Source: Desulfoscipio sp. XC116 (lineage in GTDB: Bacteria; Bacillota; Desulfotomaculia; Desulfotomaculales; Desulfallaceae). Taken from it: 64,000 nt of DNA. The DNA is taken from positions 1,488,001 through 1,552,000 of the forward strand of contig NZ_CP156660.1 in assembly GCF_039851975.1 (NCBI RefSeq), given 5' to 3'. Shown here piece by piece: positions 1 to 64,000 of this stretch. The notes beneath the pieces are model-generated. The model did not search any database. It saw only the letters and a program-made list of their open reading frames with translations, and was not told where the DNA came from. Each line of letters opens with the position of its first letter. Within the stretch, counting starts at the first letter, position 1. Both the position numbers and the translations under genes were made by a program.

Positions 1-1
1 A

Positions 2-241
2 GAGATAAAAAGAGACGTAAGTACGCTGGTGCAGGAAGAAATAGCTTTGGTAGTGGCGATTTTTAACCAATTCATGGGCGGAAATTTGGTTTCTGACTTT
101 AATGAGGCTATAATTGAGGAAGATCTAATTGTTCAGGAAGAAATTATTGAGCATATGTTGGAAAGTGTAAGGGGTTCGGTAGAGGATAAACATTTATATG
201 CATTTCGAGAAGAGGGTAAAGTACTTGTCTTTAATAAATAG
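2..241 (+). CDS. Hypothetical protein, 5' end outside the window
   Basis: The reading frame is open from the first bases of the window to the TAG at 239-241. A GTG at 29 could serve as start, but no ribosome binding site precedes it and the frame continues upstream, so the gene probably begins before the window. The visible part is acidic and mainly helical, with a glutamate-rich stretch in the middle. I do not recognise a family. It ends 12 bases before the ymdB start, so the two are probably co-transcribed. Confidence 0.5.
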   Translation, partial: EIKRDVSTLVQEEIALVVAIFNQFMGGNLVSDFNEAIIEEDLIVQEEIIEHMLESVRGSVEDKHLYAFREEGKVLVFNK

Positions 242-253
242 GTGGTTATTACT

Positions 254-1036
254 TTGATACGTTTAATGATGATAGGAGATGTGTTCGGGCGTTCGGGGCG
301 TCGGGCACTAAAGGAAAATATACCTGGACTGGTACATGATGAAAAGATTGATCTGGTTTTAGCCAATGGAGAAAATGCAGCCGGAGGAAACGGTATTACC
401 AGGGAAAATGCACGGGAAATTTTTGCCGCCGGTGTCGATGTAATTACTTTGGGTAATCATGTTTGGAATAAAAAAGAAATTATCAATTACATGGATAAGG
501 AGAATAGAATAATTAGGCCTTTGAACTATCCTCCTGGAACGCCGGGAATTGGTTTTGGGCTATTTAAGACTAGGAATAATGATACGGTTGGCGTAGTTAA
601 TTTGTCGGGCCGGGTATTTATGCCGGAACTTGACTGTCCTTTCAGATGCGCCGATCAAGTTATTCCTCTTTTAAAAGAAAAAACATCAATTATTATCATG
701 GACTTTCACGCTGAGGCCACTTCGGAAAAAGCAGCTATGGCATATTACATGGATGGCAGGTTATCGGCTGTCTGCGGCACGCATACTCATGTGCAGACTG
801 CGGATGAGCGTATTCTGGACGGGGGTACGGCATTTATTACAGACGTCGGTATGACCGGTCCGTATGATTCGGTAATCGGTGTAAAAAAAGAACTGGTAGT
901 GAATAAATTTTTAACTCAAATGCCTCAGAAATTTGAGGCTGCTGCCGGTTTATATCAATTCAATGCCGTTATAATCGAGGTGCGGAGGGAAACGGGTCAG
1001 GCTGTGGATATAAAGCGAATTCAAAATTATGAATAG
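254..1036 (+). CDS. ymdB: YmdB-family metallophosphoesterase (TIGR00282)
   Basis: Predicted cytoplasmic calcineurin-like phosphodiesterase; the B. subtilis member hydrolyses 2',3'- and 3',5'-cyclic nucleotides and influences biofilm and motility decisions. Family motifs are present: GDVFG with metal-binding Asp9, NGENAAGG near residues 38-45, GNHVW at 67-71, DFHAE, and a late GTHTHVQT with paired histidines. Length of 260 residues is normal. I chose TTG 254 because AGGTGG lies about 8 bases upstream and the family starts just before the GDVFG motif; an upstream GTG at 242 is less likely. The next gene is spoVS, an order I recall as common in spore-forming Firmicutes. Confidence 0.93.
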   Translation: MIRLMMIGDVFGRSGRRALKENIPGLVHDEKIDLVLANGENAAGGNGITRENAREIFAAGVDVITLGNHVWNKKEIINYMDKENRIIRPLNYPPGTPGIGFGLFKTRNNDTVGVVNLSGRVFMPELDCPFRCADQVIPLLKEKTSIIIMDFHAEATSEKAAMAYYMDGRLSAVCGTHTHVQTADERILDGGTAFITDVGMTGPYDSVIGVKKELVVNKFLTQMPQKFEAAAGLYQFNAVIIEVRRETGQAVDIKRIQNYE

Positions 1037-1156
1037 TCTTTACAAAAATGTTAAAAAAAAATTAGGCGCAAAAGGAATTTAGCCGGTCCTGCAGAATATA
1101 TTGTAAAACAGGGGTAAATGCATACAGTCTTTCCAGAGAAGAAGGAGGTTCGATGA

Positions 1157-1417
1157 ATGGAAGTGTTAAAGGTTTCAGCAAAATCCAATCCAAACTCTGT
1201 AGCCGGTGCTCTTGCCGGGGTGCTTAGGGAGAAAGGATGCGCGGAAATGCAGGCCATTGGCGCGGGTGCTCTGAACCAGGCGGTGAAGGCAGTAGCTATT
1301 GCCAGAGGTTTTGTTGCGCCAAGTGGTGTGGATCTGATTTGTATCCCGGCATTTACAGACATAATAATAGACGGAGAAGAGAGAACAGCAATTAAATTAA
1401 TTGTCGAACCCCGTTAG
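1157..1417 (+). CDS. spoVS: Stage V sporulation protein S
   Basis: Small (86 residues), highly conserved Alba-like protein that acts in sporulation and, in B. subtilis, affects septation and coat assembly. The whole sequence matches the family: MEVLKVSAKS start, an AIGAGALNQAVKA nucleic-acid-binding-type helix in the middle, and a C-terminus ending IIDGEERTAIKL. A strong AGGAGG precedes ATG 1157; an ATG four bases earlier is in another frame and gives no protein. It is followed by a terminator, so it closes the ymdB unit. It is one of the main reasons for assigning the organism to endospore formers. Confidence 0.96.
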   Translation: MEVLKVSAKSNPNSVAGALAGVLREKGCAEMQAIGAGALNQAVKAVAIARGFVAPSGVDLICIPAFTDIIIDGEERTAIKLIVEPR

Positions 1418-1446
1418 TACATTGATGCCTTTTGTGCTTATAAGAT

Positions 1447-1490
1447 AACCTGTTTATTCTAATTAAAGAATAAGCAGGTTTTTTAGTTTT
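1447..1490 (+). terminator. Intrinsic terminator after spoVS
   Basis: Two 14-base arms (1447-1460 and 1467-1480, one G-T pair) enclose a 6-base AATTAA loop and are followed by a T-rich run. It ends the ymdB-spoVS transcript, 24 bases before the next start codon. Confidence 0.88.
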
Positions 1491-1514
1491 TTAACAAACG
1501 GAGGGGTAATAATA

Positions 1515-2462
1515 TTGAATATACCATGGATTGTGGATGGCCATTGTGATACCCTGACAGCCATAGCTAAACAGAACCGTACTTTTGGTGAAAGATCCGC
1601 CAAGGGGCAACTGGATTTGCCGCGTATGCAGTCAGGTGGTATTAATGTGCAGTTTTTTGCGGCTTTTATTGCGCCCAAGTATAAAGACACGGCCTTGAAA
1701 AAATGTTTGCAATTAATAGATATTTTTTACACTCAAATTCTTAAAGACCGGAACAGCGTTGAGCCGGCCTTAAACGGTGATGACATTCACCGGGTTGCTG
1801 AAGCAGGCAAAATTGCCGCATTATTGTCTATTGAAGGCGGTGAAGCACTGACCGGTGATATAGCGGTACTGAGAACTTTTTACCGATTGGGGGTGCGCTC
1901 GTTGACATTGACCTGGAACGGGCGCAATGAGCTTGGTGATGGAGTGGGGGAAGGTTCCGCGGCCGGTGGTCTAAGCTCATTTGGCCGGTTGGTGGTACAG
2001 ACAATGAATGACCTGGGTATGCTGATTGACGTGGCTCATTTAGCTGCCCGCGGTTTCTGGGACGTGGCTGAGATCTCCAGCCGGCCCTTTGCCGCCACCC
2101 ACGCTAACTGCAGGGCGGTGTGTGATCATCCTCGCAATTTGGATGATCACCAAATAGAATTTCTGGCCCGAAACGGGGGGATAGTGGGTCTGACTTTTGT
2201 TCCAGAGTTTATAGATCGGCATGATCCTTGTATAGAGGCATTTATCAGTCATGTAGACCATATAGCCTCTCGTTTCGGTACGGATTGTATCGGATTGGGG
2301 TCTGACTTTGACGGTATGGATAAATTTACACCCGGATTACACGATGCCACTTGTGGGCTGCGTCTGGCGGAGGAACTTATTAAACATGGTTATAGTTATG
2401 AGCAGGTATCCGGCATAATGGGAGGGAATTGGTTAAGGTTGCTGGCCAAGGTATTACAATAA
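1515..2462 (+). CDS. Membrane dipeptidase family (peptidase M19)
   Basis: Renal-dipeptidase-type zinc enzyme predicted to cleave dipeptides, including some with D-residues. Visible metal ligands: DGHCDTL near the N-terminus (His10, Asp12), the bridging glutamate in IEGGEAL, histidine in VAHLAARG, and a late GSDFDGM. There is no signal peptide, so in this form it is probably cytoplasmic despite the family name. Length of 315 residues is usual for bacterial members. The TTG start at 1515 has GAGGGG 8 bases upstream and yields the expected N-terminus directly before the first metal site. It stands alone between a terminator and the PHP gene. Confidence 0.9.
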   Translation: MNIPWIVDGHCDTLTAIAKQNRTFGERSAKGQLDLPRMQSGGINVQFFAAFIAPKYKDTALKKCLQLIDIFYTQILKDRNSVEPALNGDDIHRVAEAGKIAALLSIEGGEALTGDIAVLRTFYRLGVRSLTLTWNGRNELGDGVGEGSAAGGLSSFGRLVVQTMNDLGMLIDVAHLAARGFWDVAEISSRPFAATHANCRAVCDHPRNLDDHQIEFLARNGGIVGLTFVPEFIDRHDPCIEAFISHVDHIASRFGTDCIGLGSDFDGMDKFTPGLHDATCGLRLAEELIKHGYSYEQVSGIMGGNWLRLLAKVLQ

Positions 2463-2575
2463 ATTATGTAAAAGATTTAAGATAATCCGAAATGCTAATT
2501 TAACTATGGTACAATAATGGTACAATAGACAAACAGTTCTTCTAGCTTGAGATACGATAGGTTAGGGTGATAATA

Positions 2576-3400
2576 ATGTTTGCTGATTTGCATATACATA
2601 CTACTTCATCTGACGGTGCCAGTACACCTGAGGAAGTAGTACGCATGGCCGCACATGCCAAACTGCGGGCAGTGGCTATAACAGATCACGACACCATGGA
2701 GGGTATAAGGCCTGCCAGGCTGGAGGCTGCCTCGCAGGGAATTGACATCTTGGATGGCGTTGAATTAAGCACGGAAAGCGATGGCTTTGAAGTACACATC
2801 TTGGCTTATTGTATAGACCCCGAAAACACCGGCTTTCAGGAACACCTAACTGTTTTTCGCAATGCCCGGCTGATCAGAGCTCAAAAAATTGTGGCGAAGT
2901 TGCAGCACATGGGGATTGATATTAGTTTTCAACAAGTACTCAAATTGGCCGGACCGGGTTCGGTGGGAAGACCGCATATTGCCCAGGCTTTACTGACAAT
3001 TGGCAAGACTAACAATATAACTGAAGCCTTTGAACACTATATCGGCGTGGGTAAACCGGCTTATGAGCCTCGATTAAAATATCATTCGGCGGAAATGGTC
3101 AAGCTGGTTAGAGAGTTGGGCGGCGTGCCGGTACTGGCCCATCCGGGTATATCTTGCGGGGAGGATTTAATAATTTCCCTGATTGATGCCGGGCTGCAAG
3201 GACTGGAAGTGTATCATCCCAAACATTCACGAGCCATGGAAGATTATTATTTGAGACTTTGCCGTACGTATGGGTTGGCGGCCACCGGCGGCTCCGATTT
3301 TCATGGTCCGGGAGTAACGGGACATGGGCGTTTGGGCGAGGCGAGGGTACCGTATGCAGCGGTTCTGCGGTTGCGGGAGTTGGCTGCCAAGAACAGTTAG
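2576..3400 (+). CDS. PHP-domain phosphoesterase
   Basis: Polymerase-and-histidinol-phosphatase fold metal hydrolase, similar to proteins that act on 3',5'-nucleoside bisphosphates or short RNA. Motifs: DLHIHTTSSDG at the N-terminus, ITDHDT, the glutamate of GVELST, AHPG and a late GSDFHG, which together build the trinuclear metal site. The substrate cannot be told from sequence. ATG 2576 has AGGGTG a few bases upstream; a GTG at 2567 overlaps that site and is unlikely. The aminotransferase follows 31 bases later with its own strong ribosome binding site. Confidence 0.88.
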   Translation: MFADLHIHTTSSDGASTPEEVVRMAAHAKLRAVAITDHDTMEGIRPARLEAASQGIDILDGVELSTESDGFEVHILAYCIDPENTGFQEHLTVFRNARLIRAQKIVAKLQHMGIDISFQQVLKLAGPGSVGRPHIAQALLTIGKTNNITEAFEHYIGVGKPAYEPRLKYHSAEMVKLVRELGGVPVLAHPGISCGEDLIISLIDAGLQGLEVYHPKHSRAMEDYYLRLCRTYGLAATGGSDFHGPGVTGHGRLGEARVPYAAVLRLRELAAKNS

Positions 3401-3431
3401 TCGCGGAATTTACCGTGCGGAGGAGATTGGT

Positions 3432-4610
3432 ATGGAAAAAGCGCGCAGAATACAGAAAATGAGTTCAGCGATTTTTAATGAAATGGAAGAAATTAAAAAG
3501 CGGGTCGAGCAGCGTGGCGTTGAAGTGATTAATCTGGGAGTGGGCAGCCCGGACCGCCCGCCTGCGCCACATATTATCGAAGCTATGCACAAAGCTTTAG
3601 ATAATCTGGAAAATTACCGTTATCCGCTGGTGGGTAAGCCTGTGCTGTGCCGGGCGCTGGCCAACTGGTATAAAAAAAGGTTTGGGGTGGAATTAGATCC
3701 TGCGAATGAAGTGCTGGTCCTAATGGGTTCCCAGGATGGCCTGGCTCACACGGCTATGGCTTTTATTAATCCGGGAGATATCGCCCTGATTCCCGATCCC
3801 GGCTATCCCATTTATGCCGCCAGTATAATGCTGGCCGAGGGGGATATTTACCCTATGCCATTATTGCCGGAAAATGATTTTTTGCCCGATTTGCAGGCCA
3901 TTCCGCAAGAGGTGGCCCGGCGGGCCAGGCTGTTATGGGTTAATTACCCCAACAATCCGGTAGCCGCTTCCGCCAACCGGCGATTCTTTGCCGATCTGGT
4001 TAACTTTGCCCGGGCACATGACATTGTGGTTTGTCATGATATTGCTTACTGCGAACTGGCGTTTGACGGTTTTCAGCCGGTTAGTTTTCTGGAGGTGCCC
4101 GGGGCCAAGGAGGTTGGTATTGAGTTTTATTCGCTGTCTAAAACTTATAATATGGCCGGGTGTCGGGTTGGATTTGCTGTGGGCAATGCTGATATCTTAA
4201 AGGCGCTCAACAGGATAAAAACCAATATTGACTACGGCGTATTCAATGTTGTGCAGGAGGCGGGGATAGCGGCCCTGGAAGGACCTCAGGATTGTGTACG
4301 GGAAAATGCGGAATATTACCGCCGGCGTCGGGATGTTTTGGTGAACGGTCTGGCCCGGCTGGGCTGGGAAGTGCCCAGGCCCAGGGCATCCATGTTTGTT
4401 TGGGCACCGCTGCCTCGGGGATATAATTGTTCCTCCCGGGAATTTGCTTTAAAAATGCTGCACAGTACGGGTGTGCTGGTGATTCCGGGCACTGCGTTCG
4501 GTGAAATGGGTGAGGGGTATTTGCGTTTCGCCTTGGTTCGGGATGAACCGGTGCTGCAAGAGGCGGTGCGCCGCATTGGCGAATTTTTACGCTCTGGTGA
4601 ACAAGTGTGA
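3432..4610 (+). CDS. LL-diaminopimelate aminotransferase-like class I aminotransferase
   Basis: Fold-type I PLP aminotransferase of 392 residues, closest in overall pattern to the Firmicute DapL/DAT group that converts tetrahydrodipicolinate to LL-diaminopimelate in lysine and cell-wall synthesis. Lys237 in SLSKTYNMAG is the Schiff-base lysine; NYPNNP and the late RFALVR arginine are the usual cofactor and carboxylate contacts. GGAGGA precedes ATG 3432, and the product starts MEKARRIQKM as in the family; the frame is open further upstream but overlaps the PHP gene. Alanine or aspartate aminotransferase activity is possible, so substrate specificity is uncertain. Confidence 0.8.
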   Translation: MEKARRIQKMSSAIFNEMEEIKKRVEQRGVEVINLGVGSPDRPPAPHIIEAMHKALDNLENYRYPLVGKPVLCRALANWYKKRFGVELDPANEVLVLMGSQDGLAHTAMAFINPGDIALIPDPGYPIYAASIMLAEGDIYPMPLLPENDFLPDLQAIPQEVARRARLLWVNYPNNPVAASANRRFFADLVNFARAHDIVVCHDIAYCELAFDGFQPVSFLEVPGAKEVGIEFYSLSKTYNMAGCRVGFAVGNADILKALNRIKTNIDYGVFNVVQEAGIAALEGPQDCVRENAEYYRRRRDVLVNGLARLGWEVPRPRASMFVWAPLPRGYNCSSREFALKMLHSTGVLVIPGTAFGEMGEGYLRFALVRDEPVLQEAVRRIGEFLRSGEQV

Positions 4611-4677
4611 TTATGTCTATTTAAACACCACACGACATATAATAAAAAATATAAAAGACGGTCAAGGTGGTGTTGCG

Positions 4678-4932
4678 ATGGAAGAATACCCGGATCTGCA
4701 ATATTTCCAGCGCAGGATACAGGAATTGGAAGATAAGGTGGACCAACTCCGTCTTAGTCGTAGAGTATTGATGAACTTAGTGGAAAAAGTAGAAAAGGAA
4801 AAGGCGTTTTTCTTAACCAGGCTGGAGAAAGAAAACCGCCGTCTACACCGGAATAATTACAAGTATGCATGCTGGTTATTGAAAAAAAACAGGCAAATTG
4901 TAGAATTGGAATCTAAAATTAAAGGTCGGTAA
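4678..4932 (+). CDS. Small conserved coiled-coil protein
   Basis: 84-residue, highly charged helical protein with heptad-like spacing of Leu and Val (residues about 12-55) and a basic second half rich in Arg, Lys and Asn. AGGTGGTG upstream supports ATG 4678; the frame runs further upstream but overlaps the aminotransferase. I recall similar hypothetical proteins in Desulfotomaculum-like genomes but know no function. The coiled coil suggests self-association or binding to a partner. A terminator follows immediately, so it is the last gene of its unit. Confidence 0.7.
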   Translation: MEEYPDLQYFQRRIQELEDKVDQLRLSRRVLMNLVEKVEKEKAFFLTRLEKENRRLHRNNYKYACWLLKKNRQIVELESKIKGR

Positions 4933-4944
4933 GAATATACTAAT

Positions 4945-4968
4945 GACCCTGATAAGGGTCTTTTTTTT
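4945..4968 (+). terminator. Intrinsic terminator
   Basis: GACCCT and AGGGTC arms with a 4-base loop followed by eight T residues, just after the small coiled-coil gene. Confidence 0.85.
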
Positions 4969-5003
4969 ACAAGTTATGATATAATTCAATAAGAGGTGTT
5001 GGC

Positions 5004-5417
5004 ATGAAAATAGCCGTAATGGATGGTCAGGGCGGCGGTATTGGCAAGCATATTATGGACAGGCTCAAACGTGAATTACCTGATCATGTGGAATTTTTAG
5101 CGCTTGGTACCAACGCTTTGGCTACGTCGGTTATGCTGCGATCCGGGGCTAATGAGGGCGCCACAGGGGAAAACGCGGTTGTTTACAATGCCGCCAGGGT
5201 TGATATCATTGCCGGGTCTGTTAGTATTATGTTTCCCCATGCCATGTCCGGTGAACTCACCCCGGCTATGGCCGAGGCCATTGCATGCAGTACGGCATCC
5301 AAAGTATTGCTTCCTCTAACCCGTTCAGGGGTCAATATTGTAGGATTAAAAGCCGAACCACTGCCGCATTTAATTGATGAGCTGGTGCAAAAAATAAAAC
5401 AATTAGTAAACGGTTGA
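5004..5417 (+). CDS. DUF3842 family protein
   Basis: 137-residue protein starting MKIAVMDGQGGGIGK, a glycine-rich strand-turn-helix that looks like a nucleotide-binding loop, as in the DUF3842 family of Clostridia. No membrane segment or signal is present, and the function is unknown. GAGGTG precedes ATG 5004. It lies just upstream of the cobalamin riboswitch; the riboswitch begins 6 bases after its stop, so the gene itself is not under B12 control. Confidence 0.82.
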   Translation: MKIAVMDGQGGGIGKHIMDRLKRELPDHVEFLALGTNALATSVMLRSGANEGATGENAVVYNAARVDIIAGSVSIMFPHAMSGELTPAMAEAIACSTASKVLLPLTRSGVNIVGLKAEPLPHLIDELVQKIKQLVNG

Positions 5418-5422
5418 TAATT

Positions 5423-5605
5423 CACAGGTGCCCGGTGGTTGCATCACTGTTGCATCCAGGGGATAATAGGGAATCAGGTTAGAGCCTGAGCGGTCTCCGC
5501 CACTGTATACGGGAAGTCGCCATAGCCGGTACATCCGGTTTTAGCCACTCTACGGGGGAAGGCGTAATGTCGGCCATGATCCGTTAGCCAGGAAACCTGC
5601 CTGTG
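5423..5605 (+). promoter_or_regulatory. Cobalamin (adenosylcobalamin) riboswitch aptamer
   Basis: Conserved elements occur in order: closing helix CACAGG (5423-5428) with CCTGTG (5600-5605), AGGTGCC, a GGGAATCAGGTTAGAGCCTGA segment split by the usual loops, GCCACTGTA, GGGAAGTCGCC, GCCACT, AAGGCG and the B12-box GCCAGGAAACCTGCC. This is the canonical class-I B12 riboswitch layout. Binding of adenosylcobalamin should favour the terminator at 5656-5692 and shut off the downstream cob operon. Confidence 0.95.
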
Positions 5606-5655
5606 ATTGCCAGTAACCTGCGTGAGATAGGGAATGGCTTTCTTTGATGGGGCGG

Positions 5656-5692
5656 ATAAACTCCAGTCTGGAAAGCTGGGGTTTATTTTTTT
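5656..5692 (+). terminator. Riboswitch-controlled terminator (expression platform)
   Basis: Arms ATAAACTCCAG (5656-5666) and CTGGGGTTTAT (5676-5686, one wobble pair) followed by a T run. Its position about 50 bases after the aptamer and 170 bases before cobU indicates transcriptional attenuation. Confidence 0.87.
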
Positions 5693-5865
5693 GCCCGGCT
5701 AAGCGGCGCCGCTATTGGGGTTCCGCCACGCCGAGGGACGGCAAACCTATCTTAAGGTTCGATAAACTATACTTTTCGCTGTAGTGTTAAAAAATGTGTA
5801 TATACGGGAATATGGTTCTTCAATTTGCACTTTTAACGTTTAATATGGATGGGGGAGATGTACAC

Positions 5866-6450
5866 TTGACAAACGGGGAAATTGTACTGGTTATTGGCGG
5901 CGCGCGCAGCGGTAAAAGCAGTCTGGCTGAGAAATTAGCCGCGTCGGCAGGCAGTGATATAAATTACGTGGCCACTGCCGGAGTACATGACGATGAAATG
6001 GCTGAGCGAGTTAAACAGCACCGCCTGCGTCGGCCGGCTGGTTGGCGCACGGTGGAGGAAACACATATGCTGGCCGATGTATTGCTGTCGTTTTCCCCGG
6101 GGGCAGTCGTTTTGATAGATTGTTTGACTCTTTGGATGTCCAATTTGTTATTGGATGATAATATTCCTCTGTTTGGAGCAAGTGCAGCGGAAAAAGAAGA
6201 TTATATAATTGATCAGGCCAGGAAAATTGTCCAAGTGGCTCGGGATAGGCAATTGCATTTAATCATGGTGAGCAATGAGGTAGGCTGCGGTCTGGTACCT
6301 GAACACAAACTGGGCAGATTGTATCGAGATATTGCCGGACGGGTCAACCAACTGCTGGCCGAGCTTGCCGACAGGGTTTTTTATGTGGTGGCGGGCCTGC
6401 CTTTGGAATTAAAAACATTGGCGGCAGGTAGTATGCAAAGGGGGATATGA
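5866..6450 (+). CDS. cobU: Adenosylcobinamide kinase / adenosylcobinamide-phosphate guanylyltransferase
   Basis: Bifunctional enzyme that phosphorylates adenosylcobinamide and attaches GMP in lower-loop assembly of B12. The P-loop GGARSGKSS lies at residues 11-19; DCLTLWMSNLL, SNEVGCGLVPE and a C-terminal VVAGLPLELK are all family motifs. Length 194 is normal. I start it at TTG 5866 behind GGGGGAG; the frame is open for 24 codons upstream but those residues do not fit the family and lack a ribosome binding site. First gene of the riboswitch-controlled operon; cobQ follows after 3 bases. Confidence 0.93.
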   Translation: MTNGEIVLVIGGARSGKSSLAEKLAASAGSDINYVATAGVHDDEMAERVKQHRLRRPAGWRTVEETHMLADVLLSFSPGAVVLIDCLTLWMSNLLLDDNIPLFGASAAEKEDYIIDQARKIVQVARDRQLHLIMVSNEVGCGLVPEHKLGRLYRDIAGRVNQLLAELADRVFYVVAGLPLELKTLAAGSMQRGI

Positions 6451-6453
6451 TTA

Positions 6454-7986
6454 GTGTCGGCCAGAACAATTATGGTTCAGGGTACGGCTTCCCATGCCGG
6501 TAAAAGCGTTTTAACGGCGGCCTTATGTCGTATTTTTTACCAGGATGGTTACCGGGTAGCGCCTTTTAAATCACAAAATATGGCTTTAAATTCGTTTGTT
6601 ACTGCCGACGGTGGGGAAATGGGTCGTGCTCAGGTAGTGCAGGCCGAGGCAGCCGGGGTGCCGCCCAGTGTTGATATGAACCCTGTGCTGCTTAAACCCA
6701 CGGGAAATGCTTCGTCTCAGGTGGTAGTGCTGGGCCGGCCGCTCAATAATTATACTGCCTGGGATTACCATCAGGAATTGGCAGGTAAACTGTGGGGCGA
6801 GGTTACCGCAGCTTTGGGCAGGCTGCGCGGCAGCTTTGATATAGTGGTTATCGAGGGGGCCGGCAGTCCGGCGGAGGTGAATTTACAGGACACCGATATT
6901 GTTAATATGAGGGTGGCCCGCCAGGCCGGGGCACCTGTGCTGCTGGTAGCTGATATAGACCGGGGCGGTGCCCTGGCTGCGGTGGTGGGAACCCTGGCAT
7001 TGCTTTCCCCCGGAGACAGGAGTAGGGTTAAGGGCATCATTATCAATAAATTTCGGGGTGATGTGAGCTTGTTTCAGCCGGCAATCCGTTTTCTGGAACA
7101 AAAAACGGGGGTGCCGGTATGCGGTGTGGTACCGTATTTTAATGATTTATATATCCAGGATGAAGATTCAGTGGTTATGGAGAAAAAAAATTACCGGGCT
7201 GCTGATAATAGTGGCAAGGTGGAAATTGCAGTGTTGCGCTTGCCCCGCATCTCCAATTTTACTGATTTCGATCCTCTGGAGAGTGAAGCCGATGTGCATT
7301 TACGTTATGTAGGCCGGGATAATATCTTGGGACAGCCTGATCTAGTAATAATTCCGGGCAGTAAAAACACTATTGAAGACCTTTTATATCTCAAGCAATC
7401 GGGGCTGGCAGGTGCCATAGTGCGGTTGGCTCGCCGGGGCGTGCCGGTGATCGGTATCTGCGGCGGTTTTCAAATGTTGGGTCAGGAGCTTAAAGATCCC
7501 GAAAAAACCGAATCAAGTATTGAACACATTTTGGGATTGGGGTTGCTGGATATGCAAACTGTCTTTGCCAAAGAAAAGGTAACCAGTCAGGTAAAGGCTG
7601 TGGTAGTTGGAGATGGTGCATTTCTGGGCGGTTACGGCGGACCGTTGACCGGTTACGAGATACATATGGGCCGCACCGAACTGGGAACCGGTGCCAGGCC
7701 TGCTTTTATAATCAATACCCGTTCAGGCCGACAGGTGCACGTGCCGGATGGGGCACAAAGTAACGAAGGTACTGTTTGGGGTACCTATATACACGGAATT
7801 TTTGATAATGATGCCTTTCGGCGGCAGATGATTAATGTACTAAGGAAGAATAAAGGCCTGGATACAGAGGGGCAAGCAGTCATCATAAGTACCGAACAGA
7901 AAAAACAGGCGGGTTACGACCGGCTGGCCGGACTGGTGCGTCAAAGCCTGGATATACAGCTAATCTACAGATTAATGGGACTATAG
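6454..7986 (+). CDS. cobQ: Cobyric acid synthase
   Basis: Glutamine-dependent amidotransferase that amidates the b, d, e and g side chains of adenosylcobyrinate a,c-diamide. N-terminal dethiobiotin-synthetase-like ATPase domain with GTASHAGKSV; C-terminal glutaminase-like domain with the nucleophile Cys336 in GICGGFQMLG and the histidine in YIHGIFDN. 510 residues is full length. GTG 6454 follows AAGGGGGA. Translation is probably coupled to cobU (3-base gap) and cbiB starts 4 bases after its stop. Confidence 0.95.
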   Translation: MSARTIMVQGTASHAGKSVLTAALCRIFYQDGYRVAPFKSQNMALNSFVTADGGEMGRAQVVQAEAAGVPPSVDMNPVLLKPTGNASSQVVVLGRPLNNYTAWDYHQELAGKLWGEVTAALGRLRGSFDIVVIEGAGSPAEVNLQDTDIVNMRVARQAGAPVLLVADIDRGGALAAVVGTLALLSPGDRSRVKGIIINKFRGDVSLFQPAIRFLEQKTGVPVCGVVPYFNDLYIQDEDSVVMEKKNYRAADNSGKVEIAVLRLPRISNFTDFDPLESEADVHLRYVGRDNILGQPDLVIIPGSKNTIEDLLYLKQSGLAGAIVRLARRGVPVIGICGGFQMLGQELKDPEKTESSIEHILGLGLLDMQTVFAKEKVTSQVKAVVVGDGAFLGGYGGPLTGYEIHMGRTELGTGARPAFIINTRSGRQVHVPDGAQSNEGTVWGTYIHGIFDNDAFRRQMINVLRKNKGLDTEGQAVIISTEQKKQAGYDRLAGLVRQSLDIQLIYRLMGL

Positions 7987-7990
7987 CATT

Positions 7991-8965
7991 ATGTATATAT
8001 TCTTTTTACAAGCAATCATTGGTTTTGTAATTGATTTACTGGTGGGTGACCCGCCCCGTTTGCCCCACCCGGTGGTGTATATCGGCCGGAGTATAGCTTG
8101 TTTGGATAAGCTGGCCAGAAAGATTACTTCATCGCCAAGGGGACTTAAGGCGGCGGGGGCAGGTATAGCAATAGCAGTTGTTGTAGGCAGCTTTGGCTTT
8201 ACCGCACTTGTTTTATGGGCCATCGGGCAGGTCAATTATTATGTTTACCTGCTTCTGGGAGCCTGGATTGTTTCAACTACCGTGGCGGCCCGGGGTCTGG
8301 CCGATGCAGCCGGCGCCATACGGCAGCTGCTGCTGGCGGGTGATGATACGGCGGCTCGCCGGCGGGTAGGCTGGATAGTGGGCCGGGACACTGAAGCAAT
8401 GGATAGGGGACAAATGGTGCGGGCTACGGTGGAAACGGCGGCGGAAAATATTAACGATGCCGTGGTGGCACCGCTTTTTTACGCTTGCCTTGGCGGGCCG
8501 GCTCTGGCCATGGCCTACCGGGCGGTGAACACATTGGATTCCATGCTGGGCTATAAGAATGATAAATATTTGCACTTAGGGTGGGCGTCGGCCCGGCTGG
8601 ATGATTTGGCCGGGTATATACCGGCCCGCCTGACCGGCCTGGCGTTGTTATTTGCCGCCTGGCTGTCGGGCCGTGATTGGCGGCGGGCCGTTAGAGCGTG
8701 GGTCAGGGATGCCGCCAAGCATCCCAGTCCCAACAGCGGTATCCCTGAGTCGGTTATGGCCGGGGCTATACACATCCGTTTGGGGGGACGCAACGTCTAC
8801 GGAGGGGTAATTTCTTTTCGCCAGTACATGGGGGACTCGCTGGAAGAGCTTAGACCGGATCATATTACCCGAGCGGTGGATATGTTATATCTGGCTTCAG
8901 CCTTTGCTGCGCTGGGTCTGCCGATTCTGGTCCGCGGGTTGCAAGAAATAATCTGCTTATATTAA
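7991..8965 (+). CDS. cbiB: Adenosylcobinamide-phosphate synthase (CbiB/CobD type)
   Basis: Integral membrane protein that joins aminopropanol phosphate (or the related linker) to adenosylcobyric acid. The N-terminal GDPPRLPHPVVYIG, the central TVETAAENINDAVVAPLFY and NTLDSMLGYKND segments and the late PESVMAGA are hallmark motifs. Several hydrophobic segments are spread through 324 residues. The ribosome binding site is weak, so translation is probably coupled to cobQ just upstream. In this operon cobD denotes the decarboxylase, so I use the cbiB name here. Confidence 0.94.
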   Translation: MYIFFLQAIIGFVIDLLVGDPPRLPHPVVYIGRSIACLDKLARKITSSPRGLKAAGAGIAIAVVVGSFGFTALVLWAIGQVNYYVYLLLGAWIVSTTVAARGLADAAGAIRQLLLAGDDTAARRRVGWIVGRDTEAMDRGQMVRATVETAAENINDAVVAPLFYACLGGPALAMAYRAVNTLDSMLGYKNDKYLHLGWASARLDDLAGYIPARLTGLALLFAAWLSGRDWRRAVRAWVRDAAKHPSPNSGIPESVMAGAIHIRLGGRNVYGGVISFRQYMGDSLEELRPDHITRAVDMLYLASAFAALGLPILVRGLQEIICLY

Positions 8966-9074
8966 TTTGCTCCGGCTTTAAATTCATAGAACAACGTTGC
9001 TTAGATCCTTATACTGATTGGTGCAGCACAACCAAAAGAAGTTATAATAATTTAAATGTAGAAGGTGATCGGTG

Positions 9075-10466
9075 ATGTCAGATTTTCCCCGCTTAATGAT
9101 TGCCGGTACACATAGCGGAGTTGGCAAGACTACCATTGCCGCGGCGGTAATGGCGATGCTCAGCGCATCCGGCATGCGTGTTCAGCCTTATAAGGTGGGA
9201 CCCGACTATATTGATCCCGGCTTTCATCAGGCGGCTACCGGGTGGATTTCCAGGAACCTGGATACTTTTTTCCTGGGTGAGGACGGTATTAAAGAGGTCT
9301 TCACCCGCTCGGCGGCGGGTGCGGATATCAGTGTAATCGAAGGGGTCATGGGTTTGTACGATGGTATAGGCTCCACGGACGAAGGCAGTTCCGCCCGGGT
9401 GGCCCAAACATTGCAGTGTCCGGTGGTATTGGTTATAGACGCCCGGTCGATGGCTCATAGTGCGGCGGCGATGGTGTGGGGTTACGCTAATCTGCCGGGA
9501 GGTATTCCTCTGGCCGGTGTTATATTAAACAGGGTAGGCAGCTCCCGGCACCTGGCCATTTTAACCGAAGCCATAGAGGGTAAAACAGGGGTGCCCGTTC
9601 TAGGGGGTATTGGGCGGGAAAATGACTTGCATATGCCGGAGCGCCATTTGGGGTTGGTACCCAGCGTGGAGAACCGGGAGCTGCAAAATGTAATGCAAGT
9701 ACTGGGGCGGCGGGTAGCCCGAGGTATATCCGGGGATAAAATGGTTAGTTTGGCTCGTCGGGCCTCCGCACTGGTGGGTCGGCGGGATATATTTGCGGTG
9801 GAGCCCGGTGCGCCTGTGCGCCTGGGTATTGTCAGGGACAATGCCTTTAACTTCTATTACCAGGACGGGTTGGATTTACTGGAGGCTATGGGCGCCGAGC
9901 TGCAATACTGCAGCGCGCTTAATGATGCCTGTCTGCCTGACGCGCTGGATGGCCTGTATATAGGCGGTGGCTTTCCCGAAGTGTTTATGGAGCAATTATC
10001 GGTCAACACTTCGTTTATCAATGACCTAAGGCGCCGGGTTGCCGATGGTATGCCTATATATGCCGAATGCGGTGGTTTAATGTATCTCTGTGCCGCGATC
10101 ACTGATTTCACCGGGCGAGAATTAAGTGGTGCCGGTATACTGCCCGCGCACTGCCGGATGGAGAAAAAACGGGTGGCTTTGGGTTATGTTGAAGCCAGAG
10201 CGTTGCGGAATAATGTGCTGGTTAAAGAAGGCGCCCAATTACGGGGTCACGAGTTTCATTACTCAAGCATTAAGGAGCATAGCTTAACTCCCGCATTTGT
10301 ACTGAACAAGCCCGGGGAATCTGCGGGACGTTCGGACGGACATGTCGGCGGCAATGTGTTGGCCACTTACCTGCACGTGCATTTTGCAGGCTCGCCTCCG
10401 GCTGCCCGGGGATTCTTAGACTCTTGTGCGCGGTACAGGCTGGCGAGAAAGAGGGTGAAAACTTGA
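9075..10466 (+). CDS. cbiA: Cobyrinate a,c-diamide synthase
   Basis: Amidates the a and c side chains of cobyrinic acid using glutamine and ATP. N-terminal ATPase domain with GTHSGVGKTT and VGPDYIDPGFH, then SVIEGVMGLYDG; C-terminal glutaminase domain with Cys332 in YAECGGLMYL and histidines in RGHEFHYS. 463 residues from ATG 9075, which has AAGGTG at suitable spacing; a GTG one codon earlier is possible. A 109-base gap separates it from cbiB. Its stop overlaps the cobS start (TTGA). Confidence 0.94.
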   Translation: MSDFPRLMIAGTHSGVGKTTIAAAVMAMLSASGMRVQPYKVGPDYIDPGFHQAATGWISRNLDTFFLGEDGIKEVFTRSAAGADISVIEGVMGLYDGIGSTDEGSSARVAQTLQCPVVLVIDARSMAHSAAAMVWGYANLPGGIPLAGVILNRVGSSRHLAILTEAIEGKTGVPVLGGIGRENDLHMPERHLGLVPSVENRELQNVMQVLGRRVARGISGDKMVSLARRASALVGRRDIFAVEPGAPVRLGIVRDNAFNFYYQDGLDLLEAMGAELQYCSALNDACLPDALDGLYIGGGFPEVFMEQLSVNTSFINDLRRRVADGMPIYAECGGLMYLCAAITDFTGRELSGAGILPAHCRMEKKRVALGYVEARALRNNVLVKEGAQLRGHEFHYSSIKEHSLTPAFVLNKPGESAGRSDGHVGGNVLATYLHVHFAGSPPAARGFLDSCARYRLARKRVKT

Positions 10467-11230
10467 AAAGCTTTTGTTTTGCCCTGCAGCATCTGACCAG
10501 AATTAATATTTACAGAGGTGCATTTGACGAACAGGCCTTTGGCCGGGCGGCAGTATTCTTCCCCGTTGTAGGGCTGTTGCTTGGCTCTCTGCTTCTGCTG
10601 GCCCAAATTTTATTGACGTATGTTTTTTCGGCGCCGCTGGTGGCGGCGCTACTGGTAGTGCTAATGGTCATTATGACCGGAGGAATGCACCTGGATGGTT
10701 TTATGGATACCGTGGACGGCGTTTTCAGCGGCCGGCCCCGGGCCAGAAAACTGGAAATTATGCGGGACAGCAGGGTGGGCGCCTTCGGGGTCTTGGGACT
10801 GCTTTGCCTCTTACTGTTAAAATATAATGCCTTCTTAACTATTGCCGAATCTCTTATCTATCAGGCCATCTTACTGGCGGCGATTATCAGCCGGTGGTCT
10901 ATGGTGTACGCTATTGCTTGCTTTCCTTATGCCCGCAAGGAAGGGTTGGGTACGCTTTATAACAGGTATACGGGTAAGTTTGAATTATTATGGGCTACGG
11001 CCGGTACAATATTATTAACGGCTCTGGTGGCCTGGGCGGCGGGACTGATATTATTATTTGCCGCATGGGGTTGGGTGCACTTAATGGGTAGCAGACTAAC
11101 CAGGGATTTGGGTGGCCTGACCGGCGATATATATGGAGCGGCGGCGGAAACCACCGAGCTGCTTGTTTACCTCGCGGCGCTGCCTCTGTATGGATACTGC
11201 TCCTGCTTGTTCAGTGCCCCGTGGTTATAA
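10463..11230 (+). CDS. cobS: Adenosylcobinamide-GDP ribazoletransferase (cobalamin synthase)
   Basis: Polytopic membrane enzyme that joins adenosylcobinamide-GDP with alpha-ribazole (phosphate), the last assembly step. Family signs: FALQHLTRI N-terminus, AVFFPVVGLLLG, the acidic motif GGMHLDGFMDTVDG with metal-binding aspartates, RDSRVGAFGV, and SRWSMV. Multiple hydrophobic helices occupy most of the 255 residues. TTG 10463 is preceded by GAGGGTG and overlaps the end of cbiA by four bases, showing translational coupling; the reading frame is open upstream inside cbiA but that part is not homologous. Confidence 0.93.
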   Translation: MKSFCFALQHLTRINIYRGAFDEQAFGRAAVFFPVVGLLLGSLLLLAQILLTYVFSAPLVAALLVVLMVIMTGGMHLDGFMDTVDGVFSGRPRARKLEIMRDSRVGAFGVLGLLCLLLLKYNAFLTIAESLIYQAILLAAIISRWSMVYAIACFPYARKEGLGTLYNRYTGKFELLWATAGTILLTALVAWAAGLILLFAAWGWVHLMGSRLTRDLGGLTGDIYGAAAETTELLVYLAALPLYGYCSCLFSAPWL

Positions 11231-11254
11231 ATAATAATATTAAGGAGCAATACA

Positions 11255-12358
11255 ATGATACATATTGAATATAAACATGGTGGAGATGTATTTGGCGCCG
11301 CCCGCAGTTTGCAATGTCATCCCCGGGCCATCTACGACTTCAGTGCCAACATCAACCCGCTGGGTACTTCTCCCATGGCTTTGTCGGCGATAACAGATAA
11401 TTTGGATCTGATCAGGCATTATCCCGACCCGCGCTGCGCGGAATTGCGGGCGGGTTTAACCGGTTACCTGAATGTTGCGCCCGAAAAAATGCTGCTGGGT
11501 AATGGCGCGTCGGAATTGATCTATCTTTTGGCCCGGGTCATGGGTTATCGCAGGGCGATAGTTGCCGCACCCACCTTCACAGAATACGGTGCGGCGGTCA
11601 CCATTGCCGGGGGTGCTGTGCATGAAGTGCCTTTGTTGGAGGAGGAAAAGTTTGCGCTGCCGGCGCCCCGGATTAGAAAAGCGCTGAGCCATGCCGACGT
11701 GGTGTTTATCTGTAACCCCAACAACCCTACCGGAGGAGCGGTTAAAAGGCCGATTATCCAATCAATTATTGAAGATGCCCGCACATGTGGAGCCACTGTA
11801 GTGGTGGACGAAGCTTTTATAGATTTTGTCCACCGGCAGGAGCAATACACAGTATTACCTTTGCTTGATGAGCATCCCAATTTAATTGTGCTTTATTCGT
11901 TGACTAAATTTTTCGGCATTCCCGGCCTGCGATTGGGTGTACTAATAGCCGGTAAGCCAATCATTAAAAAGATTTCGGCAGCCAAAGATCCCTGGAATGT
12001 AAACAGCTTGGCGCAAATCGCGGGGGCGGCGGCACTGGCGGATAAAGAATATATGGCCCAAACCAGGCAGCTAATTTGGCGGGAAAGGGATTTTTTATAC
12101 CGGGCTATTTCATTGATACCCGGCCTTAATGCTTTTGCCGGAGAAGCCAACTATTTATTGGTCAAAATCGAAAACCCCGCCATAACCTCGGCCCAACTGG
12201 CGGGACTGTCCGCCGGGCGAGGTGTGTTGGTACGGGATTGCGCCAGCTTCAGCGGCCTGGGTAATAACTATATACGGGTGGCAGTGAAAAACAGAGCGGA
12301 AAACGCAGTGCTGCTAAATGTGCTTAGAGAGATAATGAAGGGGGTAGCTGATGGGTAG
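11255..12358 (+). CDS. cobD: Threonine-phosphate decarboxylase
   Basis: PLP enzyme that makes (R)-1-amino-2-propanol phosphate, the linker used by CbiB. It resembles histidinol-phosphate aminotransferase: HGGDVFGAAR start, FSANINPLG, CNPNNPTGG, and Lys218 in YSLTKFFGIPGLRLG as Schiff-base residue. 367 residues is full length. TAAGGAG precedes ATG 11255. The last codons overlap the cobC start by 8 bases. Histidinol-phosphate aminotransferase is the alternative, but the N-terminus and B12 operon context favour the decarboxylase. Confidence 0.92.
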   Translation: MIHIEYKHGGDVFGAARSLQCHPRAIYDFSANINPLGTSPMALSAITDNLDLIRHYPDPRCAELRAGLTGYLNVAPEKMLLGNGASELIYLLARVMGYRRAIVAAPTFTEYGAAVTIAGGAVHEVPLLEEEKFALPAPRIRKALSHADVVFICNPNNPTGGAVKRPIIQSIIEDARTCGATVVVDEAFIDFVHRQEQYTVLPLLDEHPNLIVLYSLTKFFGIPGLRLGVLIAGKPIIKKISAAKDPWNVNSLAQIAGAAALADKEYMAQTRQLIWRERDFLYRAISLIPGLNAFAGEANYLLVKIENPAITSAQLAGLSAGRGVLVRDCASFSGLGNNYIRVAVKNRAENAVLLNVLREIMKGVADG

Positions 12359-12983
12359 TCGTATGTTTTTAGTAAGGCATGGTGAAACTGCCTGGAATAA
12401 AGAGACTCGCTTACAAGGCCGGACTGATGTTCCTTTAAGCGAGAAGGGGATTAAACAGGCCAAGGCATTGAGTAATCGGTTAGCAGAGCAGGATGTCACC
12501 GCCTTTTTTTCAAGCAGTCTTTCCCGGGCCCGGGAAACGGCCGCTATTATAGCCGAACCCCATAATAAGTCTGTACAGGTAGTACCGGATTTGCAAGAAC
12601 TGAATTTCGGGCACTGGGAGGGAATGACCGTAGAGGAGATTCGCCGGAAATACCAACGGGAGTCTGCAGCCTGGTGGTCAAGTCCGCTGCAGACCAGGGT
12701 GCCGGGGGGGGAAACGCTGGCTGAACTGGCGGAGCGGTCTGTCCGGGCCGTCAAAACTATTGTAGAGCAATACCCGGAAAAAAATGTGCTGGTAGTGGCT
12801 CATGGCGGGGTCATTAGAAGTATTGTGGCTACGGTGCTGGGTATTGATTTAAATCAGTACTGGCAGCTGCGCCAAGATAATGCATCCCTGTCTATAATTG
12901 ATTTTTACCACTGGGATAAACCCATATTAATGCTATATAACGATTGCAGTCACCTGGGACAGGGAACGATACCGCCGGTATAA
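12351..12983 (+). CDS. cobC: Alpha-ribazole phosphatase (histidine phosphatase family)
   Basis: Removes the phosphate from alpha-ribazole 5'-phosphate or from adenosylcobalamin 5'-phosphate. Catalytic motif LVRHGETAWN with phospho-accepting His10, SSSLSRARETA, and the second histidine in VAHGGVIRS. 210 residues. GAAGGGGG lies upstream of ATG 12351, and the start overlaps cobD. It is the last gene of the riboswitch operon. A generic phosphoglycerate-mutase-like phosphatase cannot be excluded by sequence, but position makes CobC likely. No cobT homologue is seen nearby. Confidence 0.87.
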   Translation: MGSRMFLVRHGETAWNKETRLQGRTDVPLSEKGIKQAKALSNRLAEQDVTAFFSSSLSRARETAAIIAEPHNKSVQVVPDLQELNFGHWEGMTVEEIRRKYQRESAAWWSSPLQTRVPGGETLAELAERSVRAVKTIVEQYPEKNVLVVAHGGVIRSIVATVLGIDLNQYWQLRQDNASLSIIDFYHWDKPILMLYNDCSHLGQGTIPPV

Positions 12984-12994
12984 TAATAGACTTA

Positions 12995-13039
12995 ATCAAA
13001 TTCCAAGACTCCCACTTCTATAAGTGGGAGTTCCTATTT
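12995..13039 (+). repeat. Hairpin repeat copy 1 (also a likely terminator for the cob operon)
   Basis: A 10-base stem ACTCCCACTT/AAGTGGGAGT with a CTAT loop, followed by TTCCTATTTTT. The same 45-base unit with about 38 matching positions occurs at 53606-53650. The hairpin plus T-rich tail can end the cobC transcript. The shared flanks outside the stem show it is a dispersed repeat, perhaps a remnant of an IS200/IS605-type end. Confidence 0.7.
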
Positions 13040-13079
13040 TTACTTTAGGTGGGGTGGAATCACTATTTAAAGCTCCGAT

Positions 13080-13097
13080 GTTCAGCTTTAGCTGAAC
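13080..13097 (+). repeat. Perfect small hairpin in cobC-ytrH gap
   Basis: GTTCAGCT and AGCTGAAC arms with a 2-base loop. The gap 12984-13234 also holds hairpin repeat copy 1 and a GGGGACAGGAACGTC string at about 13149 that resembles short REP-type repeats of Clostridia. No coding sequence was seen in the gap. The pairing of two hairpins resembles ends of single-strand transposons, but no transposase remains. Confidence 0.45.
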
Positions 13098-13234
13098 GAC
13101 GCATATGTTTATGGTCTTGTTCTTACTTCATTATTGCATACATATACTGGGGACAGGAACGTCTTTTCGCCGGTGTTTTTTTGGCCGGCCGGTAAAAATT
13201 TAGAATTTCCATGCTTAATAATGAGGGGAGAACC

Positions 13235-13561
13235 ATGGATACGTTTATTAATAAGACGGTTCTAATATTTTTTACGGCGCTTGGAATTATGCTGGGTGCA
13301 GCTTTAGTTGGGGCCCTGGCGGCCGTTTTGGTCCGGGAACCGCCCGTAGGCACCATGTTGAAACTAGCTAAAGAAATTAAAATCTGGGCCATTGTAGCCG
13401 CCATCGGCGGCACTTTTTCTACTTTTGAGGTGCTGGAATCGGGCCTTTTCCAGGGCGAGATGCGGGCGGTCATCAAACAATTGATATATATAACAAGCGC
13501 TCTGGCCGGTACCCAGAGCGGCTACTATCTGCTATTAATTCTGTCTGGTGAAGGGCAATGA
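13235..13561 (+). CDS. ytrH: Sporulation membrane protein YtrH
   Basis: 108-residue membrane protein of the YtrH family, needed for efficient sporulation in B. subtilis where it is made in the mother cell. Hydrophobic segments at about residues 5-30, 50-66 and 78-100. Motifs RELEPPVG-like (here REPPVGTMLKLAKEIKIWA) and GGTFSTFEVLESG are typical. GAGGGGAG precedes ATG 13235; an ATG at 13211 lacks a site. The stop overlaps the next start by ATGA, so the two are co-translated, as ytrH and ytrI are in Bacillus. Confidence 0.88.
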   Translation: MDTFINKTVLIFFTALGIMLGAALVGALAAVLVREPPVGTMLKLAKEIKIWAIVAAIGGTFSTFEVLESGLFQGEMRAVIKQLIYITSALAGTQSGYYLLLILSGEGQ

Positions 13562-14040
13562 AAAAGTGCATTTTATTTAGAGTAACGGTTTTTTTGCTGG
13601 GTATGATTACCGGCGCCGCCCTAACGGGAATTTTTATAGGCAAGCAGATTGATGATTTATCCATTAAAAACCGCTCTCTTGCGGATGGCCTGGCGGTTGC
13701 CGAAAAGGAGTTGGAGCAGCTGCGACAGGCCAATGAAACAATACATGCCAGAGTGGTTACAAAAATCAGCGCCCACATAAGCTTTGCCGAGGAATGCGAC
13801 TATTCGGAGTACGAGCAAAGCACCATTGAGTTAACGGTTGAAAAAAAAGTAAGAGAATGGTTAAAGATTATTTCCGGTCAGGAACTGGAAACAATTAATT
13901 ATCTGCTGGTGCCTCGAATTGTGGATAATCGTGAGCTAGAGGTGGAAGGAAAGAAGATTCGCTTAAAGGTTTTGCTGGTAGTGCTATCGGAGCATGTCAT
14001 CGTATACCTGGAGATAATACCCATACAAAACATGGTATGA
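13558..14040 (+). CDS. YtrI-like sporulation membrane protein
   Basis: 160-residue protein with one N-terminal membrane anchor (residues about 8-28, GMITGAALTGIFIG), then a coiled-coil stretch (about 33-62) and a soluble domain. It overlaps ytrH by four bases. In B. subtilis ytrH and ytrI form a sporulation operon, and the topology here is the same, so I infer the same role; sequence similarity alone is too weak for certainty. Confidence 0.65.
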   Translation: MKKCILFRVTVFLLGMITGAALTGIFIGKQIDDLSIKNRSLADGLAVAEKELEQLRQANETIHARVVTKISAHISFAEECDYSEYEQSTIELTVEKKVREWLKIISGQELETINYLLVPRIVDNRELEVEGKKIRLKVLLVVLSEHVIVYLEIIPIQNMV

Positions 14041-14091
14041 TAATGGAATTGCTTGCTGGACACAATACCTAAAAAAAGGGGTGTTTAAACA

Positions 14092-14316
14092 GTGGAAAAT
14101 TATATTCGTTCCAGGGTGCCCTGGAGTACGGAGTCCAGTTTGAAATTCAAGGCTGAAGAGGTGGGTATTGATTTTGATGATTTTATAGAAGGTTTAAAGG
14201 ACGGCAGGTCTGACGCAGAGATGGCCGAGGAATATGATGTTACGGAAAAGTTGATTTACCATCTGCGTGATCATTTTATGCGTTATGGCCTGGGGCATGT
14301 CATGGGTCAGGATTAA
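14092..14316 (+). CDS. Small helix-turn-helix-like protein
   Basis: 74-residue acidic protein. The region around residues 33-60 (FIEGLKDGRSDAEMAEEYDVTEKLIYHLRDHF) reads as a helix-turn-helix of the type found in small DNA-binding proteins: DAEMAEEYDV as first helix and turn, TEKLIYHLRDH as recognition helix. GTG 14092 follows AAAAGGGGTG. I recall similar hypothetical proteins upstream of guaB in Peptococcaceae but know no function. It may regulate its neighbours; nothing in the sequence proves it. Confidence 0.65.
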   Translation: MENYIRSRVPWSTESSLKFKAEEVGIDFDDFIEGLKDGRSDAEMAEEYDVTEKLIYHLRDHFMRYGLGHVMGQD

Positions 14317-14381
14317 CATTATACGGCAGTTGGTTCTTTATGGTAATGTCAATAATTTGGTCCCCTTCTAACCGCCCGTTG

Positions 14382-14390
14382 TGCTATAAT
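14382..14390 (+). promoter_or_regulatory. Extended -10 promoter upstream of guaB
   Basis: TGCTATAAT matches the extended -10 consensus (TGnTATAAT) exactly. No good -35 hexamer sits 17 bases upstream, which is acceptable for an extended -10. It would start transcription about 40 bases before the proposed guaB start. Confidence 0.6.
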
Positions 14391-14429
14391 AAGCAGATAT
14401 ATTAATACGACATTAATTGAGGGGAGTGA

Positions 14430-15893
<1,464 letters not shown>

Positions 15894-15915
15894 TTAATAA
15901 TATAGTTTGCATATT

Positions 15916-15950
15916 AACAAGCCCTCAGCGTTAGATGCCGGGGGCCTGTT
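15916..15950. terminator. Possible terminator hairpin between guaB and acuA
   Basis: AACAAGCCC and GGGCCTGTT arms (one mismatch) enclose a GC-rich inner region; only a weak T-rich tail follows. It lies between convergent genes and could serve guaB. Confidence 0.45.
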
Positions 15951-16000
15951 TATGCTATTTCTGACTTTTTATTGCCGGTCGGATCATGAATGACGATCAG

Positions 16001-16645
16001 CTAGTGATAGTGAAAAATGCTGCCGCCACAGAATTTCATATTTTCAAACTTTTTAACATCTTCTTCGGGTACCCGGGGGCCTATGCGGGCCATCATTACG
16101 TTGGCGATATGTTCAAGTATCTCCGGATCATCGGTGGGAACTCGCACCAAGCCGGTACTGCCAAATACCTTGCTCAGCATCTTTTGATATTGCCAGATGT
16201 CAAGGCCTGTGCTTTCAAGATCCCAGTGCCAGCAAAATTCGATGGTAATAACAATTTTTTCGTCCATAATGGGATTGGTAAAGGCAAGCTGCATGAGCTT
16301 TTTACCTATCTTGTGTTTGCGCCAGGTAGGGCTTACCTCAATGGCACCCAATTCCAGGATATTACCATGCTTGCACCAGCGGCTGTATTTATCGGGATCA
16401 TGGAATGTGACATAACCCACAATAACGTTCTGATGGCGGGCAATATAAACCATTCCATCAGAGGAGGCCGCTATATCAACCAGTGCTTTATGTTGTTTGT
16501 GCGGTTCACGAAAAACATGCAAATCGGGTGCCATATCCAGTTCTGAAATGTATTCCGGCTGTACAGGACCTTCATAGGCCAGCTGATCGTTTAATGCCTC
16601 ATTCCCTGTATGTATTTTATTTCCCAAGACCAACTTAACCACCAC
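16001..16645 (-). CDS. acuA: AcuA-type GNAT acetyltransferase
   Basis: Protein lysine acetyltransferase; in B. subtilis AcuA acetylates and inactivates acetyl-CoA synthetase. Shared features with the family: FREPHKQHKALVDIA, VGYVTFHDP, ELGAIEVSPTWRKHKIGKKL (acetyl-CoA binding loop), EFCWHWDL, and a C-terminal TDDPEI then MARIG. 214 residues. The start is uncertain: two GTG codons follow AGAGG closely, and the family begins near here. acuB and acuC are not adjacent, though a histone-deacetylase-like gene (the AcuC superfamily) lies at 61.5 kb. Both acyl-CoA synthetases in this window carry the PX4GK motif that this enzyme type recognises. Confidence 0.88.
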   Translation of the reverse strand: MVVKLVLGNKIHTGNEALNDQLAYEGPVQPEYISELDMAPDLHVFREPHKQHKALVDIAASSDGMVYIARHQNVIVGYVTFHDPDKYSRWCKHGNILELGAIEVSPTWRKHKIGKKLMQLAFTNPIMDEKIVITIEFCWHWDLESTGLDIWQYQKMLSKVFGSTGLVRVPTDDPEILEHIANVMMARIGPRVPEEDVKKFENMKFCGGSIFHYH

Positions 16646-16817
16646 CTCTTCTAATGAGCATGGATTATTTATCTAATTATATGGTAGTAAGTGCTCATGA
16701 ACAAGTAAAAAGTTCAGGAAAAAAATTGAAAAAATTTAATAATCAGGAAGGAAATTTTAAATAAAAGATGAAGTATATACCAGGTAATATAACTATTAGC
16801 TTGAGGTGGTGCAAAAA

Positions 16818-18215
16818 ATGAACGGTACATTAAATTCGCTTACCGATGTACTTAAAAAGACTTTATTTTTCTTTGAATCTTTGTCTGTGGCTGAATTGAC
16901 CCCCTATGTGCACAGGCAAATGTTGGTGGATTATTCAGCGGAACAGGTGGAGGAAAAAGTTTGCTTGTGCTTGGAGCAACATAAATGTTTTGACACCGGC
17001 GATGGTTACATATGGTTTTTAAATCTGGAAGGAAAACGGGATAATGATCAATTGTATAATCTGCTATTAAAAAAACAAAAGCCCCTTAGCACAAACGAGC
17101 TTTTTAAAAATGGGGCAAGGAAAAGAAAGAGTAAACCGGTAGCGGAACAGGCGGAGTTAATTAACGATGGCAGGTTTATTCAATTGGTTAATGGTTTTTG
17201 GGGGTTAACCGAATGGGAAGTGGAAACAGAGCATTATTCTTTAAAGCATTTAATCATCAAGGCTCTTAAAATACATCCCACGGGGCTTTCGCTGGTCCAA
17301 TTAACCGATATGGTTAATAAGTGGAGAGATTCCGGTCAAAAAGAAATACGGGATGTTTTAAGGAAATTCCCTTATTTTGATGAAATAGGAAATGGAGTAT
17401 GGTGCTACAATTCGGAATCCAGAGTTATCTATGATCGCATTATTAAAAGATATTTGGAATCAATCAAGCGCCAGAGAGGTCGTTGGAGTCGGGAGCGGAG
17501 TAAATGGTTCCATAAAAACGCGGTATTGCAAAAACAAATTGAGGAATTGTCAACGGCCCACCGAGAGGTTGCTGCCGCATTGGCCCTGCGTCAGAGCGAG
17601 GTGGGCAGATATGAGCAAATGACTACTCAGATGGCTGAAAAGGACCTGTTATTGTCGTTAAGGAAAAAAGAAATATATCGTTATAAGGAGCATCTGCAAA
17701 AACTGGAAGCCAAGGCTAACAGTATACTATACCAGTGTAGGCTCTGGGTGGCCAGAAACAAAGAAAAAGAAAAAGAAAATTTAAAGATGCAACAATTAAT
17801 GAATGTCAATCAATCCAGCCAAGAGACTTTGTTCAGCAAGCTGCAGCAGTATAAAGAACGGGACCGTGAAAATAAAGCCAAAATAATTGAAATGAAGGAA
17901 AGTCACGCTAATCGGGTCGCCGAGTTGCAAACCGAGATTGTGGAATTAAGGCAGAAGCTGGAACGGCTAAAAGACAATTCAGGCCAGGAGCAAAAAATAT
18001 GGCGGGAGGAGATTAATGCGCTGAGCGCTGATTTAAAGCATTCCATGGCTGAGGGGGAAAAGCTGGGCCACGCACTGCGCCTGGCACAACAAGAATTAAC
18101 TAAAATAAAGAATGACTATAAAATCTTGGGAGATCATTTAGCCCATCCGCTGGTGAGATTGGTGACTAGGCTGGTGGGCAGATTTAAAAAGAATAATCGG
18201 CAAGTAATTTCATAA
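16818..18215 (+). CDS. Protein with three winged-helix-like units and a long coiled coil
   Basis: 465 residues, family not recognised. Three successive units (about 5-70, 76-133, 143-200) each end in an aromatic strand: GYIWFLN (Trp66), GFWGLTEW (Trp128) and GVWCYN (Trp195). The first resembles HARE-HTH/RpoE-delta-type winged helices and the third has GLSLVQLTDMVN, a typical helix-turn-helix. A basic link (KRQRGRWSRERSKW) leads to a coiled coil from about 225 to 430, and the C-terminus is basic and hydrophobic (HPLVRLVTRLVGRFKK). ATG 16818 follows GAGGTG; GTG 16806 is possible. A nucleic-acid-binding structural or regulatory role is a guess. It is monocistronic, with its own terminator. Confidence 0.7.
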   Translation: MNGTLNSLTDVLKKTLFFFESLSVAELTPYVHRQMLVDYSAEQVEEKVCLCLEQHKCFDTGDGYIWFLNLEGKRDNDQLYNLLLKKQKPLSTNELFKNGARKRKSKPVAEQAELINDGRFIQLVNGFWGLTEWEVETEHYSLKHLIIKALKIHPTGLSLVQLTDMVNKWRDSGQKEIRDVLRKFPYFDEIGNGVWCYNSESRVIYDRIIKRYLESIKRQRGRWSRERSKWFHKNAVLQKQIEELSTAHREVAAALALRQSEVGRYEQMTTQMAEKDLLLSLRKKEIYRYKEHLQKLEAKANSILYQCRLWVARNKEKEKENLKMQQLMNVNQSSQETLFSKLQQYKERDRENKAKIIEMKESHANRVAELQTEIVELRQKLERLKDNSGQEQKIWREEINALSADLKHSMAEGEKLGHALRLAQQELTKIKNDYKILGDHLAHPLVRLVTRLVGRFKKNNRQVIS

Positions 18216-18240
18216 GAGATACCTTGGGTATCTCTTTTGC
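18215..18240 (+). terminator. Intrinsic terminator after the coiled-coil gene
   Basis: Perfect 9-base arms AGAGATACC and GGTATCTCT with a TTG loop, followed by a short T run. Confidence 0.8.
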
Positions 18241-18326
18241 ATTTTAATTAGCTGTGTTATTATTTATAGTGTAAATTTACTGAATATTATCGTTGTATTG
18301 GATAATTACAAGGAGGTTTATATTGA

Positions 18327-19913
18327 TTGTCGGTTGCAAACAATTATTCAATTATATTGCAGAACAGAGTGCTTGTTGATGTTAACCTTAACCCGATGAG
18401 CCAAAAACGCTATATAGAGCTGGAACAGCCAAGTTTGCTAAATAATCAGGCTGATGTGGACAGGTTGCTGGGGACACTTGAAAACCGGTATTCGGGCCTG
18501 TCGGTACCGTTATTATTAATGAATAAAGTAAGTGAGGTGCTGCGCAATGCCAACTGGCGGGTGACTGTCACAGTAGCCCGATCTGGACATGCCTGGCAGT
18601 TGGTTGACATTGAACCGGGTGATACGACAAACCGGCATTTGGGGCTGGCGGTTGATTTGGGTACCACTACCGTGGTTGGCTACCTGGTAGATATGGTTAC
18701 CGGTAAGGTGCTCGATATGGCGGCTGATTTTAACGGTCAGGCAGCCTACGGTGCAGACATATTAACAAGAATCTATCTGGCCGGCACCACCTCGGGGAGA
18801 AAGCAACTGCAGCAGGCGGTGGTGGATACATTAAACGGTATTATAGGCCGTCTGGCGCAAAAACAAGACTTTTATGGCGGTGCTATCAGTGCTGTTACGG
18901 TGGGGGCCAACAGTACCATGGTACATTTACTTTTGGGTGTTGATCCTTCCCGCATTTGCATGGCTCCTTATATTCCGGTGGTCAACTTGCCCGGATACAT
19001 TAGCGCGTCAGCTATTGGATTGGCTGTAAACCCCCGGGCTCCTATTTATTGTTTGCCCAGTGTAGGCAGTTATGTGGGCGGTGATATTGTAGCCGGTATA
19101 CTGGCCAGCGGATTGCATAAAAAGCCCGAGCTGGCTCTATTTGTTGATATTGGTACCAACGGGGAAATAGTGTTGGGCAATAACGAGTGGTTGGTGGCCT
19201 GTGCCGGTGCGGCCGGTCCGGCGCTGGAGGGCGGGGTTGCCCGGGACGGTATGCGGGCCGAGCCGGGAGCGGTATATCAGGTGCGCATAGATCCGGACAC
19301 TCGGCAGGTTCATTATCGTACTATAGACGGCCGCAAAGCCGTGGGTATCTGCGGTTCCGGACTGGTGGATTGTCTGGCTGAGCTAATGCTGGCCGGTGTT
19401 ATTGACCGGGCGGGTAAATTTCGGGGTGCTGACAAGAGTTTTGTGGTTGTTCCGGCGGCGGATTCAGCCACAGGGAAAGATATTACTTTTACTCAAACAG
19501 ATATAAATAATATTATGCGTACCAAGGGTGCGGTGAACGCAGCTCTCGAAGTGCTGCTGGAGGGTGTTGGCTCTCGGATGAATGATATTTCTACATTTTA
19601 TGCCGCCGGCGCCTTTGGTCAGTATCTGGATCTGGAATCGGCCATAACTATAGGTTTCTATCCCGACCTGCCCAGGGAGCGGATGATACGCTTGGGTAAC
19701 AGTTCCGGTGAAGGGGCCAGGCTGGTGCTGTTGTCCGAGGAAAGCAGACTGGAAGCAGAAGAAATTGCTCGCAATATAACGTATTTTGAACTTAATGCTA
19801 ATGAGGCATTTATGAATAAGTTTGTGGGCAGTAAATTCCTGCCGCATACTAATTTGGATTATTACCCTACGGTTAAAGAGAAAATGATCAAACGGGGGCT
19901 CCTGCATGACTAA
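18327..19913 (+). CDS. ASKHA-domain corrinoid-activator-like protein (DUF4445) lacking a ferredoxin domain
   Basis: 528 residues related to RACo/RamA-type proteins, which use ATP to drive reductive reactivation of corrinoid proteins. The linker domain (KRYIELEQPSL) and the ASKHA nucleotide-binding core (AVDLGTTTVVGYLVD from Asp110; FVDIGTNGEI; GICGSGLVD; FYAAGAFG) and the C-terminal NITYFELN...FMNKFV are all present. The N-terminal [2Fe-2S] ferredoxin domain typical of the family is absent: the protein starts about where the linker begins and the first residues hold no cysteine. TTG 18327 is fixed by an immediately preceding in-frame TGA, and AAGGAGG lies upstream. It converges with the B12 mutase operon. 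Confidence 0.82.
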   Translation: MSVANNYSIILQNRVLVDVNLNPMSQKRYIELEQPSLLNNQADVDRLLGTLENRYSGLSVPLLLMNKVSEVLRNANWRVTVTVARSGHAWQLVDIEPGDTTNRHLGLAVDLGTTTVVGYLVDMVTGKVLDMAADFNGQAAYGADILTRIYLAGTTSGRKQLQQAVVDTLNGIIGRLAQKQDFYGGAISAVTVGANSTMVHLLLGVDPSRICMAPYIPVVNLPGYISASAIGLAVNPRAPIYCLPSVGSYVGGDIVAGILASGLHKKPELALFVDIGTNGEIVLGNNEWLVACAGAAGPALEGGVARDGMRAEPGAVYQVRIDPDTRQVHYRTIDGRKAVGICGSGLVDCLAELMLAGVIDRAGKFRGADKSFVVVPAADSATGKDITFTQTDINNIMRTKGAVNAALEVLLEGVGSRMNDISTFYAAGAFGQYLDLESAITIGFYPDLPRERMIRLGNSSGEGARLVLLSEESRLEAEEIARNITYFELNANEAFMNKFVGSKFLPHTNLDYYPTVKEKMIKRGLLHD

Positions 19914-20004
19914 TGTTAAGTACCAAACCGTTAATAAATGCTTGATTCCGGTGCAAGTGGCGGCTGCGGTTGTTGGGTTGATAAACATTGTTTAAAATAG
20001 ACTA

Positions 20005-20031
20005 AACCGCCCGGAACAAGTCCGGGCGGGT
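20005..20031 (-). terminator. Terminator of the B12 mutase operon
   Basis: Perfect arms CCGCCCGGA (20007-20015) and TCCGGGCGG (20021-20029). On the minus strand it is followed by a T-rich stretch, so it mainly serves the icmB transcript; it may also stop the convergent gene. Confidence 0.75.
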
Positions 20032-20048
20032 AAATGTTCGGGTAAATG

Positions 20049-20450
20049 TTATTGTACCTTGGCGTTGGCGTTTATCCATTCCACAATGGTTTCTATGGTT
20101 GTGCCGGGAGTGAATACTTCTGCTGCAAAGCCTCCCTCCTTGAGTGCCATAACATCCGCTTCGGGTATGGTACCGCCGCCCATAACCATGATATCGTCGG
20201 CACCGTTTTCCTTGAGCAGTTGGCAGATCCTGGGGAACAGTGTCATGTGTGCACCGCTTAAAACGGACAGGCCGACAATATCCACATCTTCTTGAATGGC
20301 TGCTTCTACTATTTGTTCCGGTGTTTGGTGCAAGCCGGTATATACTACCTCCATACCGGCGTCTCTTAGTGCGCGGGCGATAACCCGGGCACCCCGGTCA
20401 TGGCCGTCCAGGCCGGGTTTGGCCACCAGCACCCTGATTTTCTTTGCCAT
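20049..20450 (-). CDS. icmB: Acyl-CoA mutase small subunit, B12-binding
   Basis: 133-residue cobalamin-binding subunit. The B12 motif LDGHDRG supplies Asp15, His17 (the lower cobalt ligand) and Gly20; [10 protein letters not shown] and MGGGTIPE follow as in methylmalonyl- and isobutyryl-CoA mutase small subunits. The frame extends 33 codons upstream, but those overlap the large-subunit gene and GGGAGG sits right before ATG 20450. Last gene of the minus-strand operon cobO-meaB-icmA-icmB. The symbol follows from the specificity inferred for the large subunit. Confidence 0.88.
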
Positions 20451-20475
20451 TGGTTTTGCCTCCCTTGTCGAAAGT

Positions 20476-22125
20476 TTAAAAAGTAGGTTTTTCCTTGTAC
20501 TCACCGAATACTTCACGCAAAGTCTGTATAATTTCGCCTTCGGTGGCATAAGCTTTTACACATTCGAGAATGAAAGGAATCATATTCTCAGTGCCCTGCG
20601 CGGCTTGACGCAATGCATCAAGGGTATCCCCAACCAGTAAGTTATTACGATCGCGGCGCAGTTTTCCAACTTTCTCTACTTGTTTGCGCTCGATTTCAGG
20701 ATCAATGATTAATAATTCAATTTCCAATTCTTCATTGGGATCGATAAATTCATTTACGCCAACCTGGATGCGTTTTTTCTTATCTATAGCCCGCTGATAA
20801 TGGTAAGCAGCGTCAGCAATTTCCTGCTGGAAAAAGTTCTGATCAATAGCGGCCAGAACGCCGCCGCGGCGCTCGATTTCCGCAAAATATTTTTCAGCTT
20901 CTTCTTCCATTTTATTGGTTAAGGCTTCCACATAATACGAGCCTGCCAGGGGATCGATAACATTGGCTACGCCTGTTTCGTAAGCCAGAATTTGCTGGGT
21001 GCGCAGCGCTATTTGCGCAGCTTTCTCGGTAGGTAAAGCCAGGACCTCATCCATGGAGTTGGTGTGCAGGGACTGAGTGCCCCCCAGCACTGCAGCCAGG
21101 GCTTCGTATGCGGTACGTGCGATATTGTTTTCAGGTTGTTGAGCGGTCAAGCTGCAGCCGGCAGTCTGAGTATGGAAGCGCAGCAGCCATGATTTAGGAT
21201 TCTTAGCCCCGTATTTTTCTTTCATACGCCGGGCCCATATTCGCCGGGCGGCACGGTACTTAGCAATCTCTTCGAAAAAGTCGATATGTGAATTAAAGAA
21301 ATAGGACAGCCGGGGAGCGAAATCATCTACATTTAGACCCGCCTCAATGCCGGCCTCTATATAGGCAAAACCATCCGCCAGTGTAAAAGCCAATTCTTGC
21401 ACGGCGGTTGAGCCGGCTTCGCGGATATGGTAGCCGCTGATGCTTACAGTATTCCATTTGGGCACGTGTTTGGCGGCATACTCAAATATATTTGTAATTA
21501 AGCGCATGGATGGCTCCGGCGGAAATATCCAGGACTTTTGGGCAATGTATTCCTTTAAAATGTCATTTTGGATGGTGCCTGTTAATTGTTCCGAAGCCAC
21601 GCCTTGTTTTTCCCCGGTGGCGATATACAGACACCAGAGAATAGAGGCCGGCGCGTTGGTTGTCATGGAAGTGCTGACCTTATCCAGGGGAATACCGTTA
21701 AACAGTGTTTCCATATCCTCAAGGCTGTCTATGGCCACACCTACCCGGCCCACTTCACCAAGGGAACGGGGATGATCGCTGTCATAACCCATGATAGTAG
21801 GCATATCAAAGGCTACACTGAGTCCGGTCTGCCCTTTCCCCAGCAGGTATTTATAACGCAAGTTGGATTCCTCGGCCGTGCCGAATCCGGCAAACTGACG
21901 CATGGTCCACAGCCTGCCGCGATACATGTTGCTTTGTACACCCCTGGTATAGGGATAATCGCCTGGGAAGCCGATATCCTTCATGTAATCCAAGTTTTTG
22001 ATATCTTCCGGTGTGTACAAATCTTCGACCGGCAGGCCGGATACGGTTTCAAAATTAATGTCCCGGTTCTTTTTTTTGCTTTTTGCGGTCAGCCATTTAT
22101 CTCGGGCGGTTTTAATTTCGTTCAT
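20476..22125 (-). CDS. icmA: Coenzyme-B12 acyl-CoA mutase large subunit, isobutyryl-CoA mutase signature
   Basis: 549-residue catalytic subunit forming the substrate-binding TIM barrel. Two residues separate family members: P. shermanii methylmalonyl-CoA mutase has Tyr89 (in RQYAGF) and Arg207 (in MVRNTY), isobutyryl-CoA mutase has Phe and Gln. Here they are Phe78 (RQFAGF) and Gln196 (IAQKSW), with an ungapped alignment between, so the enzyme should interconvert isobutyryl-CoA and butyryl-CoA. Arg207 binds the free carboxylate of methylmalonyl-CoA, so its loss argues against that substrate. CoA-contact positions equivalent to Tyr75 and Thr77 are Gln64 and Asn66. 2-Hydroxyisobutyryl-CoA mutases carry Ile at the first position, so are less likely. 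The gene starts 1 base after meaB. Confidence 0.85.
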
Positions 22126-22126
22126 A

Positions 22127-23080
22127 TCAGCAACGCTCCTTTAAAAAATCATATAAAAATTTTTGGGCTTGGGTGTAAGGGTCTGTTTTGCGTTCCACCA
22201 TTTGATGCAATATATCACTCAGCCCGTTCGCTTGATGAAAATGATCCCACAATTGCTTGCGCAGACTCTCCTCTGCAAGCTCTATCATTTCCATGCTCAG
22301 CCTTTGACGAACGGCTTCCTGCAGCTCACCACTGTCGCCGGCATACTGCAGATGGTTATTGATTGTCGACCAGAGCTCGTCTATGCCGTGCTGGTTGACT
22401 ACGCTGGTTTCCACCACCGGTGGCCGCCAGCCCGTATGAAAGCGGGGGCTCATGTCCAGCATTTGTTCAATATCGGTAATAATTTTTTTCGTGTGGCCTA
22501 AATCGCATTTGTTAATTACAAAAATATCAGCGATTTCCATAATTCCTGCTTTGATGGTCTGAATATGATCGCCGCCCCCGGGTGTAAGTACAACCAGGGT
22601 GCTATCGGCGTAATGCATAATGTCCAATTCACTTTGACCGACACCGACTGTCTCAACAATAATAATATTGCAGCCGTAAGCGTCCAGTACCTTAACCACA
22701 TCTTTAGTGGCTCGGGCCAAACCGCCCAGGCATCCCCTGGTGCCCATGCTGCGGATAAAAACATTTTTATCTAAAGCATGTTCCTGCATGCGGATGCGAT
22801 CGCCTAAGAGTGCACCGCCGGATATGGGTGACGTTGGGTCAACGGCTACCACACCAACTTTATTATCATATTTACGTGCCTGTTTAATTAATTCATCTGT
22901 TAATGAGCTTTTGCCCGCACCGGGCGAACCCGTTACTCCTATAACATGGGCCCGGCCTGTATGCGGGTATATTTGGCTTAATAACTCTTCTTTACCCGCG
23001 CCGTTATTTTCAATTAGGGTAATCATCTTGGCTGCCGTGCGTTTATCTCCCTGTATTAGTTTACCAACTTCCAACATCAT
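22127..23080 (-). CDS. meaB: MeaB-type G3E GTPase, B12 mutase chaperone
   Basis: GTPase that gates loading of adenosylcobalamin and protects the mutase from inactivation. Walker [10 protein letters not shown] at residues 51-59, [16 protein letters not shown], the switch region ETVGVGQSE, and base-recognition NKCD are all there. 317 residues. Two ATG codons in tandem at 23080 and 23077 follow GTGAGGA; either may start. The older annotation ArgK/LAO kinase is the same family. Placement between cobO and icmA supports a chaperone role for this mutase. In some bacteria the three parts are fused as IcmF; here they are separate. Confidence 0.92.
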
Positions 23081-23099
23081 ATCCTCACCCGCCTATGTG

Positions 23100-23639
23100 T
23101 CAGTATTCAATTCCTTCTCTGGCCGTGACACCTTGATAATAGGGATGTTTAATTAGATTTACTTCGCTGACCAGATCGGTAATTTCGGTTATTTCCTTGG
23201 GTACATATCTTCCCGTTAAAATCAACTCGACATGGCGTGGTTTGGATTTAATAATTTCCAATACATCATCCAATTCAATTAATTTAAAGTCCAGAGCGGT
23301 ATTAACTTCATCCAAAATAACCAAATCATAATTTCCTTCGCTAATGACTTTCCGGACTGTTTTAAGTCCTTGCTTGGCCAGATCAATATCCGCCCGGGAT
23401 GGGTTATTCTTGCTAACAAAAGTTTCCAAACCACTTTGCACAATAATCAAATTGGGCAAATACTTTTCCGCTGCCTGGATTTCACCATAATCCTTGCTGC
23501 CTTTCATAAACTGCAGCATAAAAACTTTATAGCCGTGACCAATGGCCCTTAAGGCCAAACCTAGGGATGCCGTTGTCTTGCCCTTGCCATTTCCTGTATA
23601 TACCTGAACTAAACCTTGGTTCAACCGGGGTCGGGACAT
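23100..23639 (-). CDS. cobO: Cob(I)alamin adenosyltransferase, CobO/BtuR type
   Basis: Transfers adenosyl from ATP to cob(I)alamin, making the cofactor the mutase needs. P-loop GNGKGKTT at residues 16-23, QFMKGS, VILDEVNTALDF and ILTGRYVP are diagnostic. 179 residues. A strong AAGGAGG precedes the ATG. It is the first gene of the mutase operon, 20 bases before meaB, which suggests its main job here is to supply the mutase rather than the biosynthetic operon at 5.9-13 kb. Confidence 0.93.
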   Translation of the reverse strand: MSRPRLNQGLVQVYTGNGKGKTTASLGLALRAIGHGYKVFMLQFMKGSKDYGEIQAAEKYLPNLIIVQSGLETFVSKNNPSRADIDLAKQGLKTVRKVISEGNYDLVILDEVNTALDFKLIELDDVLEIIKSKPRHVELILTGRYVPKEITEITDLVSEVNLIKHPYYQGVTAREGIEY

Positions 23640-23962
23640 GGGGCCACCTCCTTCCCTGTAGCCTAAGATGAAAAAATAATATATGTTATATGCATTAGTA
23701 CTAGCAAATTATATGCCTTTTCCATAAAATTAATTGTTTTTTGAAAAGCTATTGTTTTTATGCTATTTTAAATTTGCGCTAAATGAATAAATGTTGTGTT
23801 ATTTCAGAATATAATGAAGTGCTTGTAGATGATCGTTGACACATGTAAACCGGAGTAGGGTCTGTACTTTAATAAAAAGATCATCAGCCGATCCGCGATG
23901 GTGCAGGCGATCTCAGTAACAACAATAACGGGGCATCAATGGTAATAAAAAAACCGCTTAAT
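23640..23962. other. Intergenic leader of the mutase operon
   Basis: No coding sequence is supported. It holds the candidate sigma-54 promoter at 23703-23718, an AT-rich stretch, and the terminator at 23947-23978. Between them GATGATC (about 23828) and GATCATC (about 23879) could pair around a 45-base loop; I do not recognise a known RNA family. Confidence 0.5.
23703..23718 (-). promoter_or_regulatory. Candidate sigma-54 (-24/-12) promoter of cobO-meaB-icmAB
   Basis: Read on the minus strand: AGGCATATAATTTGCT, with GG and GC exactly 12 bases apart as required. It lies about 64 bases before cobO. The same bases contain TATAAT, so a sigma-A -10 is an alternative, although no convincing -35 is present. 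Confidence 0.5.
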
Positions 23963-23978
23963 TCAGCGGTTTTTTTTA
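23947..23978 (-). terminator. Terminator after the DUF2229/activase unit
   Basis: ACCGCT and AGCGGT arms extended by A and T runs on both sides, so it can work in both directions. It separates the 24-27 kb unit from the mutase operon. Confidence 0.8.
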
Positions 23979-24181
23979 TAAAATTTATTCTTAAAAAAGT
24001 AGTAAAAAACCGGACCTACGACTAAAAGCCAGCCGGCAAAAATGCCCCAAATAATTGATTCCGCCCGTGTGCGTCCCGTTTTGTAAGCGTCAATACCCAC
24101 CCAGATACCGGAAACAAGCATAATAACTACGATTATTGAATTAAAAAAAACTGCCAGTATTTTTAAATCATGCTCAGTCAC
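23963..24181 (-). CDS. Small two-helix membrane protein
   Basis: 72 residues with two hydrophobic segments (about 7-30 and 40-62) joined by a short positively charged loop (DAYKTGRTRAES) and ending in a Lys/Asn/Arg tail. GTG 24181 is preceded by AGGAGGG inside the end of the upstream activase gene, a 1-base gap. The topology recalls small PLDc_N-like membrane proteins, but I cannot assign a function. It is probably translated with the activase. Confidence 0.6.
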   Translation of the reverse strand: MTEHDLKILAVFFNSIIVVIMLVSGIWVGIDAYKTGRTRAESIIWGIFAGWLLVVGPVFYYFFKNKFYKKNR

Positions 24182-24182
24182 A

Positions 24183-25148
24183 CTATCCCTCCTGTATGAT
24201 ATCCCATCTGGGGCACCTGGCTCCCCAGCGCCCAATCACACGGTTTTCCTCATATATTTCAGCAATCTCGCAGTTATTGGGACAGCCGTCACATTCAAAG
24301 CTGCCGGTTCGATAAGTTAATTTAGCGATGGAAAAACCTTTGAAACCAGTGGTCTTATGAGTTTCCGCAAGTTCCTCCTTGGCCAGCAGCGCTGCGCCAA
24401 TGGCCCCCATTACGTCGTGATGAGGCGGTACTGTTATTTCCATGCCCAGTGCCTTTTCGAATGATGCTTTTATGCCTGCATTGGCAGCCACTCCGCCCTG
24501 AAAGATAACCGGTGCCAGGATTTCCTTGCCTTTGCCGATATTGTTTAGATAGTTGCGCACCAGCGCTTCGCATAGACCGTTAATAATATCATGCACGGGA
24601 TGGCCCATTTGCTGTTTATGAATCATGTCCGATTCGGCGAATACCGTGCAGCGTCCGGCAATGCGTACCGGATTAGATGATTTTAGAGCCAGGGTACCGA
24701 ATTCGGTAATGGGAATGCCCAGCCGTGAGGCCTGTTGATCTAAAAAAGACCCGGTACCGGCTGCGCAAACGGTGTTCATAGCGAAATCGGTGACAATGCC
24801 GTCCCTGATGATTATTATCTTCGAATCCTGCCCGCCTATTTCAAGAATTGTTTGCACTTGAGGAATAAAATGAGATGCGGCTACGGCATGGGCGGTAATC
24901 TCATTTTTAATTACATCCGCGCCGACCATTACTCCGGCCAGATAACGTCCGCTGCCCGTAGTGCCTACTCCGCAAATCTTTGTTTGTTCGGGTATTAATT
25001 GAGCAATCTGCTGTAAACCATCCTGAATGGCTTCTACAGGGCGACCCCTGGTTCGCAAATAAAGGTCGGCTATTACTTGGCCGGCCTGATCTTGAATAAC
25101 TAAGTTAGTGCTGACGGATCCAACATCCATACCAAGATAGGCTTGCAT
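24183..25148 (-). CDS. 2-hydroxyacyl-CoA dehydratase activase-type ATPase (HgdC/BadF family)
   Basis: ASKHA-fold ATPase that, in known systems, injects one high-energy electron into a partner dehydratase or reductase. Cys128 (NTVCAAGTGSF) and Cys167 (AGRCTVFAESD) match the two cysteines that hold the shared [4Fe-4S] cluster of the homodimer. MDVGSVSTN and EIGGQDSK are nucleotide-binding motifs. An unusual C-terminal tail adds CDGCPNNC (Cys286, 289, 293) and Cys312, which could bind another cluster or zinc. 321 residues from ATG 25148, behind AAGGAAGTGA. No HgdA/HgdB dehydratase gene is in the window; the two genes upstream are the likely electron acceptors. Confidence 0.86.
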   Translation of the reverse strand: MQAYLGMDVGSVSTNLVIQDQAGQVIADLYLRTRGRPVEAIQDGLQQIAQLIPEQTKICGVGTTGSGRYLAGVMVGADVIKNEITAHAVAASHFIPQVQTILEIGGQDSKIIIIRDGIVTDFAMNTVCAAGTGSFLDQQASRLGIPITEFGTLALKSSNPVRIAGRCTVFAESDMIHKQQMGHPVHDIINGLCEALVRNYLNNIGKGKEILAPVIFQGGVAANAGIKASFEKALGMEITVPPHHDVMGAIGAALLAKEELAETHKTTGFKGFSIAKLTYRTGSFECDGCPNNCEIAEIYEENRVIGRWGARCPRWDIIQEG

Positions 25149-25177
25149 AAAGTCACTTCCTTGCGCTTCAGAAATAT

Positions 25178-26296
25178 TTACAAGGCACCGGAGGGTAGCC
25201 ACAGTTTTGATTTGTCTTGTTTTTTTAATTTTTTCCTTTTCATTAAGTCGGCGAACGCTTCCAGGCGGGTGTTCATTCCCGCTTTTCCGGTTTGTTCATC
25301 AAGAAAAAAAGTGAGCACAGGTATATTGTAATCCCTGCTAACAGCGGGTAATATGGTGCGGGCCACTATCTCGGGTATACAGGTAAAGGGGGCCAGTTGG
25401 ATAACACCGTCAAAGCCGCGCTTGGAATATAATATGGTATTGCCTATGGAATCCCTGCCGTGCCCGCCAATTAATTCCGGCAGGTAATGCTTGGCAGCAT
25501 CTTTTACTGTTGTTCCCTCTACAGTCTCTTTCCAGGTATTATCCCTAGTCCAACCGGTTAAAAATATGGAGCGTTCCACCTCAACCCCCAGGTTGCCCAG
25601 CGTTTCCTCAATTTCCAAATTGGCGGCCGGCTCCAGCAGTACGTAGATTTCGCCGACAATACCTACTTTTATAACCAGCCGGTTAGGATCCTGGGGAACT
25701 TTGTGCAACTCCTCCAGGGCAGCCGCTTCGGCTTCAATAATGTCATTTGTGTTATAGGCGCTGTCTATCCATTCTAAAACTTGTTTATATTTTCGTGTAG
25801 TAGTGCCTTTCTTTAATTCTCTGGGTCTAATAACATGGGTTGCCTTTTCGGCGTTATCCAGTGCCTGCAATTTGCGCCACGCCTTTTTTATGCGGCCGAT
25901 AATAGCTTTTATGGATAATCTGCCGGGATTTAGCTTATATACATTGCGGATAAAACTAATGGGATATAAGCGGGGCGGCTCAAAAATAATCATTTCAATG
26001 GGGTATCCCAGGTCGTGTAAAATCTTTTTATGTAAATCAGCATAAAGTCCGGCCCGGCAGGGTCCCACCCCTCCGGAAGTGACTAAAATATTAGCCCCTT
26101 TTTCAATGGCTTCAAGGTAAGTACCCATTAATATTTTTAAAGGGAAACAGGCAAATTCGGGAGTATACTGAACGCCCATGTTTAAGGTTTTACGGCTGGG
26201 CCTGGGCGGTAATATCACTTCATTCCCCAAGTCGTTTAATAACATTTTAAAAGTGCGGTAGGATTCTCCCATGTGCGGGAAGGTTACTTTACGCAT
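25178..26296 (-). CDS. Acyl-CoA dehydratase activase-related protein (DUF2229 / HgdB-like), second part
   Basis: 372 residues related to the C-terminal portion of the long activase-DUF2229 proteins of anaerobes. Cysteines in EFACFPLK, GGVGPCRAG and FTCIPEI lie at places where the HgdB/BcrB-like fold binds Fe-S clusters. FLDEQTGKAGMNTRLEAF near the end is a family hallmark (xDEhxxxxGxxTRLEAF) and also occurs in the neighbour upstream. It starts at ATG 26296, sharing bases with the stop of the gene before it. Function is unknown; an Fe-S redox protein driven by the activase is the best guess. Confidence 0.78.
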   Translation of the reverse strand: MRKVTFPHMGESYRTFKMLLNDLGNEVILPPRPSRKTLNMGVQYTPEFACFPLKILMGTYLEAIEKGANILVTSGGVGPCRAGLYADLHKKILHDLGYPIEMIIFEPPRLYPISFIRNVYKLNPGRLSIKAIIGRIKKAWRKLQALDNAEKATHVIRPRELKKGTTTRKYKQVLEWIDSAYNTNDIIEAEAAALEELHKVPQDPNRLVIKVGIVGEIYVLLEPAANLEIEETLGNLGVEVERSIFLTGWTRDNTWKETVEGTTVKDAAKHYLPELIGGHGRDSIGNTILYSKRGFDGVIQLAPFTCIPEIVARTILPAVSRDYNIPVLTFFLDEQTGKAGMNTRLEAFADLMKRKKLKKQDKSKLWLPSGAL

Positions 26297-27273
26297 TACG
26301 TTATATCCCTTCTTTTTCTTTTGACCATATCAACAAACGCTTCCAGCCTGGTGCTTACCCCGGCCTCGCCGCTGTGCTCGTCAACGGTCAAGCTCATAAA
26401 CGGTATAGTGCTTGAGTAGTTATCTAATTGGATGAACCTGTCCACGATGGAGTCTGGACCGCAGCCGAACGCTGACAGGTGTATAATGCCGTCAATATCA
26501 TTTCGACCGGCAAAATAGCGGGTCGCTCGCAGGGTGCGCTCGCTGAATGTCCAAAATAAACGTTTGGGTGATGCATGCCTTTGTATCCTCACGGTAAGTG
26601 GAGAAAGGTTATCCGGTGTAACTACATTAATGCGCATTTTGCGTAATTTATTAATTATAGCAACACTGATGTACTGGTCGTGAATAATATACGGATAGCC
26701 TACGACGGCGAATTTCAATTGTCCTTGATTGTCCGGTGGTTTATTATGCTTGCCGTTAAAGATATTATCAATGGCCTCTAAAGGCTGTAAACCGCCGCAT
26801 AATAACCTTTGGAATTTGAACTGTTTGATTTGAGCTTTTAATAAGGCCTTTATTATTTGTGCCGATGTTTTGCCAAGCATTTTTCCCACTTGATAATAAG
26901 CGGATAATATGCTGTCCTTTCGTTCGCGGGCATCCACGCGCACATCAATTATGGGAGGCATGCCTGGGATCCCGTGGCGAATCATGTCGGGTAATCCTAA
27001 AAATTTAGGGCAATAAACGGTTTTTTTATTTAAGCAAACAATGCGTGGGATAAATAAATAATCTACTTGATCGCTTATGGCCATGGTGTGGCCAAAGAAA
27101 ACTTTCACGGGCACACAGGCGTCAGCCAACGCTTCGCGCACACCGTTATCCATTAATTTACGAGTGGTTTTCCCGGAGGTTATCACTTGTGTACCCAGTT
27201 CATCAAAATAAGTTTTCCACAGGGGATAATACACATAATAAAAAAGAGCACTGGGTATGCCAATACGAAGCAC
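26296..27273 (-). CDS. Acyl-CoA dehydratase activase-related protein (DUF2229), first part
   Basis: 325 residues beginning MLRIGIPSALFYYVYYPLWKTY, the typical start of DUF2229. Cysteines occur in ALADACVPVKV and AFGCGPDSIV; the C-terminus carries TVDEHSGEAGVSTRLEAF, nearly the same as its downstream neighbour, so the two genes are distant paralogues. In many Clostridia these domains are fused to the activase in one large protein; here activase and two DUF2229-type proteins are three genes in one operon. First gene of the unit; no clear promoter was recognised. Confidence 0.8.
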   Translation of the reverse strand: MLRIGIPSALFYYVYYPLWKTYFDELGTQVITSGKTTRKLMDNGVREALADACVPVKVFFGHTMAISDQVDYLFIPRIVCLNKKTVYCPKFLGLPDMIRHGIPGMPPIIDVRVDARERKDSILSAYYQVGKMLGKTSAQIIKALLKAQIKQFKFQRLLCGGLQPLEAIDNIFNGKHNKPPDNQGQLKFAVVGYPYIIHDQYISVAIINKLRKMRINVVTPDNLSPLTVRIQRHASPKRLFWTFSERTLRATRYFAGRNDIDGIIHLSAFGCGPDSIVDRFIQLDNYSSTIPFMSLTVDEHSGEAGVSTRLEAFVDMVKRKRRDIT

Positions 27274-27529
27274 GATTTATACACTCCTAAACAGTAATTG
27301 ATAGCAACATATAATATATTTCTCGCAAATAGAAAAAATTCCTTGCTTGTGTAAACAAAAATATGCAGTTAAAAGTGAGACGATGGCATCTTTATTAAAA
27401 ATAATTATTGTGGCGTTTTTTTGTGGTAAAATGCTTTTAATCTATCAAGTATATTTGGCAAAAGCTGCAAGTGATTAATTATTATATGCTTTTACGGCTT
27501 AATTTCCAAAAGAGGAGGTTTTGGTTTTT

Positions 27530-28144
27530 ATGGCATTGATGAATTTAAAACCGGCTTACGCCAAGGCAATGAAGGAATTTTCTCGAAATACGCCGGAAGT
27601 AATGGCTAATAATGCTTTAGTCGATTTTGATCAGTCCGGTTCTTTTTTTGTGGTACCGTTTTTAGGCGGCAAGTATCGCGTATACTATCCCGGAGGTAAT
27701 ATAGAATGCTGTGCCGGTGACGGGGAAGTAAAAATTGATTATAAGGTAGTATTGTTGCATTATCTTACTCATTGCAGTCCCCGGGACGTGGAGAACGCCA
27801 AAGTGTCCTTTAAGGAATTGCCCAGTGGTTCTATATATGTTGGCCCCTTTACCAACCGGGCCATTAAACCTCTGGTATCTATATTTGCCGGCAATATTGA
27901 AAAAATGCTGGAAGCGGCGGAAAGACTTGGCGGATGGAAGGACAGCATTGGCGATGTGTCTGTAACGGTGCCGGTGTTGCCCAAGATACCGATTACTTTT
28001 GTTATATGGGAAGGGGATGATGAGTTTCCGCCTACGGGTAATGTTTTGTTTGATACTTCAGCACCCAGTCATCTGGACACTGAAGATTATGCTTTGTTGC
28101 CGGGACTGGCTCTGTGGGAGATGAAAAGAGTCGCCCAAATTTAA
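27530..28144 (+). CDS. DUF3786 domain protein
   Basis: 204 residues of the DUF3786 family, found mostly in anaerobes with corrinoid- or Fe-S-dependent pathways; function unknown. Recognisable parts are a central LLHYLTHCSP and the late VIWEGDDEFPPTGNVLFD. GAGGAGG stands 11 bases before ATG 27530; a TTG at 27521 is too close to that site. It lies back-to-back with the DUF2229 unit across a 256-base gap and 18 bases before the Nudix gene. Confidence 0.8.
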   Translation: MALMNLKPAYAKAMKEFSRNTPEVMANNALVDFDQSGSFFVVPFLGGKYRVYYPGGNIECCAGDGEVKIDYKVVLLHYLTHCSPRDVENAKVSFKELPSGSIYVGPFTNRAIKPLVSIFAGNIEKMLEAAERLGGWKDSIGDVSVTVPVLPKIPITFVIWEGDDEFPPTGNVLFDTSAPSHLDTEDYALLPGLALWEMKRVAQI

Positions 28145-28162
28145 GTTATTTGGAGGGTTACC

Positions 28163-28693
28163 ATGTCTGAAAAAATAATTCATCAAGAAACAGTATTTAC
28201 CGGTAAAATTTTAACAGTGCGCAAGGATCGGGTGTATTTACCCGATGGCCGCACGGGTAACCGTGAAGTGGTCGGTTGCGCCGATGCGGTGGCTGTGGTG
28301 GCGTTAACAGGTGGGGATGAAGTGCTTATGGTTAAACAATATCGTCATCCTGTAGGCAAAGAGCTCTGGGAAATACCAGCCGGGAAAATAGAAGCGGATG
28401 AACATCCCCTGCAATGCGCTCAAAGAGAATTGGAGGAAGAAACGGGATATCGTGCTCAAAACTGGCAACGGGTATACTCTTTTTATACTTCACCCGGATT
28501 TTGCACGGAGCAGTTGCATTTATTTGTGGCCAGCGATTTGACTAAATATAACCAAAAGCTTGACCAGGACGAGTTTATCGAAGTTGAAAAAAAATCACTG
28601 CCAGTAGCTCTGGATATGGCTGTCAGTGGTGAAATTGTTGACGCTAAAACCATTATCGGGCTGTTGGCCGCCGACAGATACATAAATCAATAA
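28163..28693 (+). CDS. nudF: ADP-ribose pyrophosphatase (Nudix hydrolase)
   Basis: Hydrolyses ADP-ribose to AMP and ribose 5-phosphate. The Nudix box runs from GKIEADEHP to REEL-type residues (here RELEEETGY), and the upstream VKQYRHPVGKELWEIPAG and downstream SFYTSPGFCTE segments are typical of the ADP-ribose subgroup. 176 residues. GGAGGG lies before ATG 28163. Probably co-transcribed with DUF3786. Confidence 0.9.
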   Translation: MSEKIIHQETVFTGKILTVRKDRVYLPDGRTGNREVVGCADAVAVVALTGGDEVLMVKQYRHPVGKELWEIPAGKIEADEHPLQCAQRELEEETGYRAQNWQRVYSFYTSPGFCTEQLHLFVASDLTKYNQKLDQDEFIEVEKKSLPVALDMAVSGEIVDAKTIIGLLAADRYINQ

Positions 28694-28805
28694 TCAATAA
28701 ATCCATGTTATTTTCATCGGGTAAAATGCTTTGTCGGTTGCCGCTTGATTTGGCCTATGGTAGCTTCAAATGCTGCTGTAGGTCATTTTGCTCATTGGTA
28801 GTTTA

Positions 28806-29489
28806 TTACACATATTCCGGGACCGATTGTTTAAATTCACCTATTCCAACATAGTCGGTTAAAATAATTTTTTCATTACTGATATTGGCTATTACAGGTC
28901 CGCTGAGTGATTGCTCCGGGCCGGGATATAGTATTTGGTCTGCTATTCTTAAGTGACCGTTCTTAATTTGCAAAGCAATAATATAAGCTTGACGATTGCC
29001 GGATTTGCCGGCATGAGCGAAGCCGGAGCAAGTGCCCATTACTATTATATTACCCGCTGCTGACACCTTGGCCCCCGGGTGAATGTTGCCTACAACCGTT
29101 ACATGTCCGTTGTGGCTGATCATTTGTCCGGAACGCAAGGTATGTTTTACCAGTAAAGCGGCCTCACCGGGCATAGGATGATGAGCAGCCCGGGTATTAT
29201 TAACCGGTATTTCCGGTTTGCCTTGACCTTTACGCTGAAATGGCGGCCACTGGGTTTCCGGGTTGGGAATCAAACCGTAAGCCTTGCAGATAGACTCCAA
29301 CTCGTTTTTTTCCGCGGGAATAAGTGTTTTTTCATGGTATAGCGTAAACTTTGCACCGGAAAAAAAACCGCTGGAAGATTCCATTTTATTTTTTAAACCG
29401 GTTTTAATATCTTCAAAATCTCGACTTGGATCAAGTAAAATAATAAGACCATGTTTAGTTCCTTTTATATTAATTGCTTCCTTTGGCAA
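28806..29489 (-). CDS. minC: Septum site-determining protein MinC
   Basis: Inhibitor of FtsZ assembly that positions the division septum. The C-terminal beta-helix domain is clear: LRSGQMISHNGHVTVVGNIHPGAKV and AAGNIIVMG then GFAHAG are conserved. The N-terminal domain (residues 1-100) is more variable. 227 residues. The TTG start has an AAAGGAAG upstream but at long spacing. minD and minE are not next to it, unlike in many bacteria, and it faces the nudF gene convergently. Confidence 0.86.
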   Translation of the reverse strand: MPKEAINIKGTKHGLIILLDPSRDFEDIKTGLKNKMESSSGFFSGAKFTLYHEKTLIPAEKNELESICKAYGLIPNPETQWPPFQRKGQGKPEIPVNNTRAAHHPMPGEAALLVKHTLRSGQMISHNGHVTVVGNIHPGAKVSAAGNIIVMGTCSGFAHAGKSGNRQAYIIALQIKNGHLRIADQILYPGPEQSLSGPVIANISNEKIILTDYVGIGEFKQSVPEYV

Positions 29490-29787
29490 ATTACTCGCTT
29501 CCTTTCCAGGATTTGCATAAATAATTCGATAAATCTTTTTATATTCCTGCCTAAAGTTACATATTCAGTGTTAACTTAATAATTAAAAAGCAATAATGAT
29601 ATTCGGGAAGTTATGTAAGCGGAGTTTTATAAAAGTGTAATCAATTGTGACACAGTATAATAATCATAGTATATAGCTGCATTTAAGCAATATTTTATGT
29701 CTAAGTTGTCATCCGGTGCTGTACATACTTATAGTTAGTTGATAAAATATTTGCTAAAGTCAAAATATTTAAACGAGGTGATTGTCA

Positions 29788-31242
29788 GTGCTTTATCCGG
29801 AGAGCACAAATAGCATGCTGGACAATATTAAAGTTCAAGAAGGTTATTCAGCCGAAAAAATCCTTAATACAATTTTCGAGAATAGTAATGAAGGTTTGCT
29901 GGTGATTAGCGAAGATGGGGTTATTAAGCAAGTTAATCTTGCTTTGGCTGAAACTTTAAAAACATCTCCGGATAACTTGATAGGCCATAAGTTAGTTGAT
30001 GTATGTAAATATAATGGATTGCGCAGGTTGGTCAAGACATTACAGACCGGTGAGCCTGAGATAGGCAAAATATCCAGTGTGGAGGGGCGCAATTTTCTGG
30101 CGGATTACCTGCCCATTATTATAAATCAGCGGATACGGGGAGCACTGGTCAAACTTATTTTTTTAAATTCGGATCGGGAGTTGCCCAATGAAAGGGGTAT
30201 AACTAAAAAAAAGAAACCATTAAAGTCCAATGGCTTTAATGGGATGTATACGGTGGATAGTATTATTGGCAACAGTCCTCAAATGATAGATCTAAAGGAA
30301 ACAATATTAAAAGTCGCGCCGCGCAATTCAAATATTTTGATCACCGGTGAAAGCGGCACAGGAAAGGAGCTCTTTGCTCAGGCCGTTCATGCCGCCAGTT
30401 TGCGCAGGTCGGGTCCATTTATTAAGATCAACTGTGCGGCTATCCCTGATACTTTACTGGAATCTGAATTCTTTGGCTATGAAGATGGTGCTTTTACAGG
30501 CGGCAAAAAAGGCGGTCAGGTGGGTAAATTGGAACTAGCCAATGGCGGTACTGTATTTCTTGATGAAATAGGGGATTTATCCTTTGTGCTGCAGGCCAAA
30601 TTATTAAGGTTTATACAGGAAAAGGAGATACAGAAACTGGGTGGTGTGGAAGTGAAATTGTCCGATGTCAGGGTGGTGGTGGCTACCAATGTAAATTTGC
30701 ACCATATGGTTAAGTATAAAAAATTCCGGGAAGACTTATTTTATCGTTTAAATGTGGTTAATCTCCCCATCCCACCCTTGCGGGAAAGGAAAGAAGATAT
30801 CAAAAATTTAGTACTTCACTTTATTGAAAAGTATAATAAATTATTTGGATTAAAAGTCGTATGTTTATCGTCTCAGGTTGAGAATATATTTCAAAAATAT
30901 TCTTGGCCGGGTAATATTCGTGAATTGGAAAATACAATTGAACGAGCCTTTAATGTTTTAGAAGGTAAGACAATACGCAAAGAACATTTGCCTAATCATT
31001 TGATTAACATATTGGATGAAGAACCTTTAGAGCACAAAAGCTATGATCACGAACAAAAAGATGATCTTTCAATAAAACTGGCCCAGGGTCAGACCCTGGC
31101 TGACGTAATGAATCAGGCCGAAAAAATGGTGATTTTGCAAACGTTGATGAATAGTAAGGGTAATAAGGCCAAAGCAGCGCAGATGCTGGGTATATCCAGG
31201 CCGGGTTTATATAAAAAATTGATGAAATATAATTTAACGTAA
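29788..31242 (+). CDS. Sigma-54-dependent activator with PAS sensor domain
   Basis: 484-residue enhancer-binding protein. One PAS-like domain (about 20-110, LLVISEDGVIKQVN), an AAA+ domain with Walker A GESGTGKE from Gly187, the sigma-54 contact loop GAFTGG (Ala of GAFTGA replaced by Gly), GGTVFLDEIGDL Walker B, and a C-terminal Fis-type helix-turn-helix (KAKAAQMLGISRPGLYKKL). No receiver domain, so it probably senses a small molecule through PAS. GTG 29788 has CGAGGTG at good spacing; TTG 29782 is too close. Genes downstream of it include two with sigma-54 promoter matches, so they are likely targets. Confidence 0.9.
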   Translation: MLYPESTNSMLDNIKVQEGYSAEKILNTIFENSNEGLLVISEDGVIKQVNLALAETLKTSPDNLIGHKLVDVCKYNGLRRLVKTLQTGEPEIGKISSVEGRNFLADYLPIIINQRIRGALVKLIFLNSDRELPNERGITKKKKPLKSNGFNGMYTVDSIIGNSPQMIDLKETILKVAPRNSNILITGESGTGKELFAQAVHAASLRRSGPFIKINCAAIPDTLLESEFFGYEDGAFTGGKKGGQVGKLELANGGTVFLDEIGDLSFVLQAKLLRFIQEKEIQKLGGVEVKLSDVRVVVATNVNLHHMVKYKKFREDLFYRLNVVNLPIPPLRERKEDIKNLVLHFIEKYNKLFGLKVVCLSSQVENIFQKYSWPGNIRELENTIERAFNVLEGKTIRKEHLPNHLINILDEEPLEHKSYDHEQKDDLSIKLAQGQTLADVMNQAEKMVILQTLMNSKGNKAKAAQMLGISRPGLYKKLMKYNLT

Positions 31243-31285
31243 ACGTCGGTAATAAAATTCAGTTCTTATTGCTGCTGTAATAGCC

Positions 31286-31320
31286 AGAAAAGCTGTGCCC
31301 TTGCTCAGCTTTTCTTTTTT
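31286..31320 (+). terminator. Intrinsic terminator after the sigma-54 activator
   Basis: Arms AGAAAAGCT (31286-31294) and AGCTTTTCT (31307-31315), followed by a T run. Confidence 0.87.
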
Positions 31321-31526
31321 ATTGTTAACAACCCGGTAATAATTGCGTAAAAGGTGGTTTACAACATATCTTTATAAATAGTGTTAATTTAAAGGCAAAA
31401 TGCCGTTGGGGCCGGTAAAAATGCTTTTCGGTTATGATATTTAACCATTGAGGGTGTGATGTTTCCCAGTTGCCTGAATTTTGCGAATTCATAAAATTCA
31501 AACAAATGGCATGAGGAGGCGTTATT

Positions 31527-32666
31527 ATGGATTTTAGCTTAACCCGGGATCAAAAAATGATCAGGGATGTGGTATATGAGTTTGCTCAGCAGGAAATAGC
31601 CCCCAAAGCAGCGAATATTGATAAAAGCGGTCAGTTTCCTGTGGATATCGTTCAAAAATTAGCCGAAATGGATCTTATGGGCCTGCCGTTCCCTGAACAA
31701 TACGGTGGGGCTGGTGCCGACTATATTAGTTATTGTCTTGCCCTGGAGGAAATCACCAGAGCGTGCGCGTCGACAGGGTTGACTTATGAGGCTCATATCT
31801 CTCTTGGTTGTGCGCCCATATATTTATTTGGCAGTGAAGAGCAAAAAAGGAAATACTTAAGCATGTTGTGCAGCGGGGAAAGCATAGGGTCATTCGGGCT
31901 TACCGAGCCCGAGGCCGGAACGGATGCCGGCGGTACTAAAACAACTGCGACGCTGAATGGTGATGAATGGGTGATTAATGGCAGTAAATGCTTTATTACC
32001 AATGCCGGCTACGCCAAATTTGTTACAATAACGGCGGTGACTGATAAAAGCAAAGGTAAGCGGGGAATTAGTGCTATAATAGTCCCCACTGATACACCCG
32101 GTTTCACTGTCAGAGCCGGTTATGAAAAGATGGGACTGCATGGGTCTAATACTACCGAATTATTTTTTGATGATGTGCGCGTGCCCAAAGAGAATTTGGT
32201 GGGTAAAGAGAATGGTGGTTTTAAGCAGTTTCTCCAGGTATTAGATGGAGGGCGTATTGCCATTGGCGCAATGGCTGTGGGAATCACCCAGGCTTGCCTG
32301 GATGCATCCCTAAAATATGCTCGGGAAAGGGTACAGTTTGGTCAGAGTATTTCAAAATTTCAAGCAATTCAGTTTAAATTAGCCGATATAGCGGCCAGTG
32401 TTGAGGTGGCACGGCTAACATGCTTGAAGGCGGCCTGGCTTAAGGATAATGGCCTTCCCTGTTCAAAAGAGGCGGCCATAGCCAAACTTTATGCATCGGA
32501 GGCGGCCACCAAAGCTGCTTTAGAGGCCATTCAAATTCATGGTGGTTATGGTTATATGAAGGAGTTCCCCGTGGAGAGGTATTTAAGAGATGCTAAACTA
32601 CTCGAAATTGGTGAAGGCACTTCTGAAGTGCAGCGTATGGTTATAGCCCGGTTGCTGGGTTGTTGA
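31527..32666 (+). CDS. Acyl-CoA dehydrogenase (short/branched chain)
   Basis: FAD enzyme that introduces the alpha,beta double bond into an acyl-CoA and reduces ETF. 379 residues. FGLTEPEAGTDAGGTKTTA binds flavin, IQIHGGYGY is the CoA/FAD signature, and the expected base lies in [11 protein letters not shown], where most short-chain enzymes have EIYEGTSE. Chain specificity cannot be read from sequence; butyryl-, isobutyryl- or 2-methylbutyryl-CoA are options. GAGGAGG precedes ATG 31527. It sits alone between terminator-like hairpins, about 40% to 50% similar by eye to the second dehydrogenase at 37.2 kb. Confidence 0.9.
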   Translation: MDFSLTRDQKMIRDVVYEFAQQEIAPKAANIDKSGQFPVDIVQKLAEMDLMGLPFPEQYGGAGADYISYCLALEEITRACASTGLTYEAHISLGCAPIYLFGSEEQKRKYLSMLCSGESIGSFGLTEPEAGTDAGGTKTTATLNGDEWVINGSKCFITNAGYAKFVTITAVTDKSKGKRGISAIIVPTDTPGFTVRAGYEKMGLHGSNTTELFFDDVRVPKENLVGKENGGFKQFLQVLDGGRIAIGAMAVGITQACLDASLKYARERVQFGQSISKFQAIQFKLADIAASVEVARLTCLKAAWLKDNGLPCSKEAAIAKLYASEAATKAALEAIQIHGGYGYMKEFPVERYLRDAKLLEIGEGTSEVQRMVIARLLGC

Positions 32667-33004
32667 ATTTTTACACATTCTCTTTATTAAATAAATTATG
32701 TAATATTTGAGGCTTATTCATATAGCATTTATCATTTACAGCAACACAAAAGCGCGGGGCTTCTGTGTTGCTCTCTATCTTCAACTTATTTTTGATATGT
32801 ACGGTGGAAAAAATGAGGATATATTAAAAGCTTGGTATATATTTATTTAAGTTTAAGTAAAAACGAGCGGGGGGGGGATTGTAATGATTGCATAATTCAG
32901 AATATTAAAAAGTGACAGAAAACTTGTGCGTTGTCTAGCGGCTTATCAATTTACTATATAACTAATTTTGAAGGTATAATTTTTATAAAGGGAGGCTTTT
33001 CTGA
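32667..33004. other. Intergenic region before acyl-CoA synthetase 1
   Basis: No gene seen. It contains a strong hairpin at 32740-32772 (arms AGCAACACA and TGTGTTGCT), probably the end of the dehydrogenase transcript although no T run follows, and an uninterrupted run of nine G at 32869-32877. No convincing promoter was identified. Confidence 0.5.
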
Positions 33005-34684
33005 ATGAATGCACCCCAGTTTGAAATTGGTAAAGTTACCATCGGGCAGCTGGTCGATTTAATGGCTGCTGAACTTGGTGATAATCTTGCCCTGGTATAT
33101 CATGAACGGGGTATTCGATATAATTATCGGGAGTTCAGGGATATTTGCAATCAGGTTGCCAAAGGGTTTATGGCCATGGGCATACAAAAAGGGGAGAATG
33201 TTTCAATTTGGGCTAATAATGTATGTGAATGGGTGCTTGCTCAATTTGGCAGTGCCAAAATGGGCGCCGTTTTAGTTACGGTTAATACCAATTATCGCTC
33301 TTTTGAATTGGAATATCTATTAAAACAATCCGATTCAACCACTGTTATACTTGTGCATGGAGTTAGACAACAAAATGAGTATGTAAACATCATGTATGAA
33401 TTATGTCCCGAGTTGAAACAATGCGCGCCTGGACAGTTAAACAGTGCCCGGTTGCCCAAGTTGAAAAATGTTATTTATATCGGAGATAATAAAATGCCCG
33501 GTATGTATAATTGGTCCGACCTTTATGAATTGGGCAGGCAAGTTACCGATGAAGAGCTTAAAGCCCGGGAGTCTTCGCTGCATCCGGATGATGTAATTAA
33601 CATGCAATATACCTCGGGCACCACCGGCTTTCCCAAGGGGGTTATGCTTACCCACACAAATATCTCCGGCAACGCTTTCAGTATGGCGGAATGTATGAAG
33701 CTTACCCCGGATGATTGCTTGTGTATTCCGGTGCCCTTATTTCATTGTTTTGGTTGTGTAATAGGCACCATGTGTTGTGTGGTTACCGGTGGCGCTATGG
33801 CCCCGGTGGAGTCATTTAATGCTAAAAAAGTATTGGAAACTGTTGAGGTAAACAGGTGCACGGCAGTGCACGGTGTACCCACCATGTTCATAGCCGAATT
33901 GGAAGAGATGGAAAAGAATAAGTACGACACATCCTCCCTGCGTACCGGTGCTATGGCCGGCGCCCCCTGTCCCATTGAAGTTATGAAGTCCGTGGTAAAT
34001 AAAATGGGAGCCAGTGAAATATGCATTACCTACGGACAAACCGAAGCATCTCCCGGTATTACCAATACTAGAACTACTGACCCCATTGAACTGCGGGTTA
34101 GTACGGTGGGTAGGGCGCTGCCCAATGTGGAAGTCAAGATTGTCAACCCGGAAACCGGCGAAGAAGTGCCGCATGGGGTACAAGGTGAACTTTGTACCAG
34201 GGGTTACCACGTTATGAAAGGGTATTATAATATGCCCGAGGCCACCGCTCAGGCTGTGGATATTGAAGGATGGCTGCATACCGGTGACCTGGCGGTCATG
34301 GACGAAAACAGTTACTGCAAAATAACGGGCAGATTAAAAGACATGATTATTCGTGGCGGCGAAAATATTTACCCGCGAGAAATAGAAGAATTTTTATACA
34401 CTAATCCTAAGATTAAGGATATTCAGGTAGTAGGGGTGCCAAGCCGGAAGTATGGTGAAGAGGTGGTGGCGTTTATCCAGCTGAAGCCGGGTGAAACAGC
34501 AGATGAAGCGGAAATAAAGCAATTTTGCGGCGGCAAAATTGCTCGTCATAAAATACCTGCGTTTATTATATTTATAGATGAATATCCCACTACGGCCAGC
34601 GGTAAGATCCAAAAATACAAATTAAGAGAAACGGCAACCGGTATATTGGGCAGGGAAGAGGATGCGAATATAGAAACCGCATAA
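33005..34684 (+). CDS. Acyl-CoA synthetase 1 (AMP-binding, fatty-acid type)
   Basis: ATP-dependent ligase that makes acyl-adenylate and then acyl-CoA. 559 residues. Core motifs: YTSGTTGFPKGVMLTH (P-loop), TYGQTEASPG, the hinge and GWLHTGDLAVMD, RLKDMIIRGGENIYP, and the catalytic lysine in PTTASGKIQK. The last matches PX4GK, the site modified by AcuA/Pat acetyltransferases. GGGAGG precedes ATG 33005. The substrate is not certain; it belongs to the FadD-like branch for medium or branched acids. Confidence 0.9.
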   Translation: MNAPQFEIGKVTIGQLVDLMAAELGDNLALVYHERGIRYNYREFRDICNQVAKGFMAMGIQKGENVSIWANNVCEWVLAQFGSAKMGAVLVTVNTNYRSFELEYLLKQSDSTTVILVHGVRQQNEYVNIMYELCPELKQCAPGQLNSARLPKLKNVIYIGDNKMPGMYNWSDLYELGRQVTDEELKARESSLHPDDVINMQYTSGTTGFPKGVMLTHTNISGNAFSMAECMKLTPDDCLCIPVPLFHCFGCVIGTMCCVVTGGAMAPVESFNAKKVLETVEVNRCTAVHGVPTMFIAELEEMEKNKYDTSSLRTGAMAGAPCPIEVMKSVVNKMGASEICITYGQTEASPGITNTRTTDPIELRVSTVGRALPNVEVKIVNPETGEEVPHGVQGELCTRGYHVMKGYYNMPEATAQAVDIEGWLHTGDLAVMDENSYCKITGRLKDMIIRGGENIYPREIEEFLYTNPKIKDIQVVGVPSRKYGEEVVAFIQLKPGETADEAEIKQFCGGKIARHKIPAFIIFIDEYPTTASGKIQKYKLRETATGILGREEDANIETA

Positions 34685-35024
34685 ACAGACCTGCTCATCG
34701 GGTTATTAGTGTGTGTATTAAAAACATATTAACCGGTGTTTACACAAAGCGATAAACAAACATTATTTGCAATGCGCCTTGATGTTTATTGCATGATTAA
34801 TCAGTGTCTTTATTCGTTGACGGATGCTTTTCTCAAAGGATGATCAATATCAGCTGTTAACCTTTTGTTGAAGGCCTTTAAGGATTAAATATAAGCCGTT
34901 AAGGTTATTTGTCAGAAAAGTGGCTAATTTTTTGCAATAGACAATAGTAGGAAAAGTGCGAGAACGGCATGGCATTTTTCCTGGCAACAACAAGCATAGT
35001 ATTATAGCAAAGAAGGGGGATTTT
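34685..35024. other. Intergenic region with sigma-54 promoter before acyl-CoA synthetase 2
   Basis: No gene seen. AT-rich, with the -24/-12 match at 34921-34936. About 100-250 bases upstream of it several short inverted stretches could be activator-binding sites, but none is clear enough to call. Confidence 0.45.
34921..34936 (+). promoter_or_regulatory. Sigma-54 (-24/-12) promoter of acyl-CoA synthetase 2
   Basis: TGGCTAATTTTTTGCA matches TGGCAC-N5-TTGCA with GG and GC 12 bases apart and a T-rich spacer. It lies about 88 bases before the ATG at 35025. Confidence 0.7.
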
Positions 35025-36662
35025 ATGAGTCAGACACATAATATGGTTGACTACGAAAAAACATACGCTGAATTTAAGTGGGAAGTGCCGGAATACTATA
35101 ACTTCGCCAGGGACGTGCTGGATAAGTGGGCCGAAGATCCGGAAAAATTGGCCATCTGGTGGGTGGATGATAATGATAACGAGGTAAAGAAAACTTTTGC
35201 GGAGCTGTGCCGGAGATCCAGGCAATTGTGTAATGTTCTTGCCGGGCAGGGTGTTAAAAAGGATGATGTTGTCGTAGTAATAATGCCCAGGTTGCTTGAG
35301 TGGTGGGAAATAAACATTGCTTGTTTACGGATGGGTGCTGTTATTAGTCCCGGTACCACTCAATTAACCCCCAAAGATTTAAAATACCGTTTTGATTCCG
35401 CTGAAGCTGTCTGCGTAATTACTGATACCGATAATGCGCCGAAAGTTGACGAAGTGCGCAGTGATTGCCCTACTGTGAAGAGTTTTATTTTAGTCGGTGG
35501 TAAAAAAGAGGGCTGGACTAATTATGAAGACACTGTAAGCAGTGCTGTTGACCAATTTGAAACAGCTAACACCAAAAGTGATGATAACGCCATTTTATAC
35601 TTTACTTCTGGAACCACCGGGTATCCTAAAATGACTGTGCATACCCATACCAGTTATCCAATGGGCCATATGGTAACGGGAAAATACTGGATGGACTTAA
35701 CACCAAATGATTTGCATTGGAACTTGTCCGACACGGGTTGGGCCAAGGCAGCCTGGAGTAGTGTATTTGGCCCCTGGAACTGTGGTGCGGCGTTATTCGT
35801 ACACCATTCCTCAAGGTTTGATGTTAAAAAGACTCTTGCCAATCTGGAAAAATACCCTGTTACTACATTGTGTGGCCCGCCCACGGCTTATCGCATGTTT
35901 GTTTTGGAGGACCTTTCCAAATATAATTTTAAAACATTACGCCATGCGTTTGCGGCCGGGGAGCCGTTAAACCCGGAAATTATTGATACCTGGGAAAAAT
36001 ACACTGGTTTACAAATCAGGGACGGTTATGGACAAACTGAAAGCGTATGTTTATCTGCCTCTTTCCTTTGCCTTGAAGTGCGGCCGGGTTCAATGGGTAA
36101 GCCAATGCCCGGGTTTGTGGTAGAGGTTATTGATGATGAAGGAAATATTCTTCCTCGAGGTAAAGAAGGGGATCTGGCCGTCAAAGTGAAACCGGTAAGG
36201 CCGGTGGGCTTGTTTAAGGAATATTGGAGAAGCCCGGATAAAACTGCCGCATCTCACCGGGGAGACTGGTATACAACGGGTGACCGTGCTATTAAGGATG
36301 AAGATGGTTACCTGTGGTTTGTCGGCCGATCAGATGATGTTATCCTTGCTTCCGGTTACCGGATTGGCCCCTTTGAAGTGGAAAGCGCCCTCCTTGAACA
36401 CCCTGCGGTTGCTGAGTCGGCGGTGGTATCCAGTCCTGACGAAGTACGCGGTGAAGTGGTTAAAGCGTTTGTAATTTTGGTTCCCGGGTATGTCGGTTCG
36501 AAGGAACTGGTTAAAGAATTGCAAGATTATGTTAAGAAAGTAACCGCTCCTTATAAATATCCGCGGAAGATTGAGTTTGTGGACAGCCTGCCCAAGACCA
36601 TCAGCGGTAAAATCAGGCGTATTGAATTGCGTGAAAAAGAATGGGCTACAATTAAAAAATAA
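35025..36662 (+). CDS. Acyl-CoA synthetase 2 (medium-chain/short-chain, AcsA-related)
   Basis: 545 residues of the medium-chain acyl-CoA synthetase group, closer to acetyl-CoA synthetase than synthetase 1 is. YFTSGTTGYPKM, GYGQTES, GDWYTTGDRAIKDEDGY, GRSDDVILASGYRIGP and the catalytic lysine in PKTISGKIRR are seen. This group often activates butyrate, isobutyrate or benzoate. AAGGGGGA precedes ATG 35025; an upstream in-frame ATG at 34956 would overlap the promoter region and is rejected. The PX4GK motif makes it a candidate target of AcuA. A terminator follows. Confidence 0.9.
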   Translation: MSQTHNMVDYEKTYAEFKWEVPEYYNFARDVLDKWAEDPEKLAIWWVDDNDNEVKKTFAELCRRSRQLCNVLAGQGVKKDDVVVVIMPRLLEWWEINIACLRMGAVISPGTTQLTPKDLKYRFDSAEAVCVITDTDNAPKVDEVRSDCPTVKSFILVGGKKEGWTNYEDTVSSAVDQFETANTKSDDNAILYFTSGTTGYPKMTVHTHTSYPMGHMVTGKYWMDLTPNDLHWNLSDTGWAKAAWSSVFGPWNCGAALFVHHSSRFDVKKTLANLEKYPVTTLCGPPTAYRMFVLEDLSKYNFKTLRHAFAAGEPLNPEIIDTWEKYTGLQIRDGYGQTESVCLSASFLCLEVRPGSMGKPMPGFVVEVIDDEGNILPRGKEGDLAVKVKPVRPVGLFKEYWRSPDKTAASHRGDWYTTGDRAIKDEDGYLWFVGRSDDVILASGYRIGPFEVESALLEHPAVAESAVVSSPDEVRGEVVKAFVILVPGYVGSKELVKELQDYVKKVTAPYKYPRKIEFVDSLPKTISGKIRRIELREKEWATIKK

Positions 36663-36676
36663 AATATGGCATTGAG

Positions 36677-36702
36677 GACGGGTTAATAGCCCGTCTTTTT
36701 TT
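36677..36702 (+). terminator. Intrinsic terminator after acyl-CoA synthetase 2
   Basis: GACGGG and CCCGTC arms, 7-base loop, then seven T residues. Confidence 0.9.
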
Positions 36703-36766
36703 ATCTCAAAGAGTAGAAAATAAAAAAACTATTGACGATTTTTCAAATTTGACATAACTTATTATT

Positions 36767-36796
36767 AAGTACTGACTGAATGTTCAGTCAGTACTT
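36767..36796. promoter_or_regulatory. Palindromic operator, TetR-family-like
   Basis: Two perfect 14-base arms (AAGTACTGACTGAA and its complement) separated by two bases. The core TGACTGAATGTTCAGTCA resembles operators of TetR-family fatty-acid regulators. A TTGACA hexamer lies about 13 bases upstream. No T run follows, so it is not a terminator. The direct repeat GATGATGGTATTGA (twice, about 36799-36831) follows it. No regulator gene is adjacent. Confidence 0.55.
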
Positions 36797-37046
36797 TGGA
36801 TGATGGTATTGATTGATGATGGTATTGAATAATGAAAGAGGTGGTAGTCGGGAAGCTTTGTCTATGTGTGTTGACATATAAAGAAACGTGGATAATTATT
36901 AGACCATGATTTTACGGATTGCGGGTTTGGCTAAACGCTGTTATGTGTTTTCCTTAATTGAATGGTTAGAACCACTGGCGTTATAGGTTTCCGTATTTTC
37001 CGCACTATTCTGCGAAGTAATTAATTGTGGCTGGCTGATATCTAGC

Positions 37047-37064
37047 TTGGTATGTTTTTTGCAT
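37047..37064 (+). promoter_or_regulatory. Sigma-54 (-24/-12) promoter of acyl-CoA dehydrogenase 2
   Basis: TTGGTATGTTTTTTGCAT matches the consensus with GG (37049-37050) and GC (37061-37062) 12 bases apart and a T-rich spacer. It lies about 87 bases before the GTG at 37151, the same distance as in front of acyl-CoA synthetase 2. Confidence 0.72.
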
Positions 37065-37150
37065 AAATTATGTGTTAAAACGGGGACAACTTATGTTTGC
37101 TGAATATGTATTATGAATAATGTCTCCATACCATAAAAGGAGGAATAAGT

Positions 37151-38290
37151 GTGGAATTTAAACTTAGTGAAGAACAAGAAATGATTCGTAAAACGGTACG
37201 GGATTTTGCTGAAAATGAGGTTGCCCCCAAGGCGGGTCCCATGGATGAAGCTGAAGAATATGATTGGAAGCTGTGGGACGATATGGCTGAAATGGGCCTT
37301 AGCGGTATCCCGTTCCCCGAGGAGTACGGTGGTGCCGGGATGGATAATCTTTGTTACGCCATTGCTGTTGAGGAGCTTTCCCGGGTATGTGCTTCCACCG
37401 GAGTTTTAGTTTCCGCCCACACTTCACTGGGTTCCTGGCCTATATATGCCTTTGGCACTGAAGAACAAAAGCAAAAATTTTTGGTACCGCTGGCCAATGG
37501 CGATAAGATTGGAGCTCTGGGTCTGACCGAACCGTCAGCCGGTTCCGATGCCGGGGCCGTAAAGACAACTGCAGTGTTGGATGGTGACGGGTATATACTT
37601 AACGGCAGTAAAATTTTTATTACCAACGGCGAAAAAGCGGATATTTATGTAGTTATTGCCAGCACTGATAAATCAAAAGGCAGTAAGGGAACATCTGCTT
37701 TTGTTGTAGAAAAAGGCACGCCCGGCTTTACTTTTGGTAAAAAGGAACACAAGATGGGTATCAGGGCATCGTCAACATATGAGCTTGTGTTTGAAAATTG
37801 CCGTATTCCCAAAGAGAATTTGCTTGGCGGAGAGGGTAAAGGGTTTAAAATAGCTTTAATGACACTTGACGGAGGTCGGATAGGTATTGCTGCTCAAGCT
37901 TTAGGCATAGCTCAGGGGGCTTTTGATGAAGCTGTTAAATACAGTAAGATCCGTGAGCAGTTTAATAAGCCGCTCAGTTCATTCCAGGGTCTGCAATGGA
38001 TGATGGCTGATATGGCCACTCGCATTGATGCGGCAAGGTTGTTGGTATACCGGGCTGCTTATCTTAAAGATAACGGACTGCCGTTTAGCAAGGAATCGGC
38101 TATGGCCAAGTTATATGCTTCTGAATGCGCTATGTGGGTGACTACTAAGGCGGTGCAAATTTTGGGCGGGTATGGTTATACCCGGGAATATCCTGTGGAA
38201 CGCATGATGCGTGACGCTAAGATTACTGAGATTTATGAAGGCACAAGTGAGGTGCAGCGCATAGTCATTGCGGCCAATATTTTAAAATAA
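37151..38290 (+). CDS. Butyryl-CoA dehydrogenase-type acyl-CoA dehydrogenase
   Basis: 379 residues with all marks of the bacterial short-chain group: [54 protein letters not shown] and the catalytic glutamate in [11 protein letters not shown]. It should convert butyryl-CoA to crotonyl-CoA, passing electrons to EtfAB encoded 0.5 kb downstream. AAAGGAGG precedes GTG 37151. Two upstream signals, an operator palindrome and a sigma-54 promoter, mark it as a regulated gene. Confidence 0.92.
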
Positions 38291-38816
38291 GATGTGCTAC
38301 CGGTTTTTACTATAGAAAAAAATGTACCTTGCTATTTTGGGGGCGGCGAAGTCGCCCATTCTTATTGAATAGTGTTTTATTTGATGAAACCGGATTTTAC
38401 TTGTTGTAATAAGTTAAGAAGTAATATTTATGAAGGCAAAGCTGTGATACAGCTGCTATTAGTATTTTAAATAGTAAATATTTTTAAAAATTATAACAAG
38501 GTTTCAAAGAAAAAAAGGATTTCTGACATTAATACCGAAATGGTAACTACTGATGGCATGTATCCCAGAGTTAACATTGATAACATGTAACCTGCCACGG
38601 TAATTGGTGAAGTATGTCAAGCTATCTCTCGTAAGCATTCCGAATAATTACACTATTAAAGAGCTTTGGGGCTTGTACAGAATTCACTTATTAATTGTGG
38701 TAAGATTAATGGGTTAATTGGCCATTTTTGCCATCATCCACCCAAATTTTGGCCCGATTCATGTGGGGCCTGTATATTAAGTTTAGTTTAATCTTAATCA
38801 GCAAAGGAGGAAGCGT
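38291..38816. other. Long gap before etfB without a supported gene
   Basis: 526 bases, AT-rich. A short hairpin GGGCGGCGAAGTCGCCC near 38340 may end the dehydrogenase transcript, and TTTAGTTTAATCTTAATC precedes the etfB ribosome binding site. Two GG...GC pairs resembling sigma-54 sites (about 38719 and 38752) have wrong spacing or bases. Short translated stretches broken by stops (38520-38650) might be a decayed gene but match nothing I know. Confidence 0.4.
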
Positions 38817-39587
38817 ATGAAAATCCTAGTTTGCCTGAAGCAAACCTTCGACACGGAAGCAAAAATCAGTCTGGACAGTAACGGCAAAATAGAGCGTAAA
38901 GGGGTTAGTATGATCATGAACCCCTACGATGAGTTTGCTGTGGAAGAAGCCCTGCGCATTAAGGAAAAGGGCGAGGGTGAGGTTACAGTGATCAGTGTTG
39001 GTGGTCAACAAACTCAGGATGCGTTAAGACAGGCTTTGGCCATGGGCGCTGACAAGGCTGCGCTGGTTGATGCCGGTGATGTGGAACTTGACGAGTATTC
39101 CACTGCCACCATTTTGGCTAAAGCGATCGGCGGCATGGAATATGATGTTATTCTCGGTGGCTTCAGGGCTATTGACGACGGTTCAGCGCAGGTATCCGGA
39201 AGAGTGGCGGAAATTCTAAACATTCCGGTAGTAAATGTAGTTACCAAATTGGAAATCGATGGTGGCAAAGCTTTAGCTACCCGCGAAATTGAAGGTGGAA
39301 GTGAAGTAGTGGAAGTATCACTGCCGGCAGTTTTCACCGCCCAGAAAGGTTTGAATGAGCCCCGTTATCCTTCTATGAAGGGTATTATGAAAGCCAAGAA
39401 AAAGCCTATGCAGAAAATGACTCTGGCAGATGCCGGTTTGGATGACAGCCAGATTGCCCCCAAGGTAAAGGCAATTTCCTTCTCGCTGCCGGAAGCGCGT
39501 CAAGCTGGTAAAATTATTCCGGGCGAAGCAGCTGAAGCTGCCGCTGAACTTGCCAAGCTGTTGCGCGAAGAAGCAAAAGTTATCTAG
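38817..39587 (+). CDS. etfB: Electron transfer flavoprotein beta subunit
   Basis: 256-residue EtfB. MKILVCLKQTFDTE start, NPYDEFAVEEALRIKE, and GGFRAIDDGSAQVSG are conserved; the loop binds AMP in classical ETFs. AAAGGAGG precedes ATG 38817. Accepts electrons from the acyl-CoA dehydrogenases together with EtfA encoded 36 bases downstream. It looks like a standard, non-bifurcating or unresolved type; the second FAD of bifurcating ETFs cannot be judged by eye. Confidence 0.94.
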   Translation: MKILVCLKQTFDTEAKISLDSNGKIERKGVSMIMNPYDEFAVEEALRIKEKGEGEVTVISVGGQQTQDALRQALAMGADKAALVDAGDVELDEYSTATILAKAIGGMEYDVILGGFRAIDDGSAQVSGRVAEILNIPVVNVVTKLEIDGGKALATREIEGGSEVVEVSLPAVFTAQKGLNEPRYPSMKGIMKAKKKPMQKMTLADAGLDDSQIAPKVKAISFSLPEARQAGKIIPGEAAEAAAELAKLLREEAKVI

Positions 39588-39623
39588 TTAAATAGCATAT
39601 TTTTTGAAGGAGGGAAATAGTAA

Positions 39624-40598
39624 ATGGCGAAAGGAATTTGGGTTTTTGCCGAACAGCTTGGAGGACAGGTTAAAAAAGTTTCTTTTGAACTATTAAGCGA
39701 GGGTCGTAAAGCAGCTGACCAGTTGGGAGAAGAGTTATGTGCGGTTTTAGTGGGTAAAGATGTAGCTGGTTTAGCTGAATCTCTTGGCGAATACGGCGCA
39801 GATAAAGTATATGTTGCAGACAATGATGCTTTAGAAAATTATACTACTGATGGTTACACCAATGTAGTGGCTGATTTAATTAAGCAATATGAGCCCAGTG
39901 CATTTTTACTTGGTTGCACTGTCACCGGCCGCGACTTGGCTGCCCAGGTGGCCCAGCGTCTGCAAACCGGCCTAATGACTGACTGCATCGGCATGGAAAT
40001 TGCTGACGGACAGCTGGTTTTCTCACGTCCATTGTATGCCGGCAAGATATTTGTCAATGCTGCTTGCTCTGAAGCACGTCCTGCTATGGCTACTATTCGC
40101 CCCAACACTTTTGCTGCCGTAGCTAATCCTAAGGCAGCCGAAGTGGTTAAAGTTGATGCCAACGCCGGTGATATCCGTCAGGTCATTAAGGATATCGTGC
40201 GTCAGGTTTCGGAACGTCCGGAGCTTACCGAAGCCGATATTATCGTAAGTGGTGGCCGGGGTATGAAAGGTCCTGAGAACTTTAAAATTTTAGAAGAGCT
40301 GGCTGACGTACTTGGCGCTGCCGTGGGCGCTTCCAGGGCTGCTGTGGATGCCGGATGGGTGCCCCAGAGTATTCAGGTTGGCCAAACCGGGAAAACGGTT
40401 TCTCCCGTACTATACGTTGCATGCGGTATTTCGGGTGCCATTCAGCACTTGGCCGGTATGAGCTCAGCCAAATGTATCGTGGCTATAAACAAGGATGAAG
40501 AAGCTAATATTTTCAAAGTTGCCGATTATGGTATTGTTGGTGATCTGTTTGAAGTCGTGCCTATTTTAAAAGAAGAATTAAAGAAAGTACTTGCTTAG
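39624..40598 (+). CDS. etfA: Electron transfer flavoprotein alpha subunit
   Basis: 324-residue EtfA. The C-terminal FAD-binding domain shows [39 protein letters not shown], and [19 protein letters not shown] precedes ATG 39624. Forms the heterodimer with EtfB and hands electrons to the membrane Fe-S oxidoreductase encoded next. A 15-base-arm hairpin follows, so etfBA probably ends there. Confidence 0.95.
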
Positions 40599-40607
40599 TG
40601 ATTAACA

Positions 40608-40643
40608 TTTACAGCAGAGCGGTATTATCCGCTCTGCTGTAAA
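40608..40643 (+). terminator. Strong hairpin after etfA
   Basis: Perfect 15-base arms (40608-40622 and 40629-40643) with a TATTAT loop. There is no T run directly after it, so it may reduce rather than stop read-through or protect the 3' end of etfBA mRNA. Confidence 0.6.
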
Positions 40644-40746
40644 TTGTCATTTGTTAAATATGGGGCAATTAGGAAAAGAGGCTATGTGTTGACCTAGTGG
40701 GCGCCAGCCCGGGAATGCCGAAATAATCGGTGAGGTGAAGGTCAAC

Positions 40747-42762
40747 ATGATAACAATTAAAATTATACTTTTTGTACTTTTGCTTATTTTTAGTCTGTAT
40801 TCGTTTGGTATGGGTATCAGGGAACGTTATGAAGTGCTGGCATTGGCTAAGCCCGAAAACAGGTTTGACCAACCGGGGCAAAGATTATTGGGAGCTTTGG
40901 GTATAGTATTGGGGCAGAGAAGAATAATGCGGGAACCCGGCGCGGGTTTTATGCATCTGCTTATTTTTTGGGGCCTGATAGTTTTTTCTCTGGGTATAGT
41001 GGGATCTATCTTGGAAGGATTGTTTCCCGGAGTTGTATTGCCGTTTCTGGGGAGTAATCCGTATTTTTACTTACTGATTGATATTTTTGGCTTGATGGCT
41101 ATTGTGGGCATGCTGATATCTGCTTATCGACGATATATTGCCAAAGAGGAGAGCCTTGGGGTCGGGGGTTGGGCAGAGGAAAAAATTATTGTTGCCTTAA
41201 TTGCCGGAATTGTTACTCTCGTTATCAGTTATTATATTAGCAGTGGCGCGCATGCTGTATATGCCGGCGCCGATCGTTATGTGCTGGCTCCCATAACAGG
41301 TATGCTGGCCGCGTTTTGGAGCGGTATGACATTGTCGGCCAGCCAGATCTTATATGAAGTGTTTTGGTGGTTAAATGTTGTGCTGGCACTTGGTTTGCTT
41401 ATTTTTTTCCGCTATTCCCACTTGGTGCACCCGCTGGCGGCACCGATAAATATTTATCTTCGCAATTTGCAGCCCCGGGGCGGTTCGATTAAAAGTCTGG
41501 ACTTGGAAAACGAGGAAGAAGAGAATTTCGGGGTAAGCAAAATTACTGATTACACTTGGAAACAGCTGTTGGATTGTTTTGCTTGCGCCGAGTGCGGGCG
41601 CTGCCAGGAAAATTGTCCGGCTTATCTCAGTGGCAAACCGTTATCACCCAAACAATTAATAGCCGATTTGAAAAATAATTTACCCAGTAACCCTAAGTCA
41701 TTGGGCAAACTAAAAGAGGCTCATGCAACTGCTGAAACAAATGAACAGACTGATTTACCTGAACTGGCCGGTGAAGTGATCAGTGAAGATGTTATTTGGT
41801 CCTGTACTACGTGTTATGCTTGTCAGGAACACTGTCCACAATTAAATGAGCATATCAATAAAATAATTGACTTAAGGCGCAACCTGGTACTGGATCGCAG
41901 TGAGTTTCCCAATGAAGCCCAGCTGGCTTTTACCAACTTGGAACGCAATTTTAACCCCTGGGGTGTGGGTTGGTCCAATAGAGCCGATTGGGCTGACGAG
42001 CTTGATGTGCCGTTAATAGAAGATAATAAGGATGCGGAATACTTGCTTTTTGTGGGCTGCGCCGGTTCATTCGACGATAGGACTAAGAATGTAACTACTT
42101 CTTTGGTAAAGATATTAAAAGCTGCCGGCATTAATTTTGCGATATTGGGCAGTGAAGAAAAGTGCTGCGGCGATTCCGCCCGCAGGTTGGGTAATGAATA
42201 TTTATACCAGTCCCTGGTGGAAGAAAATATTGAGGTGCTTAATGGGTACGGAGTTAAAAAAATCATCACTGCCTGTCCGCACTGTTTTAATACATTGAAA
42301 AACGAGTATCCAAGTTTTGGTGGAAACTATGAAGTCATCCATCATACTCAATTAATTAAACGTTTAATTGAAGATAAGAAGCTGAACTTGCAAGGTGAAG
42401 GCAGTTCATTAAAACTTACTTATCACGATTCCTGTTATCTTGGTCGGTATAACAATGAATATGATGCACCGCGTCAAATTATCGGATATTTGCCCGGTGT
42501 TAACTTGGTGGAAATGGATAGGAACAAAAACCGGGCATTTTGTTGTGGCGCTGGTGGCGGCAGAATGTGGTTGGAAGAACACCTTGGTAACCGGATAAAT
42601 GTAATGAGAACAGAACAGGCTTTGCAAACCAAACCTGATGTAATAGCGGTTAATTGCCCGTTTTGCCTTACGATGATTGAGGACGGACTTAAAGAACACG
42701 ACCAGGCGGAGCAAGTGCAGGCCAAAGATATAGCGGAACTTGTGGCACGTTATTTGCAATAA
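40747..42762 (+). CDS. Membrane-bound Fe-S oxidoreductase, ETF:(methyl)menaquinone oxidoreductase-like
   Basis: 671-residue protein in three parts. Residues 1-230 hold about six hydrophobic segments of a NarI/HdrE-like membrane domain. Two [4Fe-4S] motifs follow: CFACAECGRCQENCP and CTTCYACQEHCP. The last third has two HdrD-type cysteine-rich (CCG) domains: CAGSF...CCGDSAR...CPHCFNT and HDSCYLGR...CCGAGGGRMW...CPFCLTM. This arrangement, next to etfBA, is the DUF224/EMO protein that links acyl-CoA oxidation to the quinone pool in syntrophic and sulfate-reducing bacteria. ATG 40747 follows GAGGTG; an in-frame GTG at 40735 overlaps that site. Confidence 0.88.
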   Translation: MITIKIILFVLLLIFSLYSFGMGIRERYEVLALAKPENRFDQPGQRLLGALGIVLGQRRIMREPGAGFMHLLIFWGLIVFSLGIVGSILEGLFPGVVLPFLGSNPYFYLLIDIFGLMAIVGMLISAYRRYIAKEESLGVGGWAEEKIIVALIAGIVTLVISYYISSGAHAVYAGADRYVLAPITGMLAAFWSGMTLSASQILYEVFWWLNVVLALGLLIFFRYSHLVHPLAAPINIYLRNLQPRGGSIKSLDLENEEEENFGVSKITDYTWKQLLDCFACAECGRCQENCPAYLSGKPLSPKQLIADLKNNLPSNPKSLGKLKEAHATAETNEQTDLPELAGEVISEDVIWSCTTCYACQEHCPQLNEHINKIIDLRRNLVLDRSEFPNEAQLAFTNLERNFNPWGVGWSNRADWADELDVPLIEDNKDAEYLLFVGCAGSFDDRTKNVTTSLVKILKAAGINFAILGSEEKCCGDSARRLGNEYLYQSLVEENIEVLNGYGVKKIITACPHCFNTLKNEYPSFGGNYEVIHHTQLIKRLIEDKKLNLQGEGSSLKLTYHDSCYLGRYNNEYDAPRQIIGYLPGVNLVEMDRNKNRAFCCGAGGGRMWLEEHLGNRINVMRTEQALQTKPDVIAVNCPFCLTMIEDGLKEHDQAEQVQAKDIAELVARYLQ

Positions 42763-42783
42763 CTTATGGTAAATGTTTTGTTT

Positions 42784-42812
42784 TAAGCCGGCGGGACATT
42801 TTCGCCGGCTTA
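42784..42812 (+). terminator. Hairpin after the Fe-S oxidoreductase gene
   Basis: Perfect 10-base arms TAAGCCGGCG and CGCCGGCTTA with a 9-base loop, without a T run. Confidence 0.6.
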
Positions 42813-42916
42813 AAGTAAATTAGGCAGTTGTTTATATGACTGCGTGAATGGGTGGCGCTTGGAGGGAAAGCATTTACCCATTTATAATTTTTCAAATTTG
42901 AAGGGAGAGAGTTGTT

Positions 42917-44098
42917 ATGCGTGAAGCCGTTATTGTCAGCTCAGTTCGCACAGCGGTAGGTAAATACGGTGGTTCACTGACAGCCATACCTGCTTCGGAA
43001 ATGGGGGCCCAGGTTATAGCCGAGTCCCTGCGCAGGGCTGGTGTTGAACCTGCTCAGGTGGAAGAAGTAATCATGGGTAATGTTTTGCAGGCGGGATTAG
43101 GCCAAAACCCGGCCCGTCAGGCTTCCATCAAGGCAGGGATACCCCATGAAGTGCCGGCCTGGACACTGAACAAGGTATGCGGTTCAGGATTAAAAACAGT
43201 AGGTCTGGCCGCACAGCTGATTGCCGCCGGTGAAGCTGATATAATCGTGGCCGGAGGTTTGGAAAACATGTCGGCGGCCCCTTATCTGGTAGAAAAGGGA
43301 CGCTGGGGTTACCGTATGGGCGATGCTAAACTGGTAGATGCCATGATTAAAGACGGGTTATGGTGTGCATTTAATGATTATCACATGGGCATAACCGCGG
43401 AAAATATTGCAGCTAAATATGGTATTACCAGAGAAGAACAGGATGCCTTTGCGCTCGGCAGCCAGCAAAAGGCTATTGCCGCCATTGATGAAGGACGTTT
43501 CAAAGATGAAATATTGCCGGTGCAACTGCCTGGGAAAAAAGGTCAGCCTGTATATTTCGATACTGATGAGTTCCCCCGCCGGGGTACTACATTAGAAGGG
43601 CTGGCTAAGCTGAGGCCTGCCTTTAAGAAGGATGGCACCGTAACGGCCGGTAACGCTTCCGGTATTAACGATGCCGCGGCTGCCGTGGTGGTTATGTCCG
43701 CGGAAAAAGCTGCCGAGCTGGGCATAAAACCGTTATTTACCGTCAGGTCGGCGGCATCCGCCGGGGTTGACCCCGCTTACATGGGGCTGGGGCCGATTCC
43801 CTCCAGCAGAAAGGCACTTGCCAAGGCCGGTCTTACCATAGCGGATATGAATTTGATAGAGGCCAACGAAGCATTTGCCGCCCAAGCGTTAGCAGTAACG
43901 CGGGAACTGGAAATGCCTGCGGATATAACCAATGTAAACGGCGGCGCCATAGCCCTTGGACACCCCATTGGCTGCAGCGGTACCAGAATATTGATCAGCC
44001 TTTTGTATGAAATGAAACGACGGGGCAGCAAATATGGTTTAGCTACATTATGTATTGGTGGCGGGCAGGGCACTGCACTGGTTGTTGAAAATATATAA
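42917..44098 (+). CDS. atoB: Acetyl-CoA acetyltransferase (thiolase)
   Basis: 393-residue biosynthetic-type thiolase that cleaves acetoacetyl-CoA to two acetyl-CoA in the oxidative direction. Active-site cysteine in [20 protein letters not shown], histidine in [16 protein letters not shown], and the second cysteine in [16 protein letters not shown] lies before ATG 42917. Followed by hbd and crt in the same direction, completing the lower beta-oxidation steps. Confidence 0.95.
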
Positions 44099-44167
44099 CC
44101 GGGCTGTTGGGGATGACGGTTCTTGGTAATAAATAATTAACATTATAAATAATGTGGAGGGGTTAAT

Positions 44168-45022
44168 GTGGATATTAAAAAGATAATGGTTATTGGAGCC
44201 GGGCAAATGGGTTCGGGTATTGCCCAGGTATCCGCCGCGGCAGGTCTGGATGTACTTTTAAATGATATCAAAGAAGAATTTGTCAACAAAGGTATGGGCA
44301 TTATAGAAAAGAATTTAAGTCGTGATGTGAGTAAAGGCCGCTTGGATGAAGCCGGTAAGGAAGCCATACTTAAGCGCTTTAAGCCTTCCACTAGTTTGCA
44401 GGACGCCAGTGATGCAGACATAGTGGTGGAAGCGGCCATTGAAAACATGGAGATTAAAGGTAAGATCTTCCGGGATTTGGATGCGATTACACCGGCACAT
44501 GCTATTTTAGCCACTAATACTTCCTCTTTGCCGATTACTGAAATAGCCGCTGTAACAAAGCGTCCGGAAAAGGTTATCGGCATGCATTTTATGAATCCTG
44601 TACCGGTAATGAAGCTTGTGGAAATTATCCGCGGGCTGGCTACCAGTGATGAAACTTTTAACGCGGTAAAAGAACTCAGCGAGCGGATGAACAAGGTGCC
44701 TGTGGAAGTGAATGACGCCCCTGGTTTTGTGAGCAACCGGGTGTTAATTCCCATGATTAACGAAGCTGTTTATTGCGTGTATGAAGGGATTGCCACCCCT
44801 GAGGCAGTGGATCAGGTTATGAAATTAGGTATGAATCACCCCATGGGACCGCTGGCTCTGGCTGATTTAATCGGCCTTGACACTTGCCTTTATATTATGG
44901 AAGTGTTGCATAGCGGTCTTGGCGACAGTAAATATCGCCCCTGCCCGTTGCTGCGTAAATATGTGGCGGCCGGTTGGCTGGGCAGAAAAACCGGACGTGG
45001 TTTTTATGTATACGATAAATAA
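44168..45022 (+). CDS. hbd: 3-hydroxybutyryl-CoA dehydrogenase
   Basis: 284-residue NAD(P)-dependent enzyme that interconverts 3-hydroxybutyryl-CoA and acetoacetyl-CoA. Rossmann motif [13 protein letters not shown], the [12 protein letters not shown] segment, the catalytic His in [11 protein letters not shown], and [17 protein letters not shown] precedes GTG 44168; an ATG two bases earlier is in another frame. Sits 70 bases after the thiolase and 26 bases before the crotonase. Confidence 0.95.
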
Positions 45023-45047
45023 TTAAATCACCGGGAGGTTTTTTATA

Positions 45048-45830
45048 ATGGGTTGGAATAATATTTTATTAGAAAAGGAAAACGGCATTGCCGTATTAAC
45101 AATAAACAGACCTAAAGTACTCAACGCCATTAACGGTGAAACTTTGCAGGAAATTGACGCGGCTATGGAACAGCTGGGTAATGACGATGAAGTACGGGTG
45201 ATAATTGTTACCGGTGCAGGGGATAAAGCATTTGTGGCCGGTGCCGACATTGCTTTTATGCAAACCCTTAAACCACTCGAAGCTAAAAAATTTGCCCGGC
45301 TGGGGCAAAAAGTGTTCAGCAAAATTGAGAATTTGTCCAAGCCGGTGATTGCCGCGATTAACGGCTTTGCTCTGGGCGGCGGCTGTGAGCTTTCCATGTC
45401 TTGCGATATTCGTATTGCTGCTGAAAATGCCAAACTTGGCCAACCGGAAGTTAATCTTGGTTTAATTGCCGGTTTTGGTGGAACCCAGAGGTTAACCAGA
45501 TTGGTTAATCCGGGTATAGCCAAGGAGGTATTATTTACCGCCGATATGTATGACGCCGAGGCTGCACATCGCATGGGACTGGTAAACCATGTTGTGCCGA
45601 CCGGGGAACTGATGAATTTTTGTAAGAATATGGCCAAGCGTATCGCCGCTCGTGGTCCTGTAGCCGTACAGCTGACCAAGGAAGCGATAAATGAGGGGCT
45701 GGAGATGGACCTGGAAAAAGCGTTTGCTCATGAGGCTGATTTATTTGGAGTAGTGTTTGCTACGGAAGATAGGGACGAAGGAATTTCCGCCTTCCTGGGT
45801 AAGAAGAAGCCTGAGTTTAAAGGTAGATAA
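45048..45830 (+). CDS. crt: Enoyl-CoA hydratase (crotonase)
   Basis: 260-residue crotonase-fold enzyme that hydrates crotonyl-CoA to 3-hydroxybutyryl-CoA. RPKVLNAIN, the oxyanion hole FVAGADIAFM and GFALGGGCELSM, with the two catalytic glutamates in GGGCELSM and GQPEVNLGLI. GGGAGG precedes ATG 45048. It is the last gene of the atoB-hbd-crt unit, which ends at a strong terminator. Confidence 0.95.
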   Translation: MGWNNILLEKENGIAVLTINRPKVLNAINGETLQEIDAAMEQLGNDDEVRVIIVTGAGDKAFVAGADIAFMQTLKPLEAKKFARLGQKVFSKIENLSKPVIAAINGFALGGGCELSMSCDIRIAAENAKLGQPEVNLGLIAGFGGTQRLTRLVNPGIAKEVLFTADMYDAEAAHRMGLVNHVVPTGELMNFCKNMAKRIAARGPVAVQLTKEAINEGLEMDLEKAFAHEADLFGVVFATEDRDEGISAFLGKKKPEFKGR

Positions 45831-45840
45831 ACGACCCTAA

Positions 45841-45872
45841 AGGACGGCCTGCTAAGTGGCCGTCCTTTTTTG
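45841..45872 (+). terminator. Intrinsic terminator after crt
   Basis: Perfect arms AGGACGGCC and GGCCGTCCT, an 8-base loop and a T run. It marks the end of the metabolic core; the accessory region starts behind it. Confidence 0.92.
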
Positions 45873-45944
45873 CATATGCGCCCGGTTATAGGGCAGTCTA
45901 ATGAGTGAAAGTCTCTAGTGCGGGTTGATAGCCCAAGCATATAG

Positions 45945-46591
45945 CTAAGGGCAAGGGTGTCCTTGGTTGAAGTCAAGCCTCTCCGTTTTGCTCCGACCGC
46001 AAAAATACCAGGATATTCCAAGCAGCACAAATCCGATCGAATATTCAATGTGATATATGTCGGGCGCAAGGATTCTTGCCCAAACTGAAATCTCGTAAAC
46101 GGCGTCAGATATGTTATACCGGCAGTCGTTGAATAATGGATATATTTTCCCAATCACAAACGGAATAATCATTACGAGTACGGCAACCACGCACCGTAAC
46201 CACCTTTTTTTACCGGCTGTGATGAATGACTCAATGCCGATTACAAAAAACGCCAAGTACATAAAGGTCGGTATTATATTACTGGGCGTGAAGAACTCGT
46301 CCCCGAAGAATACCCGCTCATAGAGCGTGTTTATCAGCCCAATCAACATTCCGAAAGCATACAATCGAAGAAGATATTTGCTTTTGCTTCTCGTATGGTG
46401 CAGTCCCTGTACCACAGCGAACAAAAAAACAAGGGCGCGGCGATTCGCCCCAAAATCCCCATGGGTTCTCGTAATCCCTGAGGAACAAGCTCAAACCTGG
46501 CGAGATGGTCAATAGTCATAAAAACCAACGCGAGTATTTTTATCTGAAAAACAGATAGGCATTTCAACTTGCTCAATATATTCAGATCCAT
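45945..46591 (-). pseudogene. TraX-family membrane protein, frameshifted
   Basis: Two overlapping minus-strand frames together make a TraX-like protein (multi-spanning membrane family, named after an F-plasmid pilin acetylase). The first (start 46591) gives FQIKILALVFMTIDHLA and GRIAAPLF, then runs off in the wrong frame; the second continues with FAVVQGLHHTRSKSKYLLRLYAF and further hydrophobic helices. The break lies at a run of seven A (46423-46429, T on the coding strand): one extra base restores the frame. GAGAGGA precedes the ATG. A sequencing error or slippage-based switching are alternatives to true loss. Confidence 0.75.
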
Positions 46592-46762
46592 CCTATTAAT
46601 TTCCTCTCAAGAGAAAATAATTAAGCAACATGAAAAGTGCCTTGTCCTTAGCTTGTGGCCCAATATGTCGATTAATATGGCAATGCTTTTTTAGAATGAG
46701 TATTCCGGAGCAAAATCCATCACCTGTCCGGTACATGGAAATCAGCATTCCGGGTTTTGTTA

Positions 46763-47280
46763 ATGGATAGGATAGATATTCTTGAGCGGGATTTCAAAAA
46801 TAAAAACAATGATATTGTCGTGGACTACTCCTGCCGGGAGATTAAAGCAATAAAGTTATTGGGAAGGAAATTATTTTCCATCCAGAAATCTCATGCGAAG
46901 CGGAAGAAGTAATATATAAAACCCGAAAATTTGCAGGGGAGCATTTCATTTTGGGCACCGCCAAGCGATTTTTTACCATTATTCGCATTGATCACAGCGA
47001 TCCGTCCCGCACTTTTTGTTTCTATGGCATAGCTGCAGAGGAGTATTGGGGAGACCGGACCAATCTGGATGAAAAAATTATTCCCGGCTCCAAGTACGCT
47101 ATTTTCAAGTACCCTGAGGGCCTGGGGTTAATTTTTCATACGGTATCAAACGATTTAGAAAAGTGGTTTAAAACATCGGGACTTGAATTCAACGATAATG
47201 TCGGCATTAATGCGTTTGAGTTATATACTGAAGATTACAAGCAAACGGAGAAATTCTATTTATGCATATCTGTACTATAA
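46763..47280 (+). pseudogene. Effector-binding (GyrI/AraC C-terminal) domain protein, frameshifted
   Basis: Starts MDRIDILERDFK and reads NDIVVDYSCREIKAI, the part after an AraC-type helix-turn-helix, then shifts by one base at about 46860 into VIGKEIIFHPEISCEAEEVIY. The remainder ends in FYGIAAEEYW, AIFKYPEGLG and FELYTEDY, a degenerate effector-binding domain. No DNA-binding domain is present upstream, so the gene is both truncated and shifted. Confidence 0.6.
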
Positions 47281-47295
47281 AGCAATTACTATAAA

Positions 47296-47442
47296 AAATG
47301 TCAAGATTGTACTCTCCTTCTTGGTTATCATCTAAATATTTCCATCGAAGACGCTACAGTATTATCCTTTGCGAATGATTCGTTTGATGCGGTCTATATT
47401 TGCTCAATCAAAAAGGGACCACAAAGTAATGAACAACTGTAG
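47296..47442 (+). pseudogene. SAM-dependent methyltransferase fragment
   Basis: One frame reads DATVLSFANDSFDAVYICS, the acidic-loop and post-motif region of class I methyltransferases (compare LPFxDxSFDxV). It lacks the SAM-binding GxGxG motif upstream and stops at TAG 47440. Neither a start nor a ribosome binding site is present. Confidence 0.5.
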
Positions 47443-47575
47443 TAAAAATAGCACTGTTCGCCAAGGGTTCACCAGGCTCAAACGGAGCGCACTTAAGGCA
47501 CGTGGAGAGTGCGTAGTTCTGATGACGAATAGCGGTTCTGAGAGCAAATAAGATGGTAGTTGTGGTTTTTAAACT

Positions 47576-47624
47576 AAAAAAGGGCTCAAATTAGAGCGAA
47601 AAACGCTCGATTTCAGCCTTTTTA
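47576..47624 (-). terminator. Nested hairpin, probable terminator of the catalase gene
   Basis: Inner arms GAGCG/CGCTC with an A5 loop sit inside outer arms AAAAGGGCT/AGCCTTTTT. On the minus strand it is followed by TTTTTTAG, about 45 bases after the catalase stop. Confidence 0.6.
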
Positions 47625-47666
47625 CAGTGAAAAATATTGATTGCAGAAGAATCAAAGCAATAGGGC

Positions 47667-49172
47667 TTATCTTCCCACTGTACCTGCATAAAAAAGCATT
47701 TGATTTTTGACCATCTCTGCAAGTATAGGGGAAACTTGTTCTAAATGCCGTAAGACGATGCGCTGCGTATTAGGCTGGGCATATACAAGTCCTGACGCAA
47801 TGTTATTCACAAGGTTCTTTTTCTCTGCTGCAGAAAAGGATTCATACTTCTGAGTCGCTTGTGTAAAATTGTTCGGATTCGGGATTTCGGCACGCATAAT
47901 TTCACCGGCGACATATCTGCCGTTTCCACTGGATACCGTAGATGCAGGAGACCAGTTTGGCTGTTTGTTGACGGGGATATTACGAAAATCAGGGCCCAGT
48001 CTGTGACGCTGTGCATCCGAATAAATAAATGTACGTCCCTGCAGTACCTTGTCATCTGAAAATTCCAGACCGGGAAGTAAATTCGCCGGAGCAAAGGCTA
48101 ATTTTTCTACCTGCTCAGCATAATTCTCCGGATTGCGGTTTAAAACCATACGCCCAACAGGTAAAAGGGGATATTGGGCTTCATCCCATACCTTGGTATC
48201 ATCCAAAGGATCAAAGGGCAGTAGCTTTGCATCTTCAGGATCCATCAGCTGCACACACAGTTGGTATTCCACGGCCTTTCCTTTTGCTATACTGTCATAC
48301 AGGTCACGTCCGGCAATATCAGGGTCTTGGCATGCCAGCCTTTGAGCCTCCTGCTGGTTAATGTATTCCGCCCCTGCCATGGGGAGCCAGTGGTATTTCA
48401 CATAGTGGCGAACACCCTGCGCATTTCGCCAGACATAGGTACTCACACTATATCCTTTGATATGGCGAAAACTCTTTACCGTTCCCAAATCTGAGAAAAG
48501 CCATATCAGCATATTTGTTGCTTCGGGGTACTTGGCAAACAGACTCCAAAGTAGTTCCGGATAAGTCAGGTTATTCACGGGCGAAGGCGAAAGATGGCTG
48601 ATTACATCCGGTACACGAATTGCATCACGTACAAAAAAGACAGCGATATGATTGCAGAGCAGATCGAAGATTCCCTCATTGGTATAAAACCTGGTGCTGA
48701 ATCCCCGCACATTTCTGGAAGTGTCCGGCGTTCCCAGATTGCTTGCAGCAAGAGAGAAACGCACCGCCACCGGCACCTGTTGATTGGGCGTTTGCAAAAA
48801 TCCGGCTTTGGTATATTGCTTCATTGAGTGAGTGGTACAGAAATATCCGAAAGCACCATATCCTTTTGTATGAATACGTCTTGGTAGTGTGGTGGAGAAT
48901 ACAAAGGTTTCCAAGGTTTCATGTAGAACGGTATCCTGCACAAGGACAGGACCCCGAACACCCACCGTCTGGGAATGGGATACATCCGATTTCCCTGTTT
49001 TTTCGTTCATTATGTTTGAGCCGGGTGCCGGGGCAGTCATCGGTTTACTGTTCTTATAATCATTTGGAAAAGGCGATTGAGATTGATTGCAATTGATCTG
49101 TTCGTTTTGCTTGCCTGTCGTACACGGGGTATTTTCTTTCTCTGATTGAAACTGTTCGTTATTGTTGGACAT
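47667..49172 (-). CDS. Heme catalase, divergent
   Basis: 501-residue clade-type heme catalase that breaks down H2O2. Active-site His101 (RRIHTKGYGAFGYF), an Asn174 at the distal position (LLCNHIAVFF), RGFSTRFYTNEG, and heme ligand Tyr384 in IYSDAQRHRLG are present. The usual HFDRERIPERVVHA stretch before the histidine is replaced by TFVFSTTLPRRIH, and GNN is CNH. The N-terminus has about 60 residues rich in Asn, Gln, Ser and Lys. GGAGGG precedes the ATG. Codon composition and surroundings suggest horizontal acquisition. Activity is likely but not certain given the changes. Confidence 0.88.
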   Translation of the reverse strand: MSNNNEQFQSEKENTPCTTGKQNEQINCNQSQSPFPNDYKNSKPMTAPAPGSNIMNEKTGKSDVSHSQTVGVRGPVLVQDTVLHETLETFVFSTTLPRRIHTKGYGAFGYFCTTHSMKQYTKAGFLQTPNQQVPVAVRFSLAASNLGTPDTSRNVRGFSTRFYTNEGIFDLLCNHIAVFFVRDAIRVPDVISHLSPSPVNNLTYPELLWSLFAKYPEATNMLIWLFSDLGTVKSFRHIKGYSVSTYVWRNAQGVRHYVKYHWLPMAGAEYINQQEAQRLACQDPDIAGRDLYDSIAKGKAVEYQLCVQLMDPEDAKLLPFDPLDDTKVWDEAQYPLLPVGRMVLNRNPENYAEQVEKLAFAPANLLPGLEFSDDKVLQGRTFIYSDAQRHRLGPDFRNIPVNKQPNWSPASTVSSGNGRYVAGEIMRAEIPNPNNFTQATQKYESFSAAEKKNLVNNIASGLVYAQPNTQRIVLRHLEQVSPILAEMVKNQMLFYAGTVGR

Positions 49173-49444
49173 TTATAATCCCTCCGAGCGTGTCAAAAAC
49201 ACGAAAATAATATAATACAATGTATTCATAATTTTTAAAAGCAATACCATTGTACCTACATGCTCTGATTTTTCACAAACCGGCACATCAGATGTGTAGC
49301 CAGGCGCTGCGATCATTAGAATTACAAGTACAAGGCATGTGGAGTGCGGATTAGATGTTTTTTCTGTGAGAGTAGGTTGGATGTTATAATAAAAATGAGC
49401 TGTTTTTGCCATGATAAGTCGGGATTTGAGAAAGGGAGTTTTTT

Positions 49445-49939
49445 GTGAACAAAAAGGAAATAACAAGTAAAGAAAATTTAATTGAGGTTTTAAATTTGTT
49501 AGAAGATTTAAATATAAAATATTGGGTTGATGGGGGATGGGGAGTTGATATCCTGACCGGAAAACAAAACAGGGATCATAGAGATATTGACATTGATTTC
49601 GATAATGAATCCGAGGAGGTTCTATTGGAGGCATTAAAAGATAAGGGATATAAAATCACGACTGATTGGAGTCCTTCACGTATTGAACTGCATCACCCGG
49701 AACTTGGTTATTTAGATATACATCCCTTGATAATCAATCAAGACGGAAGTGCTAAGCAGGCTTCTCCAGATGGTGGTTGGTATCATTTCGAACCAAAATG
49801 GTTTTCTTGTTCATTATTTGAGGGTAGAGTTATACCATGTATTTCTGCAGAAGCTCAAAAACTATTTCATAGTGGATATGAATTGAGAGAAGTCGACAGG
49901 ATTGATATTAAAAATTTAGAATGTCATTTTCCTGAATAG
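49445..49939 (+). CDS. Lincosamide nucleotidyltransferase-like protein (LnuA/LinA family)
   Basis: 164 residues, nearly the length of LinA/LnuA (161), which adenylates lincomycin and clindamycin. Shared features over the whole length: YWVDGGWGVDILTGKQNRDHRDIDIDF split by two metal aspartates, SRIELHHPELGYLDIHP, QASPDGGWY, and CISAEAQKLFHSGYEL. GGGAG stands before GTG 49445. It lies among decayed genes, so it was probably gained by transfer. Resistance activity is not shown by sequence alone; other small nucleotidyltransferases share the fold. Confidence 0.82.
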   Translation: MNKKEITSKENLIEVLNLLEDLNIKYWVDGGWGVDILTGKQNRDHRDIDIDFDNESEEVLLEALKDKGYKITTDWSPSRIELHHPELGYLDIHPLIINQDGSAKQASPDGGWYHFEPKWFSCSLFEGRVIPCISAEAQKLFHSGYELREVDRIDIKNLECHFPE

Positions 49940-50014
49940 TGTTTGTAAGCAACCATTTCTTTACCAAAGTTAAAAAAACAATAATTTAAGTTAATGAATA
50001 AAAGGAGATCGTGT

Positions 50015-50434
50015 ATGATTACACCATATCTTATATTTAATGGTAACTGCAAAGAGGCTTTGGATTTTTATCAGAAGGCGTTTGAAAGCAAAATTGGCAT
50101 GTCAATGCCATACGGCGAATATGTTCCCAGTGGTGTTGAGAAACTGCCATCGGATTTAAGTGTTTGGGTTTTACATGCTGAAATGCAAATCTGTGGAACA
50201 ACTTTTTGGTTTGCCGATGAAGTTGGGATTTTGACAAAGGGGAATGTAGTCAGACTAACTGCAACTGTACCCACAAATGGAGAAGCACAGAAAATATTTG
50301 ATTGGCTGAAAGAAAACGGTGAGATTACGCTTCCGCCGACTGAGACATTTTACAGTACATTCCACGCTGCCTTGACTGATAAATTCGGCATCCCTTGGAA
50401 CATTGTAGCGGAAGAAGCACCCCATCATAAATAG
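50015..50434 (+). CDS. VOC-superfamily (PhnB/glyoxalase-like) protein
   Basis: 139-residue vicinal-oxygen-chelate protein of the PhnB type: ITPYLIFNGNCKEALDFYQKAF at the N-terminus, a central MPYGEY, and a late DKFGIPWNI. Such proteins bind metal or hydrophobic ligands; the substrate is unknown. AAAGGAG precedes ATG 50015. It lies 75 bases after the Lnu-like gene and just before the grpB remnant. Confidence 0.85.
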   Translation: MITPYLIFNGNCKEALDFYQKAFESKIGMSMPYGEYVPSGVEKLPSDLSVWVLHAEMQICGTTFWFADEVGILTKGNVVRLTATVPTNGEAQKIFDWLKENGEITLPPTETFYSTFHAALTDKFGIPWNIVAEEAPHHK

Positions 50435-50450
50435 CGAGGAGTTCGATAAA

Positions 50451-50662
50451 ATGCAATCGAATAATAGCTCCATGCTTACGACTGATGAAGAGCTGCAAAG
50501 AACACAATTGGTGAGTTGAAGCCGCACAAATGCACCGATCAATCTTGTTGAATACGATCCGATTTGACCTGAACTGTTTGAGCAGGAAGCTGTTTGGATT
50601 CGTTCCGTACTCGGCAGCAAACCGCTGCAGATTAAACATGTTGGCTCAATATCGGTATCTGG
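50451..50662 (+). pseudogene. GrpB (UPF0157) family remnant
   Basis: The frame reads INLVEYDPI-stop-PELFEQEAVWIRSVLG and then IKHVGSISVSGLTGPL. In the family the stop position is tryptophan (YDPxWPELF), so TGG has become TGA. The C-terminal two thirds are missing, and another TGA ends an N-terminal reading at about 50517. The fragment abuts the tail of the dtd remnant on the other strand. Confidence 0.7.
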
Positions 50663-51090
50663 TCTAACAGGACCATTGTTAACAAGTCTCACATGCATAT
50701 GCGCGGCAAAAATTCCAGATTGCACTTTGGCAATACCTAAACTGCAAAACTTGTTTATCAAGTAGTTGTAAAATTGCCTTTCCTGTTTCCGGCCTGGCGG
50801 TATTTGAAAAAAACGGTCTTCCCCCCCCTTTTTTTTCTGCAATCTCCATATAATGCAAATTGAGAAACTACCCATAACTCACCGTTTATATCTTTAATGG
50901 ACAAATTCATTTTGCCGACGGAATCCTCAAAGATCCTTCAATCTACGGTTTTTTGGGCCATGAATCTGCTGTGTCGATAGTATCCTTGATACCAATACCG
51001 ATAGCACCAGCAAGCATTTTGATATCCGCGATATAATCTGTCTATCCACAATAATTTCAGCTTCGGACACTCTTCGAAAACTGCAGGCAT
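50663..51090 (-). pseudogene. dtd: D-aminoacyl-tRNA deacylase remnant
   Basis: Across three frames the minus strand spells the whole enzyme: MPAVF, then [65 protein letters not shown], and near the end GIFAAHMHVRLVNNGPV. At least four frameshifts break it, one at a C8T7 run near 50825. A ribosome binding site (AGGAAG) and ATG 51090 remain. It is clearly inactive. Confidence 0.8.
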
Positions 51091-51143
51091 ATAAATCTTC
51101 CTTTGTCCCAAATTGTGTGCGGGTTCCTGAGATACACAACAAA

Positions 51144-52043
51144 TCAAGTCGCTAAGTGAAATAACCCCGTGCTCAGGTATTTTTCACCCCTATCGGGGAA
51201 AATTACTACCACAAAGCCTTCTTCTATCTCTTTGATGCATTCCAGGGCAGCCACCATAGCAGCCCCGCTGCTCATGCCTACAAAGATACCTTCTTGCGCG
51301 ACAATTTTGCGGGCCATCGCAAAAGCATCCTCGGATTCAATCATCACACTCCGGTCAATCTGGGTGGGATCATATATGGCCGGGACGATAGCTTCCTGCA
51401 TGTTTTTGAGGCCCTGGATATAATGACCCAGAACCGGGTGCGCTTCAACTATCTGTATATTGGGGTTTTGGGCTTTTAAGCCCATGCCCACTCCCATGAG
51501 CGTTCCAGAGGTGCCAAGGGAGGAAACGAAATGGGTCACCCTGCCCCCGGTGTCCTCCCAGATTTCATGGGCGGTGGTTTCATAATGGGCCAGCTTGTTA
51601 TATTCATTGGAAAACTGATTGGGCATAAAGTATTGATCGGGATAGGTGCGGCAAAGTTCATGGGCTTTCATGATGGCTCCGTCGGTTCCCTGGGAGGCAT
51701 CCGTTAGAGTAGTCTTGGCTCCGAAAGCCTCAATCATTTTGCGGCGTTCAACTGAAACAGCCGCACTCATTACTATTTCAACTGCGTATCCTTTTACGGC
51801 GCCGATCATGGCCAAACCGATCCCTGTGTTGCCGGAAGTGGGTTCAATAATGGTTTTTCCAGGAGTAAGAGCGCCGCATTCTTCAGCCTGTTCAATCATT
51901 TTTATGGCAATACGATCTTTGATGCTCCCTGTGGGGTTAAAGCCCTCTAACTTTGCGTAGATGGGAATATGTGGTTTAGGGTTTAATTTGTTTATCTTAA
52001 CGAGTGGAGCATGACCAATGGTTTCGATAATATTATCGTACAT
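51144..52043 (-). CDS. Cysteine synthase (O-acetylserine sulfhydrylase, CysK/CysM group)
   Basis: 299-residue PLP enzyme. N-terminus IIETIGHAPLVKINKL; PLP lysine in NPTGSIKDRIA; phosphate-binding EPTSGNTGIGLA; SSLGTSGTLMGVG; and SSGAAMVAAL. It ends in FPDRGEKYLSTGLF as usual. AGGAAGGA precedes the ATG. It is intact although surrounded by remnants (dtd on one side, a pRiA4b fragment on the other) and without other sulfur-assimilation genes. Confidence 0.92.
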   Translation of the reverse strand: MYDNIIETIGHAPLVKINKLNPKPHIPIYAKLEGFNPTGSIKDRIAIKMIEQAEECGALTPGKTIIEPTSGNTGIGLAMIGAVKGYAVEIVMSAAVSVERRKMIEAFGAKTTLTDASQGTDGAIMKAHELCRTYPDQYFMPNQFSNEYNKLAHYETTAHEIWEDTGGRVTHFVSSLGTSGTLMGVGMGLKAQNPNIQIVEAHPVLGHYIQGLKNMQEAIVPAIYDPTQIDRSVMIESEDAFAMARKIVAQEGIFVGMSSGAAMVAALECIKEIEEGFVVVIFPDRGEKYLSTGLFHLAT

Positions 52044-52237
52044 AAGCTTTTTCCTTCCTGAGTTAACATGAACTCTATGGATTTACCGCCAAACATTATT
52101 ATATATGATCAACCGTAATATTTGTAGCAATAGATTGTCAGGCATTTTAAAATCGAAAAGCGATGAGATGTTGGGGGCGGAGGAGCAGTGGATGCATGAG
52201 GCCATGCTTTACCAAAGCAGCAAATCATCCTGCATGG

Positions 52238-52321
52238 ATTGACGGAGCACAGAATAGACCATCGGAAGACGTCGGGGGGATTGGTGGTTATGCAGAGTTG
52301 AAACAGCATCACACACTGACC
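52238..52321 (+). pseudogene. Plasmid pRiA4b ORF-3-like fragment
   Basis: A short frame spells DGAQNRPSEDVGGIGGYAEL, the hallmark of pRiA4b ORF-3-like proteins (xPPEDxGGxxGYxxFL). Nothing on either side continues the domain. The gap 52044-52391 between cysteine synthase and the MFS gene holds nothing else I can support. Confidence 0.55.
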
Positions 52322-52391
52322 GATCATAAGTGGCAAAGGAGTAGGATAAGATGCTATCTGACGAATAGCTCTATTCCCATGAGCGGTTTTC

Positions 52392-53582
52392 CTATCTGCC
52401 GGCGTTGGGCAACGATACCGTGCCCACTTTATAACGGAAAAGCACTGCCGAAGCCATTAACAGCACCGCAAATAAAATTAGCCCCACCGAAAAGCCAAAA
52501 TATTTTTCCAGCAGCCCGCCCAGCGGCGGTCCGAACATTAACCCCATGGAAAAACAGGTGTTAAAGACCCCATATACAAGCCCGGCCCCGCCGCTTGGCC
52601 ATAAAACCGGGTCGGCCGCAACAATATGATACATCAGTGGTTGACTGGGTGTAAGCACTGCTCCCAGGGTAGTGCCCAAAAGTGCTAAAATCAGGGTTAA
52701 TATTATCGGGTTGGGTGCCAAGGCTAAAAATGGCAGGCAAAGGGCGCTGGCCCAAAGACCCCAATGCACAAACGGTTTATAGCCGTGCCGATCCGATAAA
52801 AAGCCCACTCCGGCATCACTAAAGACGTGAACCAGGCCCATCAGGCCGAAAACCATACCAATTTGTAAACTGCCCAGACCAAAACGCCCATCCAGGTAAT
52901 TAGGTAATAATATTTCCAACATACCAAAGCTGCTGCTGGAGATTAACACAACCACACCCAGCCATATCAGGCTGTGGTTGTGCCTAACCTGCCAAACCGC
53001 AAAATTTTTATTCCGGTTACCCCCGGCTAAATGGGCAAATCTTACAAAACAGAGCATGAACAGCAATAAAAAACAAAAGACTGCCAGTGCTATAAACATT
53101 TCCCGGTAACCCAGGTAGTGGAACAACATGCCGCCAACAGGAGGGCCAAGAATTATACCCAGACCCATGGCTGCCATAACCAAACCCAATTTTTCCCCCT
53201 GCTGTTCAGGGTATAACAAAGCCACCATGGCTAACCCCGCCGTCCACGAGGCAGCCGCCGCGATCCCCTGTATAAGTCGACAAAGGAACAATATTTCAGG
53301 ACTGTTGGCGAAGCCATAAAGGGCGGTAGCAAGGGTTAATCCCGCCATACCGGCTAAAAAGACCTTTCGGTAGCCGTATCTTTCGGCGATTATGCCCAAA
53401 GGAATACTAAACACCAAAAGCCCTAGGGAATAGGCAGCAAATAGAATCCCCATCATTACTGAGTTTAATTGCAGTTGCTGGGTATAGAAAGGTATTAAGG
53501 GTACGATGGTTCCATATAGCAGGGTATCGGTGAAAATTAGCACCATTACAAAGTAAAATATCCTTTGCTTATATCCCAACAT
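52392..53582 (-). CDS. MFS transporter (DHA1-type efflux)
   Basis: 396 residues with 12 predicted hydrophobic helices. Motif A between helices 2 and 3 reads GIIAERYGYRKVFLAG, with a second copy GFLSDRHGYKP between helices 8 and 9; LGPPVGG in helix 5 is the antiporter (drug:H+) motif C. Substrate unknown. GGGGAG precedes the ATG. The gene is intact; the hairpin repeat copy 2 lies 24 bases upstream of its start. Confidence 0.87.
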   Translation of the reverse strand: MLGYKQRIFYFVMVLIFTDTLLYGTIVPLIPFYTQQLQLNSVMMGILFAAYSLGLLVFSIPLGIIAERYGYRKVFLAGMAGLTLATALYGFANSPEILFLCRLIQGIAAAASWTAGLAMVALLYPEQQGEKLGLVMAAMGLGIILGPPVGGMLFHYLGYREMFIALAVFCFLLLFMLCFVRFAHLAGGNRNKNFAVWQVRHNHSLIWLGVVVLISSSSFGMLEILLPNYLDGRFGLGSLQIGMVFGLMGLVHVFSDAGVGFLSDRHGYKPFVHWGLWASALCLPFLALAPNPIILTLILALLGTTLGAVLTPSQPLMYHIVAADPVLWPSGGAGLVYGVFNTCFSMGLMFGPPLGGLLEKYFGFSVGLILFAVLLMASAVLFRYKVGTVSLPNAGR

Positions 53583-53605
53583 AAACTTAATTCTCCCCGT
53601 TTTTT

Positions 53606-53650
53606 ATCAGATTCCAGGACTCCTGCTTCTATAAAGAGGGAGTTCCTATT
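53606..53650 (+). repeat. Hairpin repeat copy 2
   Basis: Matches the 45-base unit at 12995-13039 at about 38 positions with one single-base insertion, including the non-paired flanks ATTCCA and GAGTTCCTATT. The stem is imperfect here. It ends 2 bases before the first codon of a truncated effector-domain gene, so it sits at a breakpoint. Confidence 0.65.
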
Positions 53651-53652
53651 AT

Positions 53653-53934
53653 ATGGACATGCAGGACCTGGACTTGGAAATAGGATTTCCCGTTAATGGG
53701 GTTTTGCCGGGTAAAGATAGGATAAAGCCCGGTGAAATCCCGGCGGGTAAACAGGTGTCCTGCATCCATAAAGGCCCGTACAACCAGGTTGAGTCTGCCT
53801 ACAACGCTCTTACACAGTGGATAAAGGAAAACGGTTACACCCCGACCTGGACAGCGTATGAATTTTATCTGAATAGCCCCTGTGAAACATCGGAAAATGA
53901 ACTTTTAACCCGGATTACCATGCCTGTTAAGTAA
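53653..53934 (+). pseudogene. GyrI-like effector-binding domain, N-terminally truncated
   Basis: 93 residues: DLEIGFPVNGVL, then GKQVSCIHKGPYNQVESAYNALTQWIKENGY, and a C-terminal YEFYLNSPCETSENELLTRI. This is the second half of a GyrI/AraC effector-binding domain; the first half (about 60 residues) is absent. No ribosome binding site lies before ATG 53653; instead the hairpin repeat abuts it. It may still be translated, but I regard it as a remnant. Confidence 0.7.
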
Positions 53935-53956
53935 AAATACCGGCAGGAATAAAAAC

Positions 53957-53990
53957 AAACCCGCCGGTTTACGTCGGCGGGTTTGCTTAT
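53957..53990 (+). terminator. Terminator hairpin after the GyrI-like fragment
   Basis: Perfect 10-base arms AAACCCGCCG and CGGCGGGTTT around an 8-base loop, followed by a short T-containing tail. The region 53991-54167 holds another GC-rich hairpin (CCCCTCGGTAACCGGGGGG near 54080) and no gene. Confidence 0.7.
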
Positions 53991-54167
53991 GTACCGGTTG
54001 CTATCAATAATCTATGCATTATATGCCTTAAATGGAGCATAATTCTGAGTCAATCAATGGCCGACTATAAGATTCCATCCCCTCGGTAACCGGGGGGTGA
54101 CGTCTAATCAAAAAGATGGCGGTATTCTTTATAACCTTCCCTTTGCAGTGTGTATGCTAACCTAAAA

Positions 54168-54441
54168 GTGAGCCAAAAAGCACGTTAGTGATCACGAAAA
54201 AGTGAGCCACCTTGAAGTTAACTGAACACTTGTGATAACGAATATGTGAGCCATCTAACCAAACTCCTGTACAATTGATGCGAGACCAATTGACGGGAGG
54301 CTGAAAGGTATGATCATCGACGTTGAGCTTTATGGCAAAATAAGACACATGTATACCCGACAAAAAATGTCACAACGGGCCATCGCCAGAGAACTTGGCA
54401 TTTCACGCAACACAGTTATTTTACAGATAGCAGCTATGTAA
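54168..54441 (+). mobile_element. IS21-family left end and istA N-terminal fragment
   Basis: Three copies of GTGAGCCA at 54168, 54202 and 54246 look like the multiple terminal repeats of IS21-family elements. A ribosome binding site (GGGAGG) then precedes ATG 54310, whose 43-residue product reads DVELYGKIRHMYTRQKMSQRA then IARELGISRNTV, the helix-turn-helix start of IstA, before an unrelated tail and TAA 54439. The rest of istA, istB and the right end are missing. Confidence 0.8.
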
Positions 54442-54676
54442 AAATGGTGTTTAACAAAAGTTATATTAAGTAGCATTATATAACTATATTGTAAATTACA
54501 AAACAAATACATCTAATTGTAAGAATAAACGTAGCAAGCAGGACAAGGTGCTATACACCTTGCGATTTCGCTCAAAATTACCTTATGGGATCTTGGGCAA
54601 ATCTGTTTGTTGGGGAGTATCCCCAATTCCACTGAACGCACAATAAATTGTGTAGCTGCGCTTCCTTTGGGAGCTG

Positions 54677-54716
54677 AAAAAACACAGGAAAGATTATCTT
54701 TGTTCCTGTGTTTTTT
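54677..54716. terminator. Bidirectional terminator at the relaxase remnant
   Basis: Perfect 14-base arms AAAAAACACAGGAA and TTCCTGTGTTTTTT around a 12-base loop, T-rich on both strands. The end of the relaxase remnant lies inside it. The stretch 54442-54676 holds no recognisable gene. Confidence 0.85.
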
Positions 54717-55031
54717 TCTCTTTCTCCGACATATTTTCTCTTAAAAGACGGTCAACATTTGCCTTTGCAGTTAGTACATTATGCATTTCCTTTTTTGCCG
54801 AATGGTACTTGCATAGGCTTTTTTCTTTTCAGAAAGCAGTTCAGAGCATTCCATTTGCAGAGCCTTAACGGTGGGTAATTTCTTGTTCCCCAAGCTGTCA
54901 AAAGCCGCCTTTGCCACTTTATGCAAAAGCAAATCAGCAGTATGTTCTTTATGGAATTTTTTAGAGCAGCCTGCCTTGCGGTAAGCCGTGTAAACATTAC
55001 AGGTTTTAGAATAGTTGCTGTTAATGTGCTC
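54694..55031 (-). pseudogene. Relaxase (mobilisation nuclease) C-terminal fragment
   Basis: Minus-strand frames read NYSKTCNVYTAYRKAG, KKFHKEHTADLLLHKVAKAAF, KKLPTVKALQMECSELL and, after one frameshift at about 54785, LTAKANVDRLLRENMSEKEK to TAA 54694. This is the C-terminal tail of relaxases carried by Tn4555/CTn-type integrative elements of Firmicutes (compare SKTRDVYVAYRKAGYSKKF). The catalytic N-terminal domain is absent. It shows that an integrative or mobilisable element once occupied this place. Confidence 0.75.
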
Positions 55032-55217
55032 ATTGTCATGTTACGTTTTCCTATTCATTAATTTTAAAAGAAATCACGGTTCTAATTAATGATTTATTCA
55101 GAAAAACCTAAATATCAATAGATGTTTTGAGGTAAAATAATTTGAGGGTACTGTACTGAGACGGGTTTCATCTTCCAGAGGAGTAATTTCCTGAGGAGGA
55201 TAGCAAGCTGAAGCGAT

Positions 55218-55246
55218 TTGTTTCATTAGTATATATACGTTATAAT
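55218..55246 (+). promoter_or_regulatory. Sigma-A promoter of miaB
   Basis: TTGTTT (55218-55223), a 17-base spacer and TATAAT (55241-55246). The predicted start lies near 55252, about 35 bases before the miaB ATG. Confidence 0.72.
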
Positions 55247-55248
55247 TA

Positions 55249-55268
55249 AGCAAGATTATTATCTTGCT
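55249..55268 (+). promoter_or_regulatory. Inverted repeat at the miaB transcription start
   Basis: AGCAAGAT and ATCTTGCT arms with a TATT loop, starting at the predicted first bases of the mRNA and ending 18 bases before the ATG. It could be a repressor operator or a 5' stabilising hairpin. Confidence 0.5.
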
Positions 55269-55286
55269 TTAAGGGAGTAGTAACGT

Positions 55287-56636
55287 ATGAGTGGAAAAAT
55301 TAATGACAACCCCAAAAAGTATCTTACAATTACCTTCGGCTGTCAAATGAATGAGCATGATTCGGAAATAATTGCCGGTATGTTGGAAAACAAAGGATAT
55401 TTATCTGCGGAAGGTCAGAATGATGCTGATTTAATTATTTTAAATACTTGTTGTGTTCGGGAAACTGCTGAGAATAAAGTGTTCGGTCTTTTGGGCAGGC
55501 TTGGCCAGCTTAAAAAACAAAAACCCCACCTGATTATAGCCATGGGTGGATGTATGAGCCAGCAAGAGCATATTGCTCAAAGAATAAAGCAGCGTTTCAG
55601 ATATGTGAATATTGTGTTTGGTACGCATAACATACATGAATTGCCGGCATTAATAGACCGGGCGGAGTATCAAAAAAACCAGATCATTGATATTTGGCCT
55701 GATAGAAAGGATATTAGTGAAGGACTGTCGGTAAAACGCTTTCACGGTGTTCGAGCCTGGGTTAGTATCACGTACGGATGTAATAATTTTTGCACTTATT
55801 GCATAGTACCGTATGTGCGGGGCAGGGAGAAAAGCAGGCAGCCGGAGGCCATTATCAGTGAAATTCAGGAACTGGTGCGGCAGGGCTACCAAGAGGTAAC
55901 CTTGCTGGGGCAAAATGTTAATTCATATGGTAAAGATTTATCCTCCGGTATTGACTTTGCAGATTTACTGGTAAAAATCAACGAAATAAAAGATTTAAAA
56001 AGAATTCGTTATATGACTTCTCACCCGAAGGATTTTTGTGATAAACTGGTTACAACTGTTTCACATTTACCAAAAATATGTGAACATATACATCTTCCCG
56101 TGCAGGCAGGGAGTAACAATATATTAAAAAAAATGAATCGGGGATATACGCGTGAGCATTATCTGGAATTAGTGGATAAAATTCGCACAGCTATGCCGGG
56201 TGTATCGCTAACCACTGATATAATGGTAGGTTTTCCGGGTGAGTCTGACGCTGATTTTGCGGATACTGTTGATCTTGTAAAAAATATTGAATATGACAGC
56301 GCTTTTACTTTTATATATAACAAAAGACAAGGAACTCCCGCGGCCGGTATGCAAGACCAGGTTCCTGACCAGGTAAAAGTAGCTCGTATTGAGAAACTAA
56401 TTGCTTTGCAGAATGAGATAAGTTTACGTAAGAACAAGCTGGAAGTGGGTAAAACATTAGAGTGCCTTGTAGAGGGGCCCAGTAAAACAAATGCGGATTT
56501 AATGAGCGCGAGGACAAGAACCAACAAAATTGCGGTTTTCCGGGGTAAACAAGATATGGTGGGTATGCTGGTTCCTATACTTATTACCGGATGCGGTCTT
56601 ACTCATCTTGAGGGAGAGGTTATCCCGGCGGAATAA
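55287..56636 (+). CDS. miaB: tRNA-2-methylthio-N6-dimethylallyladenosine synthase
   Basis: Radical-SAM methylthiotransferase acting on A37 of tRNAs reading UNN codons. 449 residues. N-terminal UPF0004 domain with cysteines in FGCQMNEHDS, NTCCVRETAE and MGGCMSQ; radical SAM cluster in GCNNFCTYCIVPYVRGRE; C-terminal TRAM domain (LECLVEG). GGAGTAG precedes ATG 55287. It has its own promoter and opens the miaB-ylbF-mutS-mutL segment, a common order in Clostridia. Confidence 0.95.
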   Translation: MSGKINDNPKKYLTITFGCQMNEHDSEIIAGMLENKGYLSAEGQNDADLIILNTCCVRETAENKVFGLLGRLGQLKKQKPHLIIAMGGCMSQQEHIAQRIKQRFRYVNIVFGTHNIHELPALIDRAEYQKNQIIDIWPDRKDISEGLSVKRFHGVRAWVSITYGCNNFCTYCIVPYVRGREKSRQPEAIISEIQELVRQGYQEVTLLGQNVNSYGKDLSSGIDFADLLVKINEIKDLKRIRYMTSHPKDFCDKLVTTVSHLPKICEHIHLPVQAGSNNILKKMNRGYTREHYLELVDKIRTAMPGVSLTTDIMVGFPGESDADFADTVDLVKNIEYDSAFTFIYNKRQGTPAAGMQDQVPDQVKVARIEKLIALQNEISLRKNKLEVGKTLECLVEGPSKTNADLMSARTRTNKIAVFRGKQDMVGMLVPILITGCGLTHLEGEVIPAE

Positions 56637-56654
56637 ATATATGGGGGTTATAAG

Positions 56655-57035
56655 ATGTCAATATTGGAAAAAGCCTATGAGCTGGGGCAAGAGATTGCAG
56701 CTTCCGATGAATTGAATGATATGAAGAACTCGGAAATGTCGATGATGCAAGACCCGGAGGCACAGGGCATTATTCAGGAGTTTAACACAAAACAAAAACA
56801 ATACCTGGAAATGCAGAAGCAGGGGCAGCAATTAACAGATGATCAAAAAAAGGAAGTTTCCGATTTGGAAAAGCGGATGCTTGATAATCCATTGATATAT
56901 AATTACTTTCAGGCGCAGCAAAAATTTGAAAAAGTATTAGAGCAAATAAATGGTATCATATCAAATGCCATAACCGGTCAACAAAGCTCATGCAGCGACG
57001 AGTGTTGCTCCTCCTGCAGCGGTTGCGGCCATTAA
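56655..57035 (+). CDS. YlbF/YmcA family protein with cysteine-rich tail
   Basis: 126 residues, all-helical Com_YlbF fold: ILEKAYELGQEIAASDEL, then QEFNTKQKQYLEMQKQGQQL and DLEKRMLDNPLIYNYFQAQ. B. subtilis YlbF, YmcA and YaaT form a complex that carries [4Fe-4S] clusters and affects RNase Y and sporulation phosphorelay. The last 14 residues contain Cys113, 117, 118, 121 and 124 among Ser and Gly, a likely cluster or metal site. It starts 18 bases after miaB and ends at a terminator. Confidence 0.82.
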   Translation: MSILEKAYELGQEIAASDELNDMKNSEMSMMQDPEAQGIIQEFNTKQKQYLEMQKQGQQLTDDQKKEVSDLEKRMLDNPLIYNYFQAQQKFEKVLEQINGIISNAITGQQSSCSDECCSSCSGCGH

Positions 57036-57047
57036 GCAGGTAAAACT

Positions 57048-57074
57048 CCCGGCGTACTTGCGCCGGGTTTTTTT
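57048..57074 (+). terminator. Intrinsic terminator after the YlbF-like gene
   Basis: CCCGGCG and CGCCGGG arms, 6-base loop, then seven T residues. Confidence 0.9.
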
Positions 57075-57141
57075 GTTGATTGAGCTTGATAAAATTCTAT
57101 AGCTGTCACTTTTTTTGTACTCGAATGAATAAATTTCTTTA

Positions 57142-57150
57142 TGTTATAAT
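57142..57150 (+). promoter_or_regulatory. Extended -10 promoter of mutS
   Basis: TGTTATAAT matches the extended -10 consensus, with a T-rich upstream region but no good -35 hexamer. It would start transcription about 14 bases before the mutS start codon, leaving room only for the GGGAGGG ribosome binding site. Confidence 0.5.
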
Positions 57151-57170
57151 ATTCCCGGGAGGGACATGCT

Positions 57171-59783
57171 GTGGTTTATACTCCGATGATGCAACAATAC
57201 TTGAAAATTAAACAAAATTATCAAAACCATATTCTCATGTTTCGCATGGGAGATTTCTATGAAATGTTTTTCGATGACGCCCTGCAGGCCTCCAGGGATT
57301 TGGAAATTGCTTTAACCGCTCGTGATGGAGGCGGCGGGAAAAAAGTACCCATGTGTGGTGTACCTCATCATGCCGCCCAGTCCTATATTGCCAGGCTTAT
57401 TGCCAAGGGACGCCGGGTGGTCATATGTGAACAAACCGAGGACCCCAGACAGGCCAAGGGGTTGGTAAAAAGAGAGGTAACCAGAATTGTTACCCCCGGT
57501 ACAGTAATGGAAGGACAGTGTCTGGATGATAAAAAGAATAACTATCTGGTAGCGGTCCTTATTGAAGAAAGAGGATGCGGGCTGGCTTTTTCCGATATTT
57601 CTACCGGTTTATTCAGGGTCACGCAGTTTAACGGCGATAACGCTTTTCACGAACTGGCTGACGAGTTGTATCGTCTGCAGCCGGCCGAGCTGTTGTTGCC
57701 TCGCAGCTATAACGGTGATTTAGCGGAAAGAATGGCGGGAATGGCTAATATGTTGATAACCGCAATTGACGACCATTTATTTAACCCGGAGTCATCAGGC
57801 AATATCTTGGATCGCCAGTTTGGCGAGAGTTGGCGGCAAGCCGGTATTGACCGTTTGATATTTGGTTCACGGGCTGCCGGAGCTATCTTATTTTACCTGC
57901 TGGATACCCAAAAAAGAAGCCTTGAACAAATTAACAGTCCCCAAATATATAACACCAATCAATTTATGAAGATAGATGCTGTATCACGGCGCAATTTAGA
58001 ATTAACCGGCTCTATTAAAGACGGGATGCGTTGGGGTACTCTTATTTGGGTACTTGATTATACATGCACGGCCATGGGTGGCCGATTATTAAAACAGTGG
58101 ATTGAGCAGCCGCTGTTAGATGTAGTTTTAATAAACAAACGCTTAGATGCAGTCGAAGAACTGCTAAATAATTTAATTATGCGTACTCAGATTAAGGAGG
58201 CTTTAAAACAGGTCTATGATTTGGAACGCCTGGCGGGCCGGGTAGCTTACGGCAGTGCCAACGCCAGGGATTTGCTCGCGTTAAGAAAATCTTTTGATGT
58301 CTTGCCTGTAATTAAAAAATTAAGTAATGATGTAAATGTAGAACTTTTAATAGATTTAATTGGCTGTCTGGATGATATGTCCAATATAAATGAACTGCTG
58401 CATAAGGCACTGATTGATAATCCACCGATGCAAATTAAGGATGGTGGCATCTTAAAACCGGGCTATAACCCCGAGGTAGATAGTCTGCGTGCTGCCGGCA
58501 GTAACGGTAAAGATTGGCTGGCTCGATTGGAGTCTGAAGAACGTGAGAAAACGGGTATTAAATCTTTAAAGGTGGGTTATAATAAAATATTTGGCTATTA
58601 CTTGGAAGTTACCAAGGCCAATTTATCTCAGGTGCCCGATTATTATATACGCAAACAAACACTGGTTAATGCTGAACGGTTTATTACCAACCAATTAAAA
58701 GAATATGAAGATATGATCATTGGCGCGCAAGACCGTCTGATGCAGCTGGAATTCGAGTTGTTTAGTGAAATCAGGCAAAACGTGGCTGGCGAGCTGCATC
58801 GCATACAGAATACCGCCAGAAATTTGGCAGTTTTAGATGTGCTGATTTCCCTGGCTGAGGCGGCCGAAAGGGCAAACCTGGTCAGGCCGATTGTTAATAC
58901 CGACAAAAAAATTGTTATTTCGGATGGCAGGCATCCGGTGGTGGAACGGGTATTAAATGCCGGCGACTTTGTGCCCAACGACACATATATGGGTGAAAAC
59001 AGTACATTAATACTGCTTACCGGTCCCAATATGGCCGGGAAAAGCACATATATGCGTCAGGTAGCACTGATTATATTAATGGCGCAGATGGGAAGCTTCG
59101 TGCCGGCGGCCAAAGCTGAAATAGGTGTGACTGATTATATTTTTACTCGCATTGGCGCGGCGGATGATCTGGCCGGTGGGCGAAGTACTTTTATGGTGGA
59201 AATGAGCGAATGCAGAGACATTGTTAATAATGCTACCCGGAATAGTTTGATTATTATGGATGAAGTCGGCAGGGGCACAAGTACATATGACGGTATAAGT
59301 ATCGCCAGAGCCTTGGTGGAATACATCCATAATAATATCGGGGCGAGAACGTTGTTCTCTACCCATTATCACGAATTAACCGATTTGGACGCTCTATCCG
59401 GAGTAGTGAATTGTACGATAAGTGTGCATGAGGAGAATGATGAGATTATTTTTTTAAGAAAGGTATTACAGGGTAAGGTGGACAAGAGTTACGGCATCCA
59501 GGTGGCCCGGCTGGCCGGCTTGCCGGAGGAGGTTTTGAGCCGGGCCCAGGATGTTTTGCACCAGATGGAAAAGCGCAGCGGTGTTGCAGAATATCAGGGT
59601 AAAAAAGATGATGCGGCTGCCGCCGGTTCAATAACCGACCGGTGTGCTGACGCCAGAGAAAAATCTCTGCTTAGGGAAATCGCTAAAATAAATGTGATGC
59701 AACTGACCCCCTTGGAAGCGCTGAACTTACTGTACCACTGGACGGAAAAAATTAAAAATGAAGTAGAAGCAGGGGGTAATTAA
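57171..59783 (+). CDS. mutS: DNA mismatch repair protein MutS
   Basis: 870-residue mismatch-recognition ATPase. The mismatch-contact Phe and Glu are in GDFYEMF (Phe29, Glu31). The ATPase domain has Walker A GPNMAGKST from Gly618, GAADDLAGGRSTFMVEM, Walker B DEVGRGTSTYDG, and the THYHELT histidine. The C-terminal dimerisation region (LTPLEALNLLYHW) is intact. GGGAGGG precedes GTG 57171. mutL starts 3.1 kb later; two unrelated genes are inserted between them. Confidence 0.96.
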   Translation: MVYTPMMQQYLKIKQNYQNHILMFRMGDFYEMFFDDALQASRDLEIALTARDGGGGKKVPMCGVPHHAAQSYIARLIAKGRRVVICEQTEDPRQAKGLVKREVTRIVTPGTVMEGQCLDDKKNNYLVAVLIEERGCGLAFSDISTGLFRVTQFNGDNAFHELADELYRLQPAELLLPRSYNGDLAERMAGMANMLITAIDDHLFNPESSGNILDRQFGESWRQAGIDRLIFGSRAAGAILFYLLDTQKRSLEQINSPQIYNTNQFMKIDAVSRRNLELTGSIKDGMRWGTLIWVLDYTCTAMGGRLLKQWIEQPLLDVVLINKRLDAVEELLNNLIMRTQIKEALKQVYDLERLAGRVAYGSANARDLLALRKSFDVLPVIKKLSNDVNVELLIDLIGCLDDMSNINELLHKALIDNPPMQIKDGGILKPGYNPEVDSLRAAGSNGKDWLARLESEEREKTGIKSLKVGYNKIFGYYLEVTKANLSQVPDYYIRKQTLVNAERFITNQLKEYEDMIIGAQDRLMQLEFELFSEIRQNVAGELHRIQNTARNLAVLDVLISLAEAAERANLVRPIVNTDKKIVISDGRHPVVERVLNAGDFVPNDTYMGENSTLILLTGPNMAGKSTYMRQVALIILMAQMGSFVPAAKAEIGVTDYIFTRIGAADDLAGGRSTFMVEMSECRDIVNNATRNSLIIMDEVGRGTSTYDGISIARALVEYIHNNIGARTLFSTHYHELTDLDALSGVVNCTISVHEENDEIIFLRKVLQGKVDKSYGIQVARLAGLPEEVLSRAQDVLHQMEKRSGVAEYQGKKDDAAAAGSITDRCADAREKSLLREIAKINVMQLTPLEALNLLYHWTEKIKNEVEAGGN

Positions 59784-59855
59784 TTGAAGGAGATTAATGT
59801 AAGTTCAGAGAATTGATAATTTTAAAGGTTTGATACGGGTCGGGGGTGGATAGAT

Positions 59856-61541
59856 ATGTATATAGGTGTTGATGTGGGAGGTACCAGTACCAATGCGGTC
59901 CTTTTAGATGATGGTTTGGTGCGGGCTTCCGCTACTGTGCCTAGCAGTGATGACATCATTACATCTTTAATGGAAGCACTGGATAAGATCATGAAGGGTG
60001 TGCCCGCGGAGTTAATAGAACGGGTTGTTTTCAGCACTACATTAATTACAAATTTAATTGCGGAAAAAAAATATGATCCTGTGGGCTTGATTCTAATACC
60101 CGGACCCGGTTTAAGCCACGTGCACTATCAGTATCACACCGATACATTTATTATTTCAGGTGCCATGGATTACAGGGGGCGGGAAATTATGCCCCTGCGT
60201 GATGATGAAATAGAAAAGGCTATTAATGGTCTAAAGAAAAAAGGATATAAAAAGGTGGCTGTGGCAGGTAAGTTTTCCTCAAGAAACAATAAGCATGAAA
60301 AAGAGGTTGTTTCCAGAATTAAAAGCTCGCACCCGGACTGGCATGTGGAAATGGGGCATCAAGTGGCCGGTCAATTGAATTTTCCGCGGCGTGTGGTTTC
60401 CACCATGCTGGCTTGCGCTACCAGGGACAAATATTCTTTTTTTGTGGACTCGGTGCAGTCTGCCCTTACCATGCGGGGTATTGAGGGAACAGTATATATA
60501 CTGAAAGCGGATGGCGGTACAATGCCGCTTAATAAGGTGACCGGTGTACCTATAGAAACTATTTTCAGCGGTCCTGCGGCCAGCACCCTGGGTGTACAGG
60601 CACTAATACCGCCAGGGGAGACAGCGGTTGTAGTCGATATTGGCGGTACTACCACTGACTTGGCCCTAATTTTAAGCGGTCAGCCGCTGCTCTCTGCCAG
60701 GGGGGCTCCGGTATACGATCAGCTGACTCAGGTGCGGGCACTGGCGGTTAAGTCTGTGGCTGTGGGTGGGGATAGTTTAGTAGAGCGGGTGGGCAAAGAG
60801 ATTTTAGTTTATTCTGAAAGACTGGGGCCGCCATACTGTCTGGGCGGGCCAATGCCCACACCTACAGATGCTTTAAGGGTGCTGGGGCTTACCAGACTGG
60901 GCAATGCCAAAAAGGCCTTCGAAGCTATGGATATGCTGGGCCAATCGCTGGGCATGAGCCATAGTGAGGTGGCCCAAAGAATAATTAATATGGTTATAGA
61001 CGTAATTGTGCAGGAAATTGAGGCTATGTTTAAACAATGGGAACAGGAACCGGCTTATCGTGTTTGGGAGGTTCTGCAAAAACGCAGGGAGCGTCCGGAT
61101 ATGGTTGTGGGGGTGGGCGGTGCAGCGGCCGGTTTTATAACCCAGATAGCGGCTCGAATAGGCGCCAACCCTGTGATCCCGCCCTATGCATCGGTAGCTA
61201 ACGCTATAGGGGCCGCGGTAGCAATTCCCACACTGCAGGTTAACCTGCGGGCAGATACCGAGCAAGGCTATTACATTATTGAGCAAGAGGGCTACCAGGG
61301 AAAAATTGAAAAAGCCTCATTTACGGAAGAGGATGCCTTGCTTTTGGCCGGTGACTGGTTGAAAAAACGGGCTGAAAAATACGGATTAAGCAAAGCGGTA
61401 GAAAAAACTGAATTTACCCGCCGGGATGTGTTTACCATGGTACGCAACTGGATCACTACCGGAAGGATTTATGATATTAGCGTACAGACACCAAGAGGTA
61501 TTATGGGTCATATTGGAGCAAGGGGTGGATTTAATGATTGA
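59856..61541 (+). CDS. Hydantoinase/oxoprolinase A-family protein (HyuA-like)
   Basis: 561-residue ASKHA-fold ATP-utilising enzyme. VDVGGTSTNAVLLDD at the N-terminus and VVDIGGTTTDLALI in the middle are phosphate-binding motifs; FSGPAAS and GVGGAAAGFI complete the fold. It is the ATPase subunit type of hydantoinases, 5-oxoprolinases and acetone carboxylases, but no HyuB partner is adjacent. The last bases overlap the deacetylase-like gene by 8, so the two are co-translated and probably work together. Substrate unknown. ATG 59856 follows GGGGGTGG. Confidence 0.82.
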   Translation: MYIGVDVGGTSTNAVLLDDGLVRASATVPSSDDIITSLMEALDKIMKGVPAELIERVVFSTTLITNLIAEKKYDPVGLILIPGPGLSHVHYQYHTDTFIISGAMDYRGREIMPLRDDEIEKAINGLKKKGYKKVAVAGKFSSRNNKHEKEVVSRIKSSHPDWHVEMGHQVAGQLNFPRRVVSTMLACATRDKYSFFVDSVQSALTMRGIEGTVYILKADGGTMPLNKVTGVPIETIFSGPAASTLGVQALIPPGETAVVVDIGGTTTDLALILSGQPLLSARGAPVYDQLTQVRALAVKSVAVGGDSLVERVGKEILVYSERLGPPYCLGGPMPTPTDALRVLGLTRLGNAKKAFEAMDMLGQSLGMSHSEVAQRIINMVIDVIVQEIEAMFKQWEQEPAYRVWEVLQKRRERPDMVVGVGGAAAGFITQIAARIGANPVIPPYASVANAIGAAVAIPTLQVNLRADTEQGYYIIEQEGYQGKIEKASFTEEDALLLAGDWLKKRAEKYGLSKAVEKTEFTRRDVFTMVRNWITTGRIYDISVQTPRGIMGHIGARGGFND

Positions 61542-62892
61542 TAAAAAAACCGGTTTAATCTTTTTCCCGGCGTTTGACTGGGCTATATCCCCTACTCACC
61601 CCGAAAGGGAAGAGAGATTGCTTTATACCCGTGATCAAATTTTTGAAGAGGGTGTAATGGATCTACCCCAGATTCATGAGTATGCTCCACGGTTAGCTTC
61701 TTTGCATGACGTCTCCCGGACGCATTTTTGCGTGCCACGGGTACAGAGCCAGGTAACCGAGGCGCATTTGATTGCTGCCGGGTCTACATTGCAGTTGGGT
61801 GACAGTGTTGTCAATGGTGAAATTAAAAACGGTTTTGCCATGGTGCGTCCGCCAGGACACCATGCTATGCGTGTTGTCCATGGCAATCGCGGGTTTTGCA
61901 GTATTAATAACGAAGCTATCCTTGTAGAGTACCTGCGCCGCCGTCACGGTATCAGGAAAATTGCCATTGTAGACTCTGATGCTCATCATGGGGACGGAAC
62001 CCAGGATATTTTTTATCACGACCCTGATCTTCTATTTATATCATTTCATCAAGACGGGCGCACTATCTTTCCGGGTACCGGCTTTACCCATGAATTGGGC
62101 GGACCCGGAGCCTACGCCAAAACGCTGAATGTTCCTTTGCCTCCGGGTACGGCGGACGAGAGTTTTATGTACGTGGTGGATAATCTTGTATTGCCGGTAG
62201 TTAAGGATTTTCAACCGGAGATTATAATCAATTCGGCGGGACAAGACAATCATTATACCGACCCACTTGGCAGTATGCGGTTTACGGCCAGAGCTTATGC
62301 CGATTTTACTAAAAAATTACAACCTCACTTGGCTGTTCTGGAGGGCGGCTATGCCATTGAAACCGCTCTGCCCTATATTAATTTGGCAATTATTCTGGCC
62401 TTGGCCGGTGTGGATTATTCCTATGTGATGGAACCGGATTATTGGCCGGGGAGGTTTAAAGAAAGCCCGGAAAGAATAGGACAGGTACATCGTATGGTGG
62501 AGCAGTTGCTGGAATCATGGTCCCAAAAGGATAAAGTGGATTTGCCCAAAATATTCGGGGACGGTAAATATTACCAGCGTAAGAAATTTATATATTACGA
62601 TACAGATTACATTGAAGAAGAACAATTTGAGAAAGTGCGCATGTGTCCTGATTGTCCCGGTTATATTATCCTGGAATCCCGGGCTGAAAGAGGTTATCGG
62701 TCACCGGTCAGGATTTATGCCGTATCCATACCTTTTCAGGCTTGTCATGCCTGTCAGAGTGAAGCCTATGATATATACGAGCAAGCGAAAAAACAAAAAG
62801 AATGTGATTATGTTTATATGCAAGATAAAACTACCGATACTTGCATGTCTTATGAGAAGAACAAGGGGCAGGAATGGGTAACGGAAGGATAA
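61534..62892 (+). CDS. Histone deacetylase/acetylpolyamine amidohydrolase family protein with C-terminal zinc ribbon
   Basis: 452 residues. The HDAC domain (1-345) has RPPGHHA, DSDAHHGDGTQDIF with the metal Asp and catalytic histidines, FISFHQDGRTIFPGTG, NSAGQDNH, and LEGGYAIE. Such zinc enzymes remove acetyl or other acyl groups from lysine or polyamines. The extra C-terminus carries two CxxC pairs (Cys371/374, Cys404/407), likely a zinc ribbon, and a Lys/Glu-rich end. ATG 61534 lies behind AGGGGTGG and overlaps hyuA. The upstream in-frame start at 61426 lies within hyuA and is not needed. As it is acyl-transfer related, it may oppose AcuA, but this is speculation. Confidence 0.85.
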   Translation: MIDKKTGLIFFPAFDWAISPTHPEREERLLYTRDQIFEEGVMDLPQIHEYAPRLASLHDVSRTHFCVPRVQSQVTEAHLIAAGSTLQLGDSVVNGEIKNGFAMVRPPGHHAMRVVHGNRGFCSINNEAILVEYLRRRHGIRKIAIVDSDAHHGDGTQDIFYHDPDLLFISFHQDGRTIFPGTGFTHELGGPGAYAKTLNVPLPPGTADESFMYVVDNLVLPVVKDFQPEIIINSAGQDNHYTDPLGSMRFTARAYADFTKKLQPHLAVLEGGYAIETALPYINLAIILALAGVDYSYVMEPDYWPGRFKESPERIGQVHRMVEQLLESWSQKDKVDLPKIFGDGKYYQRKKFIYYDTDYIEEEQFEKVRMCPDCPGYIILESRAERGYRSPVRIYAVSIPFQACHACQSEAYDIYEQAKKQKECDYVYMQDKTTDTCMSYEKNKGQEWVTEG

Positions 62893-62897
62893 GGGAA

Positions 62898-64000
62898 ATG
62901 CCGAAAATAGTTTTATTGAACGAGTATACCGCCTGCCGCATTGCGGCAGGCGAAGTGATTGAACGACCTGCATCTATAGTCAAGGAATTAGTGGAGAATT
63001 CATTGGATGCCGGGGCCGGTTTGGTGAATATATCTATTACCGGTGGAGGCACTGAAACGATTGAAGTGGTTGACAACGGATGCGGTATAAGCCAGGAGGA
63101 TACTCCCCTGGCTTTTCAGCGTCATGCCACCAGCAAAATTAGAAGCGCTGCCGACCTGGAAAATATTGATACTTTGGGCTTTAGGGGCGAGGCGCTGCCC
63201 AGTATTGCTGCGATATCGCATCTATCCGTAAAAACCAGGGTGTCGGGCAAAAACGAAGGTTATCATATGGTTATCAAGGGCGGACAGGTGCTGCAAGAAG
63301 GCCCGGTCGGTTGCCGGGTGGGTACAATGATTAGTGTGCGGGATATTTTTTTTAACACTCCGGCACGTCGTAAACATTTAAAATCAAAGTCCACGGAAGG
63401 TGGGCTTATTGCTGATTTAATATATAAAATGGCTTTAACCAGACCGCAAACCAAGCTTATTTTTAACCATAATGGACGGGAAATTTTCCGTTCCCCGGGT
63501 TCCGGTAGATTAATTGATGTACTGGCCTCGGTTTATGATATGCGTGCGGTAGATATGATGCTGGCGATGAATGGTGAAAATGCCGGTGTTAAAGTGGAAG
63601 GTTTTATAAGTAAACCGGAATTAAGTCGAAGCACGCGCCAGCAAATAACCGTGGCCGTAAATGGACGGGTAGTACGCAGCGCAGCCGTTAATGCGGCGCT
63701 TGATGAAGCATACCGGGGTAAGTTAACTGTTGGTCGCTACCCGGTGGCGGTTATATTAATCCGGCTTGAGCCGGGCAAAATAGATGTTAACGTACATCCG
63801 GCTAAAATGGAAATAAAAATGGATAATGAGGAACAAATACAGTCGTTGGTTACCACTGCGGTTCGTGCGGCGCTAAGGGATACTGATTTAATTCCTCGCC
63901 GAACCAAATTGCCCGCTGACAGCGAGCCTTATAAACTAAGTTTCCCTGCATCGGTAAGTCAATACTCAATTCCCCGGGAGAGCCCGGTTGAAGTACGCAA
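62898..64000 (+). CDS. mutL: DNA mismatch repair protein MutL, 3' end outside the window
   Basis: The first 367 codons of MutL, open to the end of the window. GHKL ATPase motifs are clear: AAGEVIERPASIVKELVENSLDAGA split over the first helix (Glu acting as base in KELVENS), DNGCGI, HATSKI, TLGFRGEAL, and FFNTPARRKHL. The second domain with NGRVVRS and VHPAKMEI follows. The C-terminal endonuclease/dimer domain lies outside. AAGGGA precedes ATG 62898, 5 bases after the deacetylase-like gene, so it shares that transcript. Confidence 0.95.
   Translation, partial: MPKIVLLNEYTACRIAAGEVIERPASIVKELVENSLDAGAGLVNISITGGGTETIEVVDNGCGISQEDTPLAFQRHATSKIRSAADLENIDTLGFRGEALPSIAAISHLSVKTRVSGKNEGYHMVIKGGQVLQEGPVGCRVGTMISVRDIFFNTPARRKHLKSKSTEGGLIADLIYKMALTRPQTKLIFNHNGREIFRSPGSGRLIDVLASVYDMRAVDMMLAMNGENAGVKVEGFISKPELSRSTRQQITVAVNGRVVRSAAVNAALDEAYRGKLTVGRYPVAVILIRLEPGKIDVNVHPAKMEIKMDNEEQIQSLVTTAVRAALRDTDLIPRRTKLPADSEPYKLSFPASVSQYSIPRESPVEVR

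Follow-up and report, generated by a model that had tools for sequence, protein, structure and literature searches.

Organization of the locus

The window, i.e. the whole stretch of 64,000 nucleotides of Desulfoscipio sp. XC116 that was analyzed, contains a hyuA-like gene followed by a gene of the histone deacetylase (HDAC) superfamily, downstream of mutS and upstream of mutL. The features are as follows:

57171..59783, + strand, mutS (NCBIfam), context, outside the pair unit
59856..61541, + strand, hyuA-like gene, 561 aa (PF05378, 4.4e-28; PF01968, 1.1e-37)
59871..59894, + strand, HyuA phosphate-1 motif DVGGTSTN, residues 6-13 (alignment A3; motif as in the excerpted text of PMC8453981)
60636..60659, + strand, HyuA phosphate-2 motif DIGGTTTD, residues 261-268 (alignment)
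61520..61528, + strand, ribosome-binding-site-like AAGGGGTGG of hdac, within the 3' end of hyuA (sequence)
61534..61541, + strand, overlap of hyuA and hdac, 8 bases (ORF coordinates)
61534..62892, + strand, HDAC-superfamily gene (hdac), 452 aa, ATG at 61534 (PF00850, 2.4e-68)
61858..61863, + strand, HDAC catalytic His109-His110 (RPPGHH), 49/49 rows
61978..61986, + strand, HDAC zinc ligands Asp149 and His151 (D.D.HH), 49/49 rows
62236..62253, + strand, HDAC signature AGQDNH, residues 235-240, with Asp238 as third zinc ligand, 49/49 rows
62344..62352, + strand, HDAC GGY motif with catalytic Tyr273, 49/49 rows
62569..62889, + strand, C-terminal zinc-ribbon-like domain, residues about 346-452 (C371/C374/C404/C407)
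62898..64000, + strand, mutL (NCBIfam), context, outside the pair unit; likely ATG at 62898, extending past the window

The sequence-only reading had described two genes with an 8-base overlap, located between mutS and mutL, and this was confirmed, the overlap being 61534-61541. A longer hdac frame from 61426 is unnecessary and was dropped, because the alignments of the relatives begin near residue 1 of the form that starts at the ATG at 61534. A complete mutL frame was seen in locus L185. The gene mutS is preceded by miaB (NCBIfam) and a ylbF-like gene (Pfam), and mutL is followed in the genome by open reading frames that we take to be miaA-like and hfq-like. The Rfam scan of positions 55000-64000 gave no match above threshold, and the miaB-mutL interval of the window contains no acetyl-CoA synthetase gene (ORF list, Pfam and NCBIfam).

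That the two genes are inserted in the mismatch repair operon is true for the window, but it describes one location only. Of the 60 loci chosen for comparison, 20 have the pair in the mutS-mutL interval and 40 do not, some of the latter being on short contigs; a role in mismatch repair was rejected on this count. Where the pair is located elsewhere or without mutS/mutL neighbours (38 chosen loci), hyuA and hdac are still side by side in 36, and in L178 and L179 they are found between miaB/ylbF and miaA, without mutS or mutL there. The unit is the hyuA-hdac pair, and the position between mutS and mutL is secondary. Clustering of the neighbouring ORFs, which covers recurring neighbours, revealed no third gene that accompanies the pair repeatedly in different lineages; the neighbours seen at a single locus are mostly unannotated. 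Some neighbours are lineage-bound: L204, L215 and L241 share an F420-ligase-like gene, L216, L220 and L222 share a gene for an EpmA-like class II synthetase, and six archaeal HyuA genes adjoin a Toprim-like ORF.

Distribution and co-inheritance of the pair

The pair is carried by numerous bacteria, most of them anaerobic, and by some archaea. Within a sample of 398 genomes of the host phylum, the HDAC C-terminal domain was found in 159, a close HyuA in 157 and both in 154. For the 138 of these genomes in which the coordinates of both genes were listed, hyuA is positioned directly upstream of hdac, on the same strand and with short spacing, in 132. The pair is also present in Desulfobacterota, Negativicutes, Oxalobacteraceae, Spirochaetes and archaea; HyuA is upstream of HDAC in all 30 Desulfobacterota loci examined, and HDAC is downstream of HyuA in 53 of the 55 named loci with enough contig. 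The adjacency of the two genes exceeds chance. Their conservation as neighbours in relatives, on which the sequence-only reading had hinged, is thus borne out, and they co-occur in archaea even when non-adjacent. In one archaeal phylum sample the matching HDAC clade was present in all 35 genomes with the HyuA (in two as fragments), the genes being non-adjacent in 15 of the 35. They are likewise separated in two genomes of the host order (L175, L176), and therefore the data do not demand a tight complex. In the Desulfovibrionaceae loci L239 and L240 the HyuA is present and the HDAC is not found alongside. At none of the 290 loci tested does a single open frame run through both genes; the long open frames at L149 and L117, considered as natural fusions, proved to be no fusion. 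The pair is usually single copy and highly conserved. The distance matrices of HyuA and HDAC correlate with r 0.83 (49 pairs), as those of any co-inherited genes would, and the correlation was given no weight.

The trees separated the pair-type HyuAs from 15 generic HyuAs (support 0.98) and the pair-type HDACs from 29 other HDACs (support 1.0). In both trees the archaeal MAG loci L190 and L233 cluster with pairs of mostly Bacillota origin, and a separate bacterial clade of pair HyuAs received no support (0.07). Judged from these sequences, the pair appears to be an old two-component module of bacteria and archaea in which each gene forms a distinct subfamily and the catalytic motifs are largely kept in both. 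Other HyuA lineages adjoin an S-Me-THD (DUF917) gene, and HyuA-type ATPases are therefore not restricted to one type of partner gene. These HyuAs resemble that of the window in having a non-HyuB neighbour, but the neighbour is S-Me-THD and not HDAC; they measure about 516-518 aa, and the tree placed them outside the pair clade and rejected them as its sister.

The HyuA-like protein

The predicted product of the hyuA-like gene is an ASKHA-type ATPase related to HyuA, CapA and Apc-alpha. The AlphaFold2 model (pLDDT 90.4) has 9h03, 5svc, 5m45, 5l9w and 6yra as best PDB matches, and its seven highest-ranking structural matches (E 1e-32 to 1e-25) are without exception hydantoinase/ketone carboxylase family subunits, the next match being at 2e-8. 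The alpha subunits of HyuAB/CapAB (hydantoinase/5-oxoprolinase/caprolactamase) and of the Acx/Apc ketone carboxylases share its ASKHA-type fold and phosphate motifs and provide the closest solved structures. The ATP motifs of HyuA comprise two phosphate motifs (both DxGGT), an adenosine motif (GxxPGP) and a conserved Lys32 (CapA numbering). Both phosphate motifs are present in the pair family (51-row alignment), with D261, G263, G264, T265, T266 and D268 invariant in 51/51 rows, and the adenosine motif, judged by eye, is partly kept. Position 13 is Asp in 49 of the 51 aligned rows and position 27 is Lys in 50; the window protein has Asn and Thr, respectively. Both changes are shared by the window genome and its six relatives of the same genus (seven of seven genomes), and Lys27 is Ile or Glu in four further genomes of the host order. 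By sequence alignment, D13 and K27 match CapA Asp18 and Lys32, which were assigned to nucleotide binding (PMC8453981, same excerpt); CapAB requires bicarbonate.

With regard to the C-terminal beta-barrel domain of HyuAB-type alpha subunits, the window protein, at 561 aa, falls 135 residues short of the 696 aa of CapA (PMC8453981, in the part available), and its sequence matches stop at residue 453. The segment that aligns with the Apc-alpha interface fingerprint R/KERiDsxG of the alpha/beta domain (PMC5214803, available part) has Gly for Glu in 51/51 rows (G102), and the R/K-E-R part is not retained. This absence is non-discriminating, because the corresponding segment of CapA (6yra) lacks the fingerprint too, although CapA has a HyuB-type partner.

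The HDAC-like protein

The HDAC protein consists of a catalytic domain (residues 3-335) and a C-terminal zinc-ribbon-like domain. Its model (pLDDT 89.8) matches the bacterial HdaH/Kdac1 structures with a VIA-align Z of 41, and residues 4-332 adopt the arginase/deacetylase fold (Z 41.4 against 8szu_B, rmsd 2.1 over 319 residues). The HH dyad, the Asp-His-Asp zinc ligands and the GGY tyrosine are invariant (49/49 rows), and the RPPGHH motif is kept, with the variant RPC in 4 of the 49. Catalytic fold (Z about 41) and catalytic residues are thus common to the window protein, the HdaH-type bacterial deacylases (Kdac1, KpHdaH, HDAH) and HDAC6. The pair HDAC differs from these in its extra C-terminal domain, in its constant genomic partner HyuA and in the sequence around the third zinc ligand, which is AGQDNH as opposed to AGFDA in HDAC6; other HDACs have AGQD, AGMD or AGFD followed by different residues, and AGQDNH occurs in none of the 29 non-pair HDACs compared.

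The unusual double-CxxC domain that had been noticed at the C-terminus stood up to the comparison: it comprises C371-x2-C374 and C404-x2-C407, each cysteine being present in 46/49 rows. The pattern is missing from three rows, those of L241 (Veillonella) and of two archaeal loci, L245 and L247, and the Methanolinea-type archaeal HDAC forms are without the C-terminal zinc ribbon. The domain matched no Pfam family above cut-off and no PDB sequence, and the structural comparison barely reaches it. Since the Methanolinea-type forms do without it, the bacterial zinc ribbon is probably a docking or substrate-recognition domain.

The residue after DP is Leu in 25 and Ile in 24 of the 49 rows, and Glu in none. 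In HDAC10 a gatekeeper Glu is found in a PEG motif, and its change to Leu raises lysine deacetylase activity (PMC11532494, in the excerpted text). A polyamine deacetylase of the HDAC10 type was therefore dropped for lack of the gatekeeper; the same excerpt notes that bacterial ApaH enzymes carry PIS, so that polyamine activity may occur without the Glu.

No HyuB partner found

HyuAB has a HyuB subunit with a D-H-D-H metal site. In the window no HyuB/CapB gene adjoins hyuA, and the constant neighbour is the gene for an HDAC-fold zinc enzyme. The sole PF02538 gene found in the genome is separated from this HyuA by 1.45 Mb and immediately follows a different HyuA gene. HyuB (PF02538) was not found in 36 of the 75 pair genomes of the host order, 26 of these 36 having a completeness of 90% or more and a contamination of 5% or less, nor in 11 of 15 named pair genomes (one of the 15, HyuB-positive, also belongs to the host-order sample). 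The suggested check for HyuB homologues elsewhere did not refute the sequence-only reading, which is supported in part, and a distant HyuB as the partner of this HyuA was rejected, as it is far removed, follows a different HyuA gene and was often not found in pair genomes.

Function of the pair

The sequence-only reading had suggested that HyuA and the deacetylase are coupled. Given the conserved adjacency, the co-occurrence without adjacency and the lack of HyuB next to this HyuA and in many pair genomes, this is well supported, and the two proteins are almost certainly functionally coupled. The gene pair suggests a two-part enzyme or pathway that has yet to be described. The members are so far recognizable only as generic 'hydantoinase A' and generic 'histone deacetylase'; no literature on the pair was found among the open-access papers listed, and in those listed that contain both 'histone deacetylase' and 'hydantoinase' it is not the topic as far as title and start of the abstract tell.

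Our preferred reading, held at somewhat less than an even chance, is that the pair may constitute an ATP-activated amidohydrolase with an HDAC-type zinc subunit replacing HyuB. HyuA would bind ATP and, as has been put forward for CapA and 5-oxoprolinase, phosphorylate the carbonyl of an amide or lactam; the C-N bond activated in this way would then be hydrolysed at the HDAC zinc site, which would stand in for the metal site of HyuB. Probably the pair serves a housekeeping or damage-repair route and acts on a small metabolite or modified macromolecule of that route, not on a niche nutrient, as it is usually single copy and highly conserved and has no third gene recurring across lineages. Cyclic t6A, which exists as a hydantoin, was considered and set aside, as nothing in the data points to it. 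In favour of an ATP-activated hydrolase are the co-occurrence and ordered adjacency, the frequent lack of HyuB, the separation of both subfamilies in the trees, the other partner genes of HyuA-type ATPases and the conserved catalytic residues. Against it are the D13N and K27T changes at presumed nucleotide-binding positions, the Ile or Glu at position 27 in four further genomes of the order, the non-adjacent genes in archaea and in L175/L176, the loci L239 and L240, the lack of fusions, and the fact that classical HDACs are not known to need ATP.

The two proteins could also be sequential enzymes of one small-molecule biosynthetic, salvage or damage-repair pathway that form no complex, the HDAC deacylating and HyuA being a separate ATP-dependent kinase or condensing enzyme; MfnF of methanofuran biosynthesis is a precedent for such a role. 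We consider this only slightly less probable than the preferred reading. Co-occurrence without adjacency in the archaea and in L175/L176 suits a shared pathway equally, as does the lack of natural fusions, and the HDAC retains RPPGHH (apart from the RPC variants) and EGGY, which are linked to robust deacetylases (PMC11532494, excerpt). However, neither the strict gene order and short spacing in 132/138 genomes nor the lack of a third pathway gene across lineages is in line with it. It is unlikely that the HDAC acts as a lysine deacetylase controlling HyuA or another protein, by analogy with AcuC, a bacterial HDAC from an operon whose products regulate a single protein, AcsA. The BsAcuC-AcsA system is a precedent (PMC11532494, available part), from which the window differs in that its miaB-mutL interval has no gene for acetyl-CoA synthetase; the Leu or Ile in place of the HDAC10 gatekeeper, considering the effect of the Glu-to-Leu change, fits such an activity. 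Yet no gene whatsoever is found repeatedly next to the pair across lineages (the neighbours at single loci being mostly unannotated), and the otherwise conserved Lys27 of HyuA is Thr in the whole genus and therefore no obligatory deacetylation target.

Quite improbable, in our view, is an activase-like ASKHA role in which HyuA would be an ATP-driven conformational activator of the HDAC, without phosphorylation of a substrate. Consistent with this role, HyuA members weakly resemble BadF/FtsA/MutL-type ASKHA families, the model has weak structural matches to dehydratase activators and one genus has altered ATP-site residues, whereas the seven hydantoinase/ketone carboxylase subunits that head the structural matches argue against it. 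Chance neighbourhood, or operon inertia within the mismatch repair operon, would account for the arrangement in the window and in the 20 loci with the same position, but is contradicted by the loci elsewhere that keep the genes side by side, by the 132/138 adjacency and by the archaeal co-occurrence without adjacency, and is very improbable indeed.

Implications

Returning to the ATP-activated amidohydrolase, we tentatively propose a HyuB-independent class of such enzymes, in bacteria and archaea, in which a HyuA-type kinase would activate an amide and pass it on to a zinc hydrolase of the HDAC fold. The AGQDNH signature together with the pairing makes the family easy to recognize and the hypothesis directly testable. 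If it is true, some 'histone deacetylases' of anaerobes and methanogens would be subunits of ATP-driven hydrolases and not protein deacetylases, and HyuA proteins could not be presumed to work with HyuB. It would also assign a function to a pair found in 154 of the 398 phylum-sample genomes and broaden the HDAC as well as the hydantoinase superfamily.

Genomic setting of the pair

The window contains, in the order miaB, a ylbF-like gene, mutS, hyuA, hdac and the start of mutL and all on the + strand, a gene pair that consists of:

59856-61541, + strand: hyuA, 561 aa, carrying the two Pfam domains of HyuA
61534-62892, + strand: hdac, 452 aa, with a deacetylase domain and a C-terminal extension carrying two CxxC motifs

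The two genes overlap by 8 bases, and a ribosome-site-like sequence belonging to hdac sits within hyuA. The overlap, the position amid the mismatch repair genes and the C-terminal double CxxC of the 452-aa protein had been reported in a sequence-only reading, and were confirmed. Beyond mutL the genome has ORFs that presumably correspond to miaA, hfq and spoVK. Between miaB and mutS, the ylbF-like gene (56655-57035) has a Cys-rich tail at its end; its match to the NCBIfam model halo-CC-star falls short of the cut-off.

The same reading placed the pair inside the mismatch repair operon. The pair lies between mutS and mutL in the window and in 20 of 60 loci picked by HyuA matches so as to span families. 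At two loci (L178, L179) the pair lies between miaB/ylbF and miaA, with neither mutS nor mutL there; at the remaining 38 it lies elsewhere or lacks mutS/mutL-type neighbours. Since the genes are still side by side in 36 of these 38 (they are apart in L175 and L176), and ORF clustering of the fetched loci revealed no third gene recurring beside them across lineages, the unit is the pair and not the mismatch repair operon. In three Desulfobacterota loci (L216, L220, L222) an EpmA-like class II tRNA-synthetase gene comes after hdac (Pfam for L216).

Conservation and spread

The HDAC C-terminal domain is present in 78 of the 113 genomes of the order. In the phylum sample (398 genomes), 159 have this domain, 157 a close HyuA (E 1e-51 or better, a cut of our own; 20 generic HyuAs score 1e-31 to 1e-41) and 154 both, which corresponds to a hypergeometric value of 5e-100 when phylogeny is ignored. 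Conservation as neighbours in relatives, a test set beforehand, was borne out: in 132 of the 138 genomes common to the HyuA and HDAC matches listed (150 rows each) the two genes share a strand, with hyuA immediately before hdac. Among the six exceptions, hyuA is partly matched in two, the genes are on different contigs in two, one has a different order at a contig end, and in one (G002) the genes are apart on opposite strands. The pair is thus conserved.

A scan of named genomes for HyuA confirmed 537 candidates, of which the best 80 were retained. In 53 of the first 59 loci (L186-L244) an HDAC match lies downstream of HyuA; four others stop at a contig edge, and two Desulfovibrionaceae loci (L239, L240) have no HDAC beside HyuA despite room on the contig. 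The 53 include Moorella, Desulfovirgula, Syntrophomonas, Desulfosporosinus, Veillonella, Phascolarctobacterium, Herminiimonas, Oxalobacter, Desulfotignum, Spirochaetes MAGs and two archaeal MAGs. Among more distant HyuA matches (L245-L265), HDAC adjoins HyuA only in the archaeal L245 and L247. In the phylum of the Desulfotignum genome, at least 49 of 198 sampled genomes, that genome included, have a pair-type HDAC among the matches listed; there, those other than the query are 53-65% identical to it, and other HDACs reach at most 45%, except for fragments in genomes already counted. HyuA is upstream of HDAC in all 30 loci fetched from this phylum. In the order of Herminiimonas (200 genomes) the only full-length match is in the query genome itself.

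A Methanolinea-type HyuA has matches in 35 of the 148 genomes sampled from its phylum. When the same genomes were searched with the Methanolinea-type HDAC, the 33 with an HDAC above 320 bits were all among the HyuA genomes, and the two remaining ones (G530, G601) have HDAC fragments next to HyuA. The genes are adjacent in 20 of the 35 and non-adjacent in 15; in 4 of these 15 a single contig holds both genes at a distance of 40 kb to 1 Mb, and in 11 they are on different contigs. That the two genes are inherited together even when they are not neighbours is the strongest individual indication of a functional tie, although related genomes do not count as independent. The double-CxxC pattern is absent from all 25 signature-bearing HDAC frames in these archaeal loci. 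A small Toprim-like ORF comes after archaeal HyuA genes without adjacent HDAC in six loci (L273, L279, L283, L288, L292, L246); the one scanned, that of L273, matches PF01751 just under the cut-off.

Relation to HyuB

In HyuAB-type enzymes the partner of HyuA is HyuB (PF02538). The one PF02538 gene found in the window genome is 1.45 Mb from the pair and directly follows a second HyuA gene, visible over its 491 C-terminal codons. HyuB is present in 51 of the 113 genomes of the order and was not found in 36 of the 75 listed pair genomes; by our count, completeness is 90% or higher and contamination 5% or lower in 26 of the 36. At least six of the 75 (G014, G040, G051, G097, G105, G109) rest on split or stop-containing matches. 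Neither was it found in 11 of the 15 searched genomes of 16 named pair-bearing loci (genome completeness not stated); one of the four that have it, that of L186, is G068 of the order by identical coordinates. With no HyuB found in so many pair genomes, the pair-type HyuA does not depend on it.

Subfamilies

Both proteins form distinct groups. The 80 pair-type HyuAs (51 alignment rows and 29 further archaeal sequences) group together against 15 generic HyuAs (support 0.98), and the 68 pair-type HDACs against 29 other HDACs (support 1.0). A motif scan gave 290 pair-type HDAC frames (frames rather than genomes, as several loci repeat the same genome); the signature AGQDNH, around the third Zn ligand, is present in 286 of them and in not one of the 29 HDACs outside the pair group. 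Of the other four frames, two read AGQDVH and belong to one archaeal genome (L269, L299), and two are truncated (L040, L271). The scan missed frames with RPC for RPP, such as that of Herminiimonas (L338); in the HDAC alignment AGQDNH is present in 49 of 49 rows, the four RPC rows included. The archaeal MAG loci L190 and L233 share two neighbouring genes and cluster with mainly Bacillota loci in both the HDAC and the HyuA tree (support 0.65 and 0.56 at the first join, 0.92 and 0.90 at the one after). Judged from the trees it looks as if hyuA and hdac moved together, or the MAGs may be contaminated.

Proposed chemistry

HyuA residues D6, the phosphate-2 motif and D268 are kept in 51 of 51 rows; they correspond to Asp11, Asp295 and Asp302 of CapA, described in PMC8453981. 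The HyuA model (pLDDT 90) is nearest to subunits of N-methylhydantoinase, acetone carboxylase, acetophenone carboxylase and caprolactamase. In the HDAC, the HH, the three Zn ligands and the Tyr are kept in 49 of 49 rows. RPPGHH is found in 45 and RPC in 4 of the 49, and EGGY is present; PMC11532494 ties RPPGHH and EGGY to acetyl-removing enzymes. The HDAC10-type Glu gatekeeper is absent from the aligned pair-type HDACs. From these features we infer an ATP-activated hydrolase: HyuA would activate its substrate, possibly an amide or lactam, in an ATP-dependent step, and the activated intermediate would pass to the HDAC subunit, whose zinc site, in place of HyuB, would hydrolyse the C-N bond.

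The data also allow that HyuA and HDAC are sequential enzymes and not a complex, a reading for which the 15 of 35 archaeal genomes with non-adjacent genes and the lack of a hyuA-hdac fusion in 290 loci leave room. A further point against the proposed mechanism lies in HyuA itself. Throughout the window's genus, in seven of seven genomes (window 59871-59936; L032-L036, L039, L041), HyuA has N13 and T27, at ATP-site positions that are D and mostly K in relatives and nearly invariant in the alignment. Because identity to the window's proteins is otherwise 80-91% (HyuA) and 81-93% (HDAC) within the genus, this is a change that the genus shares in a gene it maintains; it may signify an altered nucleotide use by the HyuA of this genus.

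HyuA-type ATPases and their neighbour genes

No published account of the pair was found in the open-access literature searched. The HDAC family is without a fitting NCBIfam model: at E 0.001, among 49 members, a deacetylase model is matched by none and a DnaJ model by a single one. In five further loci (L250-L253, L265) a HyuA of about 516-518 aa adjoins an S-Me-THD/DUF917-type gene (Pfam in L250, L251, L252, L265). In a tree rooted arbitrarily on L264 these HyuAs and the pair clade are not sister groups; the pair clade joins first with four generic HyuAs (L254, L255, L257, L260; support 0.97). At least three kinds of gene thus occur beside HyuA-type ATPases (HyuB, S-Me-THD and HDAC), and the pair described here joins such an ATPase to a partner of the HDAC type.
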